Origin: Aquificales bacterium
Lineage (GTDB): Bacteria > Aquificota > Aquificia > Aquificales > Aquificaceae
Assembly: GCA_027037055.1 (NCBI GenBank)
Contig: JALWBR010000035.1
Span: forward strand, 1 to 64,000
Reading direction: 5' to 3'
DNA: 64,000 bases
In this document: piece after piece, positions 1 through 64,000 of the stretch
Position numbering within the stretch: the first letter of the stretch is position 1
Layout: every line of letters begins with the position of its first letter
The notes under the pieces: model-generated
What the model saw: the letters and a program-made list of their open reading frames with translations, nothing else
The model's database searches: none
What the model was told of the DNA's origin: nothing
Program-made: the position numbers and the translations under genes

Positions 1-499
1 CAATGGGATCTCTAAGATCAAGATGTTTATTAATGTGCTCGTATATAACCGGCAGGGCGTAAAGATTGTCAACGGGAATATCAAAGAAACCTTGTATCTG
101 AGGAGAGTGAAGATCTATTGTAACAACCCTGTTTGCACCTGCAACAGTTATAATGTCAGCCAGAAGTCTCGCACTTATGGGTACCCTGGGTCTGTCCTTC
201 CTGTCCTGTCTCGCATAAGCAAAGTAGGGTATTACCGCGGTTATCCTTCCCGCGGATGCCCTCTTAAGGGCATCTATTATGAGCAGAAGCTCCATTATAT
301 GCTGGTTGGCGGGGTAGGAGAGGGATTGGATAACAAATACATCACCGCCCCTCATGGATTCATTTATCTGAACCCTTACCTCCCCATCGCTGAACTTGGT
401 AACAAGCATATCGGAAAGTGAAACACCAAGGTAATCCGATACTTCCTTTGCCAAAGGCACATTAGCTGTGCCTGTCAGCAGTTTGAGGGGTCTGTACAT
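1..499 (-). CDS. prs: Ribose-phosphate pyrophosphokinase, C-terminus cut by window edge
   Basis: Makes PRPP from ribose 5-phosphate and ATP, feeding purine, pyrimidine, His and Trp synthesis in the cytoplasm. About 166 of the usual ~310 residues are visible. The frame starts MYRPLKLLTGTANVPLAKE and contains family hallmarks: KFSDGEVRVQINES, the ATP loop region PYFAYARQDRKDRPRVPISA, and TIDLHSPQIQGFFDIPVDN with the metal/substrate histidine. The ATG at 499 has GGGAG about 7-11 bases upstream. The gene follows tRNA-Gln and ispE on the same strand, matching the common bacterial order ispE-prs. The frame stays open to base 1, so the end lies outside the window. Confidence 0.96.
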   Translation of the reverse strand, partial: MYRPLKLLTGTANVPLAKEVSDYLGVSLSDMLVTKFSDGEVRVQINESMRGGDVFVIQSLSYPANQHIMELLLIIDALKRASAGRITAVIPYFAYARQDRKDRPRVPISARLLADIITVAGANRVVTIDLHSPQIQGFFDIPVDNLYALPVIYEHINKHLDLRDPI

Positions 500-526
500 C
501 CCATCTTACTCCCGATTGGGATTTAA

Positions 527-602
527 TGGCTGGGGTGCCTGGACTCGAACCAGGAACCCCCGGATCCAAAGTCCGGTGCTCTGCCAGTTGAGCTACACCC
601 CA
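527..602 (-). tRNA. tRNA-Gln (anticodon TTG)
   Basis: A 76-base cloverleaf read on the minus strand. The acceptor stem TGGGGTG pairs with CACCCCA, the anticodon stem is CCGGA/TCCGG with loop CTTTGGA (anticodon TTG), and the T-loop is GGTTCGAGTCC. Discriminator G and an encoded CCA end at 527. It sits between ispE and prs. Its first 10 bases are also the last codons and stop of ispE, so processing of the tRNA 5' end would cut the ispE message. Confidence 0.96.
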
Positions 603-1408
603 TCCAGCGTTCTAACTGAAAAAACTCTCCAATTTCTTAACTTAGCACCTTTTTTTATTTCAGGCAAGGGTTCTCCTATATAAAAAACACAGGAACCGCT
701 CCCGCTAACAAAAGCCTTATAACCAAAATATTCTATAAATCTCTTCACCTCCCCTATCTCAGGATAAAGCTCACAGGCTATATCACCCAACACATTACCC
801 ATTCTTTCTGTACTCCCCTCTATTATATCCTTTATTATCATATCAGCCTCCACCTCATCAGTCAACATATCATCCCTTACACACGCATACACACGCCGTG
901 TTGATGATTTCACACCCGGGTATATTACCGTTAACTCAACCTCCGGAAGATTAACATATTGGAGTATATCCCCCTTCCCCTTCCCGATAGCGCTGCCCTC
1001 CTTTAAAAAGAAAGGAGCATCGGAGGAAATTTGACCGGTCAAGTCCTTCAACTCTTCTTCACTCAGTGGACCGCCCAGAAGCTCATTAATCGCATTTAGG
1101 GTTACAGCCAAATTGGAACTGCCCCCGCCCAATCCTGACCCTTCGGGAATATGCTTCTCAATGTAAACGGAAAAGGGTATATCAACCCCCGTCCTCTCCG
1201 AAAACATCTTAAGCCCTTTATAGACGATATTATCTTCTTCAGGAATGCCCGTGCTCGTGGTTATCCTGAAGGGACCCTCCTTTATGTATATAACATCATA
1301 GAGGCTTATCTTTCTGAAAAGGGTAACTATGTTATAGTATCCGTCAGTTCTTCTGCCCGTTATCCATAAACCGAAATTGACCTTGGCGGGAGATAGAAGC
1401 TCTATCAT
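593..1408 (-). CDS. ispE: 4-diphosphocytidyl-2-C-methyl-D-erythritol kinase
   Basis: GHMP kinase that phosphorylates CDP-methylerythritol in the non-mevalonate (MEP) isoprenoid pathway. The 271-residue product begins MIELLSPAKVNFGLWITGRR, has the GHMP ATP loop PEGSGLGGGSSNLAVTLNA near residues 90-108, and ends with a typical GSGSCVFYI segment. The frame extends upstream through tRNA-Ala to 1477, but those 23 codons translate tRNA sequence, so the ATG at 1408 is chosen. It lies only 8 bases after the tRNA-Ala CCA end, with no room for a Shine-Dalgarno site outside the tRNA. The stop codon (593-595) lies inside tRNA-Gln. Expression therefore probably depends on how the tRNAs are processed. Confidence 0.94.
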   Translation of the reverse strand: MIELLSPAKVNFGLWITGRRTDGYYNIVTLFRKISLYDVIYIKEGPFRITTSTGIPEEDNIVYKGLKMFSERTGVDIPFSVYIEKHIPEGSGLGGGSSNLAVTLNAINELLGGPLSEEELKDLTGQISSDAPFFLKEGSAIGKGKGDILQYVNLPEVELTVIYPGVKSSTRRVYACVRDDMLTDEVEADMIIKDIIEGSTERMGNVLGDIACELYPEIGEVKRFIEYFGYKAFVSGSGSCVFYIGEPLPEIKKGAKLRNWRVFSVRTLDGV

Positions 1409-1416
1409 GGTTTGGT

Positions 1417-1492
1417 TGGTGGAGCCGACGGGACTCGAACCCGTGACCTCCGACATGCCATATCGGCGCTCTCCCAACTGAGCTACGGCCCC
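1417..1492 (-). tRNA. tRNA-Ala (anticodon GGC)
   Basis: A 76-base cloverleaf on the minus strand. Acceptor GGGGCCG pairs with CGGCTCC (one G-T pair), the D-arm is TAGCTCAGTTGGGAGAGC, the anticodon loop ATGGCAT gives GGC, and the T-loop is GGTTCGAGTCC. Discriminator A and an encoded CCA end at 1417. It lies between a 46-codon ORF and ispE, 8 bases before the ispE start codon. Confidence 0.96.
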
Positions 1493-1510
1493 TACCTTAT
1501 ATGTAGAATT

Positions 1511-1651
1511 TTAACCTATCTTCCTCATTCTGGCACGCATATCCTCAAGCTTTACCCTTGTTCTGAAACCGTCAAGCTGATCTCTCCTTGCCCTCCTCAA
1601 ATTCCTGATTGCTATTTTTCTCATGAATCTCAGTATATTATCCGTACCCAT
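1511..1651 (-). CDS. Small basic hypothetical protein (46 aa)
   Basis: A 46-codon frame on the minus strand reading MGTDNILRFMRKIAIRNLRR at its start and ending DMRARMRKIG, rich in Arg and Lys (about a third of residues) and predicted largely helical. It lies between a zinc-ribbon membrane protein gene and tRNA-Ala with matching orientation and little free space. AAGGA is about 15 bases upstream of the ATG, which is a loose fit; the internal Met10 is an alternative start. I do not recognise the family. Basic helical character suggests nucleic-acid or ribosome binding, but that is a guess. Confidence 0.45.
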   Translation of the reverse strand: MGTDNILRFMRKIAIRNLRRARRDQLDGFRTRVKLEDMRARMRKIG

Positions 1652-1684
1652 AATACTATTATGTTATCCTTGAGGAAAAGGTTT

Positions 1685-2062
1685 TCAATCCCCCTCTTCC
1701 ACACTATCCTTTTCCGAGAATACATGACCGCAAAAAGGACAAACCTTTGCCCTCAAATGGGCCTCCTCATAGCATCTTGGACACCTTTTCCTACCCTTTA
1801 AAAACAAAAATATATTAAAGTGGAAAACTATCTTCGCTATATAAGCAAGCAGAATAAATCCCACTATTATTCCCCAGGCGTAGGCGGGTGTGTAGGGATC
1901 TCTGTATTTATACCATAAGAAGGTTGTAGCCACGGAAGCTATCCAGAAGGATATCTTTTTATCCACAAAAACCTGACCTATGATGTGTAGAACAGCCATC
2001 CAGAGGAAGAATTGAACCAAAGGATCCTTAAGTATATAGCTTATATTTGTAATTATTTCCAT
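1685..2062 (-). CDS. Membrane protein with C-terminal zinc ribbon
   Basis: A 125-residue protein with about three hydrophobic segments (around residues 8-30, 35-50 and 58-85), followed by a cytoplasmic tail with two CxxC knuckles (CPRCYEEAHLRAKVCPFCG). That arrangement is a rubredoxin-like zinc ribbon. The C-terminus is acidic (EKDSVEEGD). It lies 6 bases after the 85-residue membrane protein gene on the same strand and ahead of the small basic ORF and tRNA-Ala. The family is not recognised. Zinc-ribbon tails on small membrane proteins are common and of unknown function. Confidence 0.75.
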   Translation of the reverse strand: MEIITNISYILKDPLVQFFLWMAVLHIIGQVFVDKKISFWIASVATTFLWYKYRDPYTPAYAWGIIVGFILLAYIAKIVFHFNIFLFLKGRKRCPRCYEEAHLRAKVCPFCGHVFSEKDSVEEGD

Positions 2063-2068
2063 TCACCG

Positions 2069-2326
2069 TTAGTATTTTATCAAAAGGAAACCCCTTACCA
2101 AAGTGTGTGTAATTATACCTACGGAAAGGCCTACCGTAAGGGACGCTATATACAAACCTTCCGTATTCTTTATAATAAGGTACAAAAATAAAGCCATGGC
2201 GGAAAATCTTGTAAAGAAATTGAAAAAGGGATGTCTTTTGGGAAATCTTCTCGCCTGTCTGTATATGTGTTCACCGTAAAAGATGCCCGCCACAAAGCCT
2301 ATTAAAAAGTAGATGAAAAAGCCCAC
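2069..2326 (-). CDS. Small hypothetical membrane protein (85 aa)
   Basis: Three hydrophobic stretches are visible (residues ~3-20, ~42-58, ~63-80), separated by a basic loop RQARRFPKRHPFFN. The start read here is GTG at 2326. AAAAGG directly abuts it, too close for a normal ribosome site, while TACTAT lies exactly 8 bases upstream, so the message may be leaderless. It is the first gene of the minus-strand unit that continues into the zinc-ribbon protein, tRNA-Ala, ispE, tRNA-Gln and prs. No function recognised. Confidence 0.65.
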   Translation of the reverse strand: MGFFIYFLIGFVAGIFYGEHIYRQARRFPKRHPFFNFFTRFSAMALFLYLIIKNTEGLYIASLTVGLSVGIITHTLVRGFLLIKY

Positions 2327-2334
2327 CTTTTAAA

Positions 2335-2340
2335 ATAGTA
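2335..2340 (-). promoter_or_regulatory. Candidate -10 element (TACTAT) for the 85-aa membrane gene
   Basis: On the minus strand TACTAT is followed by 8 bases and then the GTG start. Transcription would start at or next to the start codon, giving a leaderless message. No convincing -35 box was seen. Confidence 0.35.
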
Positions 2341-2377
2341 TGCATAAAAATATAATTGCTATATTATTTGTGAAGAG

Positions 2378-2887
2378 ATGGCTAATCTCCTTACCACATT
2401 AAGGCTTATTCTGACAGCACCCATAGTTATACTCATACTTGAAGACAGATTAGCACCCGCCTCCTTCCTTATACTAATAGGGGGGCTGACCGATTGGTTT
2501 GACGGTAATTTTGCAAGGAAGGGAGATAAATCAAACTTCGGCAAACTTTACGATCCCGTCGTTGACAAGATATTCTCCCTTTCCATATTTATAGCCCTCG
2601 TAGGTATAGATAAGGTTGATGCGGTACCGGTCATTTTTCTTACGGTGAGAGAACTACTTATATCCCTATTCAGAAGCCTCGCTGCGGAAAAGGGAATAAT
2701 TATGGAAGCATCAATACTGGGGAAAATAAAAGCCTTTTTAGAATTTGCAAGCCTATTCCTTATAACCGCGGATATAAGGGGCGGAGAGATTGCCCTGTGG
2801 CTTGCAATAGCCTTCGCTTACATATCCGCGGGTGATTACCTTCTTACCTACCTCAGATATAGGGAAAAACCCACCCCTGAAAAGTAA
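2378..2887 (+). CDS. pgsA: CDP-alcohol phosphatidyltransferase, probably PgsA
   Basis: Probable phosphatidylglycerophosphate synthase, transferring the CDP-diacylglycerol phosphatidyl group to glycerol 3-phosphate in the inner membrane. It has 169 residues, near the usual ~180. The signature runs DWFDGNFARKGDKSNFGKLY followed by DPVVDK (residues ~39-64) and holds all four aspartates of the family. The spacing between AR and G is 7 residues rather than the usual 8. About four to five membrane helices follow. It begins with MANLLTTLRL, the typical PgsA opening. It is divergent from the 85-aa membrane gene and lies 62 bases before nuoH. Confidence 0.88.
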   Translation: MANLLTTLRLILTAPIVILILEDRLAPASFLILIGGLTDWFDGNFARKGDKSNFGKLYDPVVDKIFSLSIFIALVGIDKVDAVPVIFLTVRELLISLFRSLAAEKGIIMEASILGKIKAFLEFASLFLITADIRGGEIALWLAIAFAYISAGDYLLTYLRYREKPTPEK

Positions 2888-2898
2888 TAACTTCAACC

Positions 2899-2927
2899 TT
2901 GCCCTTAAATTCTGGTATATTATTAAT
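2899..2927 (+). promoter_or_regulatory. Candidate promoter for the nuo cluster
   Basis: TTGCCC at 2899-2904 and TATTAAT at 2921-2927 are about 16 bases apart, in the gap between pgsA and nuoH. A transcript from here would include the GGAG ribosome site at 2940-2943. Read-through from pgsA is also possible. Confidence 0.4.
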
Positions 2928-2949
2928 GCCTTTTATTTCGGAGTTAAAG

Positions 2950-3999
2950 ATGATGGAAATCGCTATCAACCTTCTTATTATTCTCATAAAGATACTTGTA
3001 ATACTTGCAATAGCCTTAGGTATAGGTGCGTATCTTACCCTCGTTGAAAGAAAAGTTGCTGCACATATACAGAGAAGACCGGGTCCTATGGTGGTAGGCT
3101 GGCACGGTCTTCTTCAACCCATTGCTGACGGAGTAAAGCTTATAACAAAAGAAGATCTCTTTCCAAGATACGGAAATCGTTTCCTTTACAATCTCGCCCT
3201 TATAATGGCTCTTGTACCTGCGGTTCTGGTATTTGCAGTAGTACCTTTTGGTCCTCCTATAGAAATAGGGGGAAGGGAAATAAAACCCATACTGACGGAT
3301 GTTAATGTGGGAATACTTCTTGTATTCGGCCTTGGCTCCCTTGCGGTGTATGCCATAGCCCTTGCGGGATGGGCTTCCAATTCAAAATACGCCCTTATAG
3401 GAAGTATGAGAAAGGCGGGAATAATAATATCCTACGAAGTGGCAATCACCTTTGCGGTAATGGGTCCTTTAATGCTGGCGGGAACCCTGTCAACCTTTGA
3501 GATAGTTCAGGCACAGATAGATCAAAAACTTTGGTACTTCTGGGTTCAGCCCGTCGCCTTTGTTGTTTATATGTTTTCACTCCTTGCTGAGACGGGTAGG
3601 GTTCCCTTTGATATACAGGAGGCGGAAGCGGAACTTGTTACGGGTTTTACCGTTGAATACGGGGGTATAAAATTCGGACTCTTTCCCCTCGTAGAGTGGT
3701 ATGTGGAAGTTCTGACCCTATCAGCCATAGCGGTAGTCCTCTTTTTCGGAGGGTGGTCTCCTATAAACATACCCTTCTTGGGCTTTGTTGATCCTCTTTT
3801 CTTCCTGGGTCCCTTCGCACCCTTCGTATGGTTCGTGCTAAAGGTTGCCCTACTTCTGCTATTTGTACTGTGGTTACATTGGACCTTACCCCGGTACAGG
3901 ATAGATCAGATAACCGCAATAGCATGGAAGGTCATGCTACCTTTGGCTTTGCTAAACCTCGTTATAACAGCAGTTATAGCACCTTTGATATGGAGGTAA
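2950..3999 (+). CDS. nuoH: NADH-quinone oxidoreductase subunit H
   Basis: Membrane subunit of complex I that forms the quinone chamber and anchors the peripheral arm. About 349 residues with eight or more helices. Diagnostic motifs: LTLVERKVAAHIQRRPGP near the N-terminus and FDIQEAEAELVTGF with the conserved acidic cluster. The frame is open from 2899, but GGAG (2940-2943) sits 6 bases before the ATG at 2950, so that start is preferred; ATG 2953 is also possible. It is the first gene of the H-I-J-K-L-M-N-A-CD cluster and lies 4 bases before nuoI. Confidence 0.96.
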   Translation: MMEIAINLLIILIKILVILAIALGIGAYLTLVERKVAAHIQRRPGPMVVGWHGLLQPIADGVKLITKEDLFPRYGNRFLYNLALIMALVPAVLVFAVVPFGPPIEIGGREIKPILTDVNVGILLVFGLGSLAVYAIALAGWASNSKYALIGSMRKAGIIISYEVAITFAVMGPLMLAGTLSTFEIVQAQIDQKLWYFWVQPVAFVVYMFSLLAETGRVPFDIQEAEAELVTGFTVEYGGIKFGLFPLVEWYVEVLTLSAIAVVLFFGGWSPINIPFLGFVDPLFFLGPFAPFVWFVLKVALLLLFVLWLHWTLPRYRIDQITAIAWKVMLPLALLNLVITAVIAPLIWR

Positions 4000-4003
4000 A
4001 GCT

Positions 4004-4615
4004 ATGGTAAAGAGGGTTTTTCAGAGACCTCTTAATATTATTGAGAGGATCCTTTTTATAGATTTTATAAAGGGGCTTACGGTAACCTTAAAACAAGCCT
4101 TCAGAAGGACCATAACAACTCACTACCCCTATGAAAAGCTAACTCCACCTAAGAGGTTCAGAGGTTTCTTGGGTCATAAGGTTATAGACGGAAGGGAACC
4201 CCAACCCGCCTTCAATGAATGGGTTGAGAGGATGAAGATAGAGGTAAGGCCAGGCTCAAGCAGATGTGTTGTGTGTCTTCTGTGTAAAAGGGCTTGCCCC
4301 GTACCTCAGCTCTTTGAAATAGAGGCGGAAAAACTACCCAACGGTAAGAGGGTTATAGGCGTATTTAATATGAACCTGATGCTTTGTACCTTCTGCGGTT
4401 TGTGTGTTGATGCGTGCCCCGTTGACTGCCTCTTCAACAGCGATATACACGAAACCGCAAGCTATTCAAGAAAAGATGCAATTCTGGATCTTAAAGCCCT
4501 TGAGGAGATAGGAAGGGACTGGCAGAGGAGAAGGGAAAAGGAAGAGGATAAGATATGGTCCGATGATGAGCAGAGACAGAAGCTTTGGTATGAAAACGAT
4601 GTAAGTATAAGGTGA
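4004..4615 (+). CDS. nuoI: NADH-quinone oxidoreductase subunit I (two 4Fe-4S)
   Basis: Carries iron-sulfur clusters N6a and N6b between NuoG and NuoB in the complex I peripheral arm. Two complete CxxCxxCxxxCP motifs are visible: CVVCLLCKRACP around residue 88 and CTFCGLCVDACP around residue 128. It has 203 residues, with an N-terminal amphipathic stretch and a charged C-terminal tail. It is the only peripheral-arm FeS subunit encoded in this cluster; its electron partners NuoB and NuoG are not here. Confidence 0.96.
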   Translation: MVKRVFQRPLNIIERILFIDFIKGLTVTLKQAFRRTITTHYPYEKLTPPKRFRGFLGHKVIDGREPQPAFNEWVERMKIEVRPGSSRCVVCLLCKRACPVPQLFEIEAEKLPNGKRVIGVFNMNLMLCTFCGLCVDACPVDCLFNSDIHETASYSRKDAILDLKALEEIGRDWQRRREKEEDKIWSDDEQRQKLWYENDVSIR

Positions 4616-4621
4616 GAGGTT

Positions 4622-5155
4622 ATGTTTAAGCTTATTGTTTTTATAATCTTCTCCGCGTGGGCGGTTATTTCCTCCTTAGGCGTTGTGTTGTTCTCCAACC
4701 CAGTTTATGTTATCCTATGGCTTCTTTCAGCCCTTATATCCATAGCGGGTATCTTCTTCGTAGCGGGAGCGGAACTTGTAGGTGCCATACAACTCATAAT
4801 ATATGCGGTAGCTATAGCGGTGTTTTACATTTTCGTCCTGACAGCTGTACCCTGGGAGAAAGCATTAAAGAAGGATTCCCATTACAGGGTTGAAGGTGTT
4901 ATTGCCTTCCCCTTTATAATCCTTCTATACATTGAGATGTTTATAGTATTTACCCTCGGTGTTATGGCATCACCTAAGAAACAACTTAAGCTATTTATAG
5001 AAAGGATAGGAAATGCGGAGGTTGTAGGTAGTATTCTTTTCAGTAAATATTTCATTGCCTTTGAAATTGTTTCCTTAGTACTGCTTATGGGTATGATAGG
5101 GGCGGTATTAATAGGAAGGAAGGAGAGTCAAACCTATGACGGCGATACCTCTTGA
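4622..5155 (+). CDS. nuoJ: NADH-quinone oxidoreductase subunit J
   Basis: Membrane subunit of complex I, 177 residues with five hydrophobic segments. The third segment AIQLIIYAVAIAVFYIFVLT matches the conserved NuoJ helix with its pi-bulge tyrosine. The start at 4622 follows nuoI by 6 bases, with GAGAGG just upstream. The C-terminus overlaps the nuoK start by 20 bases. Confidence 0.94.
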   Translation: MFKLIVFIIFSAWAVISSLGVVLFSNPVYVILWLLSALISIAGIFFVAGAELVGAIQLIIYAVAIAVFYIFVLTAVPWEKALKKDSHYRVEGVIAFPFIILLYIEMFIVFTLGVMASPKKQLKLFIERIGNAEVVGSILFSKYFIAFEIVSLVLLMGMIGAVLIGRKESQTYDGDTS

Positions 5156-5444
5156 GGCGTTCCTTACCGTAAGCGGTCTTATTTTCGGTATAGGTATGTT
5201 CGGACTTATAGTCCGAAGAAACTTAATCACCTTACTTATGAGTTTGGAGCTGTGTCTTAATGCGGTAAACATAGCCTTCGTTGGAGCGGACGCCCATTTA
5301 GGACTTGTTGAAGGCCAGATATTTGCCCTTTTTATAATAGCCCTTGCAGCGGTTGAGGCAGCAGTAGGCCTTGGCATAATAATTGCTATATTCAGGTACA
5401 GAAAGGTAGAGTCCAGCGATGAAGTAAGGGATATGAGGGGTTAA
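5136..5444 (+). CDS. nuoK: NADH-quinone oxidoreductase subunit K
   Basis: Small membrane subunit of the proton path, 102 residues with three helices. It contains the conserved acidic residues in LLMSLELCLNAVNIAF and VEAAVGLGIIIAIFR. The length matches the family. The start lies within the nuoJ 3' end (20-base overlap), implying translational coupling; nuoL starts 3 bases after its stop. Confidence 0.96.
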   Translation: MTAIPLEAFLTVSGLIFGIGMFGLIVRRNLITLLMSLELCLNAVNIAFVGADAHLGLVEGQIFALFIIALAAVEAAVGLGIIIAIFRYRKVESSDEVRDMRG

Positions 5445-5447
5445 AGG

Positions 5448-7373
5448 ATGGAAGTGCTTGTTCTATTGGCACCGCTTTTAAGCTTTATAGTAATAGGACT
5501 CTTAGGGAGCAAGATAGGGGACAGAACAAGCGGAATAATAGCAACCCTCTCAGCATTCCTATCCTTCATCCTCACCCTACTCATCATACCCCAAGCCCTA
5601 AAACAACCCATCCACATAACACTCTACAACTTCCTACCCCTTGAAAACTACAACCTCTCCTTAGGACTCTACTACGACCCCCTATCATCCATAACAACAG
5701 CAGTAGTAACCTTCGTAGCAGGAGTCATATTCCTCTACTCCTTAGGATACATGGAACACTACTTCGGAAAATGGACATTCAAATTCTACGCATACCTATC
5801 CCTATTCCTCTTCGCAATGCTACTTATACTCCTTTCCGACAACCTAATAGGCATATTCTTCGGATGGGAAGGAGTAGGAGTAGCATCCTACCTTCTCATA
5901 GGCTACTTCCACGACAAAAAATTTGCAACCGATGCAAGCTTTGAAGCCTTCGTGGTAAACAGAATAGGAGACTGGCTTTTTATCTTCGGAATCATATCAA
6001 CCTTTCTCATCTTCGGAACCCTTACAATCCCTGAACTCTTTGAAAAGGTTGATGAGGTCAGCAAAACATCCCTTGCATTGGCAACCCTGTTGCTTTTCGG
6101 AGGTGCGGTAGGCAAATCTGGTCAGCTACCTTTACATACATGGCTACCCAATGCTATGGCTGGTCCCACACCTGTGAGTGCCCTTCTTCACGCTGCAACA
6201 ATGGTAGCAGCTGGTGTTTACATGGTTTCAAGGCTCTATCCCCTCTTTGAGAATGCACCAGACACCTTAAAGGTTGTTGCGGTTGTTGGAGGGCTTACAT
6301 CCTTTTTTGCTGCGTTGGTGGCTACAGCCCAGTATGACATTAAGAAGATCATAGCCTTTTCAACGATGAGTCAGCTGGGTTACATGTTTTTGGCACTTGG
6401 TATGGGTGATATGGTAGGTGCTATGTTTCACCTTACCACCCATGCCTTTTTCAAGGCGTTGTTATTTTTGGCAGCTGGGTCTGTGATAGTGGCATTTCAT
6501 CATCATTTGCAGGATATAAGGTACATGGGAGGGCTCAGGAAGTATATGCCTTTTACTTATGCGGGGTTTATGGTGGGTGCGTTGGCACTGAGTGGGATCT
6601 TTCCCTTTGCTGGGTTCTTTTCTAAGGACAGGATAATAGGGAGTGTGTTGGAGGAGAGTGTGTTTTGGGGTATTGTTGGGTTGGGGGGAAGCTTTTTGAC
6701 AGCGTATTACATATTTAGGGAGGGTTTTATGGTGTTTCATGGTGAGGAGAGGTTTAGGGGTGAGTATGGGGAAGTGCATGAGGTGGGTAGGGTGATGGTA
6801 ATACCTATGGTGGTGCTTGGTGTTTTGAGTGTAGTTTTTGGTTTTGTTGGTGGTTGGTATAGTGGTGTTATGGGTGATGTGAGGCATGTGCATTTGAGTG
6901 TTGCTGTTGGTTCTGTTGTTGTGGGTCTTTTGGGTATAGGTGTTGCTTATGGTGTTTTTGTGAAGAGGGTTTTGTCTCCTGAGTCTTTGTATGAGTCTTT
7001 GAAGCCTGTTCATGCTCTATTCCAATCTCAGTTCTTCACTGAGTTCTTCTACCATAAAATTCTGGCAAGGGGGTACTTCAACCTATCAAGGGCGAGCTAC
7101 CTTATAGGGGACAGGAAAATCATAGACGGTTCAATAAATCTTTTCTCCTTCGGATATCTAAGGGTAGTAAGGGTGCTTTGGAAACTCCTTGATATAAAAG
7201 CCATAGATCTTTTTATAAACTGGCTTGCAATGTTTATACTTTCTACGGGAAGAAGGGTAAGTTTCATACAGACGGGTCTTATCAACAATTACATATTCTT
7301 TTTACTGCTGGGAATAGTTCTTATTCTGGGTATAATGTTATACGGTCTCAATAAAGTCAAGGGTCAAGGATGA
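5448..7373 (+). CDS. nuoL: NADH-quinone oxidoreductase subunit L
   Basis: Distal antiporter-like proton pump subunit of complex I, 641 residues with about 16 helices and a long lateral C-terminal helix. Visible hallmarks are GWEGVGVASYLLIGYF, the channel-lysine region SGQLPLHTWLPNAM and the following GPTPVSALLHAATMVAAGVY. The coding sequence is intact end to end, but its base usage changes sharply inside. Codons in the first quarter end mostly in A or C; those around 6540-7015 end almost only in G or T; the rest resembles neighbours. The nuoM start overlaps the stop by 4 bases (ATGA). Confidence 0.96.
   Translation: MEVLVLLAPLLSFIVIGLLGSKIGDRTSGIIATLSAFLSFILTLLIIPQALKQPIHITLYNFLPLENYNLSLGLYYDPLSSITTAVVTFVAGVIFLYSLGYMEHYFGKWTFKFYAYLSLFLFAMLLILLSDNLIGIFFGWEGVGVASYLLIGYFHDKKFATDASFEAFVVNRIGDWLFIFGIISTFLIFGTLTIPELFEKVDEVSKTSLALATLLLFGGAVGKSGQLPLHTWLPNAMAGPTPVSALLHAATMVAAGVYMVSRLYPLFENAPDTLKVVAVVGGLTSFFAALVATAQYDIKKIIAFSTMSQLGYMFLALGMGDMVGAMFHLTTHAFFKALLFLAAGSVIVAFHHHLQDIRYMGGLRKYMPFTYAGFMVGALALSGIFPFAGFFSKDRIIGSVLEESVFWGIVGLGGSFLTAYYIFREGFMVFHGEERFRGEYGEVHEVGRVMVIPMVVLGVLSVVFGFVGGWYSGVMGDVRHVHLSVAVGSVVVGLLGIGVAYGVFVKRVLSPESLYESLKPVHALFQSQFFTEFFYHKILARGYFNLSRASYLIGDRKIIDGSINLFSFGYLRVVRVLWKLLDIKAIDLFINWLAMFILSTGRRVSFIQTGLINNYIFFLLLGIVLILGIMLYGLNKVKGQG
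5500..5930 (+). other. A/C-rich, G-poor segment inside nuoL
   Basis: In the hand-counted block 5521-5700, the plus strand is A 60, C 70, G 12, T 38 of 180 bases (72% A+C; GC skew about -0.7). Neighbouring nuo genes are far more balanced. The protein reads normally, so the bias sits mainly in synonymous positions. Edges are approximate. Confidence 0.85.
6540..7015 (+). other. G/T-rich, C-poor segment inside nuoL
   Basis: In the hand-counted block 6781-6960, the plus strand is A 20, C 9, G 70, T 81 of 180 bases (84% G+T; GC skew about +0.77), the mirror image of the earlier segment. It stops abruptly near 7015, where ordinary codon use resumes. The stop-free antisense frame across 6462-7013 is a by-product of this bias. 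Confidence 0.85.
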
Positions 7374-8875
7374 AAATAGAAGCAATCATATACAACATAC
7401 CCTATATAAGTATATCCATGCTTATCCCCGTAATATTTTCTCTCCTCATAGCCTTTACAAAGGAGGCATACACAAAACATCTTGCACTTATAAGCGTATC
7501 CGCCAATTTCCTGCTTTCCCTTTATATGGCAATCCTCTTTGACACTTCCAATTCCCAATCCCTGTACTTTTATGAAAGCTATACCATAATAGATGAGTTA
7601 AATATATCCCTCACTCTCGGTCTTGACGGTCTTTCAATGCTCATGTTTCTCCTTACAACCCTCGTATCCCTGGTAGCTGTTGTATGGTCCTTAAGGGACA
7701 AACAGATAAATCTGAGGCTTAAGGAATATTATATAGCCTTTCTCCTTACAGAATCCTTTCTTATAGGAGTATTTGCAAGCTGGGATCTTATCGCCTTTTA
7801 TGTATTTTACGAGCTTACACTCGTTCCCATGTTCTTCGTAATAGGTATATGGGGATACAAACTCAGACTTTACTCCGCTTACAAATTTTTCATTTACATT
7901 TTTGTCTCTTCCCTATTCCTGCTGGCGGGAATAGTCTCAACCGCATCCCAGCACTACAAAAAGTTCGGGGAGTTTTCCTTCAATTACTTTGATCTCCTGA
8001 ATAATGAATACTCCCTTCCCTTTGAAATATTCCTATTTTTCTTATTCTTTATAGCCTTTGCGGTAAAAACACCCATAGTTCCTTTCCATACATGGCTACC
8101 CGATGCCCACGGAGAGGCACCCACTGCGGGTTCAGTGGTTCTTGCTGCAATTCTGCTTAAAATGGGAACATACGCCCTCCTCAGATTCAATATAGGACTT
8201 CTCCCGGAAGCGTCCAAGTTCCTCTTCCCTTACCTTGCAATACTCGGAATTATAAGCATAGCGTACGCCTCATGGATGACCATAGTCCAGAAGAATATAA
8301 AAAGATTCGTTGCCTACTCCTCCGTAAGCCACATGGGTTTTGTTGTTGCTTCCATGTTTTTCCTTAACAAGATAGGTTTTAAAGCATCGGTTATAGAGAT
8401 GTTCGCCCACGGACTCACCAGCGCCTCCCTGTTTATGATAGCAGGGTTCGTCTATAACAGACTTCATACTTTCAACATGGACAACCTAAAAGGTTCCGTT
8501 AAATTTATGCCCCTTTTTGCCATAATAGTGGCAATAACAGGCTTCGCATCCATGGGTCTGCCCGGAGGCTCTTCCTTTTGGGGTAAATTCTTAACCCTAA
8601 TGTCCGCAAGGGAACACGGCATGGAACTTGCTATAGGTGTTCTGGTGGGCGGTTTCTTCAGTGCGGTTTATGTATTGTATATGTTAAAGACCTTGTTCCT
8701 TGATGTAAAAGAGGAGAGTGTCTTGATACATTTTAAAGACATCAGAGGGGCAAAGCTCCTCGCCTTCATAGGTGTTATTATTCCCATATTTATGGTTGGT
8801 TTCTTGCCCTTTATATTCTTCGGTTTTTACGAAAGGTTCCTTGATTTCTTTACTTCAAATATCCTTAATAGGTAA
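7370..8875 (+). CDS. nuoM: NADH-quinone oxidoreductase subunit M
   Basis: Second antiporter-like proton pump subunit, 501 residues with about 14 helices. Conserved features include the glutamate helix FYELTLVPMFFVIGIWG, the lysine-bearing VKTPIVPFHTWLPDAHGEAP and KRFVAYSSVSHMGFV. The start ATG overlaps the nuoL stop. nuoN begins 12 bases after its stop, with GGGG just upstream. Confidence 0.96.
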   Translation: MKIEAIIYNIPYISISMLIPVIFSLLIAFTKEAYTKHLALISVSANFLLSLYMAILFDTSNSQSLYFYESYTIIDELNISLTLGLDGLSMLMFLLTTLVSLVAVVWSLRDKQINLRLKEYYIAFLLTESFLIGVFASWDLIAFYVFYELTLVPMFFVIGIWGYKLRLYSAYKFFIYIFVSSLFLLAGIVSTASQHYKKFGEFSFNYFDLLNNEYSLPFEIFLFFLFFIAFAVKTPIVPFHTWLPDAHGEAPTAGSVVLAAILLKMGTYALLRFNIGLLPEASKFLFPYLAILGIISIAYASWMTIVQKNIKRFVAYSSVSHMGFVVASMFFLNKIGFKASVIEMFAHGLTSASLFMIAGFVYNRLHTFNMDNLKGSVKFMPLFAIIVAITGFASMGLPGGSSFWGKFLTLMSAREHGMELAIGVLVGGFFSAVYVLYMLKTLFLDVKEESVLIHFKDIRGAKLLAFIGVIIPIFMVGFLPFIFFGFYERFLDFFTSNILNR

Positions 8876-8887
8876 GGGGTAAAGTTT

Positions 8888-10354
8888 ATGGGTATAGAGA
8901 GATTGGTAGGTGCTGTTGAGATAGGCAAGCTGTCTTCAGTACTGCCAGAGCTTATTATCTTTACTTTGGCATTTATCCTTTTTGCCTTAGACCTATTCTT
9001 AAAACCTTCCCAAAAAAAGGCAATATTGCCCCCATTAACAGCGGGTGGTTACATAATAGCTCTCTTGAGCTTTCCTCTTGTTGAAACGGGTATAAATTTC
9101 GGTGGGACCTATGTTGTGGACAAACTTTCCCTCATTATAAAAGTATTTGCAATACTCATAGCCCTTACTGTACTTGCCTTCTCAAGGATATACTTCTCCG
9201 AAAGGAAATCTTTCTACGGTGAATATTACTACATAATTACCTTCACACTTCTCGGTGCAATGATACTCGCCTCATCCTATAACCTTATAGTTGTTTATGT
9301 AGCCCTTGAACTTGTATCTGTAGGCTTTTACATACTCACTGCACTGCTGAGGGGAAGCTTTATATCAAAGGAAGGTGCCTTTAAATATCTCATATTCGGC
9401 GGTATAAGTATAGCCCTTGCATCTTACGGAGCGGTATTTATGTACATATACAGCGGATCCGTTGACCTCAGGGAAATACTTACCCATAAGGGAGAGGATC
9501 TTCATTACCTGATACTCGGTCTTGTATTTTTCATGATAGGATTCGCGGCAAAGGTGGGTGCTGTTCCTTTTCACTTCTGGCTTCCCGACGCCTACGAAGG
9601 TGCCCCCACACCGGTAACAGCCTTTATGGCATCTGTGGGTAAGATGGCTTTCTTCATTCCGGTTATAAGGGTTATGCCTTATATTTCGGAAACCTTCCAC
9701 CTTCCCTGGGTCCTTACGGTAGGTGCAATAGCTGGTATTACAATGCTGTACGGAAATGTGGTGGCCCTCGTTCAAAAGAATATAAAAAGGCTTCTTTCTT
9801 ACTCATCAGTGGCCCACTCGGGCTACTTTCTTGCGGGAATAGCATCCGCAAGTCTAATAGGTGTTAAAGCGGTAGTCTATTTCCTTATTGTTTACGCTAT
9901 AATAAGTGCGGGTGCCTTTTTGACCGTGGCATACCTGGAAAAGAACAAGGACTGGAGTAATAGGATTCAAGAGTTCTCCGGCTTAAGGTTCAATTTTCCT
10001 TATTTAGCCTTTGGCTTTATGGTTCTCTTACTCGCTATGCTCGGAGTTCCGCCAACCGTGGGATTCGTGGGCAAAGCCCTCGTTTTTACATCCCTCTCCT
10101 TCTCGTCCCTATGGGTAGTAATACTTATAATGATCATTGCAACGGGTATATCTACGGGCTACTACCTTAGGTTAATAGTACTAATGTATATGAAGGACAG
10201 GGAAAAGACTATAAGCGTTGAAAACAAAAGTATATACGAGGTTATATCCCTCATACTCTTATCCGCATCCGCAGTATTATTGGGTGTGCTTCCTTCCATA
10301 GTATGGCGGTTTATAAGCGAGTCAGGTGATATACTCTTTAAGGGGTTGAAGTGA
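8888..10354 (+). CDS. nuoN: NADH-quinone oxidoreductase subunit N
   Basis: Third antiporter-like subunit of complex I, 488 residues with about 14 helices. It has ELVSVGFYILTALLRG (channel glutamate) and GAVPFHFWLPDAYEGAPTPV with the conserved lysine just upstream. The stop TGA overlaps the start of nuoA, so nuoA follows rather than precedes the membrane-arm genes, unlike the usual nuoA-to-N order. Confidence 0.95.
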   Translation: MGIERLVGAVEIGKLSSVLPELIIFTLAFILFALDLFLKPSQKKAILPPLTAGGYIIALLSFPLVETGINFGGTYVVDKLSLIIKVFAILIALTVLAFSRIYFSERKSFYGEYYYIITFTLLGAMILASSYNLIVVYVALELVSVGFYILTALLRGSFISKEGAFKYLIFGGISIALASYGAVFMYIYSGSVDLREILTHKGEDLHYLILGLVFFMIGFAAKVGAVPFHFWLPDAYEGAPTPVTAFMASVGKMAFFIPVIRVMPYISETFHLPWVLTVGAIAGITMLYGNVVALVQKNIKRLLSYSSVAHSGYFLAGIASASLIGVKAVVYFLIVYAIISAGAFLTVAYLEKNKDWSNRIQEFSGLRFNFPYLAFGFMVLLLAMLGVPPTVGFVGKALVFTSLSFSSLWVVILIMIIATGISTGYYLRLIVLMYMKDREKTISVENKSIYEVISLILLSASAVLLGVLPSIVWRFISESGDILFKGLK

Positions 10355-10725
10355 TGGAGTATGTCGGACTTTTAATACTTCTTGCAATAATGCTGGGTAT
10401 AGGATTGGTGGTTGTATTTCTGAACACCCTTCTTGGTCCCAAAACACCCCAAAAATGGGACGACTACCCTTACGAATGCGGTGTTCCCCTCTATGATAAA
10501 AGTGTACAGACGACCTTCCACCAAGGCTACTATCTACTCGGGCTTCTCCTTCTCCTCTTTGATATAGAAGCAGCATTCCTGTTCCCCTGGACCATCGTAT
10601 ATAGGTATTTGGGAATCTTTGGGTTTATAGAGATGTTCCTCTTCGTTCTTATACTGACGGGCGGTCTGCTTTACGCGTGGAAAAAGAAGGCTATAGACTG
10701 GCAGTTTGAGATAGAAGAGATGTGA
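10354..10725 (+). CDS. nuoA: NADH-quinone oxidoreductase subunit A
   Basis: Small membrane subunit bordering the quinone site, about 123 residues with three helices. The loop DDYPYECGVPLYD carries the conserved cysteine that gates the quinone cavity, and LLFDIEAAFLFPW is the second-helix signature. ATG 10354 overlaps the nuoN stop by one base and has AAGGGG about 8 bases upstream; GTG 10351 is an in-frame alternative. It is directly followed by the nuoCD fusion, with nuoB missing from its normal place. Confidence 0.94.
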   Translation: MEYVGLLILLAIMLGIGLVVVFLNTLLGPKTPQKWDDYPYECGVPLYDKSVQTTFHQGYYLLGLLLLLFDIEAAFLFPWTIVYRYLGIFGFIEMFLFVLILTGGLLYAWKKKAIDWQFEIEEM

Positions 10726-10736
10726 GGAGGATTACA

Positions 10737-12518
10737 ATGCGGTGGGCTAAGGAGTCTGACCTTATAGATTTAAAGGAACTTTTTCCAGATATAAGGATAA
10801 ATGAGAACAAGGGTACTACAAGTGTTGATATAAGCAAGGATAAACTGATAGATCTTTTAAAGTTTTTAAAGGAAAAGAAAAATTACAGGCTGTTCATAGA
10901 ACATTCGGTGGTAGATCTAAAGGATATTCTTGATGATCAAAAGTTATTTAAAAACGCAACCTCGGAAAATCTCATAGCATTCCCAGAAGACAAGGAAAGC
11001 AGATTCCAGGCTTTTTATATACTAAGGAATGTGGACGAAAACAAGAAGGTGCTTATAAGGACGAGAACGGATGGCAGGCTTCCCACCATAGAAAAGCTGT
11101 GGAGGGCGGGCAAGTGGGCGGAGAGGGAAGCTTACGATATGTTCGGGATAGAATACGAAGGACACGAGAATTTGGTAAGGGCTTTCCTGTGGGATACATA
11201 TAAGTATTTTCCTTTAAGGAAAGATTTCCCCTTGGAAGGTATTCCCAACGAAAACCTGCCTTCTTTAAATGAAGTACTCGGTGATGACCTACAGGGTACA
11301 ATGAATTATTCCCGCACCCACACAGCCATACCCACCCTTGAAGATCTTGAAATAACAGAAAGGAACAGGCTTAAAAAGAAGGCACAGATAGTGTTAAACT
11401 GGGGGCCCCTTCATCCCGGTACACATGGGACCATGTGGTTCCTCTTTGACCTTGAAGGTGAGAAGATACATCAGTGTGAGGTAATCCTCGGTCAGTTACA
11501 CAGGGGTGTTGAAAAGCTTGCGGAAAATGAGATGTACACCCAGTTTCTCGTTTATACGGACAGAATGGACTATCTGTCAGCCCTTTGTTCCAATCAGGCG
11601 TGGGTGGTTGCAATAGAAAGGATGCTCGGCATAGAGGATGCAGTGCCTCCCAAAGCAAAGTATATAAGGACAATGCTGTCCGAACTCCAGAGGATAAATT
11701 CTCACCTCCTGTGGCTTGGGACCTATGCCCTTGATCTGGGCGCACTCACAATATTCCTCTACGCCTTTAAGGAAAGGGAAAAGATAATGGATATCCTTGA
11801 AGGAATAACAGGCGCAAGACTGACCATAGCCTTCCCCCGTATAGGCGGAGTGAGGATGGATTTGCCTAAGGGTGCTACCGAAGTTATAAGGGCATTTATA
11901 AAAAGATTTCCCTCAGAGCTTGCGGAATGGGAAAGGATTTTAACGAGGAACAGGATATGGCTAAGGAGAAATAAGGATGTAGGTATCATAACAAAAGAGG
12001 ATGCTTACAGCTACGGTGTTACGGGACCAGTTATAAGGGGCTCGGGAATACCGTATGATATAAGGAAGTTTGAACCTTACGATGCCTACGGAGAGGTTGA
12101 ATTTGATGTACCCGTAGGAGAAACAGGTGACTGCTACGACAGATATCTGGTAAGGATAGAGGAGATGAAGCAAAGCATTAGGATCATTGACCAATGTTTG
12201 AATGTACTTGAAAAGATGCATCCCGAAGAACCTTTCATGGCGGAATCGCCTGATCCCAAGAAGATAAAACTATCAATGGACGGTATAGGTCTTAAGGTAC
12301 CCATGGGTGACATATATTCCTCAGGTGAAAATCCGAGGGGAGAGCTGGGATTTTATATAATATCAACAGGAGCCATAAAGCCTTACAGGGTAAAGGTAAG
12401 GCCACCTTCTTACTACAATCTCAGCATTTACCCCAAGCTCATGACGGGTATGATGGTTGCGGATGCGGTCACCATACTCGCAAGTATAGACCCCGTAGTG
12501 GGAGAAACGGATAGATAG
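10737..12518 (+). CDS. nuoCD: NADH-quinone oxidoreductase fused subunit C/D
   Basis: One 593-residue protein joins the 30 kDa (NuoC) and 49 kDa (NuoD) subunits at the base of the peripheral arm, where quinone is reduced. The NuoC half (to about residue 190) holds EREAYDMFGIEYEGHENL and YFPLRKDFPLEG. The NuoD half holds NWGPLHPGTHGTMWF, GQLHRGVEKL and GETGDCYDRY. The ATG at 10737 is preceded by GAGGAGG at a 6-base gap, so it is preferred over the upstream in-frame GTG at 10722. The C-D fusion is known in several bacteria. The cluster ends here. Confidence 0.95.
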   Translation: MRWAKESDLIDLKELFPDIRINENKGTTSVDISKDKLIDLLKFLKEKKNYRLFIEHSVVDLKDILDDQKLFKNATSENLIAFPEDKESRFQAFYILRNVDENKKVLIRTRTDGRLPTIEKLWRAGKWAEREAYDMFGIEYEGHENLVRAFLWDTYKYFPLRKDFPLEGIPNENLPSLNEVLGDDLQGTMNYSRTHTAIPTLEDLEITERNRLKKKAQIVLNWGPLHPGTHGTMWFLFDLEGEKIHQCEVILGQLHRGVEKLAENEMYTQFLVYTDRMDYLSALCSNQAWVVAIERMLGIEDAVPPKAKYIRTMLSELQRINSHLLWLGTYALDLGALTIFLYAFKEREKIMDILEGITGARLTIAFPRIGGVRMDLPKGATEVIRAFIKRFPSELAEWERILTRNRIWLRRNKDVGIITKEDAYSYGVTGPVIRGSGIPYDIRKFEPYDAYGEVEFDVPVGETGDCYDRYLVRIEEMKQSIRIIDQCLNVLEKMHPEEPFMAESPDPKKIKLSMDGIGLKVPMGDIYSSGENPRGELGFYIISTGAIKPYRVKVRPPSYYNLSIYPKLMTGMMVADAVTILASIDPVVGETDR

Positions 12519-12521
12519 TCT

Positions 12522-13601
12522 TTATATACCTTGAAAAACCTTCGCAAGCCTTTTTATAGCTTCAATCTTTTCCCTTTCTCCGACTTTTGCCTTTTCTATA
12601 GCCTTCTTTAAAGACTCCACCGTGCCGTCGTAAACAGCCCTATTCACTGGGTAAGGGTGTCCATCCTTCCCGCCGTGGGCAAAAGTGTATCTGACTGGAT
12701 CTTTAAAAGAGGGTTCCGCACCGAATATTATCTCCGCCACAAGCGCCAAAGCCCTCAGACTCTTAGGACCGAGACCGGGGATAGATAGTACATCCTTAAA
12801 ATCCTTTATCTCCTTTTCCAAAGACGCTTTTACTATTTTTTCCACATTTCCCATCTTTATATCCGATGCCTTTATGTAATGTCTGTCAGGAAGATTTAGT
12901 GTTTTTATCTTTTTTATCTCTCCTAAGGTAGAGAAGGGATCTCTCAAAAGGGTTATTATTGCATCCTTTGATCCTTCAGATTCCCTATCCGTCATATTTA
13001 TAAGTATCCTCTCATGCTTAACGGGTGAGCTTATACCCGTATGGGGTTCCTGAGTAAAATCCTTAACCTCCTCACTGAACCAGTGGTATCTCCTCGCATA
13101 CCTCAACTTATCATTCATACCCTGCTGTACCACACTCCATCTACCCTCCCTGTCAAAGAATATCACATGATGATAGAGCTGATATCCGTCTTGAAGGGCG
13201 GTATTGTCAACCTTAGCCACAAGCCTGCTTACCTCTTTAAGCCTTTCCGCATCCACCCCAGTCTTCTCCCCCGTCTCCTCTATCTCCTTCGGCGTCTCTA
13301 TAGCCTTTTTACCCTTTCCTCCCGCTACAAAAAGACCGAGATCATAACATGATTCTCTCAGAGCTTCCTTTAATGCACCGCACACCGTGGTGGTAAGACC
13401 GCTTGAGTGCCAATCAAATCCCATAACACAACCGAGGGACTGAAACCAGACGGGATCTGAGATCCTCTCCAAGAAAACCTTCGTCCCAAATTCTGATACT
13501 ATTACCTCAACTATGCTTCTTGATAGAAGAACCATTCTGTTAAACAGCCAAGGGGGTGCCTTACCGTAGTGAAGTGGTAAATTGGCAATACCTTTTCTCA
13601 T
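12522..13601 (-). CDS. DUF763 family protein
   Basis: 359 residues matching the DUF763 family as I recall it from archaea and thermophilic bacteria. The N-terminus is MRKGIANLPLHYGKAPPWLF, followed by GFDWHSSGLTTTVCGALKEA and NTALQDGYQLYHHVIFFDRE. A helix-hairpin-helix-like stretch SIPGLGPKSLRALALVAEII sits near residue 270, hinting at DNA binding. Biochemical role unknown. It converges on nuoCD (3-base gap) and diverges from the DsbC-like gene, with a palindromic ATTATAAT in the short shared promoter. Confidence 0.85.
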   Translation of the reverse strand: MRKGIANLPLHYGKAPPWLFNRMVLLSRSIVEVIVSEFGTKVFLERISDPVWFQSLGCVMGFDWHSSGLTTTVCGALKEALRESCYDLGLFVAGGKGKKAIETPKEIEETGEKTGVDAERLKEVSRLVAKVDNTALQDGYQLYHHVIFFDREGRWSVVQQGMNDKLRYARRYHWFSEEVKDFTQEPHTGISSPVKHERILINMTDRESEGSKDAIITLLRDPFSTLGEIKKIKTLNLPDRHYIKASDIKMGNVEKIVKASLEKEIKDFKDVLSIPGLGPKSLRALALVAEIIFGAEPSFKDPVRYTFAHGGKDGHPYPVNRAVYDGTVESLKKAIEKAKVGEREKIEAIKRLAKVFQGI

Positions 13602-13628
13602 TGAAAATTCACCGATGATTATTATAAT
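13601..13628 (+). promoter_or_regulatory. Promoter TTGAAA-16-TATAAT, leaderless start
   Basis: TTGAAA at 13601-13606 and TATAAT at 13623-13628 are separated by 16 bases, and the ATG of the DsbC-like gene is 8 bases after the -10. No Shine-Dalgarno site fits in that space, so the message is probably leaderless. The -10 lies in the palindrome ATTATAAT (13621-13628), which could also serve the divergent DUF763 gene. Confidence 0.6.
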
Positions 13629-13636
13629 TTATTCCC

Positions 13637-13960
13637 ATGTTAAAGATTTTTATATACAGTTTAATTCCGATATACATACTCTTCGCCTTTGATAAGAACC
13701 ATACGGGGGATAATATATTTCAACCCAGTGAAACATTTGCCTGCATGGGTAACTGTATGGAATGCCACAGCCTTACAAAGCAGGAAGCCAAAACAATACT
13801 ATCAAGGGTGGGTTGTTCAAAAATATTGTCCCTAAAACCTTCAAAGGTACCAGGACTGTGGCAGGTTGAATTTCTTGATAACAAAGGGCAAAAGAGGAAT
13901 GTATTTATAAACTTCGGAAAGGATTTCATTATTGAAGGTAAAGTGATAGAAGCTAAGTAA
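13637..13960 (+). CDS. Stand-alone DsbC-type dimerisation domain with CxxCH motif
   Basis: 107 residues: a hydrophobic N-terminal signal (residues ~1-18), then CMGNCMECHSLTKQEA, then LSLKPSKVPGLWQVEFL and FGKDFIIEGKVIEAK. The latter two match the N-terminal dimerisation domain of DsbC disulfide isomerases. The catalytic thioredoxin domain that normally follows is absent and the gene stops cleanly. CMECH fits the c-type haem attachment pattern, and an extra Cys lies 4 residues before it. Expected location is the periplasm. It could be a haem or metal carrier or a regulatory partner for a full DsbC; neither is shown. It overlaps the convergent GNAT gene by 8 bases. Confidence 0.72.
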   Translation: MLKIFIYSLIPIYILFAFDKNHTGDNIFQPSETFACMGNCMECHSLTKQEAKTILSRVGCSKILSLKPSKVPGLWQVEFLDNKGQKRNVFINFGKDFIIEGKVIEAK

Positions 13961-14441
13961 TATCCTTTGTCATCCTTATCCAGTAATTGTATCTGTCCCT
14001 CTCCTTAAACCCGAACTTCTTGTAAAGCCTTTTAGCCCCCTCATTCTCATCCCCCACCCAAAGCTCCGCCTTTTTCAAACCCCTATCCTTAAAATACTCA
14101 ATGGCCCTTTTAACAAGTGAAGAACCTATACCCCTACCCCTATAATCGGGCAAGACAACTATTTCATGTATAGCTCCCACATTGTTATGCTCCCTCTTAC
14201 TGAACCAGTTAGAATCCACCGCAATAAAACCAACCGTATCCCCGTTTATCTCCGCCTTCCACACACCCTCTGGATCCCTTTTTAAAAGCCACCTTATGTA
14301 GGATCCCACATCCTTAGGATGGGTGTAGGCATATTCTTCAAGACCCTTATAAGATTCAAGATAGATCTCAATAAGGCGATCTATATCCTCTTCGGATACC
14401 TTTTTTATTTCAAGCTTTCCTAATTTATCCTCCACACCCAT
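13953..14441 (-). CDS. GNAT family N-acetyltransferase
   Basis: 162 residues with the GNAT fold. Motif A is visible as EIVVLPDYRGRGIGSSLVKR (acetyl-CoA pyrophosphate loop, residues ~92-111) and motif B as ELWVGDENEGAKRLYKKFGF. The length and ending resemble RimI-like acetyltransferases, but the substrate cannot be named. It is the last gene of a minus-strand operon after the LolA-like gene (6-base gap). Confidence 0.88.
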   Translation of the reverse strand: MGVEDKLGKLEIKKVSEEDIDRLIEIYLESYKGLEEYAYTHPKDVGSYIRWLLKRDPEGVWKAEINGDTVGFIAVDSNWFSKREHNNVGAIHEIVVLPDYRGRGIGSSLVKRAIEYFKDRGLKKAELWVGDENEGAKRLYKKFGFKERDRYNYWIRMTKDIT

Positions 14442-14447
14442 AAGCCG

Positions 14448-15056
14448 TTAATACGCCTTCCTTACACTTACACCCGCGGGTATGAGTACATCAAAGAGAT
14501 GTCTTGAAGGTCTGTAGTTCTTGCTTATATCCCTTATCTCAATATATATATCATTACCCTCCTGGTCCGTTACCTCAATTCCCTTTATATTCATGTCCGC
14601 ATCAATATAAAGATTAACCTCCTTTATAATATCATCTTCCTCCTTGGGCTTTAATATCAACTTCTTGTATTCGCCTTCAATAATCTCTCCAACTAAAATA
14701 AATACCTCCTCCAAAGGTCTTGAAAAAAGGAAAAGGGCTTCAATCACTGAAGACCTGTTGTTACTCACCTTGTCAACTATGACCTCACCGTCCTCTATGT
14801 AGTGAATCATTATCTTATCGCCGTCACACACAATTGTAGTCTTATCAGGATAAAGATACTCAACTCTGAATCTTCCTTTTCTGTCCGCGTAAAACATACC
14901 CTTTGAAAGTTCAATATCGGGAAACCATCTATACTTTACCTTCTGAATAAAGTATATCTTTATGGTTCTTATCTCGGAAAGTTTACCGTCAACCATTGAA
15001 AGTATATTTGCATGAGAGTAAGAGAAAAGAATGATCAATAGAAAAAGCAATATCAC
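14448..15056 (-). CDS. lolA: LolA-like periplasmic lipoprotein carrier
   Basis: 202 residues with an N-terminal signal sequence (residues 1-16, ending near SHA). The mature part fits LolA/LolB-like open beta-barrels: GMFYADRKGRFRVEYLYPDK, CDGDKIMIHYIEDGEVIVDK and a PSRHLFDV segment. LolA shuttles lipoproteins from the LolCDE exporter to the outer membrane, consistent with the diderm cell implied by the TonB receptor and porin in this window. Sequence identity of LolA proteins is low, so the call rests on layout and key blocks. It overlaps the M28 peptidase gene by 4 bases. Confidence 0.75.
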   Translation of the reverse strand: MILLFLLIILFSYSHANILSMVDGKLSEIRTIKIYFIQKVKYRWFPDIELSKGMFYADRKGRFRVEYLYPDKTTIVCDGDKIMIHYIEDGEVIVDKVSNNRSSVIEALFLFSRPLEEVFILVGEIIEGEYKKLILKPKEEDDIIKEVNLYIDADMNIKGIEVTDQEGNDIYIEIRDISKNYRPSRHLFDVLIPAGVSVRKAY

Positions 15057-16159
15057 AGCCTATCAAACCTCCTTATGAAGGAGACAAGAAGATCATGCCA
15101 CATTTCAACCTTATCCCACGCTATAATGCCAAAGTTGTCCATCTCCGTATGTCTCAAACTGAAAGGGTTTGAAGATAGGAAAAGGGATTTTATACCTTTT
15201 CTTTTAAAGGGTATATGATCACTTACACCCGTTTTACTTTCCCTGAATGGTATATCAATCTTAAGATCACTTATATGTCTGTAAAACTTGTCCATAATTT
15301 CTTCATCGTTATATCCGTCACTATCTTTATAAATTACAGAAGCGTTGTGCCATCCAACCGAGTCAAGATTTATGGCATAGTAGGCATGTTCAAGGGAGTT
15401 CCTAACATGGTAAGATGATCCCTCCAGACCGAATTCTTCACAATCCGTTATCAGGAATCTTATTCTGCAGAAGGTATCCGCCTCGCTCCTTAACAGTTCC
15501 CTTGCTATAAACAACAAAAGGGCAACGGAGACTCCATTGTCTATTGCCCCTTCAGTAAAGGGTTTTGTATCAAGATGTGAAATCATGTAAATCAGAGGAC
15601 CTTTACCCACCTCAAAGTATATATTCCTACACTCCGCACTTTTTACCGATGTTCTGCTAACAAGTTTTATTTCTTTACCGGATATATGTTCCACATCCGA
15701 CCTTTTTATATTCACAACGGGTATGGGAGAGTTTCTCACATTACCTACGAAAAAGCTGTCAACACCTTTTATATAAGTTATAAGACCGACAGCACCCTTC
15801 TCAGCAAAAATCTCTGCCTTCTTCCATGTGGGAGTGCCACCCTCCTCTGTGATGACAATTTTTCCCTCAACATCCTCATCTGGATTTTCACGAGATATCG
15901 TTACAGCCTCAATCTCCGCTGACGGACTACCGCCGTAGGATATACACTCTATCCTTTTATCTCCGCAGTATATGTAAGACTTGGAAGGCACGGACTTTGA
16001 AACTTTAAATCCTTCCTCCTTAAAGGGAATACGGTTGTTTTTCAAGAAACCCCTTACTATTCTCCTTGCTTCCCTTATACCAGAAGAGTAAAAACTCCTT
16101 TCATAGGAGCATATCTCTCCTACCAAGTCTTTAAGCTCTTTTAAAACTTCAATTCTCAT
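15053..16159 (-). CDS. M28 family zinc aminopeptidase
   Basis: 368 residues with a PA-like insertion (around residues 80-170) and an M28 catalytic domain. Zinc-ligand blocks are visible: SHLDTKPFTEGAIDNGVSVA (His and bridging Asp), TDCEEFGLEGS (catalytic and metal acidic residues), NLDSVGWH, and late SDHIPFKRKG with the last His. No signal peptide is apparent, so it is probably a cytoplasmic aminopeptidase. It overlaps ilvE by 11 bases upstream and the LolA-like gene by 4 downstream. Confidence 0.88.
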   Translation of the reverse strand: MRIEVLKELKDLVGEICSYERSFYSSGIREARRIVRGFLKNNRIPFKEEGFKVSKSVPSKSYIYCGDKRIECISYGGSPSAEIEAVTISRENPDEDVEGKIVITEEGGTPTWKKAEIFAEKGAVGLITYIKGVDSFFVGNVRNSPIPVVNIKRSDVEHISGKEIKLVSRTSVKSAECRNIYFEVGKGPLIYMISHLDTKPFTEGAIDNGVSVALLLFIARELLRSEADTFCRIRFLITDCEEFGLEGSSYHVRNSLEHAYYAINLDSVGWHNASVIYKDSDGYNDEEIMDKFYRHISDLKIDIPFRESKTGVSDHIPFKRKGIKSLFLSSNPFSLRHTEMDNFGIIAWDKVEMWHDLLVSFIRRFDRL

Positions 16160-17066
16160 AAACTGGCGTCAACCAATGCTTGTACTTCTCCATGTTGCCC
16201 CTTACCGCATTGAAGTAAATCCTTTGAAGTTCCTTAGTTGTATCACCTATCTCACCTTTGCCTATCTTCCTGTTGTCTATCTCTACAACGGGTGTTATCT
16301 CCGCTGCGGTTCCCGTAAGGAATACCTCATCCGCACTGTAAAGCTCACTTCTCATAATAGATCTTTCCTCAACCTCCATCATAAGCTCATTCTTTATTAG
16401 ATTTTTTACCGCGGTCCTTGTTATACCCTCAAGTATATGGTCAGAGGGACCAGGAGTTATAACCTTACCATTCTTAACGATAAAGATATTCTCACCCGAT
16501 CCTTCCGCTACAAATCCATCCTTGTTAAGCATTATTGCCTCATCGTAGCCGGACATTAAAGCTTCCGTTTTCGCAAGTGCGCTGTTGACATAGGCACCTG
16601 CTACCTTCCACCTTGAAGGTATTGAGTTATCATCGTTTCTTCTCCAGGATGATATCTTCACCCTTATGCCCTTTGATGTATCAAGATACCTGCCGAATTT
16701 ATATGTGTATATGGCAACCTCGGGGGTGTATCCGAGAAGTTTTGGTGTCAACGCCAGGTCTTTAAAATAAACTATAGGTCTTATGTAAACATCTTCTCTT
16801 ATTTCACATTTTCTCAGAAGATTCACGGTTATATCCACAAGATCATCCGCGGAATATTTAATCTCCATAAAAAGCGCCCTTGAATTTGATATAAGCCTTT
16901 CGTAATGCTCCCTTGCAAATAAGATGTATAGCTGTCCCTCCTTTCCATTCCAGTAAGCCCTTATACCTTCAAAAACCGCTGTGCCATAGTGAAAGGAATT
17001 CGTTTTTATACTTATTTTAGCCTTTTCTTCGGGGACAAATTCTCCCTCAAAGAATATGTATTCCAT
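16149..17066 (-). CDS. ilvE: Branched-chain amino acid aminotransferase
   Basis: PLP-dependent class IV aminotransferase for the last step of Val, Leu and Ile synthesis. 305 residues, the usual size. It shows SFHYGTAVFEGIRAYWNG at the N-terminus, the PLP lysine in SRWKVAGAYVNSALAKTEA (around residue 155), EGSGENIFIVKNG and the phosphate-binding LTGTAAEITPV. The neighbours (peptidase, LolA, GNAT) are functionally unrelated. Confidence 0.95.
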   Translation of the reverse strand: MEYIFFEGEFVPEEKAKISIKTNSFHYGTAVFEGIRAYWNGKEGQLYILFAREHYERLISNSRALFMEIKYSADDLVDITVNLLRKCEIREDVYIRPIVYFKDLALTPKLLGYTPEVAIYTYKFGRYLDTSKGIRVKISSWRRNDDNSIPSRWKVAGAYVNSALAKTEALMSGYDEAIMLNKDGFVAEGSGENIFIVKNGKVITPGPSDHILEGITRTAVKNLIKNELMMEVEERSIMRSELYSADEVFLTGTAAEITPVVEIDNRKIGKGEIGDTTKELQRIYFNAVRGNMEKYKHWLTPVYEN

Positions 17067-17109
17067 AATCAGGGATTAAATTTTATCATATAACGCATAT
17101 CCGTGCTTT

Positions 17110-17496
17110 TTATGACGCCTTTTTGTACTTCTCTAAAGCATCGTAGAAGATATTAACAGACTTTCTTATAATTCTATTAGCATCCCTTTTACTCTTTATA
17201 CCAAAGTCCTTCATAAAGGTTGAAACATCCCCCTGAAAGTATCTTTTTCTTATAACCTCCTTATAGGGGTAGGGCAACTTTTCTATTATGTTGTCTATAT
17301 CCGCTATAAATATTACATACCTCTCAAATTTAGCATTCCTTAAGAAGGGATTTTTAAAATCTCCTTTTATTGTTATAAAACCCTTGTTGCTTGATATATT
17401 CTTTCTTTTTTCCTTTGCCTCATCATATCTGTCCAGCACATCACTGATCACAATAATCTTGTAATCAAATAAGCCCATCCGTGAATACATGATCAC
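17110..17496 (-). CDS. Hypothetical protein with sigma region 4-like C-terminus
   Basis: 128 residues, basic and mostly helical. The last 60 residues, with LPYPYKEVIRKRYFQGDVST followed by a second helix pair KSKRDANRIIRKSVNIFYDA, have the shape of sigma-70 region 4: a short acidic-basic helix, a RYF-type turn and a helix-turn-helix. No region 2 is seen. The start overlaps the 80-residue upstream gene by 4 bases (ATGA). It may be a DNA-binding regulator; no target is visible. Confidence 0.6.
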   Translation of the reverse strand: MIMYSRMGLFDYKIIVISDVLDRYDEAKEKRKNISSNKGFITIKGDFKNPFLRNAKFERYVIFIADIDNIIEKLPYPYKEVIRKRYFQGDVSTFMKDFGIKSKRDANRIIRKSVNIFYDALEKYKKAS

Positions 17497-17735
17497 TCTA
17501 CCTTGATTTTCTGAGCTTTCCTTGAAGAATTCTCCTTCTCCCCTTCCGTTTTATAATCAACATAGACCTTAATAGCCTTCCATAAGCTTCTTTCCGCCTC
17601 TTTCAGATTCCTAATAACCTCTTCCCTCACATCCTTAGGAGGGAGAAGTATATCAAATATATTTTCTACATGCTTCATAATCTGCCTTAATTCATTGTAT
17701 ATGTCCTTCTTATCCCTTTCCCCTTTACCGCCCAT
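17493..17735 (-). CDS. Small helical hypothetical protein (80 aa)
   Basis: 80 charged residues with amphipathic helices (DIYNELRQIMKHVENIFDIL and EVIRNLKEAERSLWKAIKVY) and a Lys/Glu-rich tail. It is the first gene of the minus-strand operon, divergent from the GGDEF gene, and translationally coupled to the sigma-4-like protein, so the two may act together. No family recognised. Confidence 0.6.
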   Translation of the reverse strand: MGGKGERDKKDIYNELRQIMKHVENIFDILLPPKDVREEVIRNLKEAERSLWKAIKVYVDYKTEGEKENSSRKAQKIKVE

Positions 17736-17791
17736 AGTAATTAATAGTATAAAATACCTGTCGTCCGATTTATATAGTAGGGGGAACTTCC

Positions 17792-18850
17792 TTGAAAGAA
17801 ATTATAAAACGATTCGTTAAGAACTTTATAGCCTTATTTGAAACGGAAAAGGATTACACACCTTCCCCCCTTGTCTCATATAAGGCGATTATACTCCTTA
17901 TCTTAACCTTCATCAGCTCCGTTGTCTTCCTCTTTTACGGATACATTGACTTTCAGGAAGGGGACAAAATAACGGGATACCTTGAGATATTTCTGGCAAT
18001 TATATGCTTTCTCAACCCCTTCCTTTTGATGATGGTTAAGAATATAAACTTTGTAACATCCCTAAACCTTTCCCTTATAGGTGCTATATTCATTTCCGCT
18101 GCTTTTGAGGAATTGCCTGAAGATATATCAAGCCTTATATGGATAAATGTTTATCCTGTAGCTTCTTTCATTCTTAAAGGGAAAAGGGGAATTATATGGA
18201 GTTTTGGATTCCTTTTTTTATTCAGCGCGGTTATCGTCTTAAAAGACATATTTAACAAGGGTGTTGATTATTCATATCTGTCTGACGCATACTTCAGTTA
18301 TCTTCTGATTCTCCTGATCATATACTTCTATGAAGAGATATATGACAGATCCAAAAAGTCATGGAAGAAACTGGCAACAACCGATAAGCTTACCGACTGC
18401 ATAAACAGGTACGCCTTTGAAGATACATTAAACAGGGAAGTAGAAAGGGCAAGAAAATACTCCTACAGCCTCTCAATGATACTGTTTGATCTTGATAACT
18501 TCAAGGAGATAAACGATAACCACGGACATTTAAAGGGGGACGAGGTTTTAAAAATGACCGCTGATATAGTTAGAACTCACCTCAGGAAGACGGATTTTCT
18601 ATGCAGGTGGGGAGGAGAAGAATTTTTGATACTCGCAACTTACACGGATAAAAGGCAGGCATTCCGCTTGGCGGAGAGAATAAGGAAGGCTATAGAATCT
18701 GCGGATTTCGGATTACCCTTTAGAGTAACCGCAAGCTTCGGAGTTACGGACCTTGAAGAGGATGATGATATAGATTCTCTCCTTGCAAGGGCGGATAAGG
18801 CTTTATACGAAGCCAAAAATACTGGCAAAAATAAGGTTATTGTAAAGTGA
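17792..18850 (+). CDS. Membrane diguanylate cyclase (GGDEF domain)
   Basis: 352 residues. The N-terminal ~190 hold about six hydrophobic helices with no recognised ligand domain, and the C-terminal ~165 are a GGDEF domain. Seen there are DKLTDCINRYAFEDTL, FDLDNFKEINDNHGHLKGDE (metal and guanine contacts) and RWGGEEFLIL as the active loop (GGEEF variant, still compatible with activity). The inhibitory I-site RKTD lies five residues before it, so product inhibition by c-di-GMP is expected. The start is TTG at 17792 behind GGGGGAA. It lies beside the chemosensory island but is separated from it by tRNA-fMet. Confidence 0.93.
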   Translation: MKEIIKRFVKNFIALFETEKDYTPSPLVSYKAIILLILTFISSVVFLFYGYIDFQEGDKITGYLEIFLAIICFLNPFLLMMVKNINFVTSLNLSLIGAIFISAAFEELPEDISSLIWINVYPVASFILKGKRGIIWSFGFLFLFSAVIVLKDIFNKGVDYSYLSDAYFSYLLILLIIYFYEEIYDRSKKSWKKLATTDKLTDCINRYAFEDTLNREVERARKYSYSLSMILFDLDNFKEINDNHGHLKGDEVLKMTADIVRTHLRKTDFLCRWGGEEFLILATYTDKRQAFRLAERIRKAIESADFGLPFRVTASFGVTDLEEDDDIDSLLARADKALYEAKNTGKNKVIVK

Positions 18851-18868
18851 ACATGATAGATATATAAT
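18840..18868 (+). promoter_or_regulatory. Promoter of tRNA-fMet (TTGTAA-17-TATAAT)
   Basis: TTGTAA at 18840-18845, a 17-base spacer and TATAAT at 18863-18868 form a near-consensus sigma-70 promoter. The -35 and spacer overlap the last codons of the GGDEF gene. The -10 ends 15 bases before the mature tRNA 5' end. Confidence 0.75.
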
Positions 18869-18883
18869 ATAATTTCTGCAGTA

Positions 18884-18960
<77 letters not shown>

Positions 18961-19123
18961 TTTAATTGTAATAGGCATATAATGACATATTTTCACTCCA
19001 CATCACACAATAAACAATAAAGATCTGGAGCTGCTAAACAAAAATACGTATGAATACAGCTATTATCTGGTTTACTCTAAACACTAACATTTTTATCATT
19101 AAGCCTAATAAAGGAGGTGAATT

Positions 19124-19414
19124 TTGAAAAAGAAAACATACATATTTGACGACGACACCCTGGATATGATAGATCACCTGAAATATGAGCTGAATCAGAA
19201 GGAAGTTGTAATTCTGAAGGAGGCTATAAGAATGCTTTATGAATATAATTGTGAACGCAAGAAGAAAGAAAATATACTTAACGACATAATACAGAAATTG
19301 GATTATATAATCAGAAGAATAGAGGAGCTTAGCTTTGAATTGGGGAAGTGCAAAGAAAGAAACAGGTATCTTGAAGATAAGGTGAAGAAACTGTTGGAAA
19401 ACTACAATGAGTAG
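19124..19414 (+). CDS. Ribbon-helix-helix-like protein with coiled-coil tail
   Basis: 96 residues starting at TTG 19124, behind a near-perfect ribosome site AAGGAGGTGA (19111-19120). Residues 1-42 (KKKTYIFDDDTLDMIDHLKY then QKEVVILKEAIRMLYEYN) fit a ribbon-helix-helix DNA-binding fold: a short strand then two helices. The rest is a charged heptad-like coiled coil (EELSFELGKCKERNRYLEDK). It is the first gene after tRNA-fMet and may regulate the chemosensory cluster or bridge DNA to it. That role is inferred from position only. Confidence 0.65.
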   Translation: MKKKTYIFDDDTLDMIDHLKYELNQKEVVILKEAIRMLYEYNCERKKKENILNDIIQKLDYIIRRIEELSFELGKCKERNRYLEDKVKKLLENYNE

Positions 19415-19445
19415 ATACAAGATTACAATTCTCCATATGTAAAGA

Positions 19446-19472
19446 TTGACAACGTAAAAATACGGCTACTAT
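19446..19472 (+). promoter_or_regulatory. Possible promoter before the degenerate receiver
   Basis: A perfect TTGACA at 19446-19451 is followed after 15 bases by TACTAT (19467-19472). The spacing is shorter than ideal. No sigma-28 (FliA) type promoter of the kind found before flagellar chemotaxis genes was recognised here. Confidence 0.35.
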
Positions 19473-19511
19473 CAGGTTGAACACCTAAAGTATAGAAATA
19501 GCTTTTCCCTT

Positions 19512-19865
19512 ATGGGAACTAAAACAGTTCTAATACTAAGCAAATCAAAATTTTTTTCGGAAGCACTTAGATTCATATTATACGATTTATCGGTAGAAAC
19601 GGAGATAGCGGATTCATGGGAAAAATTTATAAATCTTTCGCGCTCAAAAACCTATGACGTTATAGTATGTGATTTGTCATGTATGGATAAAAACATTGAA
19701 AGAAACACAAAAGATATAAAAATAATCTCTCCCCATTCCAAAATTGTAGTGTTTTCTTTTGATTTTTCTATAAAAAATTCTTATGCGGATTGCGTTATCA
19801 AAAGACCTTTAAAATGTGAAACCGTAATAAATCATCTAAAAAACATTTTAAATTCAACACAGTAG
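19512..19865 (+). CDS. Degenerate response-regulator receiver domain
   Basis: 117 residues with a receiver-like fold. TKTVLILSKSKFFSEALRFI stands where the first strand and metal-binding acidic pair should be, but reads SKSK instead of DD. Asp54 in DVIVCDLSCMD sits at the phospho-acceptor position, and CVIKRPLKCETV keeps the switch lysine-proline. Loss of the acidic pair suggests it no longer takes phosphate in the usual way and may act as a constitutive or protein-binding receiver. It lies just before the tandem receptor gene. Confidence 0.7.
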   Translation: MGTKTVLILSKSKFFSEALRFILYDLSVETEIADSWEKFINLSRSKTYDVIVCDLSCMDKNIERNTKDIKIISPHSKIVVFSFDFSIKNSYADCVIKRPLKCETVINHLKNILNSTQ

Positions 19866-19922
19866 CTAAAACTATAATAAAATCCTCCGATTTAGATATT
19901 CCCAACCATAGGAGGTAAAGGA

Positions 19923-21815
19923 ATGAAAGAAATTTTGCCCCCAGAGGAAGGTGGAAACTCTAAATACATTTCAAAAAAATTTACAGAACAAAGGCAACAC
20001 AGAACCTCCGCCCGCAAACAAGCCCTTGTTGAAAAACTCGCAACTGCTTCAGAGGAAATTGCAGCATCCATTTCAGAAATAGCGTCCGCTACAGAACAAG
20101 CAAAACGCTCCGCAGAAACAGTAGCCTCGGCAGCGGAAGAGGCTGCCCGTTCTACAGATGAAAATAGGAGAGCAATAGATGAAATAGTTTCTGTAGTTAA
20201 AAAGGGTATGGATGAAGCAAATATGCTTCATTCCATGGTTCAAGAGCTTTCAGAAAAAACACAACATTTATCAAATGAAATATCAAAATTAGCCCAGAGT
20301 ATACTTGATACCGCTGGCAAGGTAGAAACAACTGTGGAAACAGTTAGGATAATAGAAGCAACTTCTAAGGACATAGAAAAAGTAACAGGGTCTATTTTGA
20401 GGATAGCGGACAGAATAAATCTTTTAGCCCTTAATGCAGCTATAGAAGCTGCAAAAGCAGGAGAGCAAGGTAAAGGATTTTCTGTCGTCGCGGAAGAAGT
20501 AAGGATAATGACAGAAATGTCGGAAAAGAATGCAAACCAGATAAAGGAGATACTAACAGCAATTGTTGGAAGCATTAAAAATGTAGTAGAGCAGATAAAT
20601 TCTCTCGTTCAAGAAGGAAAAAAACAGGTTGATGTTATGCAAAATGTTGTTGCTGATTTTGAAAATTTATCAAAAACTATATCCGATTTGGGTCTTGCGG
20701 TTGAGGATTTTATAAATCTATTTAAAGAACAAATCAAAGCCCTTGAGGAACTCAAAGCCAGCTCGGAGCAGGTTGCTTCAGCAGCTGCAGAGCAGTCGTC
20801 AGCGGCGGAGGAAATATCCAGATCTGTAGGAGAATTGGCAAGCGCTATAGATGAAATAAACTCCGCAGCGGAGGAATTACGCAGAATGTCAATGGAGCTG
20901 AGGGATTCTACCTCCATAGAGGATAAAGCTGCGGAACAGATAGCAGCTGCAGCAGAACAATTATCAGCTTCTGTTGAAGAATTTTCTGGGAGTATTGAAC
21001 AGGTAAAACAAGCGGTAGATCAACTTTCCGCTGCATCGGAAGAACAGGCACGTGCTTCCGAAGGCATGTTTAACTTAGCTAAAAGTCTTAAAGAAGCATC
21101 CAACAATGTATCAAATAGCGCAAACAACAGTCTTTCTGTTATAAAAGACACACTTTCAGCCTACAATAAAGGCAAAAATTCCCTTCTTGATTCCAATTCA
21201 AACCTGGAAGAGCTTAAGAAAGGTATAGAGAAGAATATGGAAACTTTACGAGAACTTAAAAAAAGAACAACCCACATGAATAGGATAATAGGCAAGTTAG
21301 AACTAATAATGGTACAAACAAATATGCTTTCAGTAAACGGATTCATAGAAGCTGCAAGGTCAGGCGACTTCGGAAAGGGTTTTGAAGTTGTATCATCAGA
21401 TATAAAAAACCTGTCTACCGAAGGCACAGAAAACATAGACTCACTACAAAATAGCCTTTCAAATATAGAAGAACAATTTGAAAATTTTGTACAGTTACTA
21501 ACGCTTGCTGATGGTGAAGTGTTAAGTGATATAAATATCTCCCAGAAAAGTATATCACTGACAGAGAGCGGTGTACGTATAGCAGAAAAAACGTATCAAC
21601 TAATGAACAAAACCTCACGTATGGCGGGAGAAACATTAAATAAAGTTGAAACTATAGAGATGTCTTCAAATCAAATAGCTTCAGCTGCTGAGGAAACAGC
21701 AAGAACTACAAATGAGCTTGCTCAAGCTATAAGCCAGATAGAACAAGCTGTTAAACAAATAGCCCAAGCTATTGATGAGCTGGCAGCAATAGCGGACGAA
21801 CTCCAGGTCTATTGA
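19923..21815 (+). CDS. Soluble chemoreceptor with two tandem signalling hairpins
   Basis: 630 residues, no membrane segment and no recognised ligand domain. Nearly the whole chain is heptad-rich helix. Two chemoreceptor tip motifs are present: residues 164-194 ([20 protein letters not shown] then [10 protein letters not shown]) and residues 463-498 ([20 protein letters not shown] then [10 protein letters not shown]). Each is flanked by arms of ~130-150 residues, so residues ~36-325 and ~335-625 are two full antiparallel hairpins. Both halves open with [14 protein letters not shown]-type and close with [11 protein letters not shown]-type segments, showing internal duplication. A strong site GGAGGTAAAG precedes the ATG; CCTCC at 19884-19888 could pair with it. 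It should feed CheA through the triple CheW. Confidence 0.88.
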
Positions 21816-21826
21816 GGTGAGTGCAC

Positions 21827-23221
21827 ATGCTTAATCTTACAATATTTAGAGTAAAAGACCATATCTTCGCATACGAAACGGAAAGCGTATTAGAAACAGT
21901 AAAAGTAGAAAGGATTTTCAGAGTACCAAAAGCACCTAACTATATAGTAGGAGTTTTAAATCTAAGAAACAAGGTAATACCCCTTATAGATATGGGGTCT
22001 CTTCTTTGGAATGAAAAAATAAAGAGTGATACAGCAATTATTCTAAATGTGAAAGGAGAAACAATAGGAATCCTTGTTGATAAAGTAATAGGTATTACTC
22101 AATTTGAGGAGATAAATACAAAGGAGAAAGAGGAAGTAAGCGTAGAGGGAATAAGGGAAGATATAGTAAAAAGTATCATTGAAAAAGACGGCACTATTAT
22201 TTTCGTAGTAGATCTGTGTTCAATTATAGAAGTATCTAAAAAAGGTAGTAGGAAATTACCAAAAAAGGAAAAACTGACAGGAACCAAAGAAAATATAAAG
22301 AAAAGGGAAGGTTTAAAAGGCTACGTAATATTTCAAGTAGCGGATGAATGGTTTGCGGTAAAAGTTGATTATGTTAGGGAAATAGTGAACTATCCTGAAC
22401 ACGTTTCCCCAATTCCAAAAAGCCCGGATTATGTAGAAGGCGTTTTCCTCTTGAGAGGAGAGAAGATTGTTTTAGTTTCACTTAGCAAGATTATGGGTAT
22501 CCTTCCCAGTAAGAAGAAAGATAAGGTTATAGTCTTTAAAATAGGTAACGCTGTTATAGGTACAGCTGTAGATTGCGTAAAGGAAATAAAATGGATCCAA
22601 GAAAACTCTATCCTTAAACTGGAAGGGAGGATTTCGGAGGGTGTTATAGTGCTTGACGGGGGTTCCCGGTTGGCTTCCACTATTAATATCCAAAACATAC
22701 TTAATTTTGAAGATATAGAAACAGTAATAGGAGACGATGAAGAAAAAGAAAAGGCGGAAACGGAGGTAAAGAATATGAAGAGCTTCGTAAGATTTAATGT
22801 AGGGAATATAGATATGGCTATACCTATAGAAAAAATAAAAGAGGTTATAGAAGTAGAAGACGTATCCCCCGTTCCTGGAACACCTCAATATGTAAAAGGA
22901 ATGTATAACTTGAGAAATTCGGTTATAGTAGTTATAGATCTTAAAAAGAAGCTTGAAATAAATACGGAAGATGATTCTAACAGAGTTATAGTTCTGGAAA
23001 ATATGCCAGTAGGTCTTGTTGTTACAAAACTTAAAGGAATCCTTAGAACAGAAGAAGAGAACATACAGCCAGCAGAAGGTATGGCAGGCGTAGAAGAAAG
23101 CCTGCTTGAAGGAATAATAAAGACAGAAAAGGGAGAGGTCATATTTATTCTTGATATAGACAAAGCCATAGAAGAACAAGATATAAAGCTTATAAGGGAG
23201 GAGCTTGTAAAAAATGACTGA
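21827..23221 (+). CDS. cheW: Triple-domain CheW coupling protein
   Basis: 464 residues made of three consecutive CheW modules (about 1-140, 160-300, 325-455) joined by charged linkers. Each has the core motif in which a hydrophobic strand leads to LR and a second strand: VGVLNLRNKVIPLIDM, VEGVFLLRGEKIVLVSL and VKGMYNLRNSVIVVIDL. CheW links receptors to CheA. Three copies in one chain could crosslink several receptor or kinase units in an array. ATG 21827 is favoured because GAGGTGAG lies just upstream; GTG 21821 is the longer alternative. The end overlaps the next receptor gene by 8 bases. Confidence 0.92.
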   Translation: MLNLTIFRVKDHIFAYETESVLETVKVERIFRVPKAPNYIVGVLNLRNKVIPLIDMGSLLWNEKIKSDTAIILNVKGETIGILVDKVIGITQFEEINTKEKEEVSVEGIREDIVKSIIEKDGTIIFVVDLCSIIEVSKKGSRKLPKKEKLTGTKENIKKREGLKGYVIFQVADEWFAVKVDYVREIVNYPEHVSPIPKSPDYVEGVFLLRGEKIVLVSLSKIMGILPSKKKDKVIVFKIGNAVIGTAVDCVKEIKWIQENSILKLEGRISEGVIVLDGGSRLASTINIQNILNFEDIETVIGDDEEKEKAETEVKNMKSFVRFNVGNIDMAIPIEKIKEVIEVEDVSPVPGTPQYVKGMYNLRNSVIVVIDLKKKLEINTEDDSNRVIVLENMPVGLVVTKLKGILRTEEENIQPAEGMAGVEESLLEGIIKTEKGEVIFILDIDKAIEEQDIKLIREELVKND

Positions 23222-24365
23222 ACACGAAAAGAAAATTTTTTCGGATTTAGTCAACATAGTTACAAACACAATAAAAGCGGTTGAAGAAATGATAGATACC
23301 TCACCCCTATCTGACTGCGATATTGTATTTGGAGAAACACTTGCTAAGCTTAACATCTTTTTTAAAAAAATAGAAAACAGTTTCAAAGATTTCGTAATAT
23401 TTGAAAGATATGCCACCTGCGCATATACAAGCGAACTCGGTTTTTCATTAAAAGAAATACCGCCCTATATAAAAGAAAGGGTCTGGGAGCTACGCGAAAA
23501 TACTGAAATATGTGGATTTACCGGTGAACAATGCATATGCAAAAAATCAGCCAATTACCTGAAAGAGCGCTTTTCTGAATCAATACAGAGACTTGGTTCC
23601 TTTGGGGAATCAATTAAAGAAGGTTCTAATGAACTTAAAAAAGGCATAAAAGAACTGGGTCAAAAAGTAGAAAGTTTAACCGCCAGCACCAAAAAGATAA
23701 TGAATATAGCAGAAGTAATAGAAATCATAGCCCTAAATGCATATATAGAGGCTGCCCGCCTCGGAGAACATGGAAGAGGATTTAAGGTCATAGCAGACGA
23801 GGTCAGAAGGGCATCCGTAAGGACAAACGAATTGGCCTCAGAAATTATAAACGCAATAAAAGAACTGCACAATATGTTCATAAAACACATGAAAGCTCAA
23901 GACAGCTTTGAAACAAATGTAGTTAACATTGAGCAAGAACACAAGACATTTTCAGATAGATTAAACAACGATCTTCTATGGATGGCTCAAAACTTTATGG
24001 ATTTTCTTAATTACATGAGAAGCTATGTTCAAGAAGATATGAATTTACTACAAGAAGTTCGCAAAACAATATTGTCCGCCCTCCAAACAATAGATCTTTC
24101 CAATCAAAGATTACAAAATACTTACAAATCTTTGGAATTGTTGGCGCAGATGATAGAAATATTTGAAAAAGCTTTAAAAGATGAAATGGATACAGAATCC
24201 GCCTTTCAAAAAGTACAAAGCCTATACGAAGAGTTAAAGCGCATACCCAAACTAAGGGAAGAAAGGGAAATAATAGCACGTGCAGAAGGTAGGGCTATAG
24301 ACAGTGACAGCGATACAGTAGGACAGAAGGTTGAAGATGTAGAAACGGATATAGAGCTGTTTTAG
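23214..24365 (+). CDS. Soluble cysteine-containing chemoreceptor-like protein
   Basis: 383 residues without membrane segments. The N-terminal ~120 residues hold five cysteines (35, 69, 100, 107, 109), including the group CGFTGEQCICKK, plus a few acidic and aromatic residues; this could bind a metal, an FeS cluster or sense redox state. A compact chemoreceptor tip follows at residues ~166-200 (IIALNAYIEAARLGEHGRGF, VIADEVRRAS). The helical arms are short, and the C-terminal helices (ALQTIDLSNQRLQNTYKSLE) resemble the tails of soluble receptors. It overlaps the triple CheW gene, so it is almost surely part of the same signalling unit. The signal sensed is unknown. Confidence 0.8.
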   Translation: MTEHEKKIFSDLVNIVTNTIKAVEEMIDTSPLSDCDIVFGETLAKLNIFFKKIENSFKDFVIFERYATCAYTSELGFSLKEIPPYIKERVWELRENTEICGFTGEQCICKKSANYLKERFSESIQRLGSFGESIKEGSNELKKGIKELGQKVESLTASTKKIMNIAEVIEIIALNAYIEAARLGEHGRGFKVIADEVRRASVRTNELASEIINAIKELHNMFIKHMKAQDSFETNVVNIEQEHKTFSDRLNNDLLWMAQNFMDFLNYMRSYVQEDMNLLQEVRKTILSALQTIDLSNQRLQNTYKSLELLAQMIEIFEKALKDEMDTESAFQKVQSLYEELKRIPKLREEREIIARAEGRAIDSDSDTVGQKVEDVETDIELF

Positions 24366-24376
24366 GAGGTAAGGCG

Positions 24377-24733
24377 ATGAAAAAGGCTCTTGCGGTTGAT
24401 GATTCAGCTACAATGCGAAACCTGGTTAAAATAGCCTTAGAAGCAGAGGGTTTCTCCGTAGATACAGCAGGAAACGGACAAGAAGCTCTTGAGCTTGCTA
24501 AAAGGAACAGCTACGACGTAGTTATAAGCGATATAAACATGCCCGTCATGGACGGCTTACAATTCCTGAAAGAGTTCAGGGAAATAAATAAAAGAACTCC
24601 CGTTTTAATGCTTACAACAGAAACGGAAGCAAGAAAAAAAGAAGAGGCAAAAAGGTTAGGTGCAACTGGCTGGATAGTAAAGCCTTTCAAACCGGAAGAT
24701 CTCGTAAAGGTTGTTAAGAGGGTTGTAAGATGA
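24377..24733 (+). CDS. cheY: CheY response regulator
   Basis: A 118-residue single receiver domain with all key residues: acidic pair in ALAVDDSATMR, phospho-acceptor Asp52 in VVISDINMPVMDG, Thr in LMLTTE and the switch lysine in WIVKPFKP. It is expected to be phosphorylated by the CheA encoded immediately downstream; the stop overlaps the cheA start by 4 bases. Its output partner (motor, pilus or enzyme) is not in the window. Confidence 0.94.
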   Translation: MKKALAVDDSATMRNLVKIALEAEGFSVDTAGNGQEALELAKRNSYDVVISDINMPVMDGLQFLKEFREINKRTPVLMLTTETEARKKEEAKRLGATGWIVKPFKPEDLVKVVKRVVR

Positions 24734-26964
24734 AATATCTCATAAAGTTTAGACTGGGCAAAAGTATATTTGAGAGGGCAATAGATCCAAGATTTTACAT
24801 AGAAGACCTTCAAAAGCTTGGAAAAGCGGAAGTAAAAATAATAAAGGAAAATATACCCGAACCGGACGAAGAACCCTCTGACGAGCATTGTTTTGAAGCG
24901 GATTTAGTGCTTGAAACAGAAAGCTCCTTAGATGAAATAAAGGAATTGCTGGAATTTATATTGGAAGACGGTGTTGAAATAGATATACTTGAAGGTGAAT
25001 ACAAGGAACAGAAAAAGGAAAATGAAGAAAGTAAAGCAGAGGTTCCACAAGCTCTTCTTGAAAACTATAAGCTTGAAACAGAAGAAATACTCTCAAGGTT
25101 GAGGGACTCCCTTGAAGAACTTTATAATGCACCGGGTAGCCTGGAACTAATAAACGAAGTTTTTAGAAGCTTCCACACATTAAAAGGTAACACCGGTCTT
25201 ATACTTTCTTACGGAGAAGAACCCAACCTTAAATATATACACGAAATCTCACACAAGGCTGAAAGCGTTCTGCAAAAAGCAAGGGACACAGGAATAGGTT
25301 TATCAAAGAGGCATGTTGAAATACTGCAGGAGCTCGTAGACAGACTTGACGACCTGTTCCTTGCTTTCTCAGAAGGAAAAGAGGAAGAAGCGGAAGATGT
25401 TTTTAGCCTTCTTGACGAACTCAGCTCCTTCACAGAGAAAAAGGAGGAAATAAAGCAAGGAAAAGGACTACCCGCAGATATTTCCGCATTATTAAATGTA
25501 ACTTCACAGTATGTTCCTGTTTTTAGGGAACTTTGTTCTAAGGGTGAATTAACAGAGGAGGAAGAAGAATTTTTCAGGCGTTCTCTATTAACACTTCACA
25601 AACTGACAAAGGAGTTCGGCTTTGAGGATTTAAACAAGAAAATAAAAGATCTACAAGCCTCTTTCGGGAACGTAGACTTTAAAGAATTTTGCGAAAATCT
25701 GGAAGAACTCGCCTTAGATCTTCAAAAATTGATAGATAGCAAAATTCCAGAATCTAAATGGAAAAAAGAAAAGGAAGAAAAAAGAGCTTTTGATACATCC
25801 AAATACGTAAGTAAAAGCAAATATCTGAAAGTGAAAGAGGACACGGTTCAAAAACTTATGGATATTGTTGGAGAACTTTCCGTTTTCAAAGAATGGATTT
25901 ATCTGTTTGCAAACAAATTGCAAAAAGTTTATGGTATGCCTGATGCTTCAAAAGAATTGAAGGATAACATGCACAGATTCAGAAGTCTTATGGATAATCT
26001 TCAAAGAACCGTTCTTGAAATGAGAATGGTCCCCGTTTCTGTCCTCTTTGAACGCTTTCCTAAGCTTGTAAGAGATCTTTCAAGAACATTGGGTAAAAAG
26101 GTAAGATTGGAAATAGAAGGCGGTGATACAAAATTGGACAAAGTGATAATAGAAAAAATAGCGGAACCCATGATACACCTTGTAAGAAATGCAATAGACC
26201 ACGGTATAGAAACACCAGAAGAGCGCGAAGCTCTGGGTAAACCCATAGAAGGATGCATAAAAATAAGGGCTTCTCAGGAAGGAGGAAATGTATTAATAGA
26301 GATATCGGATGATGGAAGAGGCATAGATGTTGAAAAGGTACGCAAAAAAGCTGTAGAAAAGAAGCTTTACAAAGAAGAAGAAATATCGCAAATGAGCGAT
26401 GAGGAAGTTATCCAAATAATTTTTCAGCCTGGTTTTTCAACAAAGGACCAGGCTACAGAGCTTTCGGGAAGGGGAGTAGGAATGGATGTTGTGGCAAACA
26501 CAATAAGAAGCTTAGGCGGTGAAGTTAGCATAAAAACTCAAAAGTCCTTAGGGACAGCTGTAAAACTAATACTACCTTTAACCCTGGCAATAAGAAAGAT
26601 TCTACTCGTGAGAATGGGCGATGTAATATTCGGTGTACCTGCTGAAAACGTGGGTGAGGTGTTTAAGATAAAAAGAGGTGAGGTTAAAAGCCTTAAAGGT
26701 ATAAAAGTTGTATATCACCGTGGGAAAGTCCTTGAGCTTGACTTTATTTGTGACAGATTGGGCATTAAAAGTACTTCTAACGGAACACTTACGCTGTTAA
26801 TAGATAATTCTCTCACAAAAGGCGTAGTTGTTGATGAAGTTATGAGCACAATAGATACCGTAGTAAAACCAGTACCCTCAGTTCTCCAAACACCTCCAGA
26901 GATAAGCGGTGTAACTATTTTGGGAGATGGAAGCATAGTTTATGTGCTTGAGGTCTTGAAATGA
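24730..26964 (+). CDS. cheA: CheA sensor histidine kinase with extra N-terminal domain
   Basis: 744 residues. Residues 1-95 (YLIKFRLGKSIFERAIDPRF, then an acidic part with FEADLVLETESSLDEIKELL) form a mixed alpha/beta domain like the P2-type regulatory domain of some CheA proteins, here placed before the HPt. The HPt follows with His149 in EVFRSFHTLKGN. Then come a helical linker, the dimerisation helices (~370-440), an ATPase domain with HLVRNAIDHGIE, DDGRGIDVEKV and GRGVGMDVV, and a C-terminal CheW-like regulatory domain (~612-744). All catalytic boxes are intact. The gene overlaps cheY and cheB by 4 bases each. Confidence 0.94.
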   Translation: MKYLIKFRLGKSIFERAIDPRFYIEDLQKLGKAEVKIIKENIPEPDEEPSDEHCFEADLVLETESSLDEIKELLEFILEDGVEIDILEGEYKEQKKENEESKAEVPQALLENYKLETEEILSRLRDSLEELYNAPGSLELINEVFRSFHTLKGNTGLILSYGEEPNLKYIHEISHKAESVLQKARDTGIGLSKRHVEILQELVDRLDDLFLAFSEGKEEEAEDVFSLLDELSSFTEKKEEIKQGKGLPADISALLNVTSQYVPVFRELCSKGELTEEEEEFFRRSLLTLHKLTKEFGFEDLNKKIKDLQASFGNVDFKEFCENLEELALDLQKLIDSKIPESKWKKEKEEKRAFDTSKYVSKSKYLKVKEDTVQKLMDIVGELSVFKEWIYLFANKLQKVYGMPDASKELKDNMHRFRSLMDNLQRTVLEMRMVPVSVLFERFPKLVRDLSRTLGKKVRLEIEGGDTKLDKVIIEKIAEPMIHLVRNAIDHGIETPEEREALGKPIEGCIKIRASQEGGNVLIEISDDGRGIDVEKVRKKAVEKKLYKEEEISQMSDEEVIQIIFQPGFSTKDQATELSGRGVGMDVVANTIRSLGGEVSIKTQKSLGTAVKLILPLTLAIRKILLVRMGDVIFGVPAENVGEVFKIKRGEVKSLKGIKVVYHRGKVLELDFICDRLGIKSTSNGTLTLLIDNSLTKGVVVDEVMSTIDTVVKPVPSVLQTPPEISGVTILGDGSIVYVLEVLK

Positions 26965-28013
26965 ATAAGATAAAGGTTTTGGTTGCGGATGATTCAGCAT
27001 TTATGCGAAAAGCCTTAAGAGAAATACTGGAAAGCGACAATCAAATAGAAGTAATAGATACAGCCAGGAACGGAAAAGAAGCTGTTGATAAAGTTGCAAA
27101 GTTTAATCCTGATGTTCTTACTTTGGACATAAATATGCCCGTAATGGACGGGAAAGAAGCCCTTAAGATAATTATGGAACAAAATCCGCTTCCTGTGGTT
27201 GTAGTCTCGTCCCTAACAACAGAAGAAGCACCCATAACTATGGAGCTACTTGATATGGGGGCTTTTGACTATGTTCCTAAACCCTCCGGCACAATATCCT
27301 TAGATATACACAAAGTTGCGGATGAAATAATATCAAAGGTTAAGGAAGCTTATCGTTCAAGACACAGACTTATATCTAAAAAACCCCTTAAAAGATCATT
27401 TAAAACATCATTCAGTCCTGCCAAAAGGAATCTCGCAAATGTGGTGGTCGCCATAGGTATATCCACGGGAGGACCTGCAACGCTTATAGATATATTACAA
27501 GACTGCGAGATTTATGAAAATACAGCTTATCTTGTTGTTCAACATATGCCACCGCAGTTCACACCCTCCTTAGCAAACAGGCTTTCCGAATATACACCTA
27601 TTAAATTCCTCCATGCTCCCCACGGACAAAGCATTTTGGGAGGTTACGGATACTTAGCACCCGGAGGATGGCATATGAAAGTGACAAATGATAAGAAGAT
27701 TAAACTGTTTAAGGACGACAGTTATATATATTACCCTTCTGCGGATGTACTGTTTGATTCAGTAGCTGATGTTTACTGCCCCAATGCAATAGGAGTTCTG
27801 CTAACAGGTATAGGAAGAGACGGAGCAAAAGGGCTCTTAAAAATGAAAAACAAGGGATGTTTTACAATAGCAGAGTCTGAAGAAACAGCAGTAGTGTATG
27901 GTATGCCTGCAGCAGCAAAAGAGATAGGAGCAGCAGTGGAAATACTGCCTGCATACAAGATAGCATCCGCCATAAATAGACACCTAAGAAGATTAAAGGA
28001 GAAAACGCTATGA
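26961..28013 (+). CDS. cheB: CheB protein-glutamate methylesterase/deamidase
   Basis: 350 residues: an N-terminal receiver with Asp56 (LTLDINMPVMDG) and a C-terminal methylesterase with the catalytic triad visible as Ser168 in AIGISTGGP, His195 in VVQHMPPQFT and Asp287 in TGIGRDGAKG. It removes methyl groups from receptor glutamates and thereby sets adaptation, opposing CheR encoded two genes later. The ATG overlaps the cheA stop, and the stop overlaps the HEAT-repeat gene start. Confidence 0.95.
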   Translation: MNKIKVLVADDSAFMRKALREILESDNQIEVIDTARNGKEAVDKVAKFNPDVLTLDINMPVMDGKEALKIIMEQNPLPVVVVSSLTTEEAPITMELLDMGAFDYVPKPSGTISLDIHKVADEIISKVKEAYRSRHRLISKKPLKRSFKTSFSPAKRNLANVVVAIGISTGGPATLIDILQDCEIYENTAYLVVQHMPPQFTPSLANRLSEYTPIKFLHAPHGQSILGGYGYLAPGGWHMKVTNDKKIKLFKDDSYIYYPSADVLFDSVADVYCPNAIGVLLTGIGRDGAKGLLKMKNKGCFTIAESEETAVVYGMPAAAKEIGAAVEILPAYKIASAINRHLRRLKEKTL

Positions 28014-28771
28014 AAGAGGAAATTCTAAAAAAATTAAATTCGGAAGACAAAAATGAAGTAAGAGAAGCCATCCTATCTTTGGCAGGCGAATCAGACCCTA
28101 ATATAGCCCGCGCAGTTATAGAAGCTGTTGTCAATTCAAAAAGCAAGGCTGTTTTGGAAGCGGGAAAGAGTTTTTTCCTATCCTATAAAGGAGATCCTGA
28201 GGTTTTGTGTAACGAGATTATAAAATTTTTCAATTATCCAGAACCAAAACTAAGGCAGACCGCTATATATATCCTATCATCAAAGGGCGAAACTTGTATT
28301 GATGTTATAGAAAAAAACTTGGTACAACACAAGGATCACAACATGCGCAAGTTCGCCCTTGATATACTTGCAAATGTTAGAACAAGAAAAGCCTTAAGCT
28401 TAATTGAAAAACTAATAAACGACGAGAGCCAAAATGTACGCATGTCCGCCCTTGAATATTTAAGGAACTTTTCGGACTTCAAAGATGAGGTGATAAATAT
28501 AATATATAAGCTTATACCAAATATAAAGGATACATACGAGTTTACAACACTGGCATCAACAGTAATATATGGAGAGTTAAATGACAAAAAACTTGCGGAG
28601 CCAATAAGGGAAAAACTCAAAGCTACAACAGATCCACTTAATAAATACTGGCTTTATAAGATACTCATATTCTTAGGTGAAAAAGATATCTACGAAGAGG
28701 CTATGAGTAACGGAGAGTTAATCGGTATGAGAGAGGACGTTGAAAAAGATATAAGGATCTTTAATTCCTAA
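28010..28771 (+). CDS. HEAT-repeat protein in chemosensory operon
   Basis: 253 residues built of helical pairs of HEAT type, such as NEVREAILSLAGESDPNIAR, LRQTAIYILSSKGETCIDVI and VRMSALEYLRNFSDFKDEVI. Such repeats make a curved scaffold for protein binding. It is placed between cheB and cheR with a 4-base overlap upstream, so it is translated with them and probably binds a component of the pathway. HEAT proteins also accompany some non-flagellar chemosensory systems. No catalytic residues are apparent. Confidence 0.8.
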   Translation: MKEEILKKLNSEDKNEVREAILSLAGESDPNIARAVIEAVVNSKSKAVLEAGKSFFLSYKGDPEVLCNEIIKFFNYPEPKLRQTAIYILSSKGETCIDVIEKNLVQHKDHNMRKFALDILANVRTRKALSLIEKLINDESQNVRMSALEYLRNFSDFKDEVINIIYKLIPNIKDTYEFTTLASTVIYGELNDKKLAEPIREKLKATTDPLNKYWLYKILIFLGEKDIYEEAMSNGELIGMREDVEKDIRIFNS

Positions 28772-28779
28772 GGACAATA

Positions 28780-29598
28780 ATGCTGACAAGGTTGTACTTT
28801 GATATACTAAGGGAAATCATATACGAGAACACAGGAATAATCTTTGATGATAAGAAGAAGTACTTCATTGAAAACCGAGTAAAGGAACACATGGAAGAGT
28901 TGGGATTAAACTCATTAAAGGAATATATTTACAGATTAAAAACAGATAAGAGAGCTATAAAGGAATTCATATCAAAGATAACCGTTAATGAAACCTATTT
29001 TTACAGAGAGTATTATCATCTTAAAGCCTTGGCTAAACTTGTGCAGGGGGAAAATCAACGTTTACCAGTAAAAGTTCTTAGTATACCTTGCTCCACAGGG
29101 GAAGAACCATACAGCATAGCGATAGTTTTGAACGAAGTATTAGAAGACCCAAAAAAATTTGAAGTATTGGGTGTAGATATAGATATTAATGCAATAAAAA
29201 AGGCTAAGGAAGGAATATATGGAAAAAGGAGTATTTCAAAACTACCCTCGCAGTATCTTAAAAAGTACTTTGATCAGGTAGATGAAGAAAAATGGATGAT
29301 AAAAGATTTTATAAAAAAAAGGGTAAGATTTTATGAAGGCAACATTCTTGACAGACTATTCATTAAAAGCCTGAGAAAATTTCACTACGTGTTTTGCAAA
29401 AATCTCCTTATCTATTTCGACGATAATGCAAGAACCCAAGCCATAAACAATTTATATGACGCTCTTATGGATGGAGGTTTTCTATTTTTAGGTCATGCCG
29501 AAAGTATATCCCGATCTTCATCCTTATTTGAGCCAGTAAAAGTTGAAGGAGCCATAGTTTATAAGAAAGTAAGCGAGGAGGATGAGGATGAATGGTAA
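28780..29598 (+). CDS. cheR: CheR chemoreceptor methyltransferase
   Basis: 272 residues. A helical N-terminal domain (YENTGIIFDDKKKYFIENRV) precedes an AdoMet-dependent methyltransferase domain. Diagnostic blocks: TVNETYFYREYYH (residues 69-80), the SAM loop VLSIPCSTGEEPYSIA (~99-114), DIDINAIKKAKEGIY, and VFCKNLLIYFDD near the C-terminal third. It methylates glutamates on the chemoreceptors and pairs with CheB. Its tail overlaps the second cheY by 11 bases. Confidence 0.95.
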   Translation: MLTRLYFDILREIIYENTGIIFDDKKKYFIENRVKEHMEELGLNSLKEYIYRLKTDKRAIKEFISKITVNETYFYREYYHLKALAKLVQGENQRLPVKVLSIPCSTGEEPYSIAIVLNEVLEDPKKFEVLGVDIDINAIKKAKEGIYGKRSISKLPSQYLKKYFDQVDEEKWMIKDFIKKRVRFYEGNILDRLFIKSLRKFHYVFCKNLLIYFDDNARTQAINNLYDALMDGGFLFLGHAESISRSSSLFEPVKVEGAIVYKKVSEEDEDEW

Positions 29599-29959
29599 GA
29601 CTAAAAAAGCACTTGTAGTTGATGATTCACTTACTATAAGGATCTACCATTCCTCCTTATTAAAAAGCTTCGGCTACGAAGTTGATACGGCGGAGAACGG
29701 CCTTGAAGCCTTAGAAATGGCTATGAAAAGGAAATACGATCTTGTTCTATCAGATATAAACATGCCTGTTATGGACGGTTTTGAGTTTGTCCGCAAACTT
29801 AGAAAACTGGATGAATACAAATACATTCCCGTAGTTTTCATCACAACCCTTGACTCGGAAGAAGACAAAAGAAGGGCGCTCATGTCTGGCGGAACACTTT
29901 ATATAGTAAAACCCATAAATCTTGAAGTGCTTGAAAAAATACTTAAATCCATCCCGTGA
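29588..29959 (+). CDS. cheY: Second CheY-like response regulator
   Basis: A 123-residue receiver with the acidic pair in ALVVDDSLTIR, Asp56 in LVLSDINMPVMDG, Thr in VFITTLDSE and Lys in YIVKPINLE. GAGGAGG (29575-29581) is 6 bases before ATG 29588, so this start is favoured over ATG 29582. With two CheY proteins and no CheZ or CheC, one may act as a phosphate sink for the other, as known in other multi-CheY systems. It is the last gene of the island. Confidence 0.92.
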   Translation: MNGKTKKALVVDDSLTIRIYHSSLLKSFGYEVDTAENGLEALEMAMKRKYDLVLSDINMPVMDGFEFVRKLRKLDEYKYIPVVFITTLDSEEDKRRALMSGGTLYIVKPINLEVLEKILKSIP

Positions 29960-30033
29960 GTCTTCTAATTATAACTACAGCAGATATAATAGATATAAGA
30001 TATAATAAACACAATATTTTTATAACCGCAGAA

Positions 30034-32213
30034 TTAGCAACCCCCTCCTGTATTATCAACTACAACGGGTTCACTATCGGAAGGCTGTTTATCTGGAGGG
30101 TTTATATCTACTATGGAGAAAGGCTCCTTACAGACGCCTATCCCTCCACCAATAGCTATAGAGACAACAGGGTCTTCCATGGTTCCCCCATAACCCGTCT
30201 GCGGATAATAAACCGCCTTACCGTAACCGTAGGCAAAATTCGGATAGTTTAAACCTATATCCCTTAAGGCATTTGATGTAAGCCACTCTTTGACATCCTC
30301 GGGGGTTGCATAAGGATTATCTTCAAGAAAGAGGGCTATAAGACCCGTAACCGCGGGAGCAGATAGGGAAGTTCCCGCACCTAAAACATAAGTGGGGTTA
30401 GGATCAACGGAAGGATCATAGGTTCCATCAGGACCTATTACAAAGGCTCCGCCCGCAACAATATTGGGTTTTATTCTGCCGTCTCTCGTGGGTCCACTAG
30501 AGGAGAAATTTGCAACTTTACCCAAATTTTGAAAAGTATCAAATCCATTATCCATATCAAACACATCGTCAGCCCTTGAATTTATCGCACCGACGGTTAT
30601 AGCCCTCTTTGCTGTTCCGGGCGAAGCGACGGTAAACTTGTATCCTCCAAAGGGATCCCGTTCATAATTGCTTAAGAATACACCGGTTCCAGTTACCTCC
30701 CACATATCCACCCTTGCAACATCACCGCACTCTTGTTCCAATCTCAGCTCCAGCTTATAAGTTCCAGATGAGAAAATTGCTCTGCAAGAGATTAATATTT
30801 CAAATCTTCCGTCACCGTTTATCGGATCCCTTTCCATAGACATATTTATTGCCACATCATAATCACCATCGCCTAATATTATTGTGCCTTCAGTGTCCGA
30901 ACCTGTTCTAGTAAATATACAATAAATGCTATCTGGTTTACACACTTCCACTTTCCACTTTGAAACAGAATTTGTGTTCTTATACCATCCTACGATAAAA
31001 GCTTCTCCTCTTACCAAGATAGGAATAGTGTCTTCTGTCTTGGTAGTATAAGCATGTATAGGTCTGTCCCCTTCGTTTGACTGTGCTACAACAACTATAA
31101 AACCTCTTCCCGAAAGCTCATCAATTTTCCTGTCAAGCAATCCAGTACCGTCATGGGGATCCATATGTGTTCCCAAAGAAAGGTTAACCACCGCGGGCTT
31201 TTTGAGGGCTTCCGCCTTACTCTTAATCCACTCAAGGCATTTTATTAGTTCCGTATCCGTATATTCCAACAATGAACACACAACAAGGTCCGCTTCGGGA
31301 GCCACACCTCTACCAAATATACTAAGATCTGATCCAGCGGAAATTCCCGCAACAAGTGTACCGTGTCCGCCCCTATCATAAGAGTTACATTTACCAAGCT
31401 TTATAGCTAAATTAATAAAACCTTCATTAAATTCACAAACACCAACATCCTGCACATAATTTCCACCAGACTTAGAACAGATATCCTCGTCAATAACACG
31501 TCCCAAAAATTTTACCCTCGTGTTACCCTGCGAATCCAAAAAAGCTGAATGGCACACATTTATTCTTGAGTCAACAATTCCTACTATTACACCCTTTCCA
31601 GTTCCTGCGCATCGCTTGCTTTTGTTCCCAGAAGATATTCTTTCGTAATATTTGACGTATATATATTTGTCCCGGGAACTCCCACAGTGATTATCATATA
31701 TTCACTTCCACCAACGCTTAAACTCAAACTTCCGCTTGAACCATCACATAAAAGCAGCTTTGAATTAAAAAAAATTCCCTTCAACAGGACATATATTGGT
31801 ATCGTAATATAAACTACTCGTGGCAGGGTTTATGTATATCCAAAAAAATCACTGTGCCCAGAAATATTTATATTAGACTGTCCACTTCCGTAAAAGCCCC
31901 ATGACCCGTTCCTTAATATATCAACCTTGGTATGAACCTTCCTGGGTGCTTCTATATAAATTATGTTAGGATCTTTTATCAGATCCTCTAAAACCCTTTC
32001 CGAAAGGTTAACAACCTTTACTTTGCCGTCTTTCGTGAGAACCTTAACCTCTGTAATTGTTACACTTTTGCCTTCCGATTTATAAGTGATTACTTTGCTC
32101 CTTAATGCAGACTTGTTTTCCTTAACTATCCTTCTAAATTCATAATCCAGCTTGTTTTGATCAGAAAGGGAGATTCCAAAAATTATAAGAATTATTAAAA
32201 TCAGCCCACCCAT
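30034..32213 (-). pseudogene. Secreted S8 subtilisin-like protease, broken by three homopolymer indels
   Basis: The gene opens with a signal peptide (residues ~1-17) and a pro-region, then is split by three one-base length changes. These are a T7 tract at 31842-31848 (T8 needed), a T8 tract at 31767-31774 (T7 needed) and GG at 31604-31605 (GGG needed). Restoring them gives one 726-residue frame with exactly matching length. Its triad reads Asp in VGIVDSRI, His in YDRGGHGTLVAGI and Ser in GAGTSLSAPAVTG. Without repair the pieces are 32213-31830, 31784-31587 and the main part with its own possible start at 31557, which lacks the Asp. It is either a real pseudogene, phase-variable, or sequencing error. 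Confidence 0.82.
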
Positions 32214-32295
32214 TTCCTCTCACCCCATATAGTGTTATATATATTGTTTAAAATAATTATATAAAACGGATATCCCCCTCCATCCTAAATATAAC

Positions 32296-33369
32296 TTAAA
32301 CCTCCTTCTCCTTTAGAGCCTCCTCTACCCTACTTTCAAGAAATTTAATCATATCCTCCGAAGGCAGTATTGTTTTACCGTTCCATTTGAATTTAAGTCC
32401 TTCAAGTCTTTTAAGTATTCCGCGTTCAATACCTCCTTGAGATATAAGAAGAGGAACAACTATAACATCACCCGATACACTTAGTTGTCTAACAAGCGCC
32501 CTGAGATGTTGTTTTGCTTGATCATAAATAGGCTTGGGTGCATCGTCCCTTACGGTCACACTCAAAATAGCCCTGAAAGTTTTCCCTTTCTCTTTCAGTA
32601 CTTCTTGCACACATTTTTTAGCAATTGATTCCATGGTTGTTAACCATCCTACATTGTCCTCCTCGCTGTTAGGTCCATGGGCTACAAGAATAACAGATTC
32701 CTTAGAAGGATCCTCACTTAACTCCAAAATCCTTTGGCATACTATTGATGTTACAATCGGATGATCATCAAGGGGATCGGTGAGGATTATTTCAGCCTTT
32801 GTCTCTATAGGCTTTATTGTTTTGAGCTTTTCATTGATTATTTTAACAGCCTTACTGTAAAGAGATACTGCCTCTTCCTTTTCCTTCCCAGTTATGTAAA
32901 GGGATACCACCTTTTCAAACACGTCGGGAGAAGGCATCTCATCCTGTATCCACCAAGCAAGGGGCGGGGGAAGTTTATCAAATATATCCCACAGAGGTCT
33001 TATAATCTTCCTCTCCACATTTGATAGGTGAACCATTGGATCATCGGGAAACTCCTCTGAAAAGCCCAATATATAACGAAGCTGTCTTATTATGGGACTG
33101 TAAGAGGAAACAAAAAGCGGAATTACTACAACCTTTTCAACACCCTTCTCCTCAAGCCTACGCAAAGCCTTCTCTATCTTAACGGGATTCGCCATACCGA
33201 AGGCAACTTCCACATGGTACTTTTCTTTAAGAGGTTCCACCGCATTCATAACCGTTTCATTCCACAAAGGCTTACCGCCATGGGCAAGAACTAACACACC
33301 AACCTTTGAAGCATGAGAAAAGCCAAAATGTATAACAAAAATGCCAATAAGCAAAACCGCTTTTACCAT
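32296..33369 (-). CDS. Exported two-domain CbiX/sirohydrochlorin chelatase-like protein
   Basis: 357 residues with a signal peptide (MVKAVLLIGIFVIHFGFSHA, cut near residue 20) and two chelatase-like halves. The first begins VGVLVLAHGGKPLWN and the second VILVAHGPNSEED; each AHG histidine is in the position of the metal-inserting His of CbiX/CbiK. Cytoplasmic family members insert Co, Ni or Fe into tetrapyrroles; an export signal points to a periplasmic metal or tetrapyrrole handling role. The ribosome site GGGAGGTGA is strong. The gene is divergent from exbB-tonB and shares its palindromic operator region, and a TonB receptor gene lies nearby, so metal or tetrapyrrole uptake is likely. Confidence 0.82.
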   Translation of the reverse strand: MVKAVLLIGIFVIHFGFSHASKVGVLVLAHGGKPLWNETVMNAVEPLKEKYHVEVAFGMANPVKIEKALRRLEEKGVEKVVVIPLFVSSYSPIIRQLRYILGFSEEFPDDPMVHLSNVERKIIRPLWDIFDKLPPPLAWWIQDEMPSPDVFEKVVSLYITGKEKEEAVSLYSKAVKIINEKLKTIKPIETKAEIILTDPLDDHPIVTSIVCQRILELSEDPSKESVILVAHGPNSEEDNVGWLTTMESIAKKCVQEVLKEKGKTFRAILSVTVRDDAPKPIYDQAKQHLRALVRQLSVSGDVIVVPLLISQGGIERGILKRLEGLKFKWNGKTILPSEDMIKFLESRVEEALKEKEV

Positions 33370-33442
33370 CTTTCACCTCCCTTTTACCTAATTGTGAAGA
33401 TCCTTTTTGCAATACTCTATGATAGGAGTCATGGAATAGAGA

Positions 33443-33459
33443 TTGAAATTCAATTTCAA
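33443..33459. promoter_or_regulatory. Palindromic operator TTGAAATT-C-AATTTCAA
   Basis: A perfect 8-1-8 inverted repeat between the divergent CbiX-like gene and exbB, 16 bases before the exbB start. A near copy (one arm mismatch) lies at 36784-36798 before the TonB receptor unit; the shared core is GAGATTGAnATTCAATTTCA. The inner 7-1-7 geometry is that of Fur-family operators, so a metal-responsive repressor is plausible. Confidence 0.65.
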
Positions 33460-33475
33460 ATAGTTTAGATATATC

Positions 33476-33913
33476 ATGGAAAGACTAAGGGAAGCGGTGG
33501 ATTACGGAGTAATAGGCATACTCCTTCTCATGAGTATCGTAGCCCTTACAGTTGCCATAGAAAGGTGTATTTTCTTCAGAAGCATTGATTTGTCCTCATA
33601 TAAGAATAAGAAGATCCTTGAAGTAGAATTAACAAAGTACCTTCATCTAATAGCTACAATAGGATCAAATGCCCCTTATATAGGTCTTTTGGGAACTGTC
33701 CTTGGGATAATGTTAACCTTCTACGATATAGGAACAGAAGGTTACGCAGATCCCCGAAAAATAATGACAGGTCTTGCCTTAGCCCTTAAAGCTACTGCGG
33801 TGGGTTTACTTGTAGCGATACCTTCCATTATCCTATACAACCTCCTTCTCAGAAAGGTGAAGGTAATACTTTCGCTGTGGGAAGCTAAATACGTAGAGAC
33901 GAAGGATAAATGA
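33476..33913 (+). CDS. exbB: ExbB-like TonB-system proton channel subunit
   Basis: 145 residues with three membrane helices; the short form resembles the ExbB2 type. The conserved central part is YIGLLGTVLGIMLTFYDIGT, followed by ALALKATAVGLLVAIPSIIL, which lines the proton path. No Shine-Dalgarno site is visible before ATG 33476, which lies just after the palindromic operator. It overlaps tonB by 4 bases. ExbD, the obligate partner in characterised systems, is not encoded next to it, so it must lie elsewhere or be replaced. Confidence 0.9.
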   Translation: MERLREAVDYGVIGILLLMSIVALTVAIERCIFFRSIDLSSYKNKKILEVELTKYLHLIATIGSNAPYIGLLGTVLGIMLTFYDIGTEGYADPRKIMTGLALALKATAVGLLVAIPSIILYNLLLRKVKVILSLWEAKYVETKDK

Positions 33914-34614
33914 GAATAGCAAAAGCTTTTGTTTTTTCTCTAACTATTCACGGAGGAGTAATCTTTATGCTTACGGAAGTTTTTGATAGCATGAAAGTGA
34001 AAACAGGGTTTGAGGATCCATTAAGGGTAAATATAGAAGTAAGTAACATAAAGTTTGAAATACAAAAATCCAAAAGCATAGTTAGAGAAGTAAAAAATAA
34101 ATCCACTCCTAAAGCTAAGGAAAATGAAATATCCAGAGAGATAGTTAAGGAGACAGAAAAAAGAGCTATAGAAAACCGAGAAAGAGAAATCAAAAAAACA
34201 GAAGCCTCGGGAGAGAAAAACGAATTACAAGAACAAACAATAGAAAATGATGAATTAATAGAAGAAACCCAGAATGAAAAAGCGGAAACTGTGGAGGATA
34301 GTTATAGTGAAGAAAATACGTTAAATTATCAGGAAGAATATAAAAGAGAACATTTAGAAAAAATAAGGGAAGCGGTCAGAGGTTTTCTGAGATACCCGCT
34401 TATAGCCCTCAGGATGGGTTGGGAAGGAACGGTTATAGTCTGTTTTACATTGTATCCAGACGGAGAAATAAGAAATCTCAAGGTGGAAAAGAGTTCCGGT
34501 TTTGAAATCCTGGATAAGTATGCCCTTAAAGCGGTTTCCAAAGCCTCCCCTTCCTTTCCGCGTCCGTCAGAACCCGTTACCATTGTCATTCCTATAACAT
34601 ATCGCTTGGAGTGA
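33910..34614 (+). CDS. tonB: TonB energy-transducing protein
   Basis: 234 residues: an N-terminal membrane anchor with the family His (FSLTIHGGVIFML), a long Glu/Lys-rich periplasmic spacer (residues ~60-150) in place of the usual Pro-rich one, and a C-terminal TonB domain. That domain contains RYPLIALRMGWEGTVIVCFT, YPDGEIRNLKVEKSSGFEIL and VTIVIPITYRLE. It transmits proton-motive force from ExbB to outer-membrane receptors such as the one encoded opposite. The stop is 6 bases from the convergent receptor gene end. Confidence 0.93.
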   Translation: MRIAKAFVFSLTIHGGVIFMLTEVFDSMKVKTGFEDPLRVNIEVSNIKFEIQKSKSIVREVKNKSTPKAKENEISREIVKETEKRAIENREREIKKTEASGEKNELQEQTIENDELIEETQNEKAETVEDSYSEENTLNYQEEYKREHLEKIREAVRGFLRYPLIALRMGWEGTVIVCFTLYPDGEIRNLKVEKSSGFEILDKYALKAVSKASPSFPRPSEPVTIVIPITYRLE

Positions 34615-34620
34615 AATATT

Positions 34621-36540
34621 TCATATACTTCCCTGTATTCCCAACCAGTAAAATCTGCCCAGAAGTCCTATATCAAAATCCTTATTGTCACCCAAGTTAT
34701 CCACACCTCCTACAAGCCTAATATTCCTATAAATATTTCTTGATAGGCTTATATGTAAGAGACCGAAGTTCTTTTCTTCATTGGGCGCATACAAAAAGCC
34801 GTTTACCAGTTCTCCGAAGAGGGCTACTCTGAAAGTCTTTTCATTTAAAACAATCCTGCCCACAGCCCTGTGTCTTGGTCTCTGTAGCAGAGGTTCTCTG
34901 TTTACAATATCCCTCGCCTGCATATATGTGTAGGATATACCCAGTATCACCTTGTTTGCCCTTTTACTACGAAGGGATAGCTCCGCTCCGTGTATTTCAG
35001 CCTTACCTATATTTTTATAGGTTATTAGAGCAGTACCTGTAGGAACGGGAATTCCGTTTGCGGTGCACCCTGGGGTACCACCCATACATACAAAGCTTGT
35101 ATCTATAAGATCTTCCGCCTTAGTATAGAATATTCCTCCTTTAAAAGTAATATTTTTGTAAATATCTATCTCTAACGCAGCATCTATATTGTCCGTCTTC
35201 TCACTTTCAAGTTGTGGGTTGCCTACCACCCAGTAGCCGAAACCAGGGAAGAAAATAAACAGCTCCCTCGGGCTTGGCGTCTTAAAACCTTTTGCGTAAT
35301 TAGTTTTTAATCTTATATGTTCTGTCGGTACAAATGTTGCCCCTATTTTTGGACTGAGGTTGCTTTCAAACCTGTCACTATCATCGTACCTTATACCACC
35401 TATGATAAAAATATTCTCCGATAAAAACAGCTCATCCTGTATATAAAGGGCGTAATAGTCTATTTTTTCCATGTAACGATCCTTTGATATGCTTTCTCTA
35501 ACAACTTTTCCCTTATATTCTCCTCCCCTTATACGTGTTCCGTTAAAAATTTCCCTTCTTATTTCTCCGCCAGCAGTGAACCTGTGGCTGTTCAAGAATG
35601 TCCTGCTGAACCATGTTTCAAAGACATAAAGATCCCCGTCCGCCACATCAAAGTCCATAAGCCTATTACCCGCCTCTCTCCTAAGCTCATAGTCCTTATC
35701 GTAAAGGGAGGCGTAACCTCTTATGAATAGCTTCCAATTCTTTTGATCCCTATCAAAACTTAGAGAAATATTCTGCCTTGCATTATTGTGGATCACCTTT
35801 ACATTTGACGGACCCATCTTAAGCACACCCTTTTCGTCATGATCCATGTAATCGTAATCAAACCTGACCTTTGATCCGCCAGAAGGATAGTGGAAAAGGG
35901 ACAGCCCAGTATTTTTAACATCCAGTATAAAAGAGGGGGTTGTTCCGTCTGGAAGTTTGTAAGCATTCCTGTTCTTTATCCTTCCGAATACACCTACGTT
36001 AAATCTACCCCTTTTACCCGTATATGCGGAGAAGGAAAGCTGTCTTTCATCGGGCGGAGATCCGTACCTAAGGGAAAAATTCACTTCCCTTTTCAATGGC
36101 TCTCTCGTTATTATGTTTACAACTCCTCCGAGGGCATCCGTTCCGTAAAGCACCGAGGCGGGACCTTTCATTACCTCTATCCTTTCTATTCTGTCCAAGG
36201 TAATTCTGTCCAGCTCAAAGGTTCTGTCAACCTCACTGGAAAGACGCTTTCCGTCTATGAGTATGAGTATCCTGTCTTGGGTAAAACCTCTTATACCAAG
36301 AAAGTCGGTTCCACGGGACCTCATTATGAAAAGACTTGAATCAAACAGCAATATGTCCCTCAGGCTTTCCGTACTCCTAAGCTCCAACTCCTCATCCCCC
36401 ACGCTCGTAATTGAAGAGGGTGCAGTTTCAATATCTATTTCATGGCGCGTTTCCGTAACAACCACATCCTCAAGCTTAATAACCTGTTCGGAAGACAAAA
36501 CCGCGGTAGGAAGAAGGAACAAAATCTTTATATACCTCAT
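34621..36540 (-). CDS. TonB-dependent outer-membrane receptor
   Basis: 639 residues. A signal peptide (~1-16) is followed by a TonB-box-like stretch EDVVVTETRHEID, a plug domain (FLGIRGFTQDRILILIDGKR, RIEVMKGPASVLYGTDALGG, VVNIITREP) and a ~500-residue beta-barrel with alternating aromatic strands. NLSPKIGATFVPTEHIRLKT and FKTPSPRELF are typical receptor blocks. The ligand cannot be read from sequence; the neighbouring periplasmic chelatase-like protein suggests a metal complex or tetrapyrrole. The ATG overlaps the stop of the 70-aa gene by 4 bases. Confidence 0.94.
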   Translation of the reverse strand: MRYIKILFLLPTAVLSSEQVIKLEDVVVTETRHEIDIETAPSSITSVGDEELELRSTESLRDILLFDSSLFIMRSRGTDFLGIRGFTQDRILILIDGKRLSSEVDRTFELDRITLDRIERIEVMKGPASVLYGTDALGGVVNIITREPLKREVNFSLRYGSPPDERQLSFSAYTGKRGRFNVGVFGRIKNRNAYKLPDGTTPSFILDVKNTGLSLFHYPSGGSKVRFDYDYMDHDEKGVLKMGPSNVKVIHNNARQNISLSFDRDQKNWKLFIRGYASLYDKDYELRREAGNRLMDFDVADGDLYVFETWFSRTFLNSHRFTAGGEIRREIFNGTRIRGGEYKGKVVRESISKDRYMEKIDYYALYIQDELFLSENIFIIGGIRYDDSDRFESNLSPKIGATFVPTEHIRLKTNYAKGFKTPSPRELFIFFPGFGYWVVGNPQLESEKTDNIDAALEIDIYKNITFKGGIFYTKAEDLIDTSFVCMGGTPGCTANGIPVPTGTALITYKNIGKAEIHGAELSLRSKRANKVILGISYTYMQARDIVNREPLLQRPRHRAVGRIVLNEKTFRVALFGELVNGFLYAPNEEKNFGLLHISLSRNIYRNIRLVGGVDNLGDNKDFDIGLLGRFYWLGIQGSI

Positions 36541-36749
36541 CTCTTACCTCCCACAGATATTACAATGCCCTTATACCTTCTTATTACCCTGAAGCCCATC
36601 TCCTCCGCCAAGCTCAAGATCTTTTCATCTTCCACAGGGATCATAAAGATCAACTTGAACTCTTCCAAAGACACCTTTCTTTTAAAAGACAAGGCAATCC
36701 TTAAACGCTCCTTTATGTACTCCTCTATAAGCCACGGATCATTCGGCAT
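36537..36749 (-). CDS. Small protein preceding the TonB receptor (70 aa)
   Basis: 70 residues, helical then strand-like: SFKRKVSLEEFKLIFMIPVE, EEMGFRVIRRYKGIVISVGG. The C-terminal half resembles a small winged-helix-like module, but I cannot assign it. The ribosome site GGGAGGTGAT is strong. It is co-transcribed and coupled (4-base overlap) with the receptor and lies behind the palindromic operator at 36784, so it is part of the same regulon. Confidence 0.7.
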   Translation of the reverse strand: MPNDPWLIEEYIKERLRIALSFKRKVSLEEFKLIFMIPVEDEKILSLAEEMGFRVIRRYKGIVISVGGKR

Positions 36750-36783
36750 AGCCTATCACCTCCCTGCATATTGTATATGGGAA

Positions 36784-36798
36784 TGAAATTGAATGTCA
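36784..36798. promoter_or_regulatory. Second copy of the 7-1-7 operator
   Basis: TGAAATT-G-AATGTCA, an inverted repeat with one mismatch between arms. In reverse orientation the block GAGATTGACATTCAATTTCA matches the site before exbB except at one base. It lies 35 bases upstream of the 70-aa gene and its TonB receptor. Confidence 0.65.
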
Positions 36799-36901
36799 AT
36801 CTCTAAATGACGATGATGTAGATCAGCTAAGCCTAAACAGGATCCTTGCTTTAGAATTGTTGAATTTTTAAAAATCTTCTTAAAATTGTGAAATAAAATC
36901 G

Positions 36902-36977
36902 TTTTTATTAACCAAAAATAATGTTAATAAATGTTTAATAAATGTTAAAAAGAACGTTATTAAACCGTTAAATAAAG
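36902..36977. repeat. Array of ~11-base GTTAATAAAT-like repeats
   Basis: Units beginning GTT at 36923, 36933, 36944, 36956 and 36967 read GTTAATAAAT, GTTTAATAAAT, GTTAAAAAGAAC, GTTATTAAACC and GTTAAATAAAG. An inverted copy (TTTTTATTAACC) starts at 36902. Spacings are 10, 11, 12 and 11 bases, close to one helical turn, so one face of the DNA would carry all copies. The array fills the 266-base gap between the TonB unit and the metal-efflux operon, 40-90 bases before its first gene. Likely binding sites for a regulator of that operon; otherwise simply AT-rich promoter DNA. Confidence 0.55.
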
Positions 36978-37015
36978 AGATTGAATTAACAGAGTTATAG
37001 GAATATCATTTTTGC

Positions 37016-38197
37016 ATGCACATATTCTTAGCTTTTTTTATACTTCTTATAAATATTTCTTTTGCAGAGCAGCTGGACGATCTAATAGATTTCGCACTAA
37101 GAAACAATCCAACCCTTAAATCCTTTGAAAATTTAATTAAGTCAAAGGATATAAGATCAAGATACAAACTCACGCTTCCCAATCCTGTGGTAGGTTTCGC
37201 CCTGCAAAGTGTAGAGCTTGAGTATCCCTTTCCGAGGGCACAAAATCCCATGAGCGGTTTGGGTTTCTTCTTTTCACAAAGATATACACTTCCCGTAAAG
37301 AGGGAAAAGGACTCTTTGATAGCAAAAGAGACAGAAGAGAAAATAGAAGCAGAAAGGGAGCTTTTTAAAAAGCAACTTATAAGGAGCATTAAGGAGAGCT
37401 ATTACGATTTTCAGTATTCCTACATGCTTGAGGAACTCTCCCTTTCAATAAAAAAGGAAATTGAAGATATCCTTGAGGTCTCAGAAGAACACTACATATA
37501 CGGAAGGGCGAACTTGGCAGACCTTGTATTCCTTAAGGTGGAGCTCGGCAGGATTGAGGAGCAGATAGTCTTTGCCCGTAATCTGAGACTTAAAAGCCTT
37601 GCGATAATAGAAGCGCTGGCGGGAGGCAAGGTTGATCTAAAAAAGGAAAAGCTTGAAGCTGTACCCTTTCCCTCTCCCCTTGATGTAGAAAAGAGTCCCT
37701 ATATAAGGGTTGTAGAAAAGGAAATAAAGGTTTTGGAGGCGGAGGAAGAAAGACTAAAGGTTGAACATCTTCCGGACATAACCCTAACGGGTGCTTATCT
37801 GTTAAGACCCGATATACCAGATCTTATAACCCTTAAGGCGGGGATAACCGTTCCCCTTTGGTATGAAAGAAAGGAAAAGCTGATGGTTATGGAGAAGAGG
37901 GAGGAGATAAGGGGAAAACATCTCTTCCTTGAAGGTGTGAAGCTAAGAGTAAAAGGTGAATATGAAGCACTCAAATCCGTATATCTTTCCCTACGGGAGA
38001 CCCTTGATATAGTCAGGAAAGAGATAGAGGACAAAAAGAAGGAGATAGAGAGCCTTAATATAGCCTTCACCTACGAGAAGGAGGACTTCAGGGATCTCTT
38101 AAGGGCTTACAGGGAATTGTGGAATTTGAGACTTAAGGAGATAAAGCTAATTGTTGATCTCCTTAAAGTAACAGCAAGGGCGGAGGAACTGATATGA
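37016..38197 (+). CDS. TolC-like outer-membrane efflux factor (CusC/CzcC type)
   Basis: 393 residues with a signal peptide (1-17, cut near SFA) and two repeats of long coiled-coil helices, typical of outer membrane efflux proteins: LDDLIDFALRNNPTLKSFEN at the start and YIYGRANLADLVFLKVELGR in the first repeat. It is shorter than E. coli TolC, as is common for CzcC-like members. It is first in the heavy-metal efflux operon and overlaps the adaptor gene by 4 bases. The ribosome site TAGGA is weak and 13 bases away. Confidence 0.9.
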   Translation: MHIFLAFFILLINISFAEQLDDLIDFALRNNPTLKSFENLIKSKDIRSRYKLTLPNPVVGFALQSVELEYPFPRAQNPMSGLGFFFSQRYTLPVKREKDSLIAKETEEKIEAERELFKKQLIRSIKESYYDFQYSYMLEELSLSIKKEIEDILEVSEEHYIYGRANLADLVFLKVELGRIEEQIVFARNLRLKSLAIIEALAGGKVDLKKEKLEAVPFPSPLDVEKSPYIRVVEKEIKVLEAEEERLKVEHLPDITLTGAYLLRPDIPDLITLKAGITVPLWYERKEKLMVMEKREEIRGKHLFLEGVKLRVKGEYEALKSVYLSLRETLDIVRKEIEDKKKEIESLNIAFTYEKEDFRDLLRAYRELWNLRLKEIKLIVDLLKVTARAEELI

Positions 38198-39345
38198 GGT
38201 GGATGCTTTTATTAGTATTTATCACTGTTACAACAGTAGGTATATATTCGTGTGCTTCAGAAAATAAGGAAGGAGAAACTGCAAAGGTTGAAGAGAAAAA
38301 AGAGGTGTACACCTGCCCCATGCATCCCCAGATAAGGAGTGATAAGCCGGGAGAATGTCCTATATGTGGTATGGCTTTGGTACCTTTAAAGGAAGCCCAA
38401 CATGATGAACATAAGAAACACATAATGGTAGCCCACCACAAGGTTCAACTCGTCGGAATAGTGACAGAAGAGGTAATAAGAAAGGAACTCATCAAGAGCT
38501 TTTCAACGGTGGGATTTGTTGAATACAACAAGGAAAAGATAGTGGATGTAACAGTAAGGGCGTATGCGTGGATTGAGGAAACCTTTGGAAGATTTGAAGG
38601 CGAACTTGTTAAAAAGGGTGACCCGTTGATGAAAATACTAAGCCCTGACATTGAAGTAGCCATGAGGGAGTACGAACTGGCAAAGGAGAAGGGAGATGAG
38701 GAGCTTATAAGATCCGCAAAGGAAAAGCTTGAATATCTTAAAGCTCAAAGCATTATCAGATCTCCCATAAATGGCTTGATCATAAAGAAATTTGTTAATG
38801 AGGGGGGATATGTAAAGGAAGGTCAAACAGCCTACAGGATAGTGGACATATCAGAAGTATGGGTAATAGCTGAAATCCCTTATCGTCTATTCCCTTATGT
38901 GGAAGAGGGGATGGAGGTACTTGTAACCCCGAGGGACAATCCGGAGGAGATGTATGACGGTGTTGTGGATTACATCTTTCCCCAAACTGACAGAATGGCA
39001 AGAACTGTCAAGGTGAGAATAAAGATAGATAATCCTGAGTATAAATTAAAGCCGGATACCCTCGTTGAAATCCTGCTTGAAAAGGAGCTCGGTGAAGTCC
39101 TCGTTGTACCCGAAAGTGCGGTTGTTGATACGGGTAAAAGGACGGTCGTATTTGTAGAAACGGGAAAGGGTATGTATGAACCGCGGATGGTAAAGCTCGG
39201 TAAAAGGGCGGAAGGTTACTATCAGGTACTGCACGGCTTGAAGGAAGGGGAAAAAGTTGTTGTAAGAGGAACATTCCTGCTTGATTCTGAAGCACAGCTG
39301 AGAGGACTTTATGGGACCGCCTCAGCGGGAGGACACCATCACTGA
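38194..39345 (+). CDS. RND efflux adaptor with heavy-metal binding domain (CusB type)
   Basis: 383 residues. The N-terminus ends in a lipobox-like GIYSC (Cys20), so it may be a lipoprotein. Residues ~39-63 form a heavy-metal binding domain (YTCPMHPQIRSDKPGECPIC, then GMALVP). The rest is a membrane-fusion adaptor: beta-barrel, lipoyl and hairpin parts including SIIRSPINGLIIKKFVNEGG and VLVVPESAVVDTGKRTVVFV. It ends in a His tail (GGHHH). It bridges the CusA/CzcA pump and the outer-membrane factor. The same domain type is found in the ATPase of this operon. Confidence 0.92.
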   Translation: MRWMLLLVFITVTTVGIYSCASENKEGETAKVEEKKEVYTCPMHPQIRSDKPGECPICGMALVPLKEAQHDEHKKHIMVAHHKVQLVGIVTEEVIRKELIKSFSTVGFVEYNKEKIVDVTVRAYAWIEETFGRFEGELVKKGDPLMKILSPDIEVAMREYELAKEKGDEELIRSAKEKLEYLKAQSIIRSPINGLIIKKFVNEGGYVKEGQTAYRIVDISEVWVIAEIPYRLFPYVEEGMEVLVTPRDNPEEMYDGVVDYIFPQTDRMARTVKVRIKIDNPEYKLKPDTLVEILLEKELGEVLVVPESAVVDTGKRTVVFVETGKGMYEPRMVKLGKRAEGYYQVLHGLKEGEKVVVRGTFLLDSEAQLRGLYGTASAGGHHH

Positions 39346-39360
39346 AAGGAGGTATCAGTC

Positions 39361-39696
39361 ATGAGGAAACTGCTTTTTACGGGCCTTTTGAGCATGTCCT
39401 TGGCTTTTGCCCATGGCGTTCCAGATATGGATATCAAAAAGGAATCCCACGGTATGGGAATGCATCACATGTATATGGGAATGCCCATGATGTTCATGAA
39501 GGATCCGGAGATAAGAAAGCTCGTTAAAGACCACATGAAAGAGTGCAGGAGGGAACTGAAGAAGAAGCTTATGAAACATCCCAAGGTGATAAAGCACATG
39601 CTTAAAACCCTGCTTATGAACAAGGAAGAGCTTCAAAAGGTGCTTGAAGAAAATCCGGATTTAAGGGATGAGCTTAAAACCCTCTTAGGAGGTTGA
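39361..39696 (+). CDS. Met/His-rich periplasmic protein (111 aa)
   Basis: A signal peptide (~1-17, cut near AFA) is followed by a segment rich in His and Met (SHGMGMHHMYMGMPMMFMKD) and a basic helical C-terminus. Met/His clusters bind Cu(I)/Ag(I), so a periplasmic copper-buffering role is likely in this efflux operon. It has no recognisable CusF fold. AAAGGAGG precedes the ATG. Family not recognised. Confidence 0.72.
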   Translation: MRKLLFTGLLSMSLAFAHGVPDMDIKKESHGMGMHHMYMGMPMMFMKDPEIRKLVKDHMKECRRELKKKLMKHPKVIKHMLKTLLMNKEELQKVLEENPDLRDELKTLLGG

Positions 39697-39700
39697 GGCG

Positions 39701-40147
39701 ATGAGAAAACTTACACTGATGATGATAACCCTGAGTCTTTTAGCCTTTTCCCAGCCTTCCCAAAAGCTGGAAGGCAAGCGATGTGTAATATGCAACATGG
39801 ATGTTAATATGTCTCCCGAGCTTACCTCACAGGTAAAGCTATCGGATGGCACATACAAGTTTGCGGAATCTCCCAAACACATACTCCAGTATTACTTCAA
39901 GAATAAGGAGAAGGTTAAAGAGATATGGGTGAAGGATTACAACACTGGAAAGTGGATTGACGGCAAGAGGGCATACTATGTAATCATTGAAGAAGGTCCG
40001 ATGGGCAAGGACCTTGCCCCCTTTAAGAGCAGGATAAAGGCTAAGAAGTTTGCGAAAGGCAAAAAGGTTTACAAATTCTCTGATATAACGCCTGATCTCC
40101 TTAAGCACCTTGACATGGATATGAAGATGAAGGGACACGGACACTGA
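39701..40147 (+). CDS. NosL-like copper-binding protein
   Basis: 148 residues with a signal peptide (1-17). GKRCVICNMDVNMSPELTSQ matches the NosL core, where the Cys and Met residues bind Cu(I), and DGKRAYYVIIEEGPMGKDLA with KFAKGKKVYKFSDITPDLLK completes the fold. NosL is best known as a copper donor for nitrous oxide reductase; here, with copper efflux genes, it is probably a general periplasmic copper chaperone. The tail MDMKMKGHGH adds more Met/His ligands. The TGA stop overlaps the next start. Confidence 0.88.
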   Translation: MRKLTLMMITLSLLAFSQPSQKLEGKRCVICNMDVNMSPELTSQVKLSDGTYKFAESPKHILQYYFKNKEKVKEIWVKDYNTGKWIDGKRAYYVIIEEGPMGKDLAPFKSRIKAKKFAKGKKVYKFSDITPDLLKHLDMDMKMKGHGH

Positions 40148-40254
40148 TGATGTACAACGGCCACCATACCTTCATGTGGGTGCTGGGCATTTTACTACTT
40201 GTTCTGATAGTTCTGGGGATAGTAGCCCTTATCAAATACATAACAAAGGAGTAA
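40147..40254 (+). CDS. 35-residue single-span membrane peptide
   Basis: A short frame between the NosL-like gene and the ATPase: MMYNGHHTFMWVLGILLLVL followed by IVLGIVALIKYITKE. It has a Met/His-containing N-terminus, one ~20-residue hydrophobic span and a basic end. The ATG overlaps the upstream stop (TGATG) and the stop falls 4 bases before the next start, which is strong evidence for a real coupled gene. It could be a small regulator or accessory of the copper ATPase or pump, by analogy with other small transporter-associated peptides. Confidence 0.75.
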   Translation: MMYNGHHTFMWVLGILLLVLIVLGIVALIKYITKE

Positions 40255-40258
40255 TGCC

Positions 40259-42397
40259 ATGCATGAGCATAAACATCACCATCATCATGCGGAAAAGGGT
40301 GCGGGGGGAGTAAGGTATGTATGCCCTATGCACCCAGAGGTTGTATCGGACAGTATGGGTAAATGTCCAAAGTGTGATATGGATCTGCTTCCGGAACACA
40401 TCGTAAAAAGACATGAAGAGAAACATGAACATAAACACGACCATCATGAACACCACATTATGGAAATAAAAAGAAAGGCTATAGTAACAACCGTATTAAC
40501 CGTGCCGGTTCTTTACTTCTCCGAAAGCTTTCAAAGTTTCCTCGGATTCAAAGCCATAGACATACCCCTTAAGGAGTGGATCTCTCCCCTTCTATCAACG
40601 GTGATCTTCATATACGGGGGATCCTTCTTTATAAAGGGATCCTTGGATGAGCTGAGGGCAAGAAAACCGGGGATGATGACCCTCATAGGCGTAGCCATAA
40701 CCACCGCCTTTTTATACAGCATATCAACCGTATTTTTCGGAGGGAAAGAGTTCTTCTGGGAGCTTACCACCCTTATAGTTATCATGCTCTGGGGACACCT
40801 TATAGAGATGAAATCCGTTCTGGGTGCCTCAAGGGCGCTTGAATCTTTGGTCAAATTGATGCCTACCAAGGCAAACCTTATAAAGAACGGAGAGGTTATT
40901 GAGATTGATGTATTCAAGATAAAGAAGGGGGATCTGCTACTGGTAAAGCCTGGGGAGAAAATACCCGTTGATGGGGAGGTTACGGAAGGAGAAACCCATG
41001 TTAATGAAGCCTTCCTGACGGGTGAGTCAAAGCCCGTGGTGAAAAAACCAGGCGATAAGGTAATAGGCGGATCCATCAACATAGACGGATCCATAAAAAT
41101 TAGGGCGGAGAAGGTGGGAGAGGAACTGTATCTTAATCAGGTTATAAAGCTTGTAAAAGAAGCCCAAGAATCCAAGACAAGGCTCAGCAATCTTGCGGAT
41201 AGGGTCGCCTTCTATCTGACCATAGTAGCCATAGGAACGGGCGGTATAACACTGTTTGTGTGGCTTTTATTCGGAAAGGATTTTCAATTCTCCATAGAAA
41301 GGGCTGTGACTGTTATGGTTATAGCTTGTCCTCACGCCCTCGGCGTTGCCATACCCTTGGTGGTTGCGGTATCAACCTCCTATTCAGCAAGGAACGGTAT
41401 ATTGATAAGGAACCGTTTAGCCCTTGAAACAGCAAAAGATATAGATGCGGTTTTGTTTGATAAAACGGGTACCCTTACGGAAGGTAAATTTGGTGTAACA
41501 GAGATTATTGCAAAGGACGGTGTGGATAAGGATTACCTTCTTAAGCTTGCATCGTCCCTTGAAATAAGATCGGAGCATGTGATAGCACGGGCAATAGTTG
41601 AATTTGCAAAGGAGAAAGGCGTTGAAATCCTTGAAGTATCTGAGTTTAAAGCTGTTGCGGGCAAAGGTATAGTTGGAACGGTGGACGGAAAAAGGGTGGG
41701 TGTGGGGACCCTAAAACTTATAGAGGAGCTGGGAATTCCTAAGAATAACAAACTAATAGATATTGCGGAGGAGTTTGAAAGGAATGGCAATACGGTTGTC
41801 TTTGTAAGTATTGAAGAGAGCTTGGCGGGTTTCATAGCCCTTTCCGACAGGATAAGGAAGGAATCCTTTGAAGCGGTGAGGGAACTTAAGGAAATGGGTA
41901 AGAGGGTTTTTATGATTACGGGTGATGCGGAAGAGGTTGCCCGAAAGGTGGCGAAGGATCTGGGAATAGATGACTTTTTCGCAAGGGTTCTGCCCCATCA
42001 GAAATCTGAGAAGGTAAAAGAACTTCAGGAGAGGGGATTAAAGGTAGCCATGGTCGGCGACGGTATAAACGATGCCCCCGCCCTCGTACAGGCGGATATA
42101 GGTATAGCCATAGGAAGTGGAACGGATGTTGCCATTGAGAGTGCGGACATAATACTTGTAGGTAACGATCCGAGACAGATCCCCCGTATTATAAGACTTT
42201 CTTCCCTCACCTACAAAAAGATGATTCAAAACCTCTTCTGGGCTGTGGGCTACAATGTGTTCGCCATACCTTTGGCGGCGGGCATACTCGCACCCGTCGG
42301 CATAATACTTAAACCTGCGGTGGGTGCCATCTTAATGAGTGCAAGCACGGTTATAGTCTCAATAAATGCGCTCCTTTTAAAAACAAAACTCACATAG
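40259..42397 (+). CDS. copB: CopB-type copper-exporting P1B-ATPase
   Basis: 712 residues. The N-terminus is extremely His-rich (MHEHKHHHHHAEK and HEEKHEHKHDHHEHH), with a heavy-metal binding domain between (YVCPMHPEVVSDSMGKCPKC, then DMDLLP). The transport core has TGES, the membrane metal site CPH in VMVIACPHALGVAIPL, DKTGTLTEG with the phosphorylated Asp, and GDGINDAPALVQADIGIA. The CPH motif with a His-rich tail marks the CopB (P1B-3) group, reported to move Cu(II)/Ag(I). AAGGAG precedes the ATG at a good distance. Confidence 0.94.
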   Translation: MHEHKHHHHHAEKGAGGVRYVCPMHPEVVSDSMGKCPKCDMDLLPEHIVKRHEEKHEHKHDHHEHHIMEIKRKAIVTTVLTVPVLYFSESFQSFLGFKAIDIPLKEWISPLLSTVIFIYGGSFFIKGSLDELRARKPGMMTLIGVAITTAFLYSISTVFFGGKEFFWELTTLIVIMLWGHLIEMKSVLGASRALESLVKLMPTKANLIKNGEVIEIDVFKIKKGDLLLVKPGEKIPVDGEVTEGETHVNEAFLTGESKPVVKKPGDKVIGGSINIDGSIKIRAEKVGEELYLNQVIKLVKEAQESKTRLSNLADRVAFYLTIVAIGTGGITLFVWLLFGKDFQFSIERAVTVMVIACPHALGVAIPLVVAVSTSYSARNGILIRNRLALETAKDIDAVLFDKTGTLTEGKFGVTEIIAKDGVDKDYLLKLASSLEIRSEHVIARAIVEFAKEKGVEILEVSEFKAVAGKGIVGTVDGKRVGVGTLKLIEELGIPKNNKLIDIAEEFERNGNTVVFVSIEESLAGFIALSDRIRKESFEAVRELKEMGKRVFMITGDAEEVARKVAKDLGIDDFFARVLPHQKSEKVKELQERGLKVAMVGDGINDAPALVQADIGIAIGSGTDVAIESADIILVGNDPRQIPRIIRLSSLTYKKMIQNLFWAVGYNVFAIPLAAGILAPVGIILKPAVGAILMSASTVIVSINALLLKTKLT

Positions 42398-42415
42398 GAT
42401 CAGGAGGATCGGTAA

Positions 42416-45400
42416 ATGGTTAAATTCACTGAGATACTGCTCAGAAACAGGATAATTCTTATATTCGTATCCGTTTTCCTGCTTCTATACGGTGCCTACT
42501 CTTTAAAACAGACACCCATAGATGCCATACCCGATCTGTCGGATGTTCAGGTGGTTATATATGCAAAATGGCTCGGACAAGTACCCCAAGTTATAGAGGA
42601 TCAGCTTACCTATCCGCTCGTATCAAACATGATGGGACTCCCAAAGGCAAAAACGGTAAGGGGCTATTCCGTACCCAACTATTCACTTGTCTACATAATA
42701 TTTGAAGACGGCACGGATATATACTGGGCGAGGTCAAGGGTTCTTGAAAAACTTTCCACCATAAGGGGACAGCTACCTGCTTCCGCCCAGATAGAGCTGG
42801 GTCCCGATGCAACGGGTGTGGGTTGGGTCTATCAGTATGTGCTTTATTCGGAGAAGAGAAGCCTTGATGAGTTATGGGCACTTCAAAACTTCTATGTTAA
42901 ATATGCCCTGCTCTCTGTACCCGATGTTGCAGAGGTTGCATCCGTAGGTGGGTTTGAAAAGGAATACAGAATACTTGTAAAACCGGAACTGTTGTATCAG
43001 TACGGTATAACCCTTCAGGACATAGTAAGGGCGGTAAAGGCTTCAAATATTGAGGTAGGAGGTAAGTATATAGAAATAAATGAAAGGGAATATTTGGTTA
43101 GGGCTATAGGATACGCACAGACACCAGAGGATATAGAGAACGCTGTAATAAAGGAGGTAAGGGGCGTACCTATAAGGATAGGTGATGTAGCCAAAGTTGT
43201 TGAAACACCTGCATTGAGGATGGGCGTTGCGGATTTCAACGGACTCGGCGACACGGTAGGCGGTATCGTCATAATGAGATTCGGTGCGGACGCCTACAAA
43301 ACCATTCAGAGGGTGAAGGAAAAGATAGAAGAAATACAAAGAGGACTACCGGAAGATGTAAAGATAATACCCGTATATGACAGATCAGAGCTCATAGAGA
43401 GGGCAATAGACAACCTTAAAGAGAAACTTATAGAAGAGTCCATAGTTGTTGTCCTCATAATCTCCCTCTTCCTCTTCCATATACAAAGCTCCCTCGTCGT
43501 AATTATATTCCTCATTCTTTCCATACTTACCACCTTCATAATCATGAATCATCTCGGCATTAACTCAAACATAATGTCACTTGGCGGAATAGCCATAGCC
43601 ATTGGAACAATGGTGGACGCAGCAATAGTATTGATAGAGAATGTTCACAGGAGAAGGGAAGAGGGAGACGACCTTGTAAAGGCGATAATATACTCAGCAA
43701 GGGATGTGGGTAAACCCATCTTCTTCGCCCTTCTTATAGTAACCGTCTCCTTCGTACCCCTTTTCGCCCTTGAGGGTCAAGCGGGCAGGCTATTCAAACC
43801 ACTCGTGGCTACAAAGACACTCTCCATGCTCGTAGCATCCATCATATCTCTCTTTATAGTCCCTATGCTTATGTATTACTTTATAAGGGGAAGAATACCC
43901 CCAGAGGACAAAAATCCCATAGTAAGATTCCTTATAAAACTGTACTCACCCCTTTTCCATATATCAATAAAATTCAGATACATAGTACTGCTAATAACCG
44001 GAGGTCTCGCCTTCTCAACCTTTTACCTTTATGAACATATAGGTTCTGAGTTTATGCCAGAACTTAAGGAAGGGACCATTATGTACATGCCCACCACTCC
44101 CCCGAGTGTAACAATCCAGGAGATAGGCAGGATATTAAACATTCAGGATCAGATATTCATGGCATTCCCGGAGGTAAAAACGGTTTTCGGTAAGGCTGGA
44201 AGGGCTGACACCTCAACGGACCCCGCCCCCCTATCCATGATAGAAACCATAATAACCCTCAAGCCTGAGGAAGAATGGAGAAAAATAAAGGTAGAAAGGT
44301 TTTACTCCAACTGGAACATACCCGACTTTCTCAAAGCTCCTTTAAGATGGCTATTTCCAGAGGAAAGAACAATAACCTATGAGGAACTTATACAGGAGAT
44401 GGACAGGGCTATATCCATGCCCGGTCTTGTCAACGGATGGACAATGCCCATAAAGGGAAGGATAGACATGATAACAACAGGTGTAAGGACACCCATAGGT
44501 ATAAAAATTTACGGTAATGATATAAACAAGACTTCCGAGATAGCCCAGAAAATTGAAGAATTATTAAAGGGTATGGAAGGTATTATGAGCATTTACGGAG
44601 AAAGAACCGCCACCGCCACCTACATAGAAATAAGACCAAAAAGGGAAATACTTTACAAATACGGTCTTAATATAGAAGATATCAACAGGGCAATAGAAAG
44701 GCTTATGGCAAATACACCCGCATCTGTTATGATAAAGGGAAGGGAAAGGTACTCCATAACCCTCGGTATTCCTTTGGATTACAGATATGATCTTGAAAAT
44801 TTGGCAATCCCTGTAGGTAACAAATTCGTCTATCTCGGTGATGTAGCGGAGATAGTAAGAACGGAAAGTCCTACCTCTATAAAATCGGAGAACGGTTTGC
44901 TTATAAGCTATGTCTATATAACTCCCACCCCCGGCACGGATATAGGAGGTTTAATAGAAAAGGCGGATAAGATACTTAAGGAGAAGCTTGAATTACCGCC
45001 GGGGTATTACTACGAATGGAGCGGACAGTACGAATATTGGAAGAAAGCCCTTGAGAACCTTAAGGTAATCATCCCCATAGTCATTCTTTCCATCATCCTT
45101 CTTGTCTATTTCACCTTCAACAAACTATTTGAAACCTTTATAGTCTTGCTTACTTTACCCATAGCAACCTTCGGCGGTTTCCTTCTCATGTACATAATGG
45201 ACTACAACATATCCATAGCAAGCATTGCGGGATTTCTGGCTTTGCTCGGCATAGCTGCGGAGATGGGTATAGTTATGGTAGCTTACATAAAGCATGCCTT
45301 GGAAGAATGGGAGAGGGAAGGAAAGGTAAAATCAAAGGAGGACCTTTTTGAAGCCATGTACTACGGAGCAGTTAAAAGGATAAGACCCAAGTCAATGACT

Positions 45401-45598
45401 ATACTTGCAATCCTTATGGGACTTATACCAATATTCCTTGGGAAAGGTACGGGTTCAGAGGTCATGTCAAGGATAGCTGCACCTATGGTGGGAGGCGTTG
45501 TTTCAACCTTCATAATAGTCCTCTTCGTAATACCTTCCCTTTATGCCATATACCTTGAGAGGGCTCACAGGAAGTTCTTTGAAAACAAAGAAGAATAA
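42416..45598 (+). CDS. cusA: Heavy-metal RND efflux pump (CusA/CzcA family)
   Basis: 1060 residues, the usual size, with 12 membrane helices in two sets and two large periplasmic loops. Seen are QTPIDAIPDLSDVQVVIYAK at the N-terminus, the helix-4 region GGIAIAIGTMVDAAIVLIEN with the proton-relay Asp residues, and a second half ending near SRIAAPMVGGVVSTFIIVLF. With the adaptor and outer-membrane factor it should form a tripartite exporter for Cu(I)/Ag(I) or divalent cations; CusA is favoured by the copper-type neighbours. GGAGGATCGGTAAATGG provides its ribosome site. It ends directly at the DUF429 start. Confidence 0.92.
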   Translation: MVKFTEILLRNRIILIFVSVFLLLYGAYSLKQTPIDAIPDLSDVQVVIYAKWLGQVPQVIEDQLTYPLVSNMMGLPKAKTVRGYSVPNYSLVYIIFEDGTDIYWARSRVLEKLSTIRGQLPASAQIELGPDATGVGWVYQYVLYSEKRSLDELWALQNFYVKYALLSVPDVAEVASVGGFEKEYRILVKPELLYQYGITLQDIVRAVKASNIEVGGKYIEINEREYLVRAIGYAQTPEDIENAVIKEVRGVPIRIGDVAKVVETPALRMGVADFNGLGDTVGGIVIMRFGADAYKTIQRVKEKIEEIQRGLPEDVKIIPVYDRSELIERAIDNLKEKLIEESIVVVLIISLFLFHIQSSLVVIIFLILSILTTFIIMNHLGINSNIMSLGGIAIAIGTMVDAAIVLIENVHRRREEGDDLVKAIIYSARDVGKPIFFALLIVTVSFVPLFALEGQAGRLFKPLVATKTLSMLVASIISLFIVPMLMYYFIRGRIPPEDKNPIVRFLIKLYSPLFHISIKFRYIVLLITGGLAFSTFYLYEHIGSEFMPELKEGTIMYMPTTPPSVTIQEIGRILNIQDQIFMAFPEVKTVFGKAGRADTSTDPAPLSMIETIITLKPEEEWRKIKVERFYSNWNIPDFLKAPLRWLFPEERTITYEELIQEMDRAISMPGLVNGWTMPIKGRIDMITTGVRTPIGIKIYGNDINKTSEIAQKIEELLKGMEGIMSIYGERTATATYIEIRPKREILYKYGLNIEDINRAIERLMANTPASVMIKGRERYSITLGIPLDYRYDLENLAIPVGNKFVYLGDVAEIVRTESPTSIKSENGLLISYVYITPTPGTDIGGLIEKADKILKEKLELPPGYYYEWSGQYEYWKKALENLKVIIPIVILSIILLVYFTFNKLFETFIVLLTLPIATFGGFLLMYIMDYNISIASIAGFLALLGIAAEMGIVMVAYIKHALEEWEREGKVKSKEDLFEAMYYGAVKRIRPKSMTILAILMGLIPIFLGKGTGSEVMSRIAAPMVGGVVSTFIIVLFVIPSLYAIYLERAHRKFFENKEE

Positions 45599-46333
45599 AT
45601 GGATGTTTATTTTATAGGTGTTGACCTTGCGTGGTCTTCAAAAAGGAAGACGGGAATAGCTTCCGCAGTGGGTAACGAAGAAGGAATGACCGTGGAAGAG
45701 GTGTGCCTTCTAAAGGAGGACGGAGAGATTGTAGATTTCATAAAGGATAGGTGTAAGAAGGGTCATGTTTTTGTAGCCATAGACGCACCCCTTATAGTAC
45801 CCAATGAAAGGGGTAGAAGGAGGGCGGAAGAGGAAATCCAGAAGGTTTTCCGCAGGGAGAAAGCTTTAGCCCATCCTTCAAACAGAAAAAGGCTTATATC
45901 AACATGCGGAAGGATAAGGGGAGAAGATCTGGTTAATATGCTAAAAAGCATAGGCATGGAACACAGTCCCTTTATAAAAAGGTTTGAAAGGGCAAGAAAG
46001 TTCTTTGAGGTTTTCCCCCATCCCGCAATAGTAAAAATATTCGGGCTTAATGAAATAATAAAGTACAAACAAAAAAAGGGAAGAGATAAAGAATTCTTAG
46101 AAAGAGAGCTTGAAAGGTACAAACACCTGCTCTTAAGTCTTAAAAACGCCCGTCCCCCCATGTACATTCCAGAGCACACCCTTCAAAGAATAGATAGCCT
46201 CGGGAAGAAGGATAAGGAAGATGTGCTTGATGCGATCATGTGTTCCTACATAGCCTACTACTGCTGGTATAACCCAGAAAGATGCACCGTATTCGGAAAT
46301 ATGGAGGAAGGCTACATCCTTACCCCCTCGTGA
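45599..46333 (+). CDS. DUF429 family RNase H-fold protein
   Basis: 244 residues starting MDVYFIGVDLAWSSKRKTGI. The family has an RNase H-like fold with acidic residues; visible are GVDLAW, VFVAIDAPLIVPN, an Arg/Glu block ERGRRRAEEEIQKVFRR and late KEDVLDAIMCSYIAYY. No nuclease activity can be claimed from sequence. It begins at the base after the cusA stop, so it is probably co-transcribed, but it has no evident link to metal resistance. Confidence 0.82.
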   Translation: MDVYFIGVDLAWSSKRKTGIASAVGNEEGMTVEEVCLLKEDGEIVDFIKDRCKKGHVFVAIDAPLIVPNERGRRRAEEEIQKVFRREKALAHPSNRKRLISTCGRIRGEDLVNMLKSIGMEHSPFIKRFERARKFFEVFPHPAIVKIFGLNEIIKYKQKKGRDKEFLERELERYKHLLLSLKNARPPMYIPEHTLQRIDSLGKKDKEDVLDAIMCSYIAYYCWYNPERCTVFGNMEEGYILTPS

Positions 46334-46392
46334 TTATAGGTTGGTAGAACGACCGTGGTTTGATGGGATGATAGCATTTAAAATATTCCCTA

Positions 46393-47664
46393 ATGAAAAT
46401 GCTTCTTAAAGGAGGTAGGGTTGTTGATCCGTGTATGAATATTGATGATGAACTGGATATTCTCATAGAGGGGGAGAGGATAAGGGGGGTGGGTAAGGGT
46501 ATAAATGTAAAAGGGGCAGAGGTTTTTGATGTTAAGGGTAAGGTTGTCGTCCCAGGCTTTATTGATCTTCATGTGCATCTGAGGGATCCTGGTCAGACTT
46601 ACAAGGAGGACATAGAATCGGGTTTAAGGTGTGCGGTTGCGGGCGGATTTACAACAATCCTGTGTATGCCAAATACAAATCCGCCCGTGGATACAGCGGA
46701 AACGGTAAAGTACATAATTGACAAGGCTAAAAGGGTGGAGCTGTGCGAGGTTTTGCCGTGCGGTGCGGTTACAAAGGGTAGGAAGGGAAAGGAACTCTCA
46801 AATATGTACCTCTTGAAAGAGGCGGGGTGTATCGCCTTTACCGATGACGGAAGTCCCGTTCAAGATGCGTTGCTCATGAAGAGGGCACTTCAGATTGCAA
46901 AACAGCTTGACTCCTTCATAATGAATCATTGTGAAGATGACACCATATCTTACGGTCACATAAACGAAGGATACATACATGCACTGACGGGTATTGCCCC
47001 GAGATCCCCAGAGGCGGAAGAGATAATGATTGCAAGGGATTGTATACTCTCCTTAAAAACGGAGGGTCACATACATATTCAGCATGTCTCCTCATCCCTT
47101 TCAGTGGAGATAATAAAGTACTTCAAGGAAAAGGGAGCACCTATAACCGCTGAGGTAAATCCCATGCACCTTTACTTTACCGAAGAAGTAATAAAGGAGG
47201 TAGGCAGTAATGGTAAGGTAAATCCCCCTTTAAGGAAGGAAGAAGACAGGATCGCCCTCATAAAAGCCTTGAGGGAAGGTATTATAGACTGTGTGGCAAC
47301 GGATCATGCACCTCATGCACCCTATGAAAAGGGTTTTATAGAGGAGTCTATGCCGGGTATTATAGGTCTTCAAACCGCATTGCCCATTATGTTGGAACTT
47401 AAAAGGCTTGGCTACTTAACCTTAAATGATATTGTAAGGCTTATGTCCTGTAATCCCGCAAGGATTATATCAAAGAAGGATCACGGAATATCTGCAGGCA
47501 ATCCCGCCAACCTTACCGTTTTTGATGAGGACATGGAGTGGATACTTGACGAAAGTACAAATTACTCAAAAAGCAGAAACACACCTCTTTGGGAAAGAAG
47601 GATAAAGGGAAAGGTTATTATGACCATATACATGGGGAAAATAGTTTTTAAGGGCAAATATTAA
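46393..47664 (+). CDS. pyrC: Dihydroorotase
   Basis: Cyclises carbamoyl aspartate to dihydroorotate in UMP synthesis. 423 residues, fitting the class I/type III enzyme also found in Aquifex. Metal ligands are visible in FIDLHVHLRDPGQTYKED, MNHCEDDTISYGH, HIQHVSSSLSVE and CVATDHAPHAPYEKGF. The N-terminus MKMLLKGGRVVDP is typical. It lies 60 bases after the DUF429 gene and 4 before a small hypothetical gene. Confidence 0.95.
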   Translation: MKMLLKGGRVVDPCMNIDDELDILIEGERIRGVGKGINVKGAEVFDVKGKVVVPGFIDLHVHLRDPGQTYKEDIESGLRCAVAGGFTTILCMPNTNPPVDTAETVKYIIDKAKRVELCEVLPCGAVTKGRKGKELSNMYLLKEAGCIAFTDDGSPVQDALLMKRALQIAKQLDSFIMNHCEDDTISYGHINEGYIHALTGIAPRSPEAEEIMIARDCILSLKTEGHIHIQHVSSSLSVEIIKYFKEKGAPITAEVNPMHLYFTEEVIKEVGSNGKVNPPLRKEEDRIALIKALREGIIDCVATDHAPHAPYEKGFIEESMPGIIGLQTALPIMLELKRLGYLTLNDIVRLMSCNPARIISKKDHGISAGNPANLTVFDEDMEWILDESTNYSKSRNTPLWERRIKGKVIMTIYMGKIVFKGKY

Positions 47665-47668
47665 AAAA

Positions 47669-48079
47669 ATGGGCATATTTGTTGAGGATCTTCTACACTT
47701 CGGAAACCTTATGGACAGGGAGATACCCATTGATATAAGTCCGGAAGACTTAAAGCCCCTGTTCGGGGAAGATAAGCGAATAAGCGTAATTGAAAGTGGT
47801 ATAAGGGTTTCAAAAGAAGAGAGGGGATTTCTTTTTAAGAAAAATAAAGAAAAAATAATGAACATAAAGGGTCCATCGGATGGCTTAAGTATAAGGGTTG
47901 AGATTATAAGGGATGATTTTGACAAAAGGGCGGGCGTTAAGGAGGATATAAAGCTGGAGGCAATAATAAGATCAAAGGAAACCTTTAAAAAGATTCCGGA
48001 AAAGATAAGGGATAGGCTTTTCATATCAAGGGTCATACCTCTTAACGGTACACTTAGGGTGTACTTAAAATTAGGTTAA
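47669..48079 (+). CDS. Hypothetical protein after pyrC (136 aa)
   Basis: 136 soluble residues mixing strands and helices, with the motifs FGNLMDREIPIDISPEDLKP, GIRVSKEERGFLFKKNKEKI and FISRVIPLNGTLRVYLKLG. It begins 4 bases after the pyrC stop and is probably in the same transcript. I do not recognise a domain, membrane span or metal site. Confidence 0.7.
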   Translation: MGIFVEDLLHFGNLMDREIPIDISPEDLKPLFGEDKRISVIESGIRVSKEERGFLFKKNKEKIMNIKGPSDGLSIRVEIIRDDFDKRAGVKEDIKLEAIIRSKETFKKIPEKIRDRLFISRVIPLNGTLRVYLKLG

Positions 48080-48096
48080 TAAGCATAAAAGAAGGC

Positions 48097-48102
48097 TATA
48101 AT
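48097..48102 (+). promoter_or_regulatory. Candidate -10 (TATAAT) for leaderless hisB
   Basis: TATAAT followed by 8 bases and the GTG start of hisB. Transcription would begin at or one to two bases before the start codon. The -35 region has only a weak match. Confidence 0.5.
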
Positions 48103-48110
48103 ATGGTGTT

Positions 48111-48689
48111 GTGAGAGAGGCAAGGGTTAAAAGGACAACATCGGAGACTGATATAGAAATTTATATAAATCTTGACGGTAAAGGAGAATACTGTGTTGAC
48201 ACACCCGTAGGTTTCCTAAATCACATGCTTGAAAGCTTTGCAAAGCACGGAAGGTTTGACCTTGAGATTAATGCAACCGGAGATATTGATGTATCTTATC
48301 ATCACACGGTTGAAGATGTGGGTATAGTCTTAGGTATGGCTGTTGATAAGGCCCTCGGTAACAGGGAGGGCATAAACAGATTCGGTCATTTCATACTTCC
48401 CATGGATGAAGCCCTTGTAATGTCCGCAATAGACATATCCGGAAGACCTCTATTTTATTACGACAGCAAAGGACTTAAAGGAACCATAACAGGCTTTGAC
48501 TTTGAGCTTATATGGGAATTCTTCAAAGGCTTTGCCCTTGAATCTAAGTCAACCCTTCACATAAGGGTTATTGAAGGTGAAATCCTTCACCATGTGGCGG
48601 AGGCATGTTTTAAAAGTTTTGCAAAATCTTTAAAATCCGCTGTTAAAAAGGAGGGGGAAGGAATACCTTCAACAAAAGGGAAGGTGTAA
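48111..48689 (+). CDS. hisB: Imidazoleglycerol-phosphate dehydratase
   Basis: Histidine synthesis step 7. 192 residues, the normal monofunctional size. Mn-binding histidines are visible in [45 protein letters not shown] and [16 protein letters not shown]. The start is GTG 48111 with no Shine-Dalgarno site but a TATAAT 8 bases ahead. It is followed after 3 bases by the GH130-like gene. Confidence 0.95.
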
Positions 48690-48692
48690 GTC

Positions 48693-49745
48693 ATGATCAG
48701 AAGGGAAGTGTGGGAAGAGATAAATGCAAAGGTTAAGGAGAAAAGGACATTTGATACAGTGGATCTTGTAAAAAGGGTAAAGATAATATCACCCGGTAAT
48801 ATAAGGATAACCAACTATCCATTAAAACAGCCCACAACCGCCTTCAACGCTTCAATGAAGGTAAGCGGAGATGTTATAAAGATGTTCGCAAGGATAACCG
48901 TAGGATATTACACCTACACAAGTGCAGTGGTTGAATTTGATGTGCCCCTTGATAAGCTTAATAGGTTAGAAGACAGTGATATTTATGAGGCGGAGATGAC
49001 CCTTATACCAGATAACAGATACGACCTGTGGGGGGTTGAGGATCCACGGGTAAACGAGATAGAAGGAAAGCTTTACATAACCTATGTGGGTAGGACAATA
49101 AACTATTTTGATGAGGACAAGAAAACGGAAAAAACCCTTCCCGTCGTAGCGGTTAAGGAAGATAAAAAATGGAAGAAGATAGCTACCTTCGTAATGCCCG
49201 ATGAGATAAGAAGTTTGGTTGTGAGTGATAAAAATGCCTTCATGTTTAAAGGAAAGGAACTTATGCTGTTTCACAGGTTGCACATGCTTAACGGAAAGTT
49301 TTACCTAAGCGTTTGTAAAATACCCGAATCCGTTTTGAACTCGGATACATTCAGGGAAATAATCATAGGTGAAAATGTTACCGCCTTGGAACCTGCGGAA
49401 TTTGAAATAAAGGTAGGTTGGGCTACACCCCCTATTAAAGTGGGTGAGGACGAGTATCTTGTTTTTATACACGGAGAGGGTAAGAAGTTAAGAACCTACA
49501 GGGTCTTTGCAGTACTTATGAATTCTGAAGGTCTTTTCACCGCGGTTACACCCTTTTATATAATGGAACCGAGGGAGATATACGAAGTTTACGGTGACAG
49601 GCCCTTTGTAGTATTCCCGTGCGGATCCGATATATGCAACGGTAAGGTTTATATATCCTATGGCGCCGCGGATTCCATAATAGGCATAGGAGAGATAGAC
49701 TTAGAACACCTTCTTGACATCCTTGACAAGAACAGAATCTATTAA
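48693..49745 (+). CDS. GH130 family mannoside phosphorylase-like protein
   Basis: 350 residues forming a five-bladed propeller of the GH130 (former DUF377) type. YDLWGVEDPRVNEIEGKLYI carries the signature EDPR, followed by blade motifs YITYVGRT, LMLFHRLHML and KVYISYGAADSIIGIGE. Known members phosphorolyse or hydrolyse beta-mannosides. It lies beside a glycosyltransferase and manC, which makes GDP-mannose, so turnover or synthesis of a mannose-containing glycan or solute is likely. Its 3' end overlaps the convergent glycosyltransferase by 45 bases. Confidence 0.87.
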   Translation: MIRREVWEEINAKVKEKRTFDTVDLVKRVKIISPGNIRITNYPLKQPTTAFNASMKVSGDVIKMFARITVGYYTYTSAVVEFDVPLDKLNRLEDSDIYEAEMTLIPDNRYDLWGVEDPRVNEIEGKLYITYVGRTINYFDEDKKTEKTLPVVAVKEDKKWKKIATFVMPDEIRSLVVSDKNAFMFKGKELMLFHRLHMLNGKFYLSVCKIPESVLNSDTFREIIIGENVTALEPAEFEIKVGWATPPIKVGEDEYLVFIHGEGKKLRTYRVFAVLMNSEGLFTAVTPFYIMEPREIYEVYGDRPFVVFPCGSDICNGKVYISYGAADSIIGIGEIDLEHLLDILDKNRIY

Positions 49746-50771
49746 CTCCTCAAATCTGTCCGCTACTCTTACTACACTGTTCTCCTCAACATATCTTCTC
49801 ATGCTTCCCTTTATCCTCTCCCTCAAGTGTTCATCCTCTATAACCCTTCTTAATTTTTCTACAAGATCATCCTCGTTTTCATAAATTACAACCGTATTAT
49901 CGCTTTTATGCATTTCAAAGTGCCTTGTATTGGGAACAACGGTTATACAAAGAAGACCCATAATCTGGTAAAGGGTTGAAGATACAACCACATTCTGGGT
50001 GGGTGCCTTGGGCAGAAGATGTATATCAGAGTCTGAAAGTATTTTGTCTATCTCGTCAAGATCAAGTATCTTAACTTCTTGCACAATCCAGTCCTCATCT
50101 ATATCAAGGGCTTCATTTGCCCTTATGATCCTGTAAACCAAATTTTTGTATTCCTTTCTCAGTTCTCTGAGGGCGTTTATATAAGGATATAGCTCAAAGG
50201 CTGGTTGTCTTCCGAAGGTAACAAAAACTATCCTACCGTCTTCCGAAAACTTTCTCCTTTGTTCCCTCAACGGATAACACGGATAAGGTATTATCTCCAC
50301 CTTTTCATCGGGTAGCCTATCACCAATAAGCTCTTCCTTAAACCTCTCATCAAAAACCGCAAATTTTGTAAATATGGAAAGGTCCTTATATCTTAAATGA
50401 TCACCTTCATGGGGTATTACTACAGATGGTACATTCAATTCCGTAACAAGCCTTTCAATATACGGATGGGGTAAGCTTTGGTAAGACTCTATTATGATAA
50501 TATCGGGATTAAATTCCTTAACCCTTTCTATATCAAAACCGCCCCCCCGTCCTTCAGGATTTATCTCCTCATAAATTCTTTCAACAAAATCCTCATCTTC
50601 TCTTATTTTCAAGTGATGCCACCACCTTCCCGCACTCTCAAGGGTGGGTGCAAATACCTTTAAATGATAACCCCTTCTCAAGAGCTCCCTTCCTATCATC
50701 TCCGCGTGCAAAGCTATACCGCATGTAGCGTTCCATCTGCTGATGAGGGCTATCTTCTGCTTTACCGCCAT
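49701..50771 (-). CDS. GT4-like glycosyltransferase
   Basis: 356 residues with a GT-B layout: N-terminal KIALISRWNATCGIALHAEM for the acceptor side, and a C-terminal nucleotide-sugar side with FVTFGRQPAFELYPYI and LLPKAPTQNVVVSSTLYQIM. The latter stands in place of the classic E-x7-E loop, which is degenerate here. GGAGGTAA precedes the ATG. It is divergent from manC, so GDP-mannose is the likely donor; the product may be a mannosylated compatible solute or glycan acted on by the neighbouring GH130 protein. Its end runs 45 bases into the GH130 gene on the other strand. Confidence 0.85.
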   Translation of the reverse strand: MAVKQKIALISRWNATCGIALHAEMIGRELLRRGYHLKVFAPTLESAGRWWHHLKIREDEDFVERIYEEINPEGRGGGFDIERVKEFNPDIIIIESYQSLPHPYIERLVTELNVPSVVIPHEGDHLRYKDLSIFTKFAVFDERFKEELIGDRLPDEKVEIIPYPCYPLREQRRKFSEDGRIVFVTFGRQPAFELYPYINALRELRKEYKNLVYRIIRANEALDIDEDWIVQEVKILDLDEIDKILSDSDIHLLPKAPTQNVVVSSTLYQIMGLLCITVVPNTRHFEMHKSDNTVVIYENEDDLVEKLRRVIEDEHLRERIKGSMRRYVEENSVVRVADRFEELIDSVLVKDVKKVF

Positions 50772-50815
50772 AGGTTACCTCCGCAGGTGAAGACATTATT
50801 ACCATTTATTTTAGG

Positions 50816-50821
50816 TAAAAT
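50816..50821 (+). promoter_or_regulatory. Candidate -10 (TAAAAT) for leaderless manC
   Basis: TAAAAT is followed by 7 bases and the manC ATG, in the 57-base gap shared with the divergent glycosyltransferase gene. No Shine-Dalgarno site fits. A -35 box is not clear. Confidence 0.4.
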
Positions 50822-50828
50822 TTTTCCC

Positions 50829-52220
50829 ATGAAAGCAATAATATTAAGTGGCGGGAGTGGGACGAGGTTATGGCCCGTTTCAAGGGAAAATTTTCCTAAG
50901 CAGTTTATGAGGATCTTCTCCGAGCATTCCCTATTTCAAGAAACGGTAAAAAGAGCCTTAAGATTAACGGGTGGTCACGACATATATGTAGTAACCGGAG
51001 AAAAATATGAATGGATAATAAGGAATGAGCTTGAGGAGATAGGTGTATCGGGTGTAAATATAGTGACAGAGCCCGCAAGCAGGAACACCGCACCCGCCAT
51101 AGCCCTCGGTATTAAAAAACTTTTAGAAGACGGCGTTTCCAAAGAGGAACATGTAATAGTATTACCTTCCGATCATCTTATTAAAAATACAGAGGCATTT
51201 GCTGAGTATGTAACAAAGGGTAGGGAAGCGGTAAGGAAAGGCTATATAGTCCTATTCGGTGAATTGCCGACATATCCCGAAACGGGCTACGGTTATATAA
51301 ACTACGGTGATGAGTTAATTGAGGGTGTATTTAAAGTTTTAGAATTTAAAGAAAAACCCTCCTATGAAAAGGCGGTTTCTTATCTAAAAGAAGGTAGCTT
51401 CTTTTGGAACTGCGGTATTTTCCTTTTCAGCATAGAGAGGATAATAAAGGATTATGAGAGATTGGTTCCTGAGATTGATTTCAATCTCTCTTATGATGAA
51501 TTTGTTAAAAGCTTCCCAAATTTAAGGGATGAATCCTTTGACTATTCAATTCTTGAAAAGACAACGGACATAGCAATAGTAAAGGCGGATATGGGCTGGA
51601 GCGATGTGGGTTCATGGAAAGCCATCTATGACAATCTTGAAAAGGATGAAAACAACAATGTTCTTAAAGGTGATGTGGAAGCCCACAATCTGAAAAATTC
51701 AATGGTCTTTTCTCCGACTAACAAGCTCATAGCATGTATAGGTCTTGAAAACTGCCTCATCGTCAATACGGAGGATGCAACCCTTATTGTTAAGATGGAA
51801 GATGCCCAAAAGGTAAAAGAGGTGGTAAACAGCCTAAAGCATAAGGAAGATCCAAGGGTAAAAGAACACATTACCACCTACACCCTTTTCGGAAGTTTCA
51901 CCTTCCTTGATAAGGGAGACAGATATGTGATAAGAAAATTCATACTTAAACCGTCCGCAGGCTTACCCACTATGATGCACCACCATAGAACAAAACACTG
52001 GATAGTCCTTAAAGGGACCGCCAAAGTAGTTATAGAAGGAAAGAGTAACTATGTCCATGAAAATGAAAGCTTCTTCATACCGAGATCCACTCCCTACAAG
52101 ATTGAAAATGTGGGCAGGATAAACCTTGAACTTATAGAGATACAAAGCGGTGAATATTTAAGGGAGGATGATACAATTATTCTGGAGGATCAAGAATGGA
52201 AAGACGCCAAAAGTATTTGA
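50829..52220 (+). CDS. manC: Mannose-1-phosphate guanylyltransferase / mannose-6-phosphate isomerase
   Basis: 463-residue bifunctional enzyme making GDP-mannose. The N-terminal nucleotidyltransferase has MKAIILSGGSGTRLWPVSRE, FPKQFMRI and VLPSDHLI; the middle contains FKEKPSYEKA and WNCGIFLF. The C-terminal cupin is a type II isomerase domain with metal ligands in MMHHHRTKHWIVLKGTAKVV and SFFIPRSTPYKIENVG. The frame is open 55 codons further upstream, but that part runs through the divergent gene and lacks family resemblance, so ATG 50829 is used. It overlaps the SCO-like gene by 25 bases. Confidence 0.95.
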   Translation: MKAIILSGGSGTRLWPVSRENFPKQFMRIFSEHSLFQETVKRALRLTGGHDIYVVTGEKYEWIIRNELEEIGVSGVNIVTEPASRNTAPAIALGIKKLLEDGVSKEEHVIVLPSDHLIKNTEAFAEYVTKGREAVRKGYIVLFGELPTYPETGYGYINYGDELIEGVFKVLEFKEKPSYEKAVSYLKEGSFFWNCGIFLFSIERIIKDYERLVPEIDFNLSYDEFVKSFPNLRDESFDYSILEKTTDIAIVKADMGWSDVGSWKAIYDNLEKDENNNVLKGDVEAHNLKNSMVFSPTNKLIACIGLENCLIVNTEDATLIVKMEDAQKVKEVVNSLKHKEDPRVKEHITTYTLFGSFTFLDKGDRYVIRKFILKPSAGLPTMMHHHRTKHWIVLKGTAKVVIEGKSNYVHENESFFIPRSTPYKIENVGRINLELIEIQSGEYLREDDTIILEDQEWKDAKSI

Positions 52221-52771
52221 CAATACTGCTTTTATTGTGTATAGCTATGTACGGATGCAAGTCCTATGAATTTTACGGAACCCTCTTTGAAAAACCCGCC
52301 TATAACTTCACCTTAAAGGACACCAACGGCAAAGAGGTTAAACTTTCCGATTTCAGGGGTAATATAGTACTCATATTTTTCGGCTACACCCATTGTCCAG
52401 ATGTATGTCCTACAGCACTCAGTAAGCTCGCAAAGATTTACGAAGGTTTGGGTGAAAAAAGAAAAAAGGTAAAGGTTATTTTTATAACCGTTGATCCAGA
52501 AAGGGACAAGCCCGAAGTTATAAAAGAATACCTTTCCTTTTTTAATAAAGACTTCATAGGACTTTACGGAACGGAGGAAGAGATAAGAAAGGTTGCAAAG
52601 GAGTATATGGTGTTTTTTAGAAAAACTAAAACGGATTCAAAGGCGGGATATCTTGTTGATCACAGTGATCCAATATTTCTCATTGATCAAAAGGGGAACC
52701 TTAAACTTATATACACTCACAGAAAACAAGACCCCGACAAGATTTTGGAGGATATAAAACACCTCTTATAG
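52196..52771 (+). CDS. SCO1/SenC family copper protein
   Basis: 191 residues. The N-terminal signal ends in a lipobox-like AMYGC (Cys21), so it is probably membrane-anchored on the periplasmic side. The thioredoxin fold carries the copper site CPDVC (Cys67, Cys71) with the distant His in GYLVDHSDPIFLI. SCO proteins deliver copper to, or act as thiol reductant for, the CuA site of cytochrome oxidase. It overlaps manC, has GGAGG just before the ATG, and is followed by the ArnT-like gene after 7 bases. No oxidase genes are in the window. Confidence 0.92.
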   Translation: MERRQKYLTILLLLCIAMYGCKSYEFYGTLFEKPAYNFTLKDTNGKEVKLSDFRGNIVLIFFGYTHCPDVCPTALSKLAKIYEGLGEKRKKVKVIFITVDPERDKPEVIKEYLSFFNKDFIGLYGTEEEIRKVAKEYMVFFRKTKTDSKAGYLVDHSDPIFLIDQKGNLKLIYTHRKQDPDKILEDIKHLL

Positions 52772-52778
52772 GAAAAGC

Positions 52779-54290
52779 ATGTACATATTAGCCCTGTGTA
52801 TAGCTACAATCTACTTTCTTTACCTCGGTTACAACTCAATATGGATGCCCAACGAGGCACTGACCGCCGACGGTGTAAGATACGCCCTGCAAGAAGGCAA
52901 GCTGATTATACCCTATTTTAACGGTGAACCCTTTTTACACAAACCCCCCATGTCCCAGTGGATATCCCTCTTGGGAGTAATGCTATTTGGCTTTAATGAA
53001 TTCGGCATCAGGTTCTTATATGCAGTTTTAGGATTGTCAATGGGTGTTCTAACCTTTCTGCTTTCAAGGGAGTTTACCGATAAAAAGACTTCTATGCTTG
53101 CTGGCATAATAATGATTTCTTCCTTCCAGTTTATAGCAAATGCAAGATATGCAACCCCCGAAGTTCCCTTCTCCTTCTTTATACTTCTTACCATATATCT
53201 GTGGTACAAGGGATACAAATACAATAAGAAACATCTTATATTACTTGCCTTCGTCTCCTCATCCTTTGCGGTGCTTACAAAATGGCCCCCCGGTTTTATA
53301 ATCCCCGCGGGCATTATATTTCTTTACCTTCTGTGGAAGGACAGGAAGGAATTGCTTAACCCGATATACTACTTAGGCACATTACTCGTTTTAATACTCA
53401 GCGGGTGGTGGTTCCTTTACACCTATATGAATGAAAAAGAAAAATTCCTTGAAATGATATACTTTGAAAATATAAAAAGGCTCTACGGCATTCAGGAAGA
53501 TCCCTTTTACTTTCACCTTTTAAATATCCCCGTTTCCTTCCTACCTTATTCCTTCATCGTATATGCGGCTACATTGTGGTGGTTTAGGAAGCGTGTTAAA
53601 AGTATTGATTTTTTTGCCTTATGGTTCCTTCTTATGCTCGTTGTTTTCTCTATCGTAAAGATGAAACTACCTACCTATATGATGCCCGCATATCCCGCCA
53701 TGTCTATAATAACAGCGGAGTTTCTTACAAAATCGGAGTGGAAGCGTACAAAGTTTTTGATGTCGCTGTTCCTATTTGTAATCCTGCTTGTCGCCACAGG
53801 TATGCTTGCCTATCTTTCTACCTTTGAAGTATTACCTTTCATATTACCAATACTATTTGTATTAGTATTCCTTTACTTCAACAAGTCATACTATCTTCTC
53901 CCCGCCCTCGGAGGATTTGTAATGGCTTTTTATGCAATGTACACAACCCTACCTTATCTTGAAAAGTTCAGACATCACAAGGAGATAGGTTATATTATTA
54001 AAGAAAAAGATCCGATGAAAGAATTAAAAACATATCAGGTAGGATACAGATATTTTGAAGGAATACCTTTTTATGCTGAGAGGCGCACGGAGATAATTTC
54101 AAATACAGAAAACCTTACATATCCGTCTATTTCACTTGTGCCTTCCGATAAGTTAAAAGAACTTAAAAGTTGCACTCCTCTATGGAAAGGGAAAATATTT
54201 GATGGATCAGAAGCTCAATTTTTCAAATTTCTTATATCAACAAAAACGGGCAATCACCTTAAGGAGTACACTTTATGCTTCTCGCGGTGA
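52779..54290 (+). CDS. ArnT/PMT-like membrane glycosyltransferase (GT-C)
   Basis: 503 residues with 10 or more membrane helices. The first periplasmic loop holds the GT-C acidic motif (IWMPNEALTADGVRYAL), followed by PYFNGEPFLHKPPMSQWISL, which is typical of the 4-amino-4-deoxy-arabinose transferase/protein mannosyltransferase family. Such enzymes move a sugar from a polyprenyl-phosphate donor to lipid A or protein on the outer side of the inner membrane. The next two genes encode a GT2 that could make the donor and a flippase-like protein, so the three form a functional trio. Confidence 0.88.
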   Translation: MYILALCIATIYFLYLGYNSIWMPNEALTADGVRYALQEGKLIIPYFNGEPFLHKPPMSQWISLLGVMLFGFNEFGIRFLYAVLGLSMGVLTFLLSREFTDKKTSMLAGIIMISSFQFIANARYATPEVPFSFFILLTIYLWYKGYKYNKKHLILLAFVSSSFAVLTKWPPGFIIPAGIIFLYLLWKDRKELLNPIYYLGTLLVLILSGWWFLYTYMNEKEKFLEMIYFENIKRLYGIQEDPFYFHLLNIPVSFLPYSFIVYAATLWWFRKRVKSIDFFALWFLLMLVVFSIVKMKLPTYMMPAYPAMSIITAEFLTKSEWKRTKFLMSLFLFVILLVATGMLAYLSTFEVLPFILPILFVLVFLYFNKSYYLLPALGGFVMAFYAMYTTLPYLEKFRHHKEIGYIIKEKDPMKELKTYQVGYRYFEGIPFYAERRTEIISNTENLTYPSISLVPSDKLKELKSCTPLWKGKIFDGSEAQFFKFLISTKTGNHLKEYTLCFSR

Positions 54291-55210
54291 TAGTCCCTTG
54301 CTACAACGAGGAAGAGGTTATAGAACTTACATTCGGCGAGATAAACAAAGTTCTTGAAAATTTAATAAAAAAAGGATGGATAAAAGAGGAAAGCTTTATA
54401 GTTTTTGTGGATGACGGATCAAAGGACGGTACATGGGAGCTTATCAATAAACTGCATGCCATGTATCCTGACAGGGTCAAAGGATTAAAACTCAGTAGGA
54501 ATTGCGGTCATCAAAATGCTCTAATGGCGGGAATGATGTCCTTTGACTATGATGCGTGTGTAACCATAGATGCGGACCTCCAGGATCCGCCCGAGGTTAT
54601 AGAAAAGATGGTGGAAAAGTATAATGAGGGCTTTGAGGTAGTTTACGGAGTCAGATCAAAGAGGGATTCGGATACCCTATTTAAAAGAAAAACCGCAGAA
54701 TTCTTTTATAAATTTATGAAATTACTCGGCGTTGAACTTGTAAGCAATCATGCAGATTTCAGACTGCTCGGAAGGAGAGCAGTTAAAGCACTGTCAGAGT
54801 TTAAAGAAAGCAATCTCTTCCTTAGAGGAATAATACCTTACCTCGGTTTCAAAAGCACGAAGGTATTTTACGAAAGAAGAAAAAGGGCGGGGGGAGAAAG
54901 TAAATACACCCTCGGCAAGATGATATCCTTCGCATGGGAAGGTATAACATCCTTCAGTATATTCCCCTTGAGAATAATAACTGTGGTAGGTGCCTTAATT
55001 TTTATCGTGTCCCTTTTGCTTTCCCTATGGGCGCTATATCTTAAAATGTCGGGTAAAAGTGTGGCGGGTTGGGCATCCATAGTCCTTCCCCTTTACATAC
55101 TCGGAGGGCTTAACATACTCTTCTTGGGTATCATAGGTGAGTACATAGGCAAAACATACATAGAATCAAAGAAGAGGCCAAGGTATATAGTGGAGGAAAG
55201 GCTTGACTAA
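54275..55210 (+). CDS. Polyprenyl-phosphate glycosyltransferase (GT2, ArnC/GtrB-like)
   Basis: 311 residues: a cytoplasmic GT2 domain with AVIVPCYNEEEVI, VFVDDGSKDGTWE, the DxD-like TIDADLQDPPEVI and NHADFRLLGRRAVKALSEF, then two C-terminal membrane helices. It loads a sugar from a nucleotide donor (perhaps GDP-mannose made by manC four genes upstream) onto undecaprenyl phosphate. It overlaps the upstream GT-C gene by 16 bases and the downstream small transporter by 8. Confidence 0.93.
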   Translation: MLLAVIVPCYNEEEVIELTFGEINKVLENLIKKGWIKEESFIVFVDDGSKDGTWELINKLHAMYPDRVKGLKLSRNCGHQNALMAGMMSFDYDACVTIDADLQDPPEVIEKMVEKYNEGFEVVYGVRSKRDSDTLFKRKTAEFFYKFMKLLGVELVSNHADFRLLGRRAVKALSEFKESNLFLRGIIPYLGFKSTKVFYERRKRAGGESKYTLGKMISFAWEGITSFSIFPLRIITVVGALIFIVSLLLSLWALYLKMSGKSVAGWASIVLPLYILGGLNILFLGIIGEYIGKTYIESKKRPRYIVEERLD

Positions 55211-55514
55211 GATATATATACTGCTGATAATCTCCTCGGTAACCGCAAGTGTAGGTCAGGTGTTCTTCAAGCTTGCGAAGGGTAATGTATTTAACCCCTT
55301 CGTTGTCATAGGCTTATTAATGTACGGTCTTTCCACCCTATTATGGATATACGCCCTTAAATACTTACCCCTTTCCAAGGTTTACCCCTTCACTTTTTTA
55401 ACCTTCGGACTTGTCCTTTTACTTTCCTATCTCATATTTAATGAAAGATTAAACCTCTTAAATATGTTAGGTGTTATCCTGATACTTATAGGAGTCTATT
55501 TAAGTGTTAAGTAA
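55203..55514 (+). CDS. Small EamA/SMR-like membrane protein, possible lipid-sugar flippase
   Basis: 103 residues with four helices: SSVTASVGQVFFKLAKGN, IYALKYLPLSKVYPFTFLTF and a third and fourth span. The pattern matches half-size EamA/ArnE-ArnF-like proteins that flip undecaprenyl-phosphate sugars. The start is TTG 55203, inside the end of the GT2 gene, behind GGAGGAAAGG. Its place after a polyprenyl-phosphate transferase supports a flippase role. Confidence 0.8.
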   Translation: MTKIYILLIISSVTASVGQVFFKLAKGNVFNPFVVIGLLMYGLSTLLWIYALKYLPLSKVYPFTFLTFGLVLLLSYLIFNERLNLLNMLGVILILIGVYLSVK

Positions 55515-55531
55515 AATTCAGGAGGCGTAAA

Positions 55532-57421
55532 ATGGAAAAGTCAGAAGTCCTTTTAAAAATAGGAGAAAAGTATCACCCACCCAAGGGGATTGTTGAAAGG
55601 GCTTGGATAAAAGATTATGAGAGTTTGTATAAAAGATCGGTGGAGGATCCAGAAGGCTTCTGGGGAGAAGTGGCAGAAGAACTACACTGGTTCAAAAAGT
55701 GGGACAAGGTCCTTGAATGGAATTTTCCCTATGCAAAATGGTTCATAGGGGGTAAAACGAATATAACCTACAACTGTCTTGACAGGCATATAAAAAACGG
55801 AAAGGGAAATAAGACAGCGTATATCTTCGTTGACGAGGAAAACAGGGAGAGGAGGATAAGTTACGGGGAGCTTCTTAACCTTGTAAATAAGATAGCCAAT
55901 GCCCTAAGGAATCTCGGTATAAGAAAGGGAGACAGAATATCCATTTACATGCCAAATACCATAGAAGCGGTGGCGGTTATGCTTGCATGTGCAAGAATAG
56001 GAGCAATACACAGCGTGGTGTTCGCAGGTTTTTCCGTAAATGCGCTTAATCTCAGAATAAAAGAGGCGGGATCAAGGGTTTTATTCACATCAACCTATAC
56101 CTTACGGCGCGGTAAAAAGATAGATCTGCTTTCCATAGCAAAAGAGGCGGTTAAGGATGCGGAAAGTATTGAAAGAGTGATAGTATGGAACAGGGACGGA
56201 GAGGGATTAAAGGAGGGTGAAAAATTTTTGGATTTTTACAGGCTTATAGAAAATCAGAGGGAAGAGTGTGAACCCGAGGAGATGGACGCGGAGGATCCCC
56301 TTTTTATTCTTTACACCTCTGGAACTACAGGAAAGCCCAAAGGTGTCCTTCACACAACCGGCGGTTACATGGTGCAGACATATTTTACAGCAAAGACGGT
56401 CTTTGATCTTCATGACAATGACATATTTTGGTGTACCGCAGACATAGGATGGATAACCGGCCACTCCTACATCGTTTACGGCATACTTGCAAACGGTGTA
56501 ACATCACTTATCGTTGAAGGCGCCCCGGATTATCCAGATCCGGGAAGATGGTGGAGCTACATAGAAAAATACAGAGTGAATGTATTTTACACAGCACCAA
56601 CCGCAATAAGGATGTTCATGAGATACGGTGAGGAGTGGCCATCAAAGTACGACCTTTCATCCCTGAGGATACTCGGATCCGTCGGGGAGCCCATAAATCC
56701 GGAAGCTTGGCATTGGTATCATAAACACATAGGAAGGGAAAGATGTGTAATAGTTGATACATGGTGGCAAACAGAAACGGGAGCCCACATGATAACCACA
56801 TTGCCCTCATATCCCGCAAAACCCGGGAAGGCGGGAAAGCCCTTCTTCGGAGTTGTTGCTGATGTTGTGGACAGAGAAGGTAAGAGGGTTCCCCCAAACA
56901 CTGTGGGTATCCTTGTTATAAAAGCACCCTGGCCCTCAATGTTGAGAACATGTTGGGGTAATCCCGAAAGGTATGAAAAGTACTGGAAATCTATACCGGG
57001 AAATGTTTACAATGCGGATGATCTGGCGTCTTACGACGAGGAAGGTTACATAATGATACTTGGAAGGGCGGATGATGTTTTAAATGTTGCTGGACACAGA
57101 ATAGGAACAATGGAAGTTGAAAGCGCCCTTGTGGATCACCCCGCTGTTGCGGAAGCTGCGGTTATAGGTAAACCCCACGAAGTGAAAGGCGAAATAATAA
57201 AGGCATTTGTTATATTAAAAAGGGGCTATGAACCTTCCGAAGAGCTGGAAAGAGATATAAAACAGCATGTAAGGGATACACTCGGTCCAGTGGCGGTACC
57301 CGAGGAGATTGCCTTTGTTGAAAAGCTTCCGAAGACAAGGAGTGGTAAAATAATGAGAAGGGTTTTAAAAGCCCGGGAGCTCGGGCTTGAAGTAGGAGAC
57401 ATCTCCACCCTTGAAGATTAA
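55532..57421 (+). CDS. acs: Acetyl-CoA synthetase
   Basis: AMP-forming enzyme converting acetate, ATP and CoA to acetyl-CoA. 629 residues. The N-terminal Acs block holds SLYKRSVEDPEGFWGEVAEE and WFIGGKTNITYNCLDRHI. The ATP loop is YTSGTTGKPKGVLHTTGG, and substrate and hinge blocks are DIGWITGHSYIVYG, DTWWQTETGAHMI and GRADDVLNVAGHRIGTMEVE. The C-terminal catalytic Lys lies in PKTRSGKIMRRVL and is the usual acetylation control site. It has its own GGAGG site, 17 bases after the flippase-like gene. Confidence 0.96.
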   Translation: MEKSEVLLKIGEKYHPPKGIVERAWIKDYESLYKRSVEDPEGFWGEVAEELHWFKKWDKVLEWNFPYAKWFIGGKTNITYNCLDRHIKNGKGNKTAYIFVDEENRERRISYGELLNLVNKIANALRNLGIRKGDRISIYMPNTIEAVAVMLACARIGAIHSVVFAGFSVNALNLRIKEAGSRVLFTSTYTLRRGKKIDLLSIAKEAVKDAESIERVIVWNRDGEGLKEGEKFLDFYRLIENQREECEPEEMDAEDPLFILYTSGTTGKPKGVLHTTGGYMVQTYFTAKTVFDLHDNDIFWCTADIGWITGHSYIVYGILANGVTSLIVEGAPDYPDPGRWWSYIEKYRVNVFYTAPTAIRMFMRYGEEWPSKYDLSSLRILGSVGEPINPEAWHWYHKHIGRERCVIVDTWWQTETGAHMITTLPSYPAKPGKAGKPFFGVVADVVDREGKRVPPNTVGILVIKAPWPSMLRTCWGNPERYEKYWKSIPGNVYNADDLASYDEEGYIMILGRADDVLNVAGHRIGTMEVESALVDHPAVAEAAVIGKPHEVKGEIIKAFVILKRGYEPSEELERDIKQHVRDTLGPVAVPEEIAFVEKLPKTRSGKIMRRVLKARELGLEVGDISTLED

Positions 57422-57439
57422 AAAACCGGAGGGTATTAG

Positions 57440-58654
57440 ATGACGGACATGTTTGAAACCCTTAAAAGATTATCAACCCTTAAGTCAACCGCTGTAGTAT
57501 CCCTTTACCTTAAACTTGATCCTGAAGTAAGACAGGACAGGAAGTATCTGATCATTTACAAAGATATGGTAAAGAGAAAAAAGGAGGAGTTAAAAAGGCA
57601 GGGCGCGGAGGAAAAGCTTATCAAGTCCGCTGAGGAAAGCTTTAAAAGGATAGAGGAATTCCTCTCCGAACCCGATAATCTTAAAAATTGCAGGGGTATA
57701 GGCATATTCTCCTCTTACGAAGAAGGTATTTTTGAGTATATAAAACTCCCCTATGTTTACAGAAATCGCCTGCTTGTGGCGGATCATCCCATGATAAGGG
57801 AGATAGCGGCAATAGATGAAGAATTGGGAAGGGTGGGAATTTTGCTGGTTGACAGGAAACATGCAAGGTTTTTCAGGATGGATATAAACGGTATTGAAGA
57901 GATTGTTAACTTCCTTGAACCCCTATCCACAAGATCCCACAAGTTCCACAGCGGAGGTTCCGCCCTTAAAGGAGCGGAGGGAACATTCAAGATGCAGATG
58001 CCCTCAAGGGTGGCAGGTCCAAATCTCATACAGCACTCCTTCGGGGAGTGGCGCTTCCACATGAGGATAAGAAACGAGTGGCAAGGTCTCCTTAAGTTAT
58101 CTTCCGATGCCATATTTGAGGATTGGAAAGAAAGCAAATTTGATAGGCTTATAGTGGGAGGAATTGATGTTGGCAAAATAAGGGAGATAGAAAACCATCT
58201 GCATCCTTATCTTAGGGAAAGACTCATCGGTTACATTGAAGCAAACCCCTCAACCGCTACACCGAACGAAATAAGGGAAAAGGCTATAAATCTTCTTATT
58301 GAAAAGGACAGAGAGGAAGAAAAGGATCTCATTAAAGAACTTCAAGAGCTTGAAGGTAAAGGACTTGCGGTTAATGGAACTTCAAGGGTATTAGAGATGC
58401 TTTCCATGGGGAATGTAAGAACCGTTTTAATACCGGAGGATTTTGAAAAAGAAGGATATATCTGCTCGGAGACAAAGGTTATAACCCTCAAGCCAGAATG
58501 CCCATCCGAAGAAAAGGCTCTGTACTCATCCGATATAGTTGAAGAGGTCATAGAAGAAGCATTAAGCCAGAAGGCTGTTGTTGAAATAATAGAAACTCCC
58601 GAACTTCAAAAAAAGGTGGATGGCATGGCTGCATTCCTTAGATTTAAAATATGA
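57440..58654 (+). CDS. Bacterial/archaeal eRF1-like protein (baeRF family)
   Basis: 404 residues. The middle part (residues ~130-280) holds VGILLVDRKHARFFRMDING, a HSFGEWRFHMRIRNEW segment and FDRLIVGGIDVGKIREIENH, resembling the Vms1/baeRF relatives of eukaryotic release factor eRF1. The C-terminal part contains AVNGTSRVLEMLSMGNVRTV, like the eRF1 domain 3. Relatives are proposed to act on stalled ribosomes; the specific activity here is unknown. It overlaps the NYN-domain gene by 4 bases, suggesting a joint translation or RNA surveillance role. Confidence 0.8.
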   Translation: MTDMFETLKRLSTLKSTAVVSLYLKLDPEVRQDRKYLIIYKDMVKRKKEELKRQGAEEKLIKSAEESFKRIEEFLSEPDNLKNCRGIGIFSSYEEGIFEYIKLPYVYRNRLLVADHPMIREIAAIDEELGRVGILLVDRKHARFFRMDINGIEEIVNFLEPLSTRSHKFHSGGSALKGAEGTFKMQMPSRVAGPNLIQHSFGEWRFHMRIRNEWQGLLKLSSDAIFEDWKESKFDRLIVGGIDVGKIREIENHLHPYLRERLIGYIEANPSTATPNEIREKAINLLIEKDREEEKDLIKELQELEGKGLAVNGTSRVLEMLSMGNVRTVLIPEDFEKEGYICSETKVITLKPECPSEEKALYSSDIVEEVIEEALSQKAVVEIIETPELQKKVDGMAAFLRFKI

Positions 58655-59247
58655 GCAATGAAAGGTTAATAATATTCATAGACGGATCAAACCTCTTCCA
58701 TGGTTTAAGATATCTGAACATAAGGATTGATTATGGCAAGCTGGTAGAATTTTTGAAAGAAAACAGACATCTCGTAAGAACATACTTTTACACCGCGGTG
58801 CCTCAGGAAAAGGATGTGAAGAGGGGATCCGTAGAGTGGGAAAGCCTTATAAGGCAAAAAAGGTTTCTTGATGAACTTGCCCTGTCCGGTATAAAGGTTA
58901 AAACCGCAAAGCTAAGGAAAACTCCCAAAGGAGAATATGTTGAAAAGGAAGTTGATATAATGATATCAACGGATATGTTGAGTCTCGCATATCAGAATGC
59001 CTACGATACAGCCCTCTTAGTAAGCGGGGACAGTGACTTCATATATACGGTTGAAGAGGTGCAGAGGATAGGTAAAAGGGTTGAGAACGCATCCTTCAAA
59101 AGGACAAGCTCATACAATTTGAGAAAGGTTTGCGACAGGTTTATACTCTTAGATGACTACCTTGACAGATTTGTTCTTGAAGAGAAAACCTTAACGGAAG
59201 AACAGAATCTTTGGCAGAAGATAATAAATATGTGGAAGAAATCGTGA
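58651..59247 (+). CDS. NYN-domain (LabA/DUF88-type) putative RNase
   Basis: 198 residues with the PIN-like NYN fold. Acidic metal-binding residues are visible in LIIFIDGSNLFHGLRYLN, EKEVDIMISTDMLSLAYQNA and ALLVSGDSDFIYTVEEVQRI. It ends in a lysine-rich tail. NYN proteins are often endoribonucleases. Coupled by overlap to the eRF1-like gene upstream and to rdgB downstream. Confidence 0.88.
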   Translation: MSNERLIIFIDGSNLFHGLRYLNIRIDYGKLVEFLKENRHLVRTYFYTAVPQEKDVKRGSVEWESLIRQKRFLDELALSGIKVKTAKLRKTPKGEYVEKEVDIMISTDMLSLAYQNAYDTALLVSGDSDFIYTVEEVQRIGKRVENASFKRTSSYNLRKVCDRFILLDDYLDRFVLEEKTLTEEQNLWQKIINMWKKS

Positions 59248-59855
59248 GAAGAATACTTATAGGAACGGGAAACAAGGGCAAATTCAAAGAGATTGAAAGA
59301 ATACTAAAAGGTATAGGCATAGAAGCAATTCTGCCAGAAGAGGAAGTAAAGGTTGAAGAAAAGGGAAATACCTTTTTAGAGAATGCCTATATAAAGGCGG
59401 AGGCTTATTACGAAAGATTTAAAATGCCAGTCCTCGCGGACGATTCCGGATTGGTGGTTTATTCACTCGGCGGATTCCCAGGAGTTTTCTCAAGCAGATT
59501 TTGGGAGATAGATTACGGAGGTTACGAGGAGCCAGTGCCTGATAAGGATACCGCTAACATAAGGAAGCTTCTTAGACTTCTGAAGGGTAAGGAAGACAGA
59601 AGGGCAAGGTTTGAAGCGGTGATAGTACTTCTCCTTGATAAGGATAGGGGAGTATTCTCAAGGGGAGTATGCGAAGGTTACATAGGTGAGTGTCCTAAGG
59701 GAGATAAAGGTTTTGGATATGATCCCGTATTTATACCCTCGGGGATGGAAAGGACAATGGCGGAGCTTGATCCTGAGGAGAAAAACAGGATATCCCACAG
59801 GGGAAAGGCACTGCAGAAAATTGTGGATTTTTTGAAGAATATGCCGAAAGATTAG
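59244..59855 (+). CDS. rdgB: dITP/XTP pyrophosphatase (RdgB/HAM1)
   Basis: Removes non-canonical purine nucleotides (ITP, dITP, XTP) from the pool. About 203 residues. Family motifs are ILIGTGNKGKFKEIERILKG at the start, FLENAYIKAEAYYERF, LADDSGLVVYSLGGFPGVFS and GFGYDPVFIPSG. The GTG start at 59244 overlaps the NYN stop (GTGA) and fits the family N-terminus; the frame stays open 11 codons further upstream without support. Confidence 0.94.
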   Translation: MRRILIGTGNKGKFKEIERILKGIGIEAILPEEEVKVEEKGNTFLENAYIKAEAYYERFKMPVLADDSGLVVYSLGGFPGVFSSRFWEIDYGGYEEPVPDKDTANIRKLLRLLKGKEDRRARFEAVIVLLLDKDRGVFSRGVCEGYIGECPKGDKGFGYDPVFIPSGMERTMAELDPEEKNRISHRGKALQKIVDFLKNMPKD

Positions 59856-59889
59856 TATAAGGCTTGATTAATCGGAGTTAAAGCAAATT

Positions 59890-59924
59890 TATAATATTCT
59901 TATATAAGAATGCTTAAATTTAAG
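59890..59924 (+). promoter_or_regulatory. Promoter region of the bc1 operon with two perfect palindromes
   Basis: TATAAT (59890-59895) is followed at once by ATTCTTATATAAGAAT (59896-59911, perfect 16-base palindrome) and CTTAAATTTAAG (59913-59924, perfect 12-base palindrome), then the AGAGGT ribosome site and the petA ATG at 59935. TTAATC at 59868 is a weak -35. The palindromes could be operators at the transcription start or hairpins in the 5' leader. Confidence 0.5.
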
Positions 59925-59934
59925 AGGTAAGAGA

Positions 59935-60426
59935 ATGGAAGCGACCCGAAGGGATTTTCTTGATTACCTCATAGGCGGTTCCATATTAGCAGGCATAGGC
60001 GGATTCACCTATCCTATTGTAAAAAGCCTTGCTCCGAGTAAAGAGGAACTCAAAACATCGGTGGTAAGGGTGAATATAAAGGATCTTGAAACCTTCGGTG
60101 TAAAGGTTGTCTCATGGAAGGGAAAGCCTGTCCTTGTCCTTAAACTGCCGGAAAACTTTGAATGGAAAGGGGATTTAAAAACCGAAGACAATATAAAAGT
60201 GCTTAAAGATAAAAAGATATTCGCCCTCATAGGTATATGTACACATCTCGGATGCATACCCTTATGGAGACCGAAAGGAGATGCGGACTTTCACGAACCG
60301 CACCTTCACTGTCCTTGTCACGGCGGTATATACACACCCTACGGGGATGTTGTTGCAGGTCCACCCCCAGCATCCCTTCCTGTTCCCCCACAGAAAATTG
60401 AAGGAAATATGCTTGTTATAGGCTGA
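59935..60426 (+). CDS. petA: Rieske iron-sulfur protein of cytochrome bc1
   Basis: 163 residues. The twin-Arg-like start MEATRRDFLDYLIGGSILAG also serves as the membrane anchor, consistent with Tat export. The 2Fe-2S site is complete: CTHLGC (Cys102, His104) and CPCHGGIYTPYG with the second Cys and His, followed by the Pro-rich GPPPASLPVPP loop. It transfers electrons from quinol to cytochrome c1. First of three tightly packed bc1 genes. Confidence 0.96.
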   Translation: MEATRRDFLDYLIGGSILAGIGGFTYPIVKSLAPSKEELKTSVVRVNIKDLETFGVKVVSWKGKPVLVLKLPENFEWKGDLKTEDNIKVLKDKKIFALIGICTHLGCIPLWRPKGDADFHEPHLHCPCHGGIYTPYGDVVAGPPPASLPVPPQKIEGNMLVIG

Positions 60427-60430
60427 TAAG

Positions 60431-61630
60431 ATGTTTGAAAGGGTTATAGACTGGATTGATGAAAGAACCCACATAAAAAACATACTGAGGGAAAACTTTG
60501 TAGAGTACAAAGTACCTAAGGGTCTGACATTTCCCTATGTATTCGGAGTACTCTCCTTAGTTACCATGTTTTTCCAGTTTGTTTCCGGAATACTCCTCTC
60601 CATGTACTACGAACCTTCCATACACGAAGCCTTTGACAGCATTAACTTCCTGATAATGAAAAAGGTAAACTTCGGATGGTTCTTCAGGCATGTACACGCT
60701 GCGGGGGCAAATTTCTTTATGGCACTTATCTACCTTCACATGGCAACTGCTATATACTATAACGCCTACAAAAGACCGAGGGAGCTAACATGGATAGTTG
60801 GTTGCATCATTTACCTGCTTATGATAACAACCGCCCTTACAGGATACATACTTCCGTGGGGACAACTCTCCTATTGGGGAGGTGTCGTTACTCCTGAGAT
60901 ACCCGGCTCAATACCGTGGGGAATAGGGGAGATAATCGCAACATGGATGAAGGGGGGATACAGACTCGGAGACCTTGCCCTCGGAAGATTGTTCGCCTTC
61001 CATGCCATATTACTTCCCATGCTCCTTACAATAATGGTGATAATCCATCTTATCCTCATAAGGAGAATAGGGGTTACGGATCCCTCGGGTTTTGAAAGGA
61101 AAAAGGAAGAGAAGATACCCTTCCACCCTTATGTAAGCCTTAAGGAGTTGGGAGTTATAATGTGGTTTCTTGCCCTATTTACATACTTTGTGTTTTTCAA
61201 GATGGATAAGTTCTTGCCCAAAGAGAATTTTGAACCCGCGGATTTTATGAAAACACCTTCCCACATAGCACCCGAGTGGTATCTTCTCCCCTTCTTCCAG
61301 GTATTCAGATCCATCCCGGATAAATTCCTCGGCTTTATAGCCTTCAACCTTATAATACTTCTGCTTTTCCTACTTCCGTTCTTAGATTTCTCAGCGGTAA
61401 AAAGTGCAAGAAACAGACCAGCCTTCCTTGTAATGTACATAATCCTTATAATCTCCTTTACAGCCCTTACAATACTCGGAACCCTTGACCCCACCCCCAT
61501 AAATGCAAAATTGGGTTTATTTTTCACCATTACCCTCTTTGCCTTTTTTATCTCGCTACCCATAATATCCATCGTTGAATGTAAAAGGATGAACCTGGAG
61601 AGGGAAGAATGCAAAACAAAGGAATTTTAA
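60431..61630 (+). CDS. petB: Cytochrome b of the bc1 complex
   Basis: 399 residues with eight or nine membrane helices, a full-length (unsplit) cytochrome b. Haem ligands are seen as H-x13-H in FRHVHAAGANFFMALIYLHM and H-x14-H in FHAILLPMLLTIMVIIHL. The quinol site PEWY appears in HIAPEWYLLPFFQVFRSIP, and GYILPWGQLSYWGG is conserved. It starts 4 bases after petA, and its last 22 bases overlap the cytochrome c1 gene. Confidence 0.96.
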   Translation: MFERVIDWIDERTHIKNILRENFVEYKVPKGLTFPYVFGVLSLVTMFFQFVSGILLSMYYEPSIHEAFDSINFLIMKKVNFGWFFRHVHAAGANFFMALIYLHMATAIYYNAYKRPRELTWIVGCIIYLLMITTALTGYILPWGQLSYWGGVVTPEIPGSIPWGIGEIIATWMKGGYRLGDLALGRLFAFHAILLPMLLTIMVIIHLILIRRIGVTDPSGFERKKEEKIPFHPYVSLKELGVIMWFLALFTYFVFFKMDKFLPKENFEPADFMKTPSHIAPEWYLLPFFQVFRSIPDKFLGFIAFNLIILLLFLLPFLDFSAVKSARNRPAFLVMYIILIISFTALTILGTLDPTPINAKLGLFFTITLFAFFISLPIISIVECKRMNLEREECKTKEF

Positions 61631-62250
61631 AAACCTTATTTTTCACAGGTATAACAATCTTCCTATTTTATACACTTTGGATAGACAACATATTCAAGGA
61701 AGAAACAAAAGAATACAGCATACCAGAAAAATACAAGGAAATTATAAGGGATCACAAGTCCGCGATTAAAGGAAGACAGCTGTTTCTTCAAAACTGCAAC
61801 GGATGTCATTCTGTTATATACGATAATGTTTATCACTCTTTCGCTTATACAAATGAAGCATTTCAGAAATACAGAAAGGAGTACAGGGGACTATTACCTA
61901 GGGATCTGTACTATGCGGTATTCTTCAAGGAGTTTGAAGGTTTAAAAAAGGCATTCGGTAGGATACCACCAGACCTTTCAACCATATACCTCGCAAGGGA
62001 CGAAGCCTACCTGTTTAATTTTATATTAAATCCCCAAAAGGTTATGGAAGGTACACCCATGCCCCCTATTATGATAGGAAGGGAAGAAGAGGTTGCAAAG
62101 ATAGTAGCATACCTTAGACATGTAGCCCTGCCACCTGAGGAGGAAGAAAAGAAGAGAAACATAATGGGAATACTCATGATCTCTTACTTTATCATCACAG
62201 GACTTCTTATATTCATAAAAAGGTACAGAATAATAAAAAACGAACGATGA
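61609..62250 (+). CDS. petC: Cytochrome c1 of the bc1 complex
   Basis: 213 residues: an N-terminal hydrophobic segment, one haem motif CNGCH (residues ~64-68 in FLQNCNGCHSVIY), the distal ligand region MEGTPMPPIMIG, a periplasmic domain and a C-terminal membrane anchor (GILMISYFIITGLLIFIKRY). It is short for a cytochrome c1 and has a single haem. The start lies inside the petB end. It passes electrons to a soluble cytochrome c. Confidence 0.92.
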   Translation: MQNKGILKTLFFTGITIFLFYTLWIDNIFKEETKEYSIPEKYKEIIRDHKSAIKGRQLFLQNCNGCHSVIYDNVYHSFAYTNEAFQKYRKEYRGLLPRDLYYAVFFKEFEGLKKAFGRIPPDLSTIYLARDEAYLFNFILNPQKVMEGTPMPPIMIGREEEVAKIVAYLRHVALPPEEEEKKRNIMGILMISYFIITGLLIFIKRYRIIKNER

Positions 62251-62259
62251 ATTATTAAA

Positions 62260-63336
62260 ATGAGAAGGATTATTATAACACTGCTTACTTTTATAGCGGT
62301 TTCCTTCGGTGAAGAAGGTAATCTAAGTCTATTTATTTACGGAGGTGTAAGATCTGAATATTTAAGCACGGAAAACAATACAAATTTCAAAATAGGTGAT
62401 ACGGATATACTGAGTATTTTTGCAAAGGAAAACTTTGAAATATTAATGGAGGTTTTTATAGAACAGCCAGATAACTTTGTTGATTTTGAAAGACTATATT
62501 TAAGATGGGAAAAATTTGATATCTTCAGGGTAACCCTCGGTAAGTTTCATCCTTCCCTCGGATATGCATCTATGAAATGGCACCACGGTTTACATCTCAT
62601 GACATTGCCCGACAGACCTCAGATTATAAACTTTGAGGATGAGGGTGGTCCCCTTCTTGCCCACGGAGTGGGTATAAGGGTTGACGGTCTTGAAAAAGTG
62701 GGAAGTGTTTTCGTAGGCTATTCTTTCAATGTAATAAACGGTAACCAACACTTCGGTGCGGATAACTCTGCCGATTTTGACAAGTATAAGTCGGTAGTTG
62801 CAAAGCTTTACATAAAGCCCACCCATTTTTCCGAAATAGGCATATCTGGGGCATACGATCCTACAGATGTTTACAGTGAACTTCTCAATAAAAGGGTAAG
62901 AACAACTAACAGAATACTTGGTTTAAATCTTGTATATGATAAACCCGGGGGTGCGGAATTCATAGCGGAATACTACAAAATAGATGAACTGATATCTGAT
63001 AAATCCGCATGGGGAGGATTTATTTTGATTTCATACCCTCTTATCAAGGGAAGAAATATCTATGAATTCAGACCATTCCTTCTGCTTGAAAAGATAGATT
63101 GGGAAACTGGAAACGAATGGTTCACAAATGTACTTGAAAGGTTAAGGCTTGAAGAGGAAGAAGATGAATATACCGCATTGGCTAAGAAAACAGGGTACAC
63201 CCTTGGGTTCAAGCTCAGCTTTAATCCGCTTATAGCCTTAAAACTCTCCTATACATACTCGGATAACAAGGATGAAAAAGATGCATGGAATGTAAAGGCG
63301 GTCCTCAGCTTTATGATTCCCGCCTACGGAGGATAG
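62260..63336 (+). CDS. Outer-membrane porin-like beta-barrel protein
   Basis: 358 residues with a signal peptide (~1-17, cut near SFG) and many short alternating strands, for example FEILMEVFIEQPDNFVDFER, RVTLGKFHPSLGYASMKWHH and LGFKLSFNPLIALKLSYTYS. The pattern fits a 12-16 strand barrel with no plug domain. The next two genes encode a small PstS-like binding protein and a membrane sensor, a trio often seen in other diderm bacteria. It starts 9 bases after cytochrome c1. Substrate unknown. Confidence 0.78.
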   Translation: MRRIIITLLTFIAVSFGEEGNLSLFIYGGVRSEYLSTENNTNFKIGDTDILSIFAKENFEILMEVFIEQPDNFVDFERLYLRWEKFDIFRVTLGKFHPSLGYASMKWHHGLHLMTLPDRPQIINFEDEGGPLLAHGVGIRVDGLEKVGSVFVGYSFNVINGNQHFGADNSADFDKYKSVVAKLYIKPTHFSEIGISGAYDPTDVYSELLNKRVRTTNRILGLNLVYDKPGGAEFIAEYYKIDELISDKSAWGGFILISYPLIKGRNIYEFRPFLLLEKIDWETGNEWFTNVLERLRLEEEEDEYTALAKKTGYTLGFKLSFNPLIALKLSYTYSDNKDEKDAWNVKAVLSFMIPAYGG

Positions 63337-63338
63337 AT

Positions 63339-63722
63339 ATGAAGAGATTATTAATCCTTATCTTCGTATTAAGCCTTTTATCCTTCGGTCAAAAGGCTGC
63401 TATTGTTGTAAATCCCTCAATAAAGGATATTAAAAAGGAGGAGATAAAAGATATACTTCTGGGTATGAAAAGGAACAAGGTAATACTTTCTAAGGATAAG
63501 GCTGTGAATGAAATAGCAATAGAAAAACTGCTTGGCATATCCTACGAAAACTTCAGGGTTTATTGGCTTGAAAGGGCACTGGCGGGTGAAGGCAATTTAC
63601 CAAAAGAAATGAACTATAAAGAAGCAATAAAGGAAATAAAAAGGAATAAAAAGGCTATAGGCATATTACCTGCGGAAAAGGTAAAAAGCTCTGGATTGAG
63701 GGTAATCATGGTAATTGACTGA
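63339..63722 (+). CDS. Small PstS-like periplasmic substrate-binding protein
   Basis: 127 residues with a signal peptide (1-17, ending SFG). The mature part KAAIVVNPSIKDIKKEEIKD, with ILLGMKRNK and AIKEIKRNKKAIGILPAEKV, matches the short one-lobe PBP-like proteins related to phosphate-binding PstS. It is too short for a full transporter receptor, and no permease follows; instead a sensor gene overlaps its stop, so it may present a ligand to that sensor. GGAGG precedes ATG 63339. Confidence 0.82.
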   Translation: MKRLLILIFVLSLLSFGQKAAIVVNPSIKDIKKEEIKDILLGMKRNKVILSKDKAVNEIAIEKLLGISYENFRVYWLERALAGEGNLPKEMNYKEAIKEIKRNKKAIGILPAEKVKSSGLRVIMVID

Positions 63723-64000
63723 TGGGCGCGGTAACAATAAGAAAGAAATTAATATACATATTCATATTTTTTCTCATTTTCTTCATACTCATACTTGGTT
63801 ACGGGATAGTCCTTGTTCACACAATGGACAAAAGGATAATAAAAGAAACGGAAATTTTGATAACTGAAGAGATATCGGATATATTTGAAAATCTTGAAAA
63901 TCAAATGAAAAGTATAGCTAAGGATAAAAACATAGCTGAATTTATTAAAGAAAATGAGCCTTGGAAATGGTTTTTCACAAAAAAACTTGAGTTAATTGTT
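63722..64000 (+). CDS. N-terminus of a membrane-bound sensor protein (partial)
   Basis: 93 visible residues: a short basic start, one membrane helix (KKLIYIFIFFLIFFILILGY), then a periplasmic segment of helices such as KETEILITEEISDIFENLEN. This is the layout of a bacterial transmembrane sensor (histidine kinase, chemoreceptor or cyclase), but the output domain is beyond the window. The ATG overlaps the stop of the binding-protein gene by one base, which suggests that the two are functionally paired. Confidence 0.75.
   Translation, partial: MGAVTIRKKLIYIFIFFLIFFILILGYGIVLVHTMDKRIIKETEILITEEISDIFENLENQMKSIAKDKNIAEFIKENEPWKWFFTKKLELIV

Follow-up and report, generated by a model that had tools for sequence, protein, structure and literature searches.

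Proteins that carry two chemoreceptor signalling domains in one chain are named DosM and are the hallmark of F9-class cytoplasmic arrays (PMC7534058, PMC9321776); dosM with an adjacent gene for a triple CheW protein is the signature of the class (PMC9321776; PMC7534058). Sensory domains are absent in 98% of DosM homologs, the carriers of F9 systems are mostly flagellated and possess another chemosensory class, and partial F9 sets are known from Aquificota and Campylobacterota (PMC9321776). In the imaging passages of PMC7534058, cryo-tomography of Vibrio DosM gives a rod in extended form, each end carrying one signalling domain with its tip in one of two opposed baseplates. The baseplates in Vibrio lie 35 nm apart according to the corresponding passages of PMC7534058, PMC9321776 and eLife 02151.

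The window analysed here is a stretch of 64,000 nucleotides from an Aquificales bacterium (GCA_027037055.1, contig JALWBR010000035.1). One of its open reading frames encodes a protein of this kind, with the following parts.

19923–21815, + strand: dosM, double-signalling-domain chemoreceptor of 630 residues (two Pfam MCPsignal domains, one per half; two-tip orthologs elsewhere)
20049–20904, + strand: hairpin 1, residues about 43–327, tip [21 protein letters not shown] around residue 175 (Pfam; AlphaFold2 helices)
20880–20958, + strand: central linker, residues 320–345 (length variation in 34 relatives; predicted helix break)
20925–21812, + strand: hairpin 2, residues about 335–630, tip [23 protein letters not shown] around residue 476 (Pfam; AlphaFold2 of the half alone; Foldseek; clade)

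The frame opens with ATG. Scored separately against Pfam MCPsignal (cut-off 34.6 bits), residues 1–327 gave 118.2 bits (E 4.6e-34) and residues 326–630 gave 84.5 bits (E 1e-23), so the profile search of each half finds two signalling domains and not one. The halves are akin to each other (BLASTP E 5e-18, 23% identity), as a sequence-only reading of this frame had proposed. Compared with itself without gaps, the sequence agrees best when shifted by exactly 301 residues (64 of 290 positions identical); other offsets give 9–35, with coiled-coil heptad peaks of 48–51. The same distance separates the tips (E175 to E476). The earlier reading had recognised both tips but placed them about 298 residues apart. 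Its remark that no ligand domain or membrane span is visible also holds: MCPsignal is the only Pfam domain above its curated cut-off, and the Kyte–Doolittle mean over 19-residue windows does not exceed 1.04. The chain contains neither Cys nor Trp.

AlphaFold2 predicts helices 20–178, 180–328 and 334–629 for the whole chain (pLDDT 86), with a break of five residues at 329–333. A missing second hairpin, hinted at by the single helix run 334–629 (DSSP) in the full model, was ruled out since half 2 folded alone turns at residues 481–484, with two helices joined at the tip (3–155 and 160–304 in the numbering of the half). In Foldseek, half 2 resembles chemoreceptor structures along its whole length (TM 0.77 over 303 columns with 9a65; TM 0.71 with 2ch7). 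The latter, the cytoplasmic domain of a Thermotoga maritima chemoreceptor, is likewise a long hairpin, but has only one hairpin per chain. The hairpin foreseen for residues 335–625 is thus reproduced by the predicted fold of half 2. As both halves pass the Pfam cut-off and half 2 alone folds as a hairpin, the original observation stands: dosM encodes two full, equal-length, mutually related signalling hairpins in one soluble chain, with asymmetric tips.

This two-tip layout, which had been presented as a departure from ordinary chemoreceptors, is real, but the architecture is already described as DosM. The genes around dosM point to the same family.

19512–19865, + strand: receiver-like protein upstream of dosM (Pfam Response_reg E 0.0033, under the cut-off; position conserved in relatives)
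21821–23221, + strand: cheW3, triple CheW adaptor of 466 residues (three Pfam CheW stretches; three separate domains located)
23214–24365, + strand: sMCP, short soluble single-tip receptor of 383 residues, tip E179 (Pfam MCPsignal 62.5 bits; motifs)
24377–24733, + strand: cheY (Pfam Response_reg)
24730–26964, + strand: cheA, 744 residues (Pfam Hpt, H-kinase_dim, HATPase_c and CheW)
26961–28013, + strand: cheB (Pfam Response_reg and CheB_methylest)
28010–28771, + strand: HEAT-repeat protein of 253 residues (Pfam HEAT_2; HEAT genes in plasmid F9 clusters)
28780–29598, + strand: cheR (Pfam CheR)
29582–29959, + strand: second cheY-like receiver of 125 residues (open reading frame; ortholog after cheR in loci L012, L019, L021, L074 and L075)

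Positions 19923–29959 thus hold a full che set, with CheA, CheB, CheR and CheY encoded beside dosM and cheW3; the order 3' of dosM is cheW3, sMCP, cheY, cheA, cheB, the HEAT-repeat gene, cheR and cheY. The tandem signalling domains, the lack of a sensor domain or membrane span and the full-length homology to two-tip receptors beside triple CheW genes agree with DosM; the concatenated triple CheW and the CheA, CheB, CheR and CheY encoded alongside agree with F9, a class placement made from gene content. DosM (VC1403) of the Vibrio cholerae F9-class cluster I is similarly soluble and has tandem signalling domains without a sensor; its gene lies next to one for a triple CheW, in a cluster that also encodes CheA (PMC7534058, PMC9321776). 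In the window, by contrast with the V. cholerae cluster, a dedicated short soluble receptor directly follows cheW3; the two clusters are likened by their published and predicted layout. The protein is most likely a member of the DosM family, its orthology to the imaged VC1403 resting on architecture and gene company. The genome also fits the pattern of F9 carriers, with a second cheA/cheW cluster that includes a true cheZ (contig C20) and a gene for flagellar FlhA.

A public-genome scan with dosM returned 12 loci at 65–91% identity. Eleven are labelled Aquificota or Aquificales; the remaining one, contig L023, is labelled as an archaeon, which is probably a binning error. In a whole-genome search of the phylum (E < 1e-20), 29 of 136 genomes contain matches, and 15 of these, the window's own included, carry full-length dosM at no less than 61% identity. 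A second and a third family of Aquificota contribute 12 full-length or near-full-length matches at 24–31% identity; the other matches within the 29 genomes are short, resembling ordinary receptors. The dosM loci of the second and third families have cheR and lack cheA; cheB is missing in one locus only, and cheW3 was recognised in all except three. In grouping dosM, cheW3, cheB and cheR they resemble the partial F9 sets of PMC9321776, here found in these two other families. Such sets differ from the window's family, which has the full set, in a cluster without cheA and cheY.

Outside the phylum, seven annotated plasmids encode a two-tip receptor directly before a triple-size CheW protein, followed by cheB, cheR and cheA. 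Their hosts are Beta- and Alphaproteobacteria (Sphaerotilus, Eleftheria, Methylosinus, Azospirillum, Agrobacterium vitis, Methylobacterium and Novosphingobium). The plasmid receptors were found via the triple CheW and via DosM from another Aquificota family; tblastn of plasmids with the window's dosM gave no relative covering over 80% of the query. These proteins are 26–29% identical to the window's DosM over the whole chain, with identical arm lengths free of insertions and deletions, a shared tip-2 signature and the multi-CheW gene next; their linker is one or two residues shorter. Their cheA lies near the cluster end, whereas that of the window precedes cheB. The orthologs with two tips sought by the earlier reading therefore exist both in other Aquificota genomes and on these seven proteobacterial plasmids. 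Matches in viral contigs cover about one signalling domain only and were taken as ordinary receptors.

Several features of these loci were recorded in passing. In the window's family the HEAT-repeat gene is a neighbour of cheB and cheR, and five of the seven proteobacterial plasmid clusters have such a gene between these two; no mention of HEAT repeats was found in the F9 literature searched. CheA of the window has about 107 additional residues ahead of Hpt. A portion of this extension matches a region after Hpt in the Methylosinus F9 CheA, and the domain order may be swapped between the two proteins. In one genome (G023, locus L205), the short receptor and the genes 5' of dosM are found in unchanged order, with dosM, cheW3 and everything else of the F9 cluster absent; this looks like a natural deletion of the F9 system.

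The anatomy of DosM was compared in 34 relatives from two phyla, counting net length between anchors. No net insertion or deletion was found in residues 68–320 or 345–615. The linker ranges from 12 to 25 residues, is the sole length-variable stretch between residues 68 and 615, and contains Pro in several relatives. As the arms are free of indels while the linker varies, arm length is under strong constraint, unlike the joint. The changes in linker length are mostly not multiples of seven, and an uninterrupted coiled coil through the middle of the chain is therefore unlikely. That arm lengths do not differ by a single residue among 34 relatives, with length change confined to the mid-rod linker, is a new regularity of F9 systems, to which the conserved second-tip signature described below and the recurrent HEAT-repeat and short soluble receptor genes can be added.

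The second tip is diverged, as had been noted, and its deviations from the canonical motif are shared by all relatives compared (NG or SG for NA; DI for E[VI]). Residues Q465, L469, G473, E476, R479, G481, G484, G486, F487, V490, D493 and I494 are near-invariant, as many as in tip 1. By motif alignment, E476 and R479 are the equivalents of Tsr E385 and R388, which form an ionic lock between dimers in the trimer (PMC8144572); both are kept. In a tree of halves and single-hairpin receptors, half-2 sequences form one clade (support 100/99), and half-1 sequences form no single clade and were not resolved from the single receptors. As half 2 forms one clade, the two-tip layout is older than the split of the Aquificota and proteobacterial forms; it may have originated through duplication or through the fusion of two receptors. 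If only the first tip signalled and the second hairpin were a decayed spacer, the lower score of tip 2 and its straying from the canonical motif would be explained; near-invariant residues as numerous as in tip 1 across two phyla, together with the retained E385/R388 equivalents, argue against this, and we judge it very unlikely. On the sequence comparison, the divergence of tip 2 is not decay or loss of function, tip 2 having its own conserved signature. This distinct signature, held in two phyla, also supports the asymmetry that had been read from the tip pair.

We consider it very probable that the dosM product is a DosM-type F9 receptor, a dimeric extended rod that would act as a strut between two CheA/CheW3 baseplates and take its input from other receptors. 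Two hairpins, gene company, conservation and the single half-2 clade come from the present analysis; what is carried over by homology from V. cholerae is the extended shape of the rod, the pair of baseplates and the function as a strut. Each half would adopt the usual hairpin fold of chemoreceptors, with a length of about 21 nm. Dimers of the chain would stand as extended rods in which one hairpin continues the other and the linker occupies the middle, with one tip entering each of the two opposed CheA/CheW3 baseplates. DosM, having no sensor of its own, would then be a structural strut of the sandwich array, and input would reach the array from other cytoplasmic receptors, of which sMCP is the nearest candidate.

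The sequence-only reading had suggested a built-in pseudo-dimer. In a folded-back chain of this kind the linker would turn, the hairpins would lie side by side as an intramolecular four-helix bundle and both tips would face the same baseplate. Hairpins of equal length at an offset of exactly 301 residues, the predicted five-residue helix break, Pro in the linkers of several relatives and the variable linker length would all suit such a chain. The helix break and variable length fit a jointed rod, and would fit a folded-back chain equally. The halves are only 23% identical, though, and their tips are distinct and conserved; above all, the images of Vibrio DosM, as presented in the imaging passages of PMC7534058, show a rod that is extended and carries a signalling domain at either end. 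It is because of these images, not of fold evidence from this analysis, that folding back is disfavoured, and we judge it very unlikely. The full-length model (pTM 0.59) was used for secondary structure only and does not separate the extended rod from the fold-back; against most long coiled coils its Foldseek rmsd is high, so that it carries no information on overall shape. The distance between tips, estimated at ~43 nm (two arms, each about 145 residues long, with a rise of 0.148 nm per residue) and compared with 35 nm in Vibrio, was considered as a test of shape and dropped: two opposed layers of folded-back, half-length receptors would be equally thick and give equal spacing, so this span is compatible with both arrangements. 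The pseudo-dimer idea, though attractive, is unnecessary.

Within the extended rod, functional asymmetry of the two tips remains plausible, given that none of the 34 relatives lacks the tip-2 signature, and from the two conserved, different tips we infer that they may meet their baseplates differently. A further-reaching proposal, that the ends of DosM are functionally different and the F9 baseplates (or two sites in each) chemically distinct, and that in this lineage sMCP is a receptor–CheZ hybrid serving as the array's own CheY phosphatase, is tentative and in our view improbable.

The short receptor sMCP gives a concrete candidate for the partner receptor of DosM. Each of the 15 dosM-bearing family members has it, one of them only as fragments on different contigs, and it also occurs in two genomes that lack dosM. 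The C-terminal arm of sMCP contains D294-x3-Q298, and the last five residues of the protein are DIELF; an [IV]ELF terminus is found in 17 of 17 sMCP sequences of the family set examined. The short receptors of three plasmid F9 clusters contain [FY]QD[IV]xxQ and end in IELF, and the true CheZ of the genome contains FQDLVSQ. In the two genomes with sMCP but without dosM, the [IV]ELF tail is lost and the glutamine replaced. Pfam CheZ (PF04344) does not match sMCP at E up to 10. With hhalign, the arm aligns weakly with CheZ (E 0.0005–0.001) only when the proteobacterial forms are included, and one control arm scores about equally. These motifs suggest, as a lead only, a receptor with a built-in CheY phosphatase.

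Two smaller observations concern other receptor-like sequences of the genome and of sMCP itself. The other che cluster of the genome, on contig C20, encodes a stand-alone protein of 96 residues that is little beyond a chemoreceptor tip (L060:1856–2146; C20:16355–16645); the open reading frames that match it best, about 89–128 residues long, come from 11 further genomes of the family. Towards the N-terminus of sMCP, Cys residues 69, 100, 107 and 109 are conserved in the aligned Aquificaceae relatives and absent from the proteobacterial forms, and their pattern suggests a putative metal or redox site.
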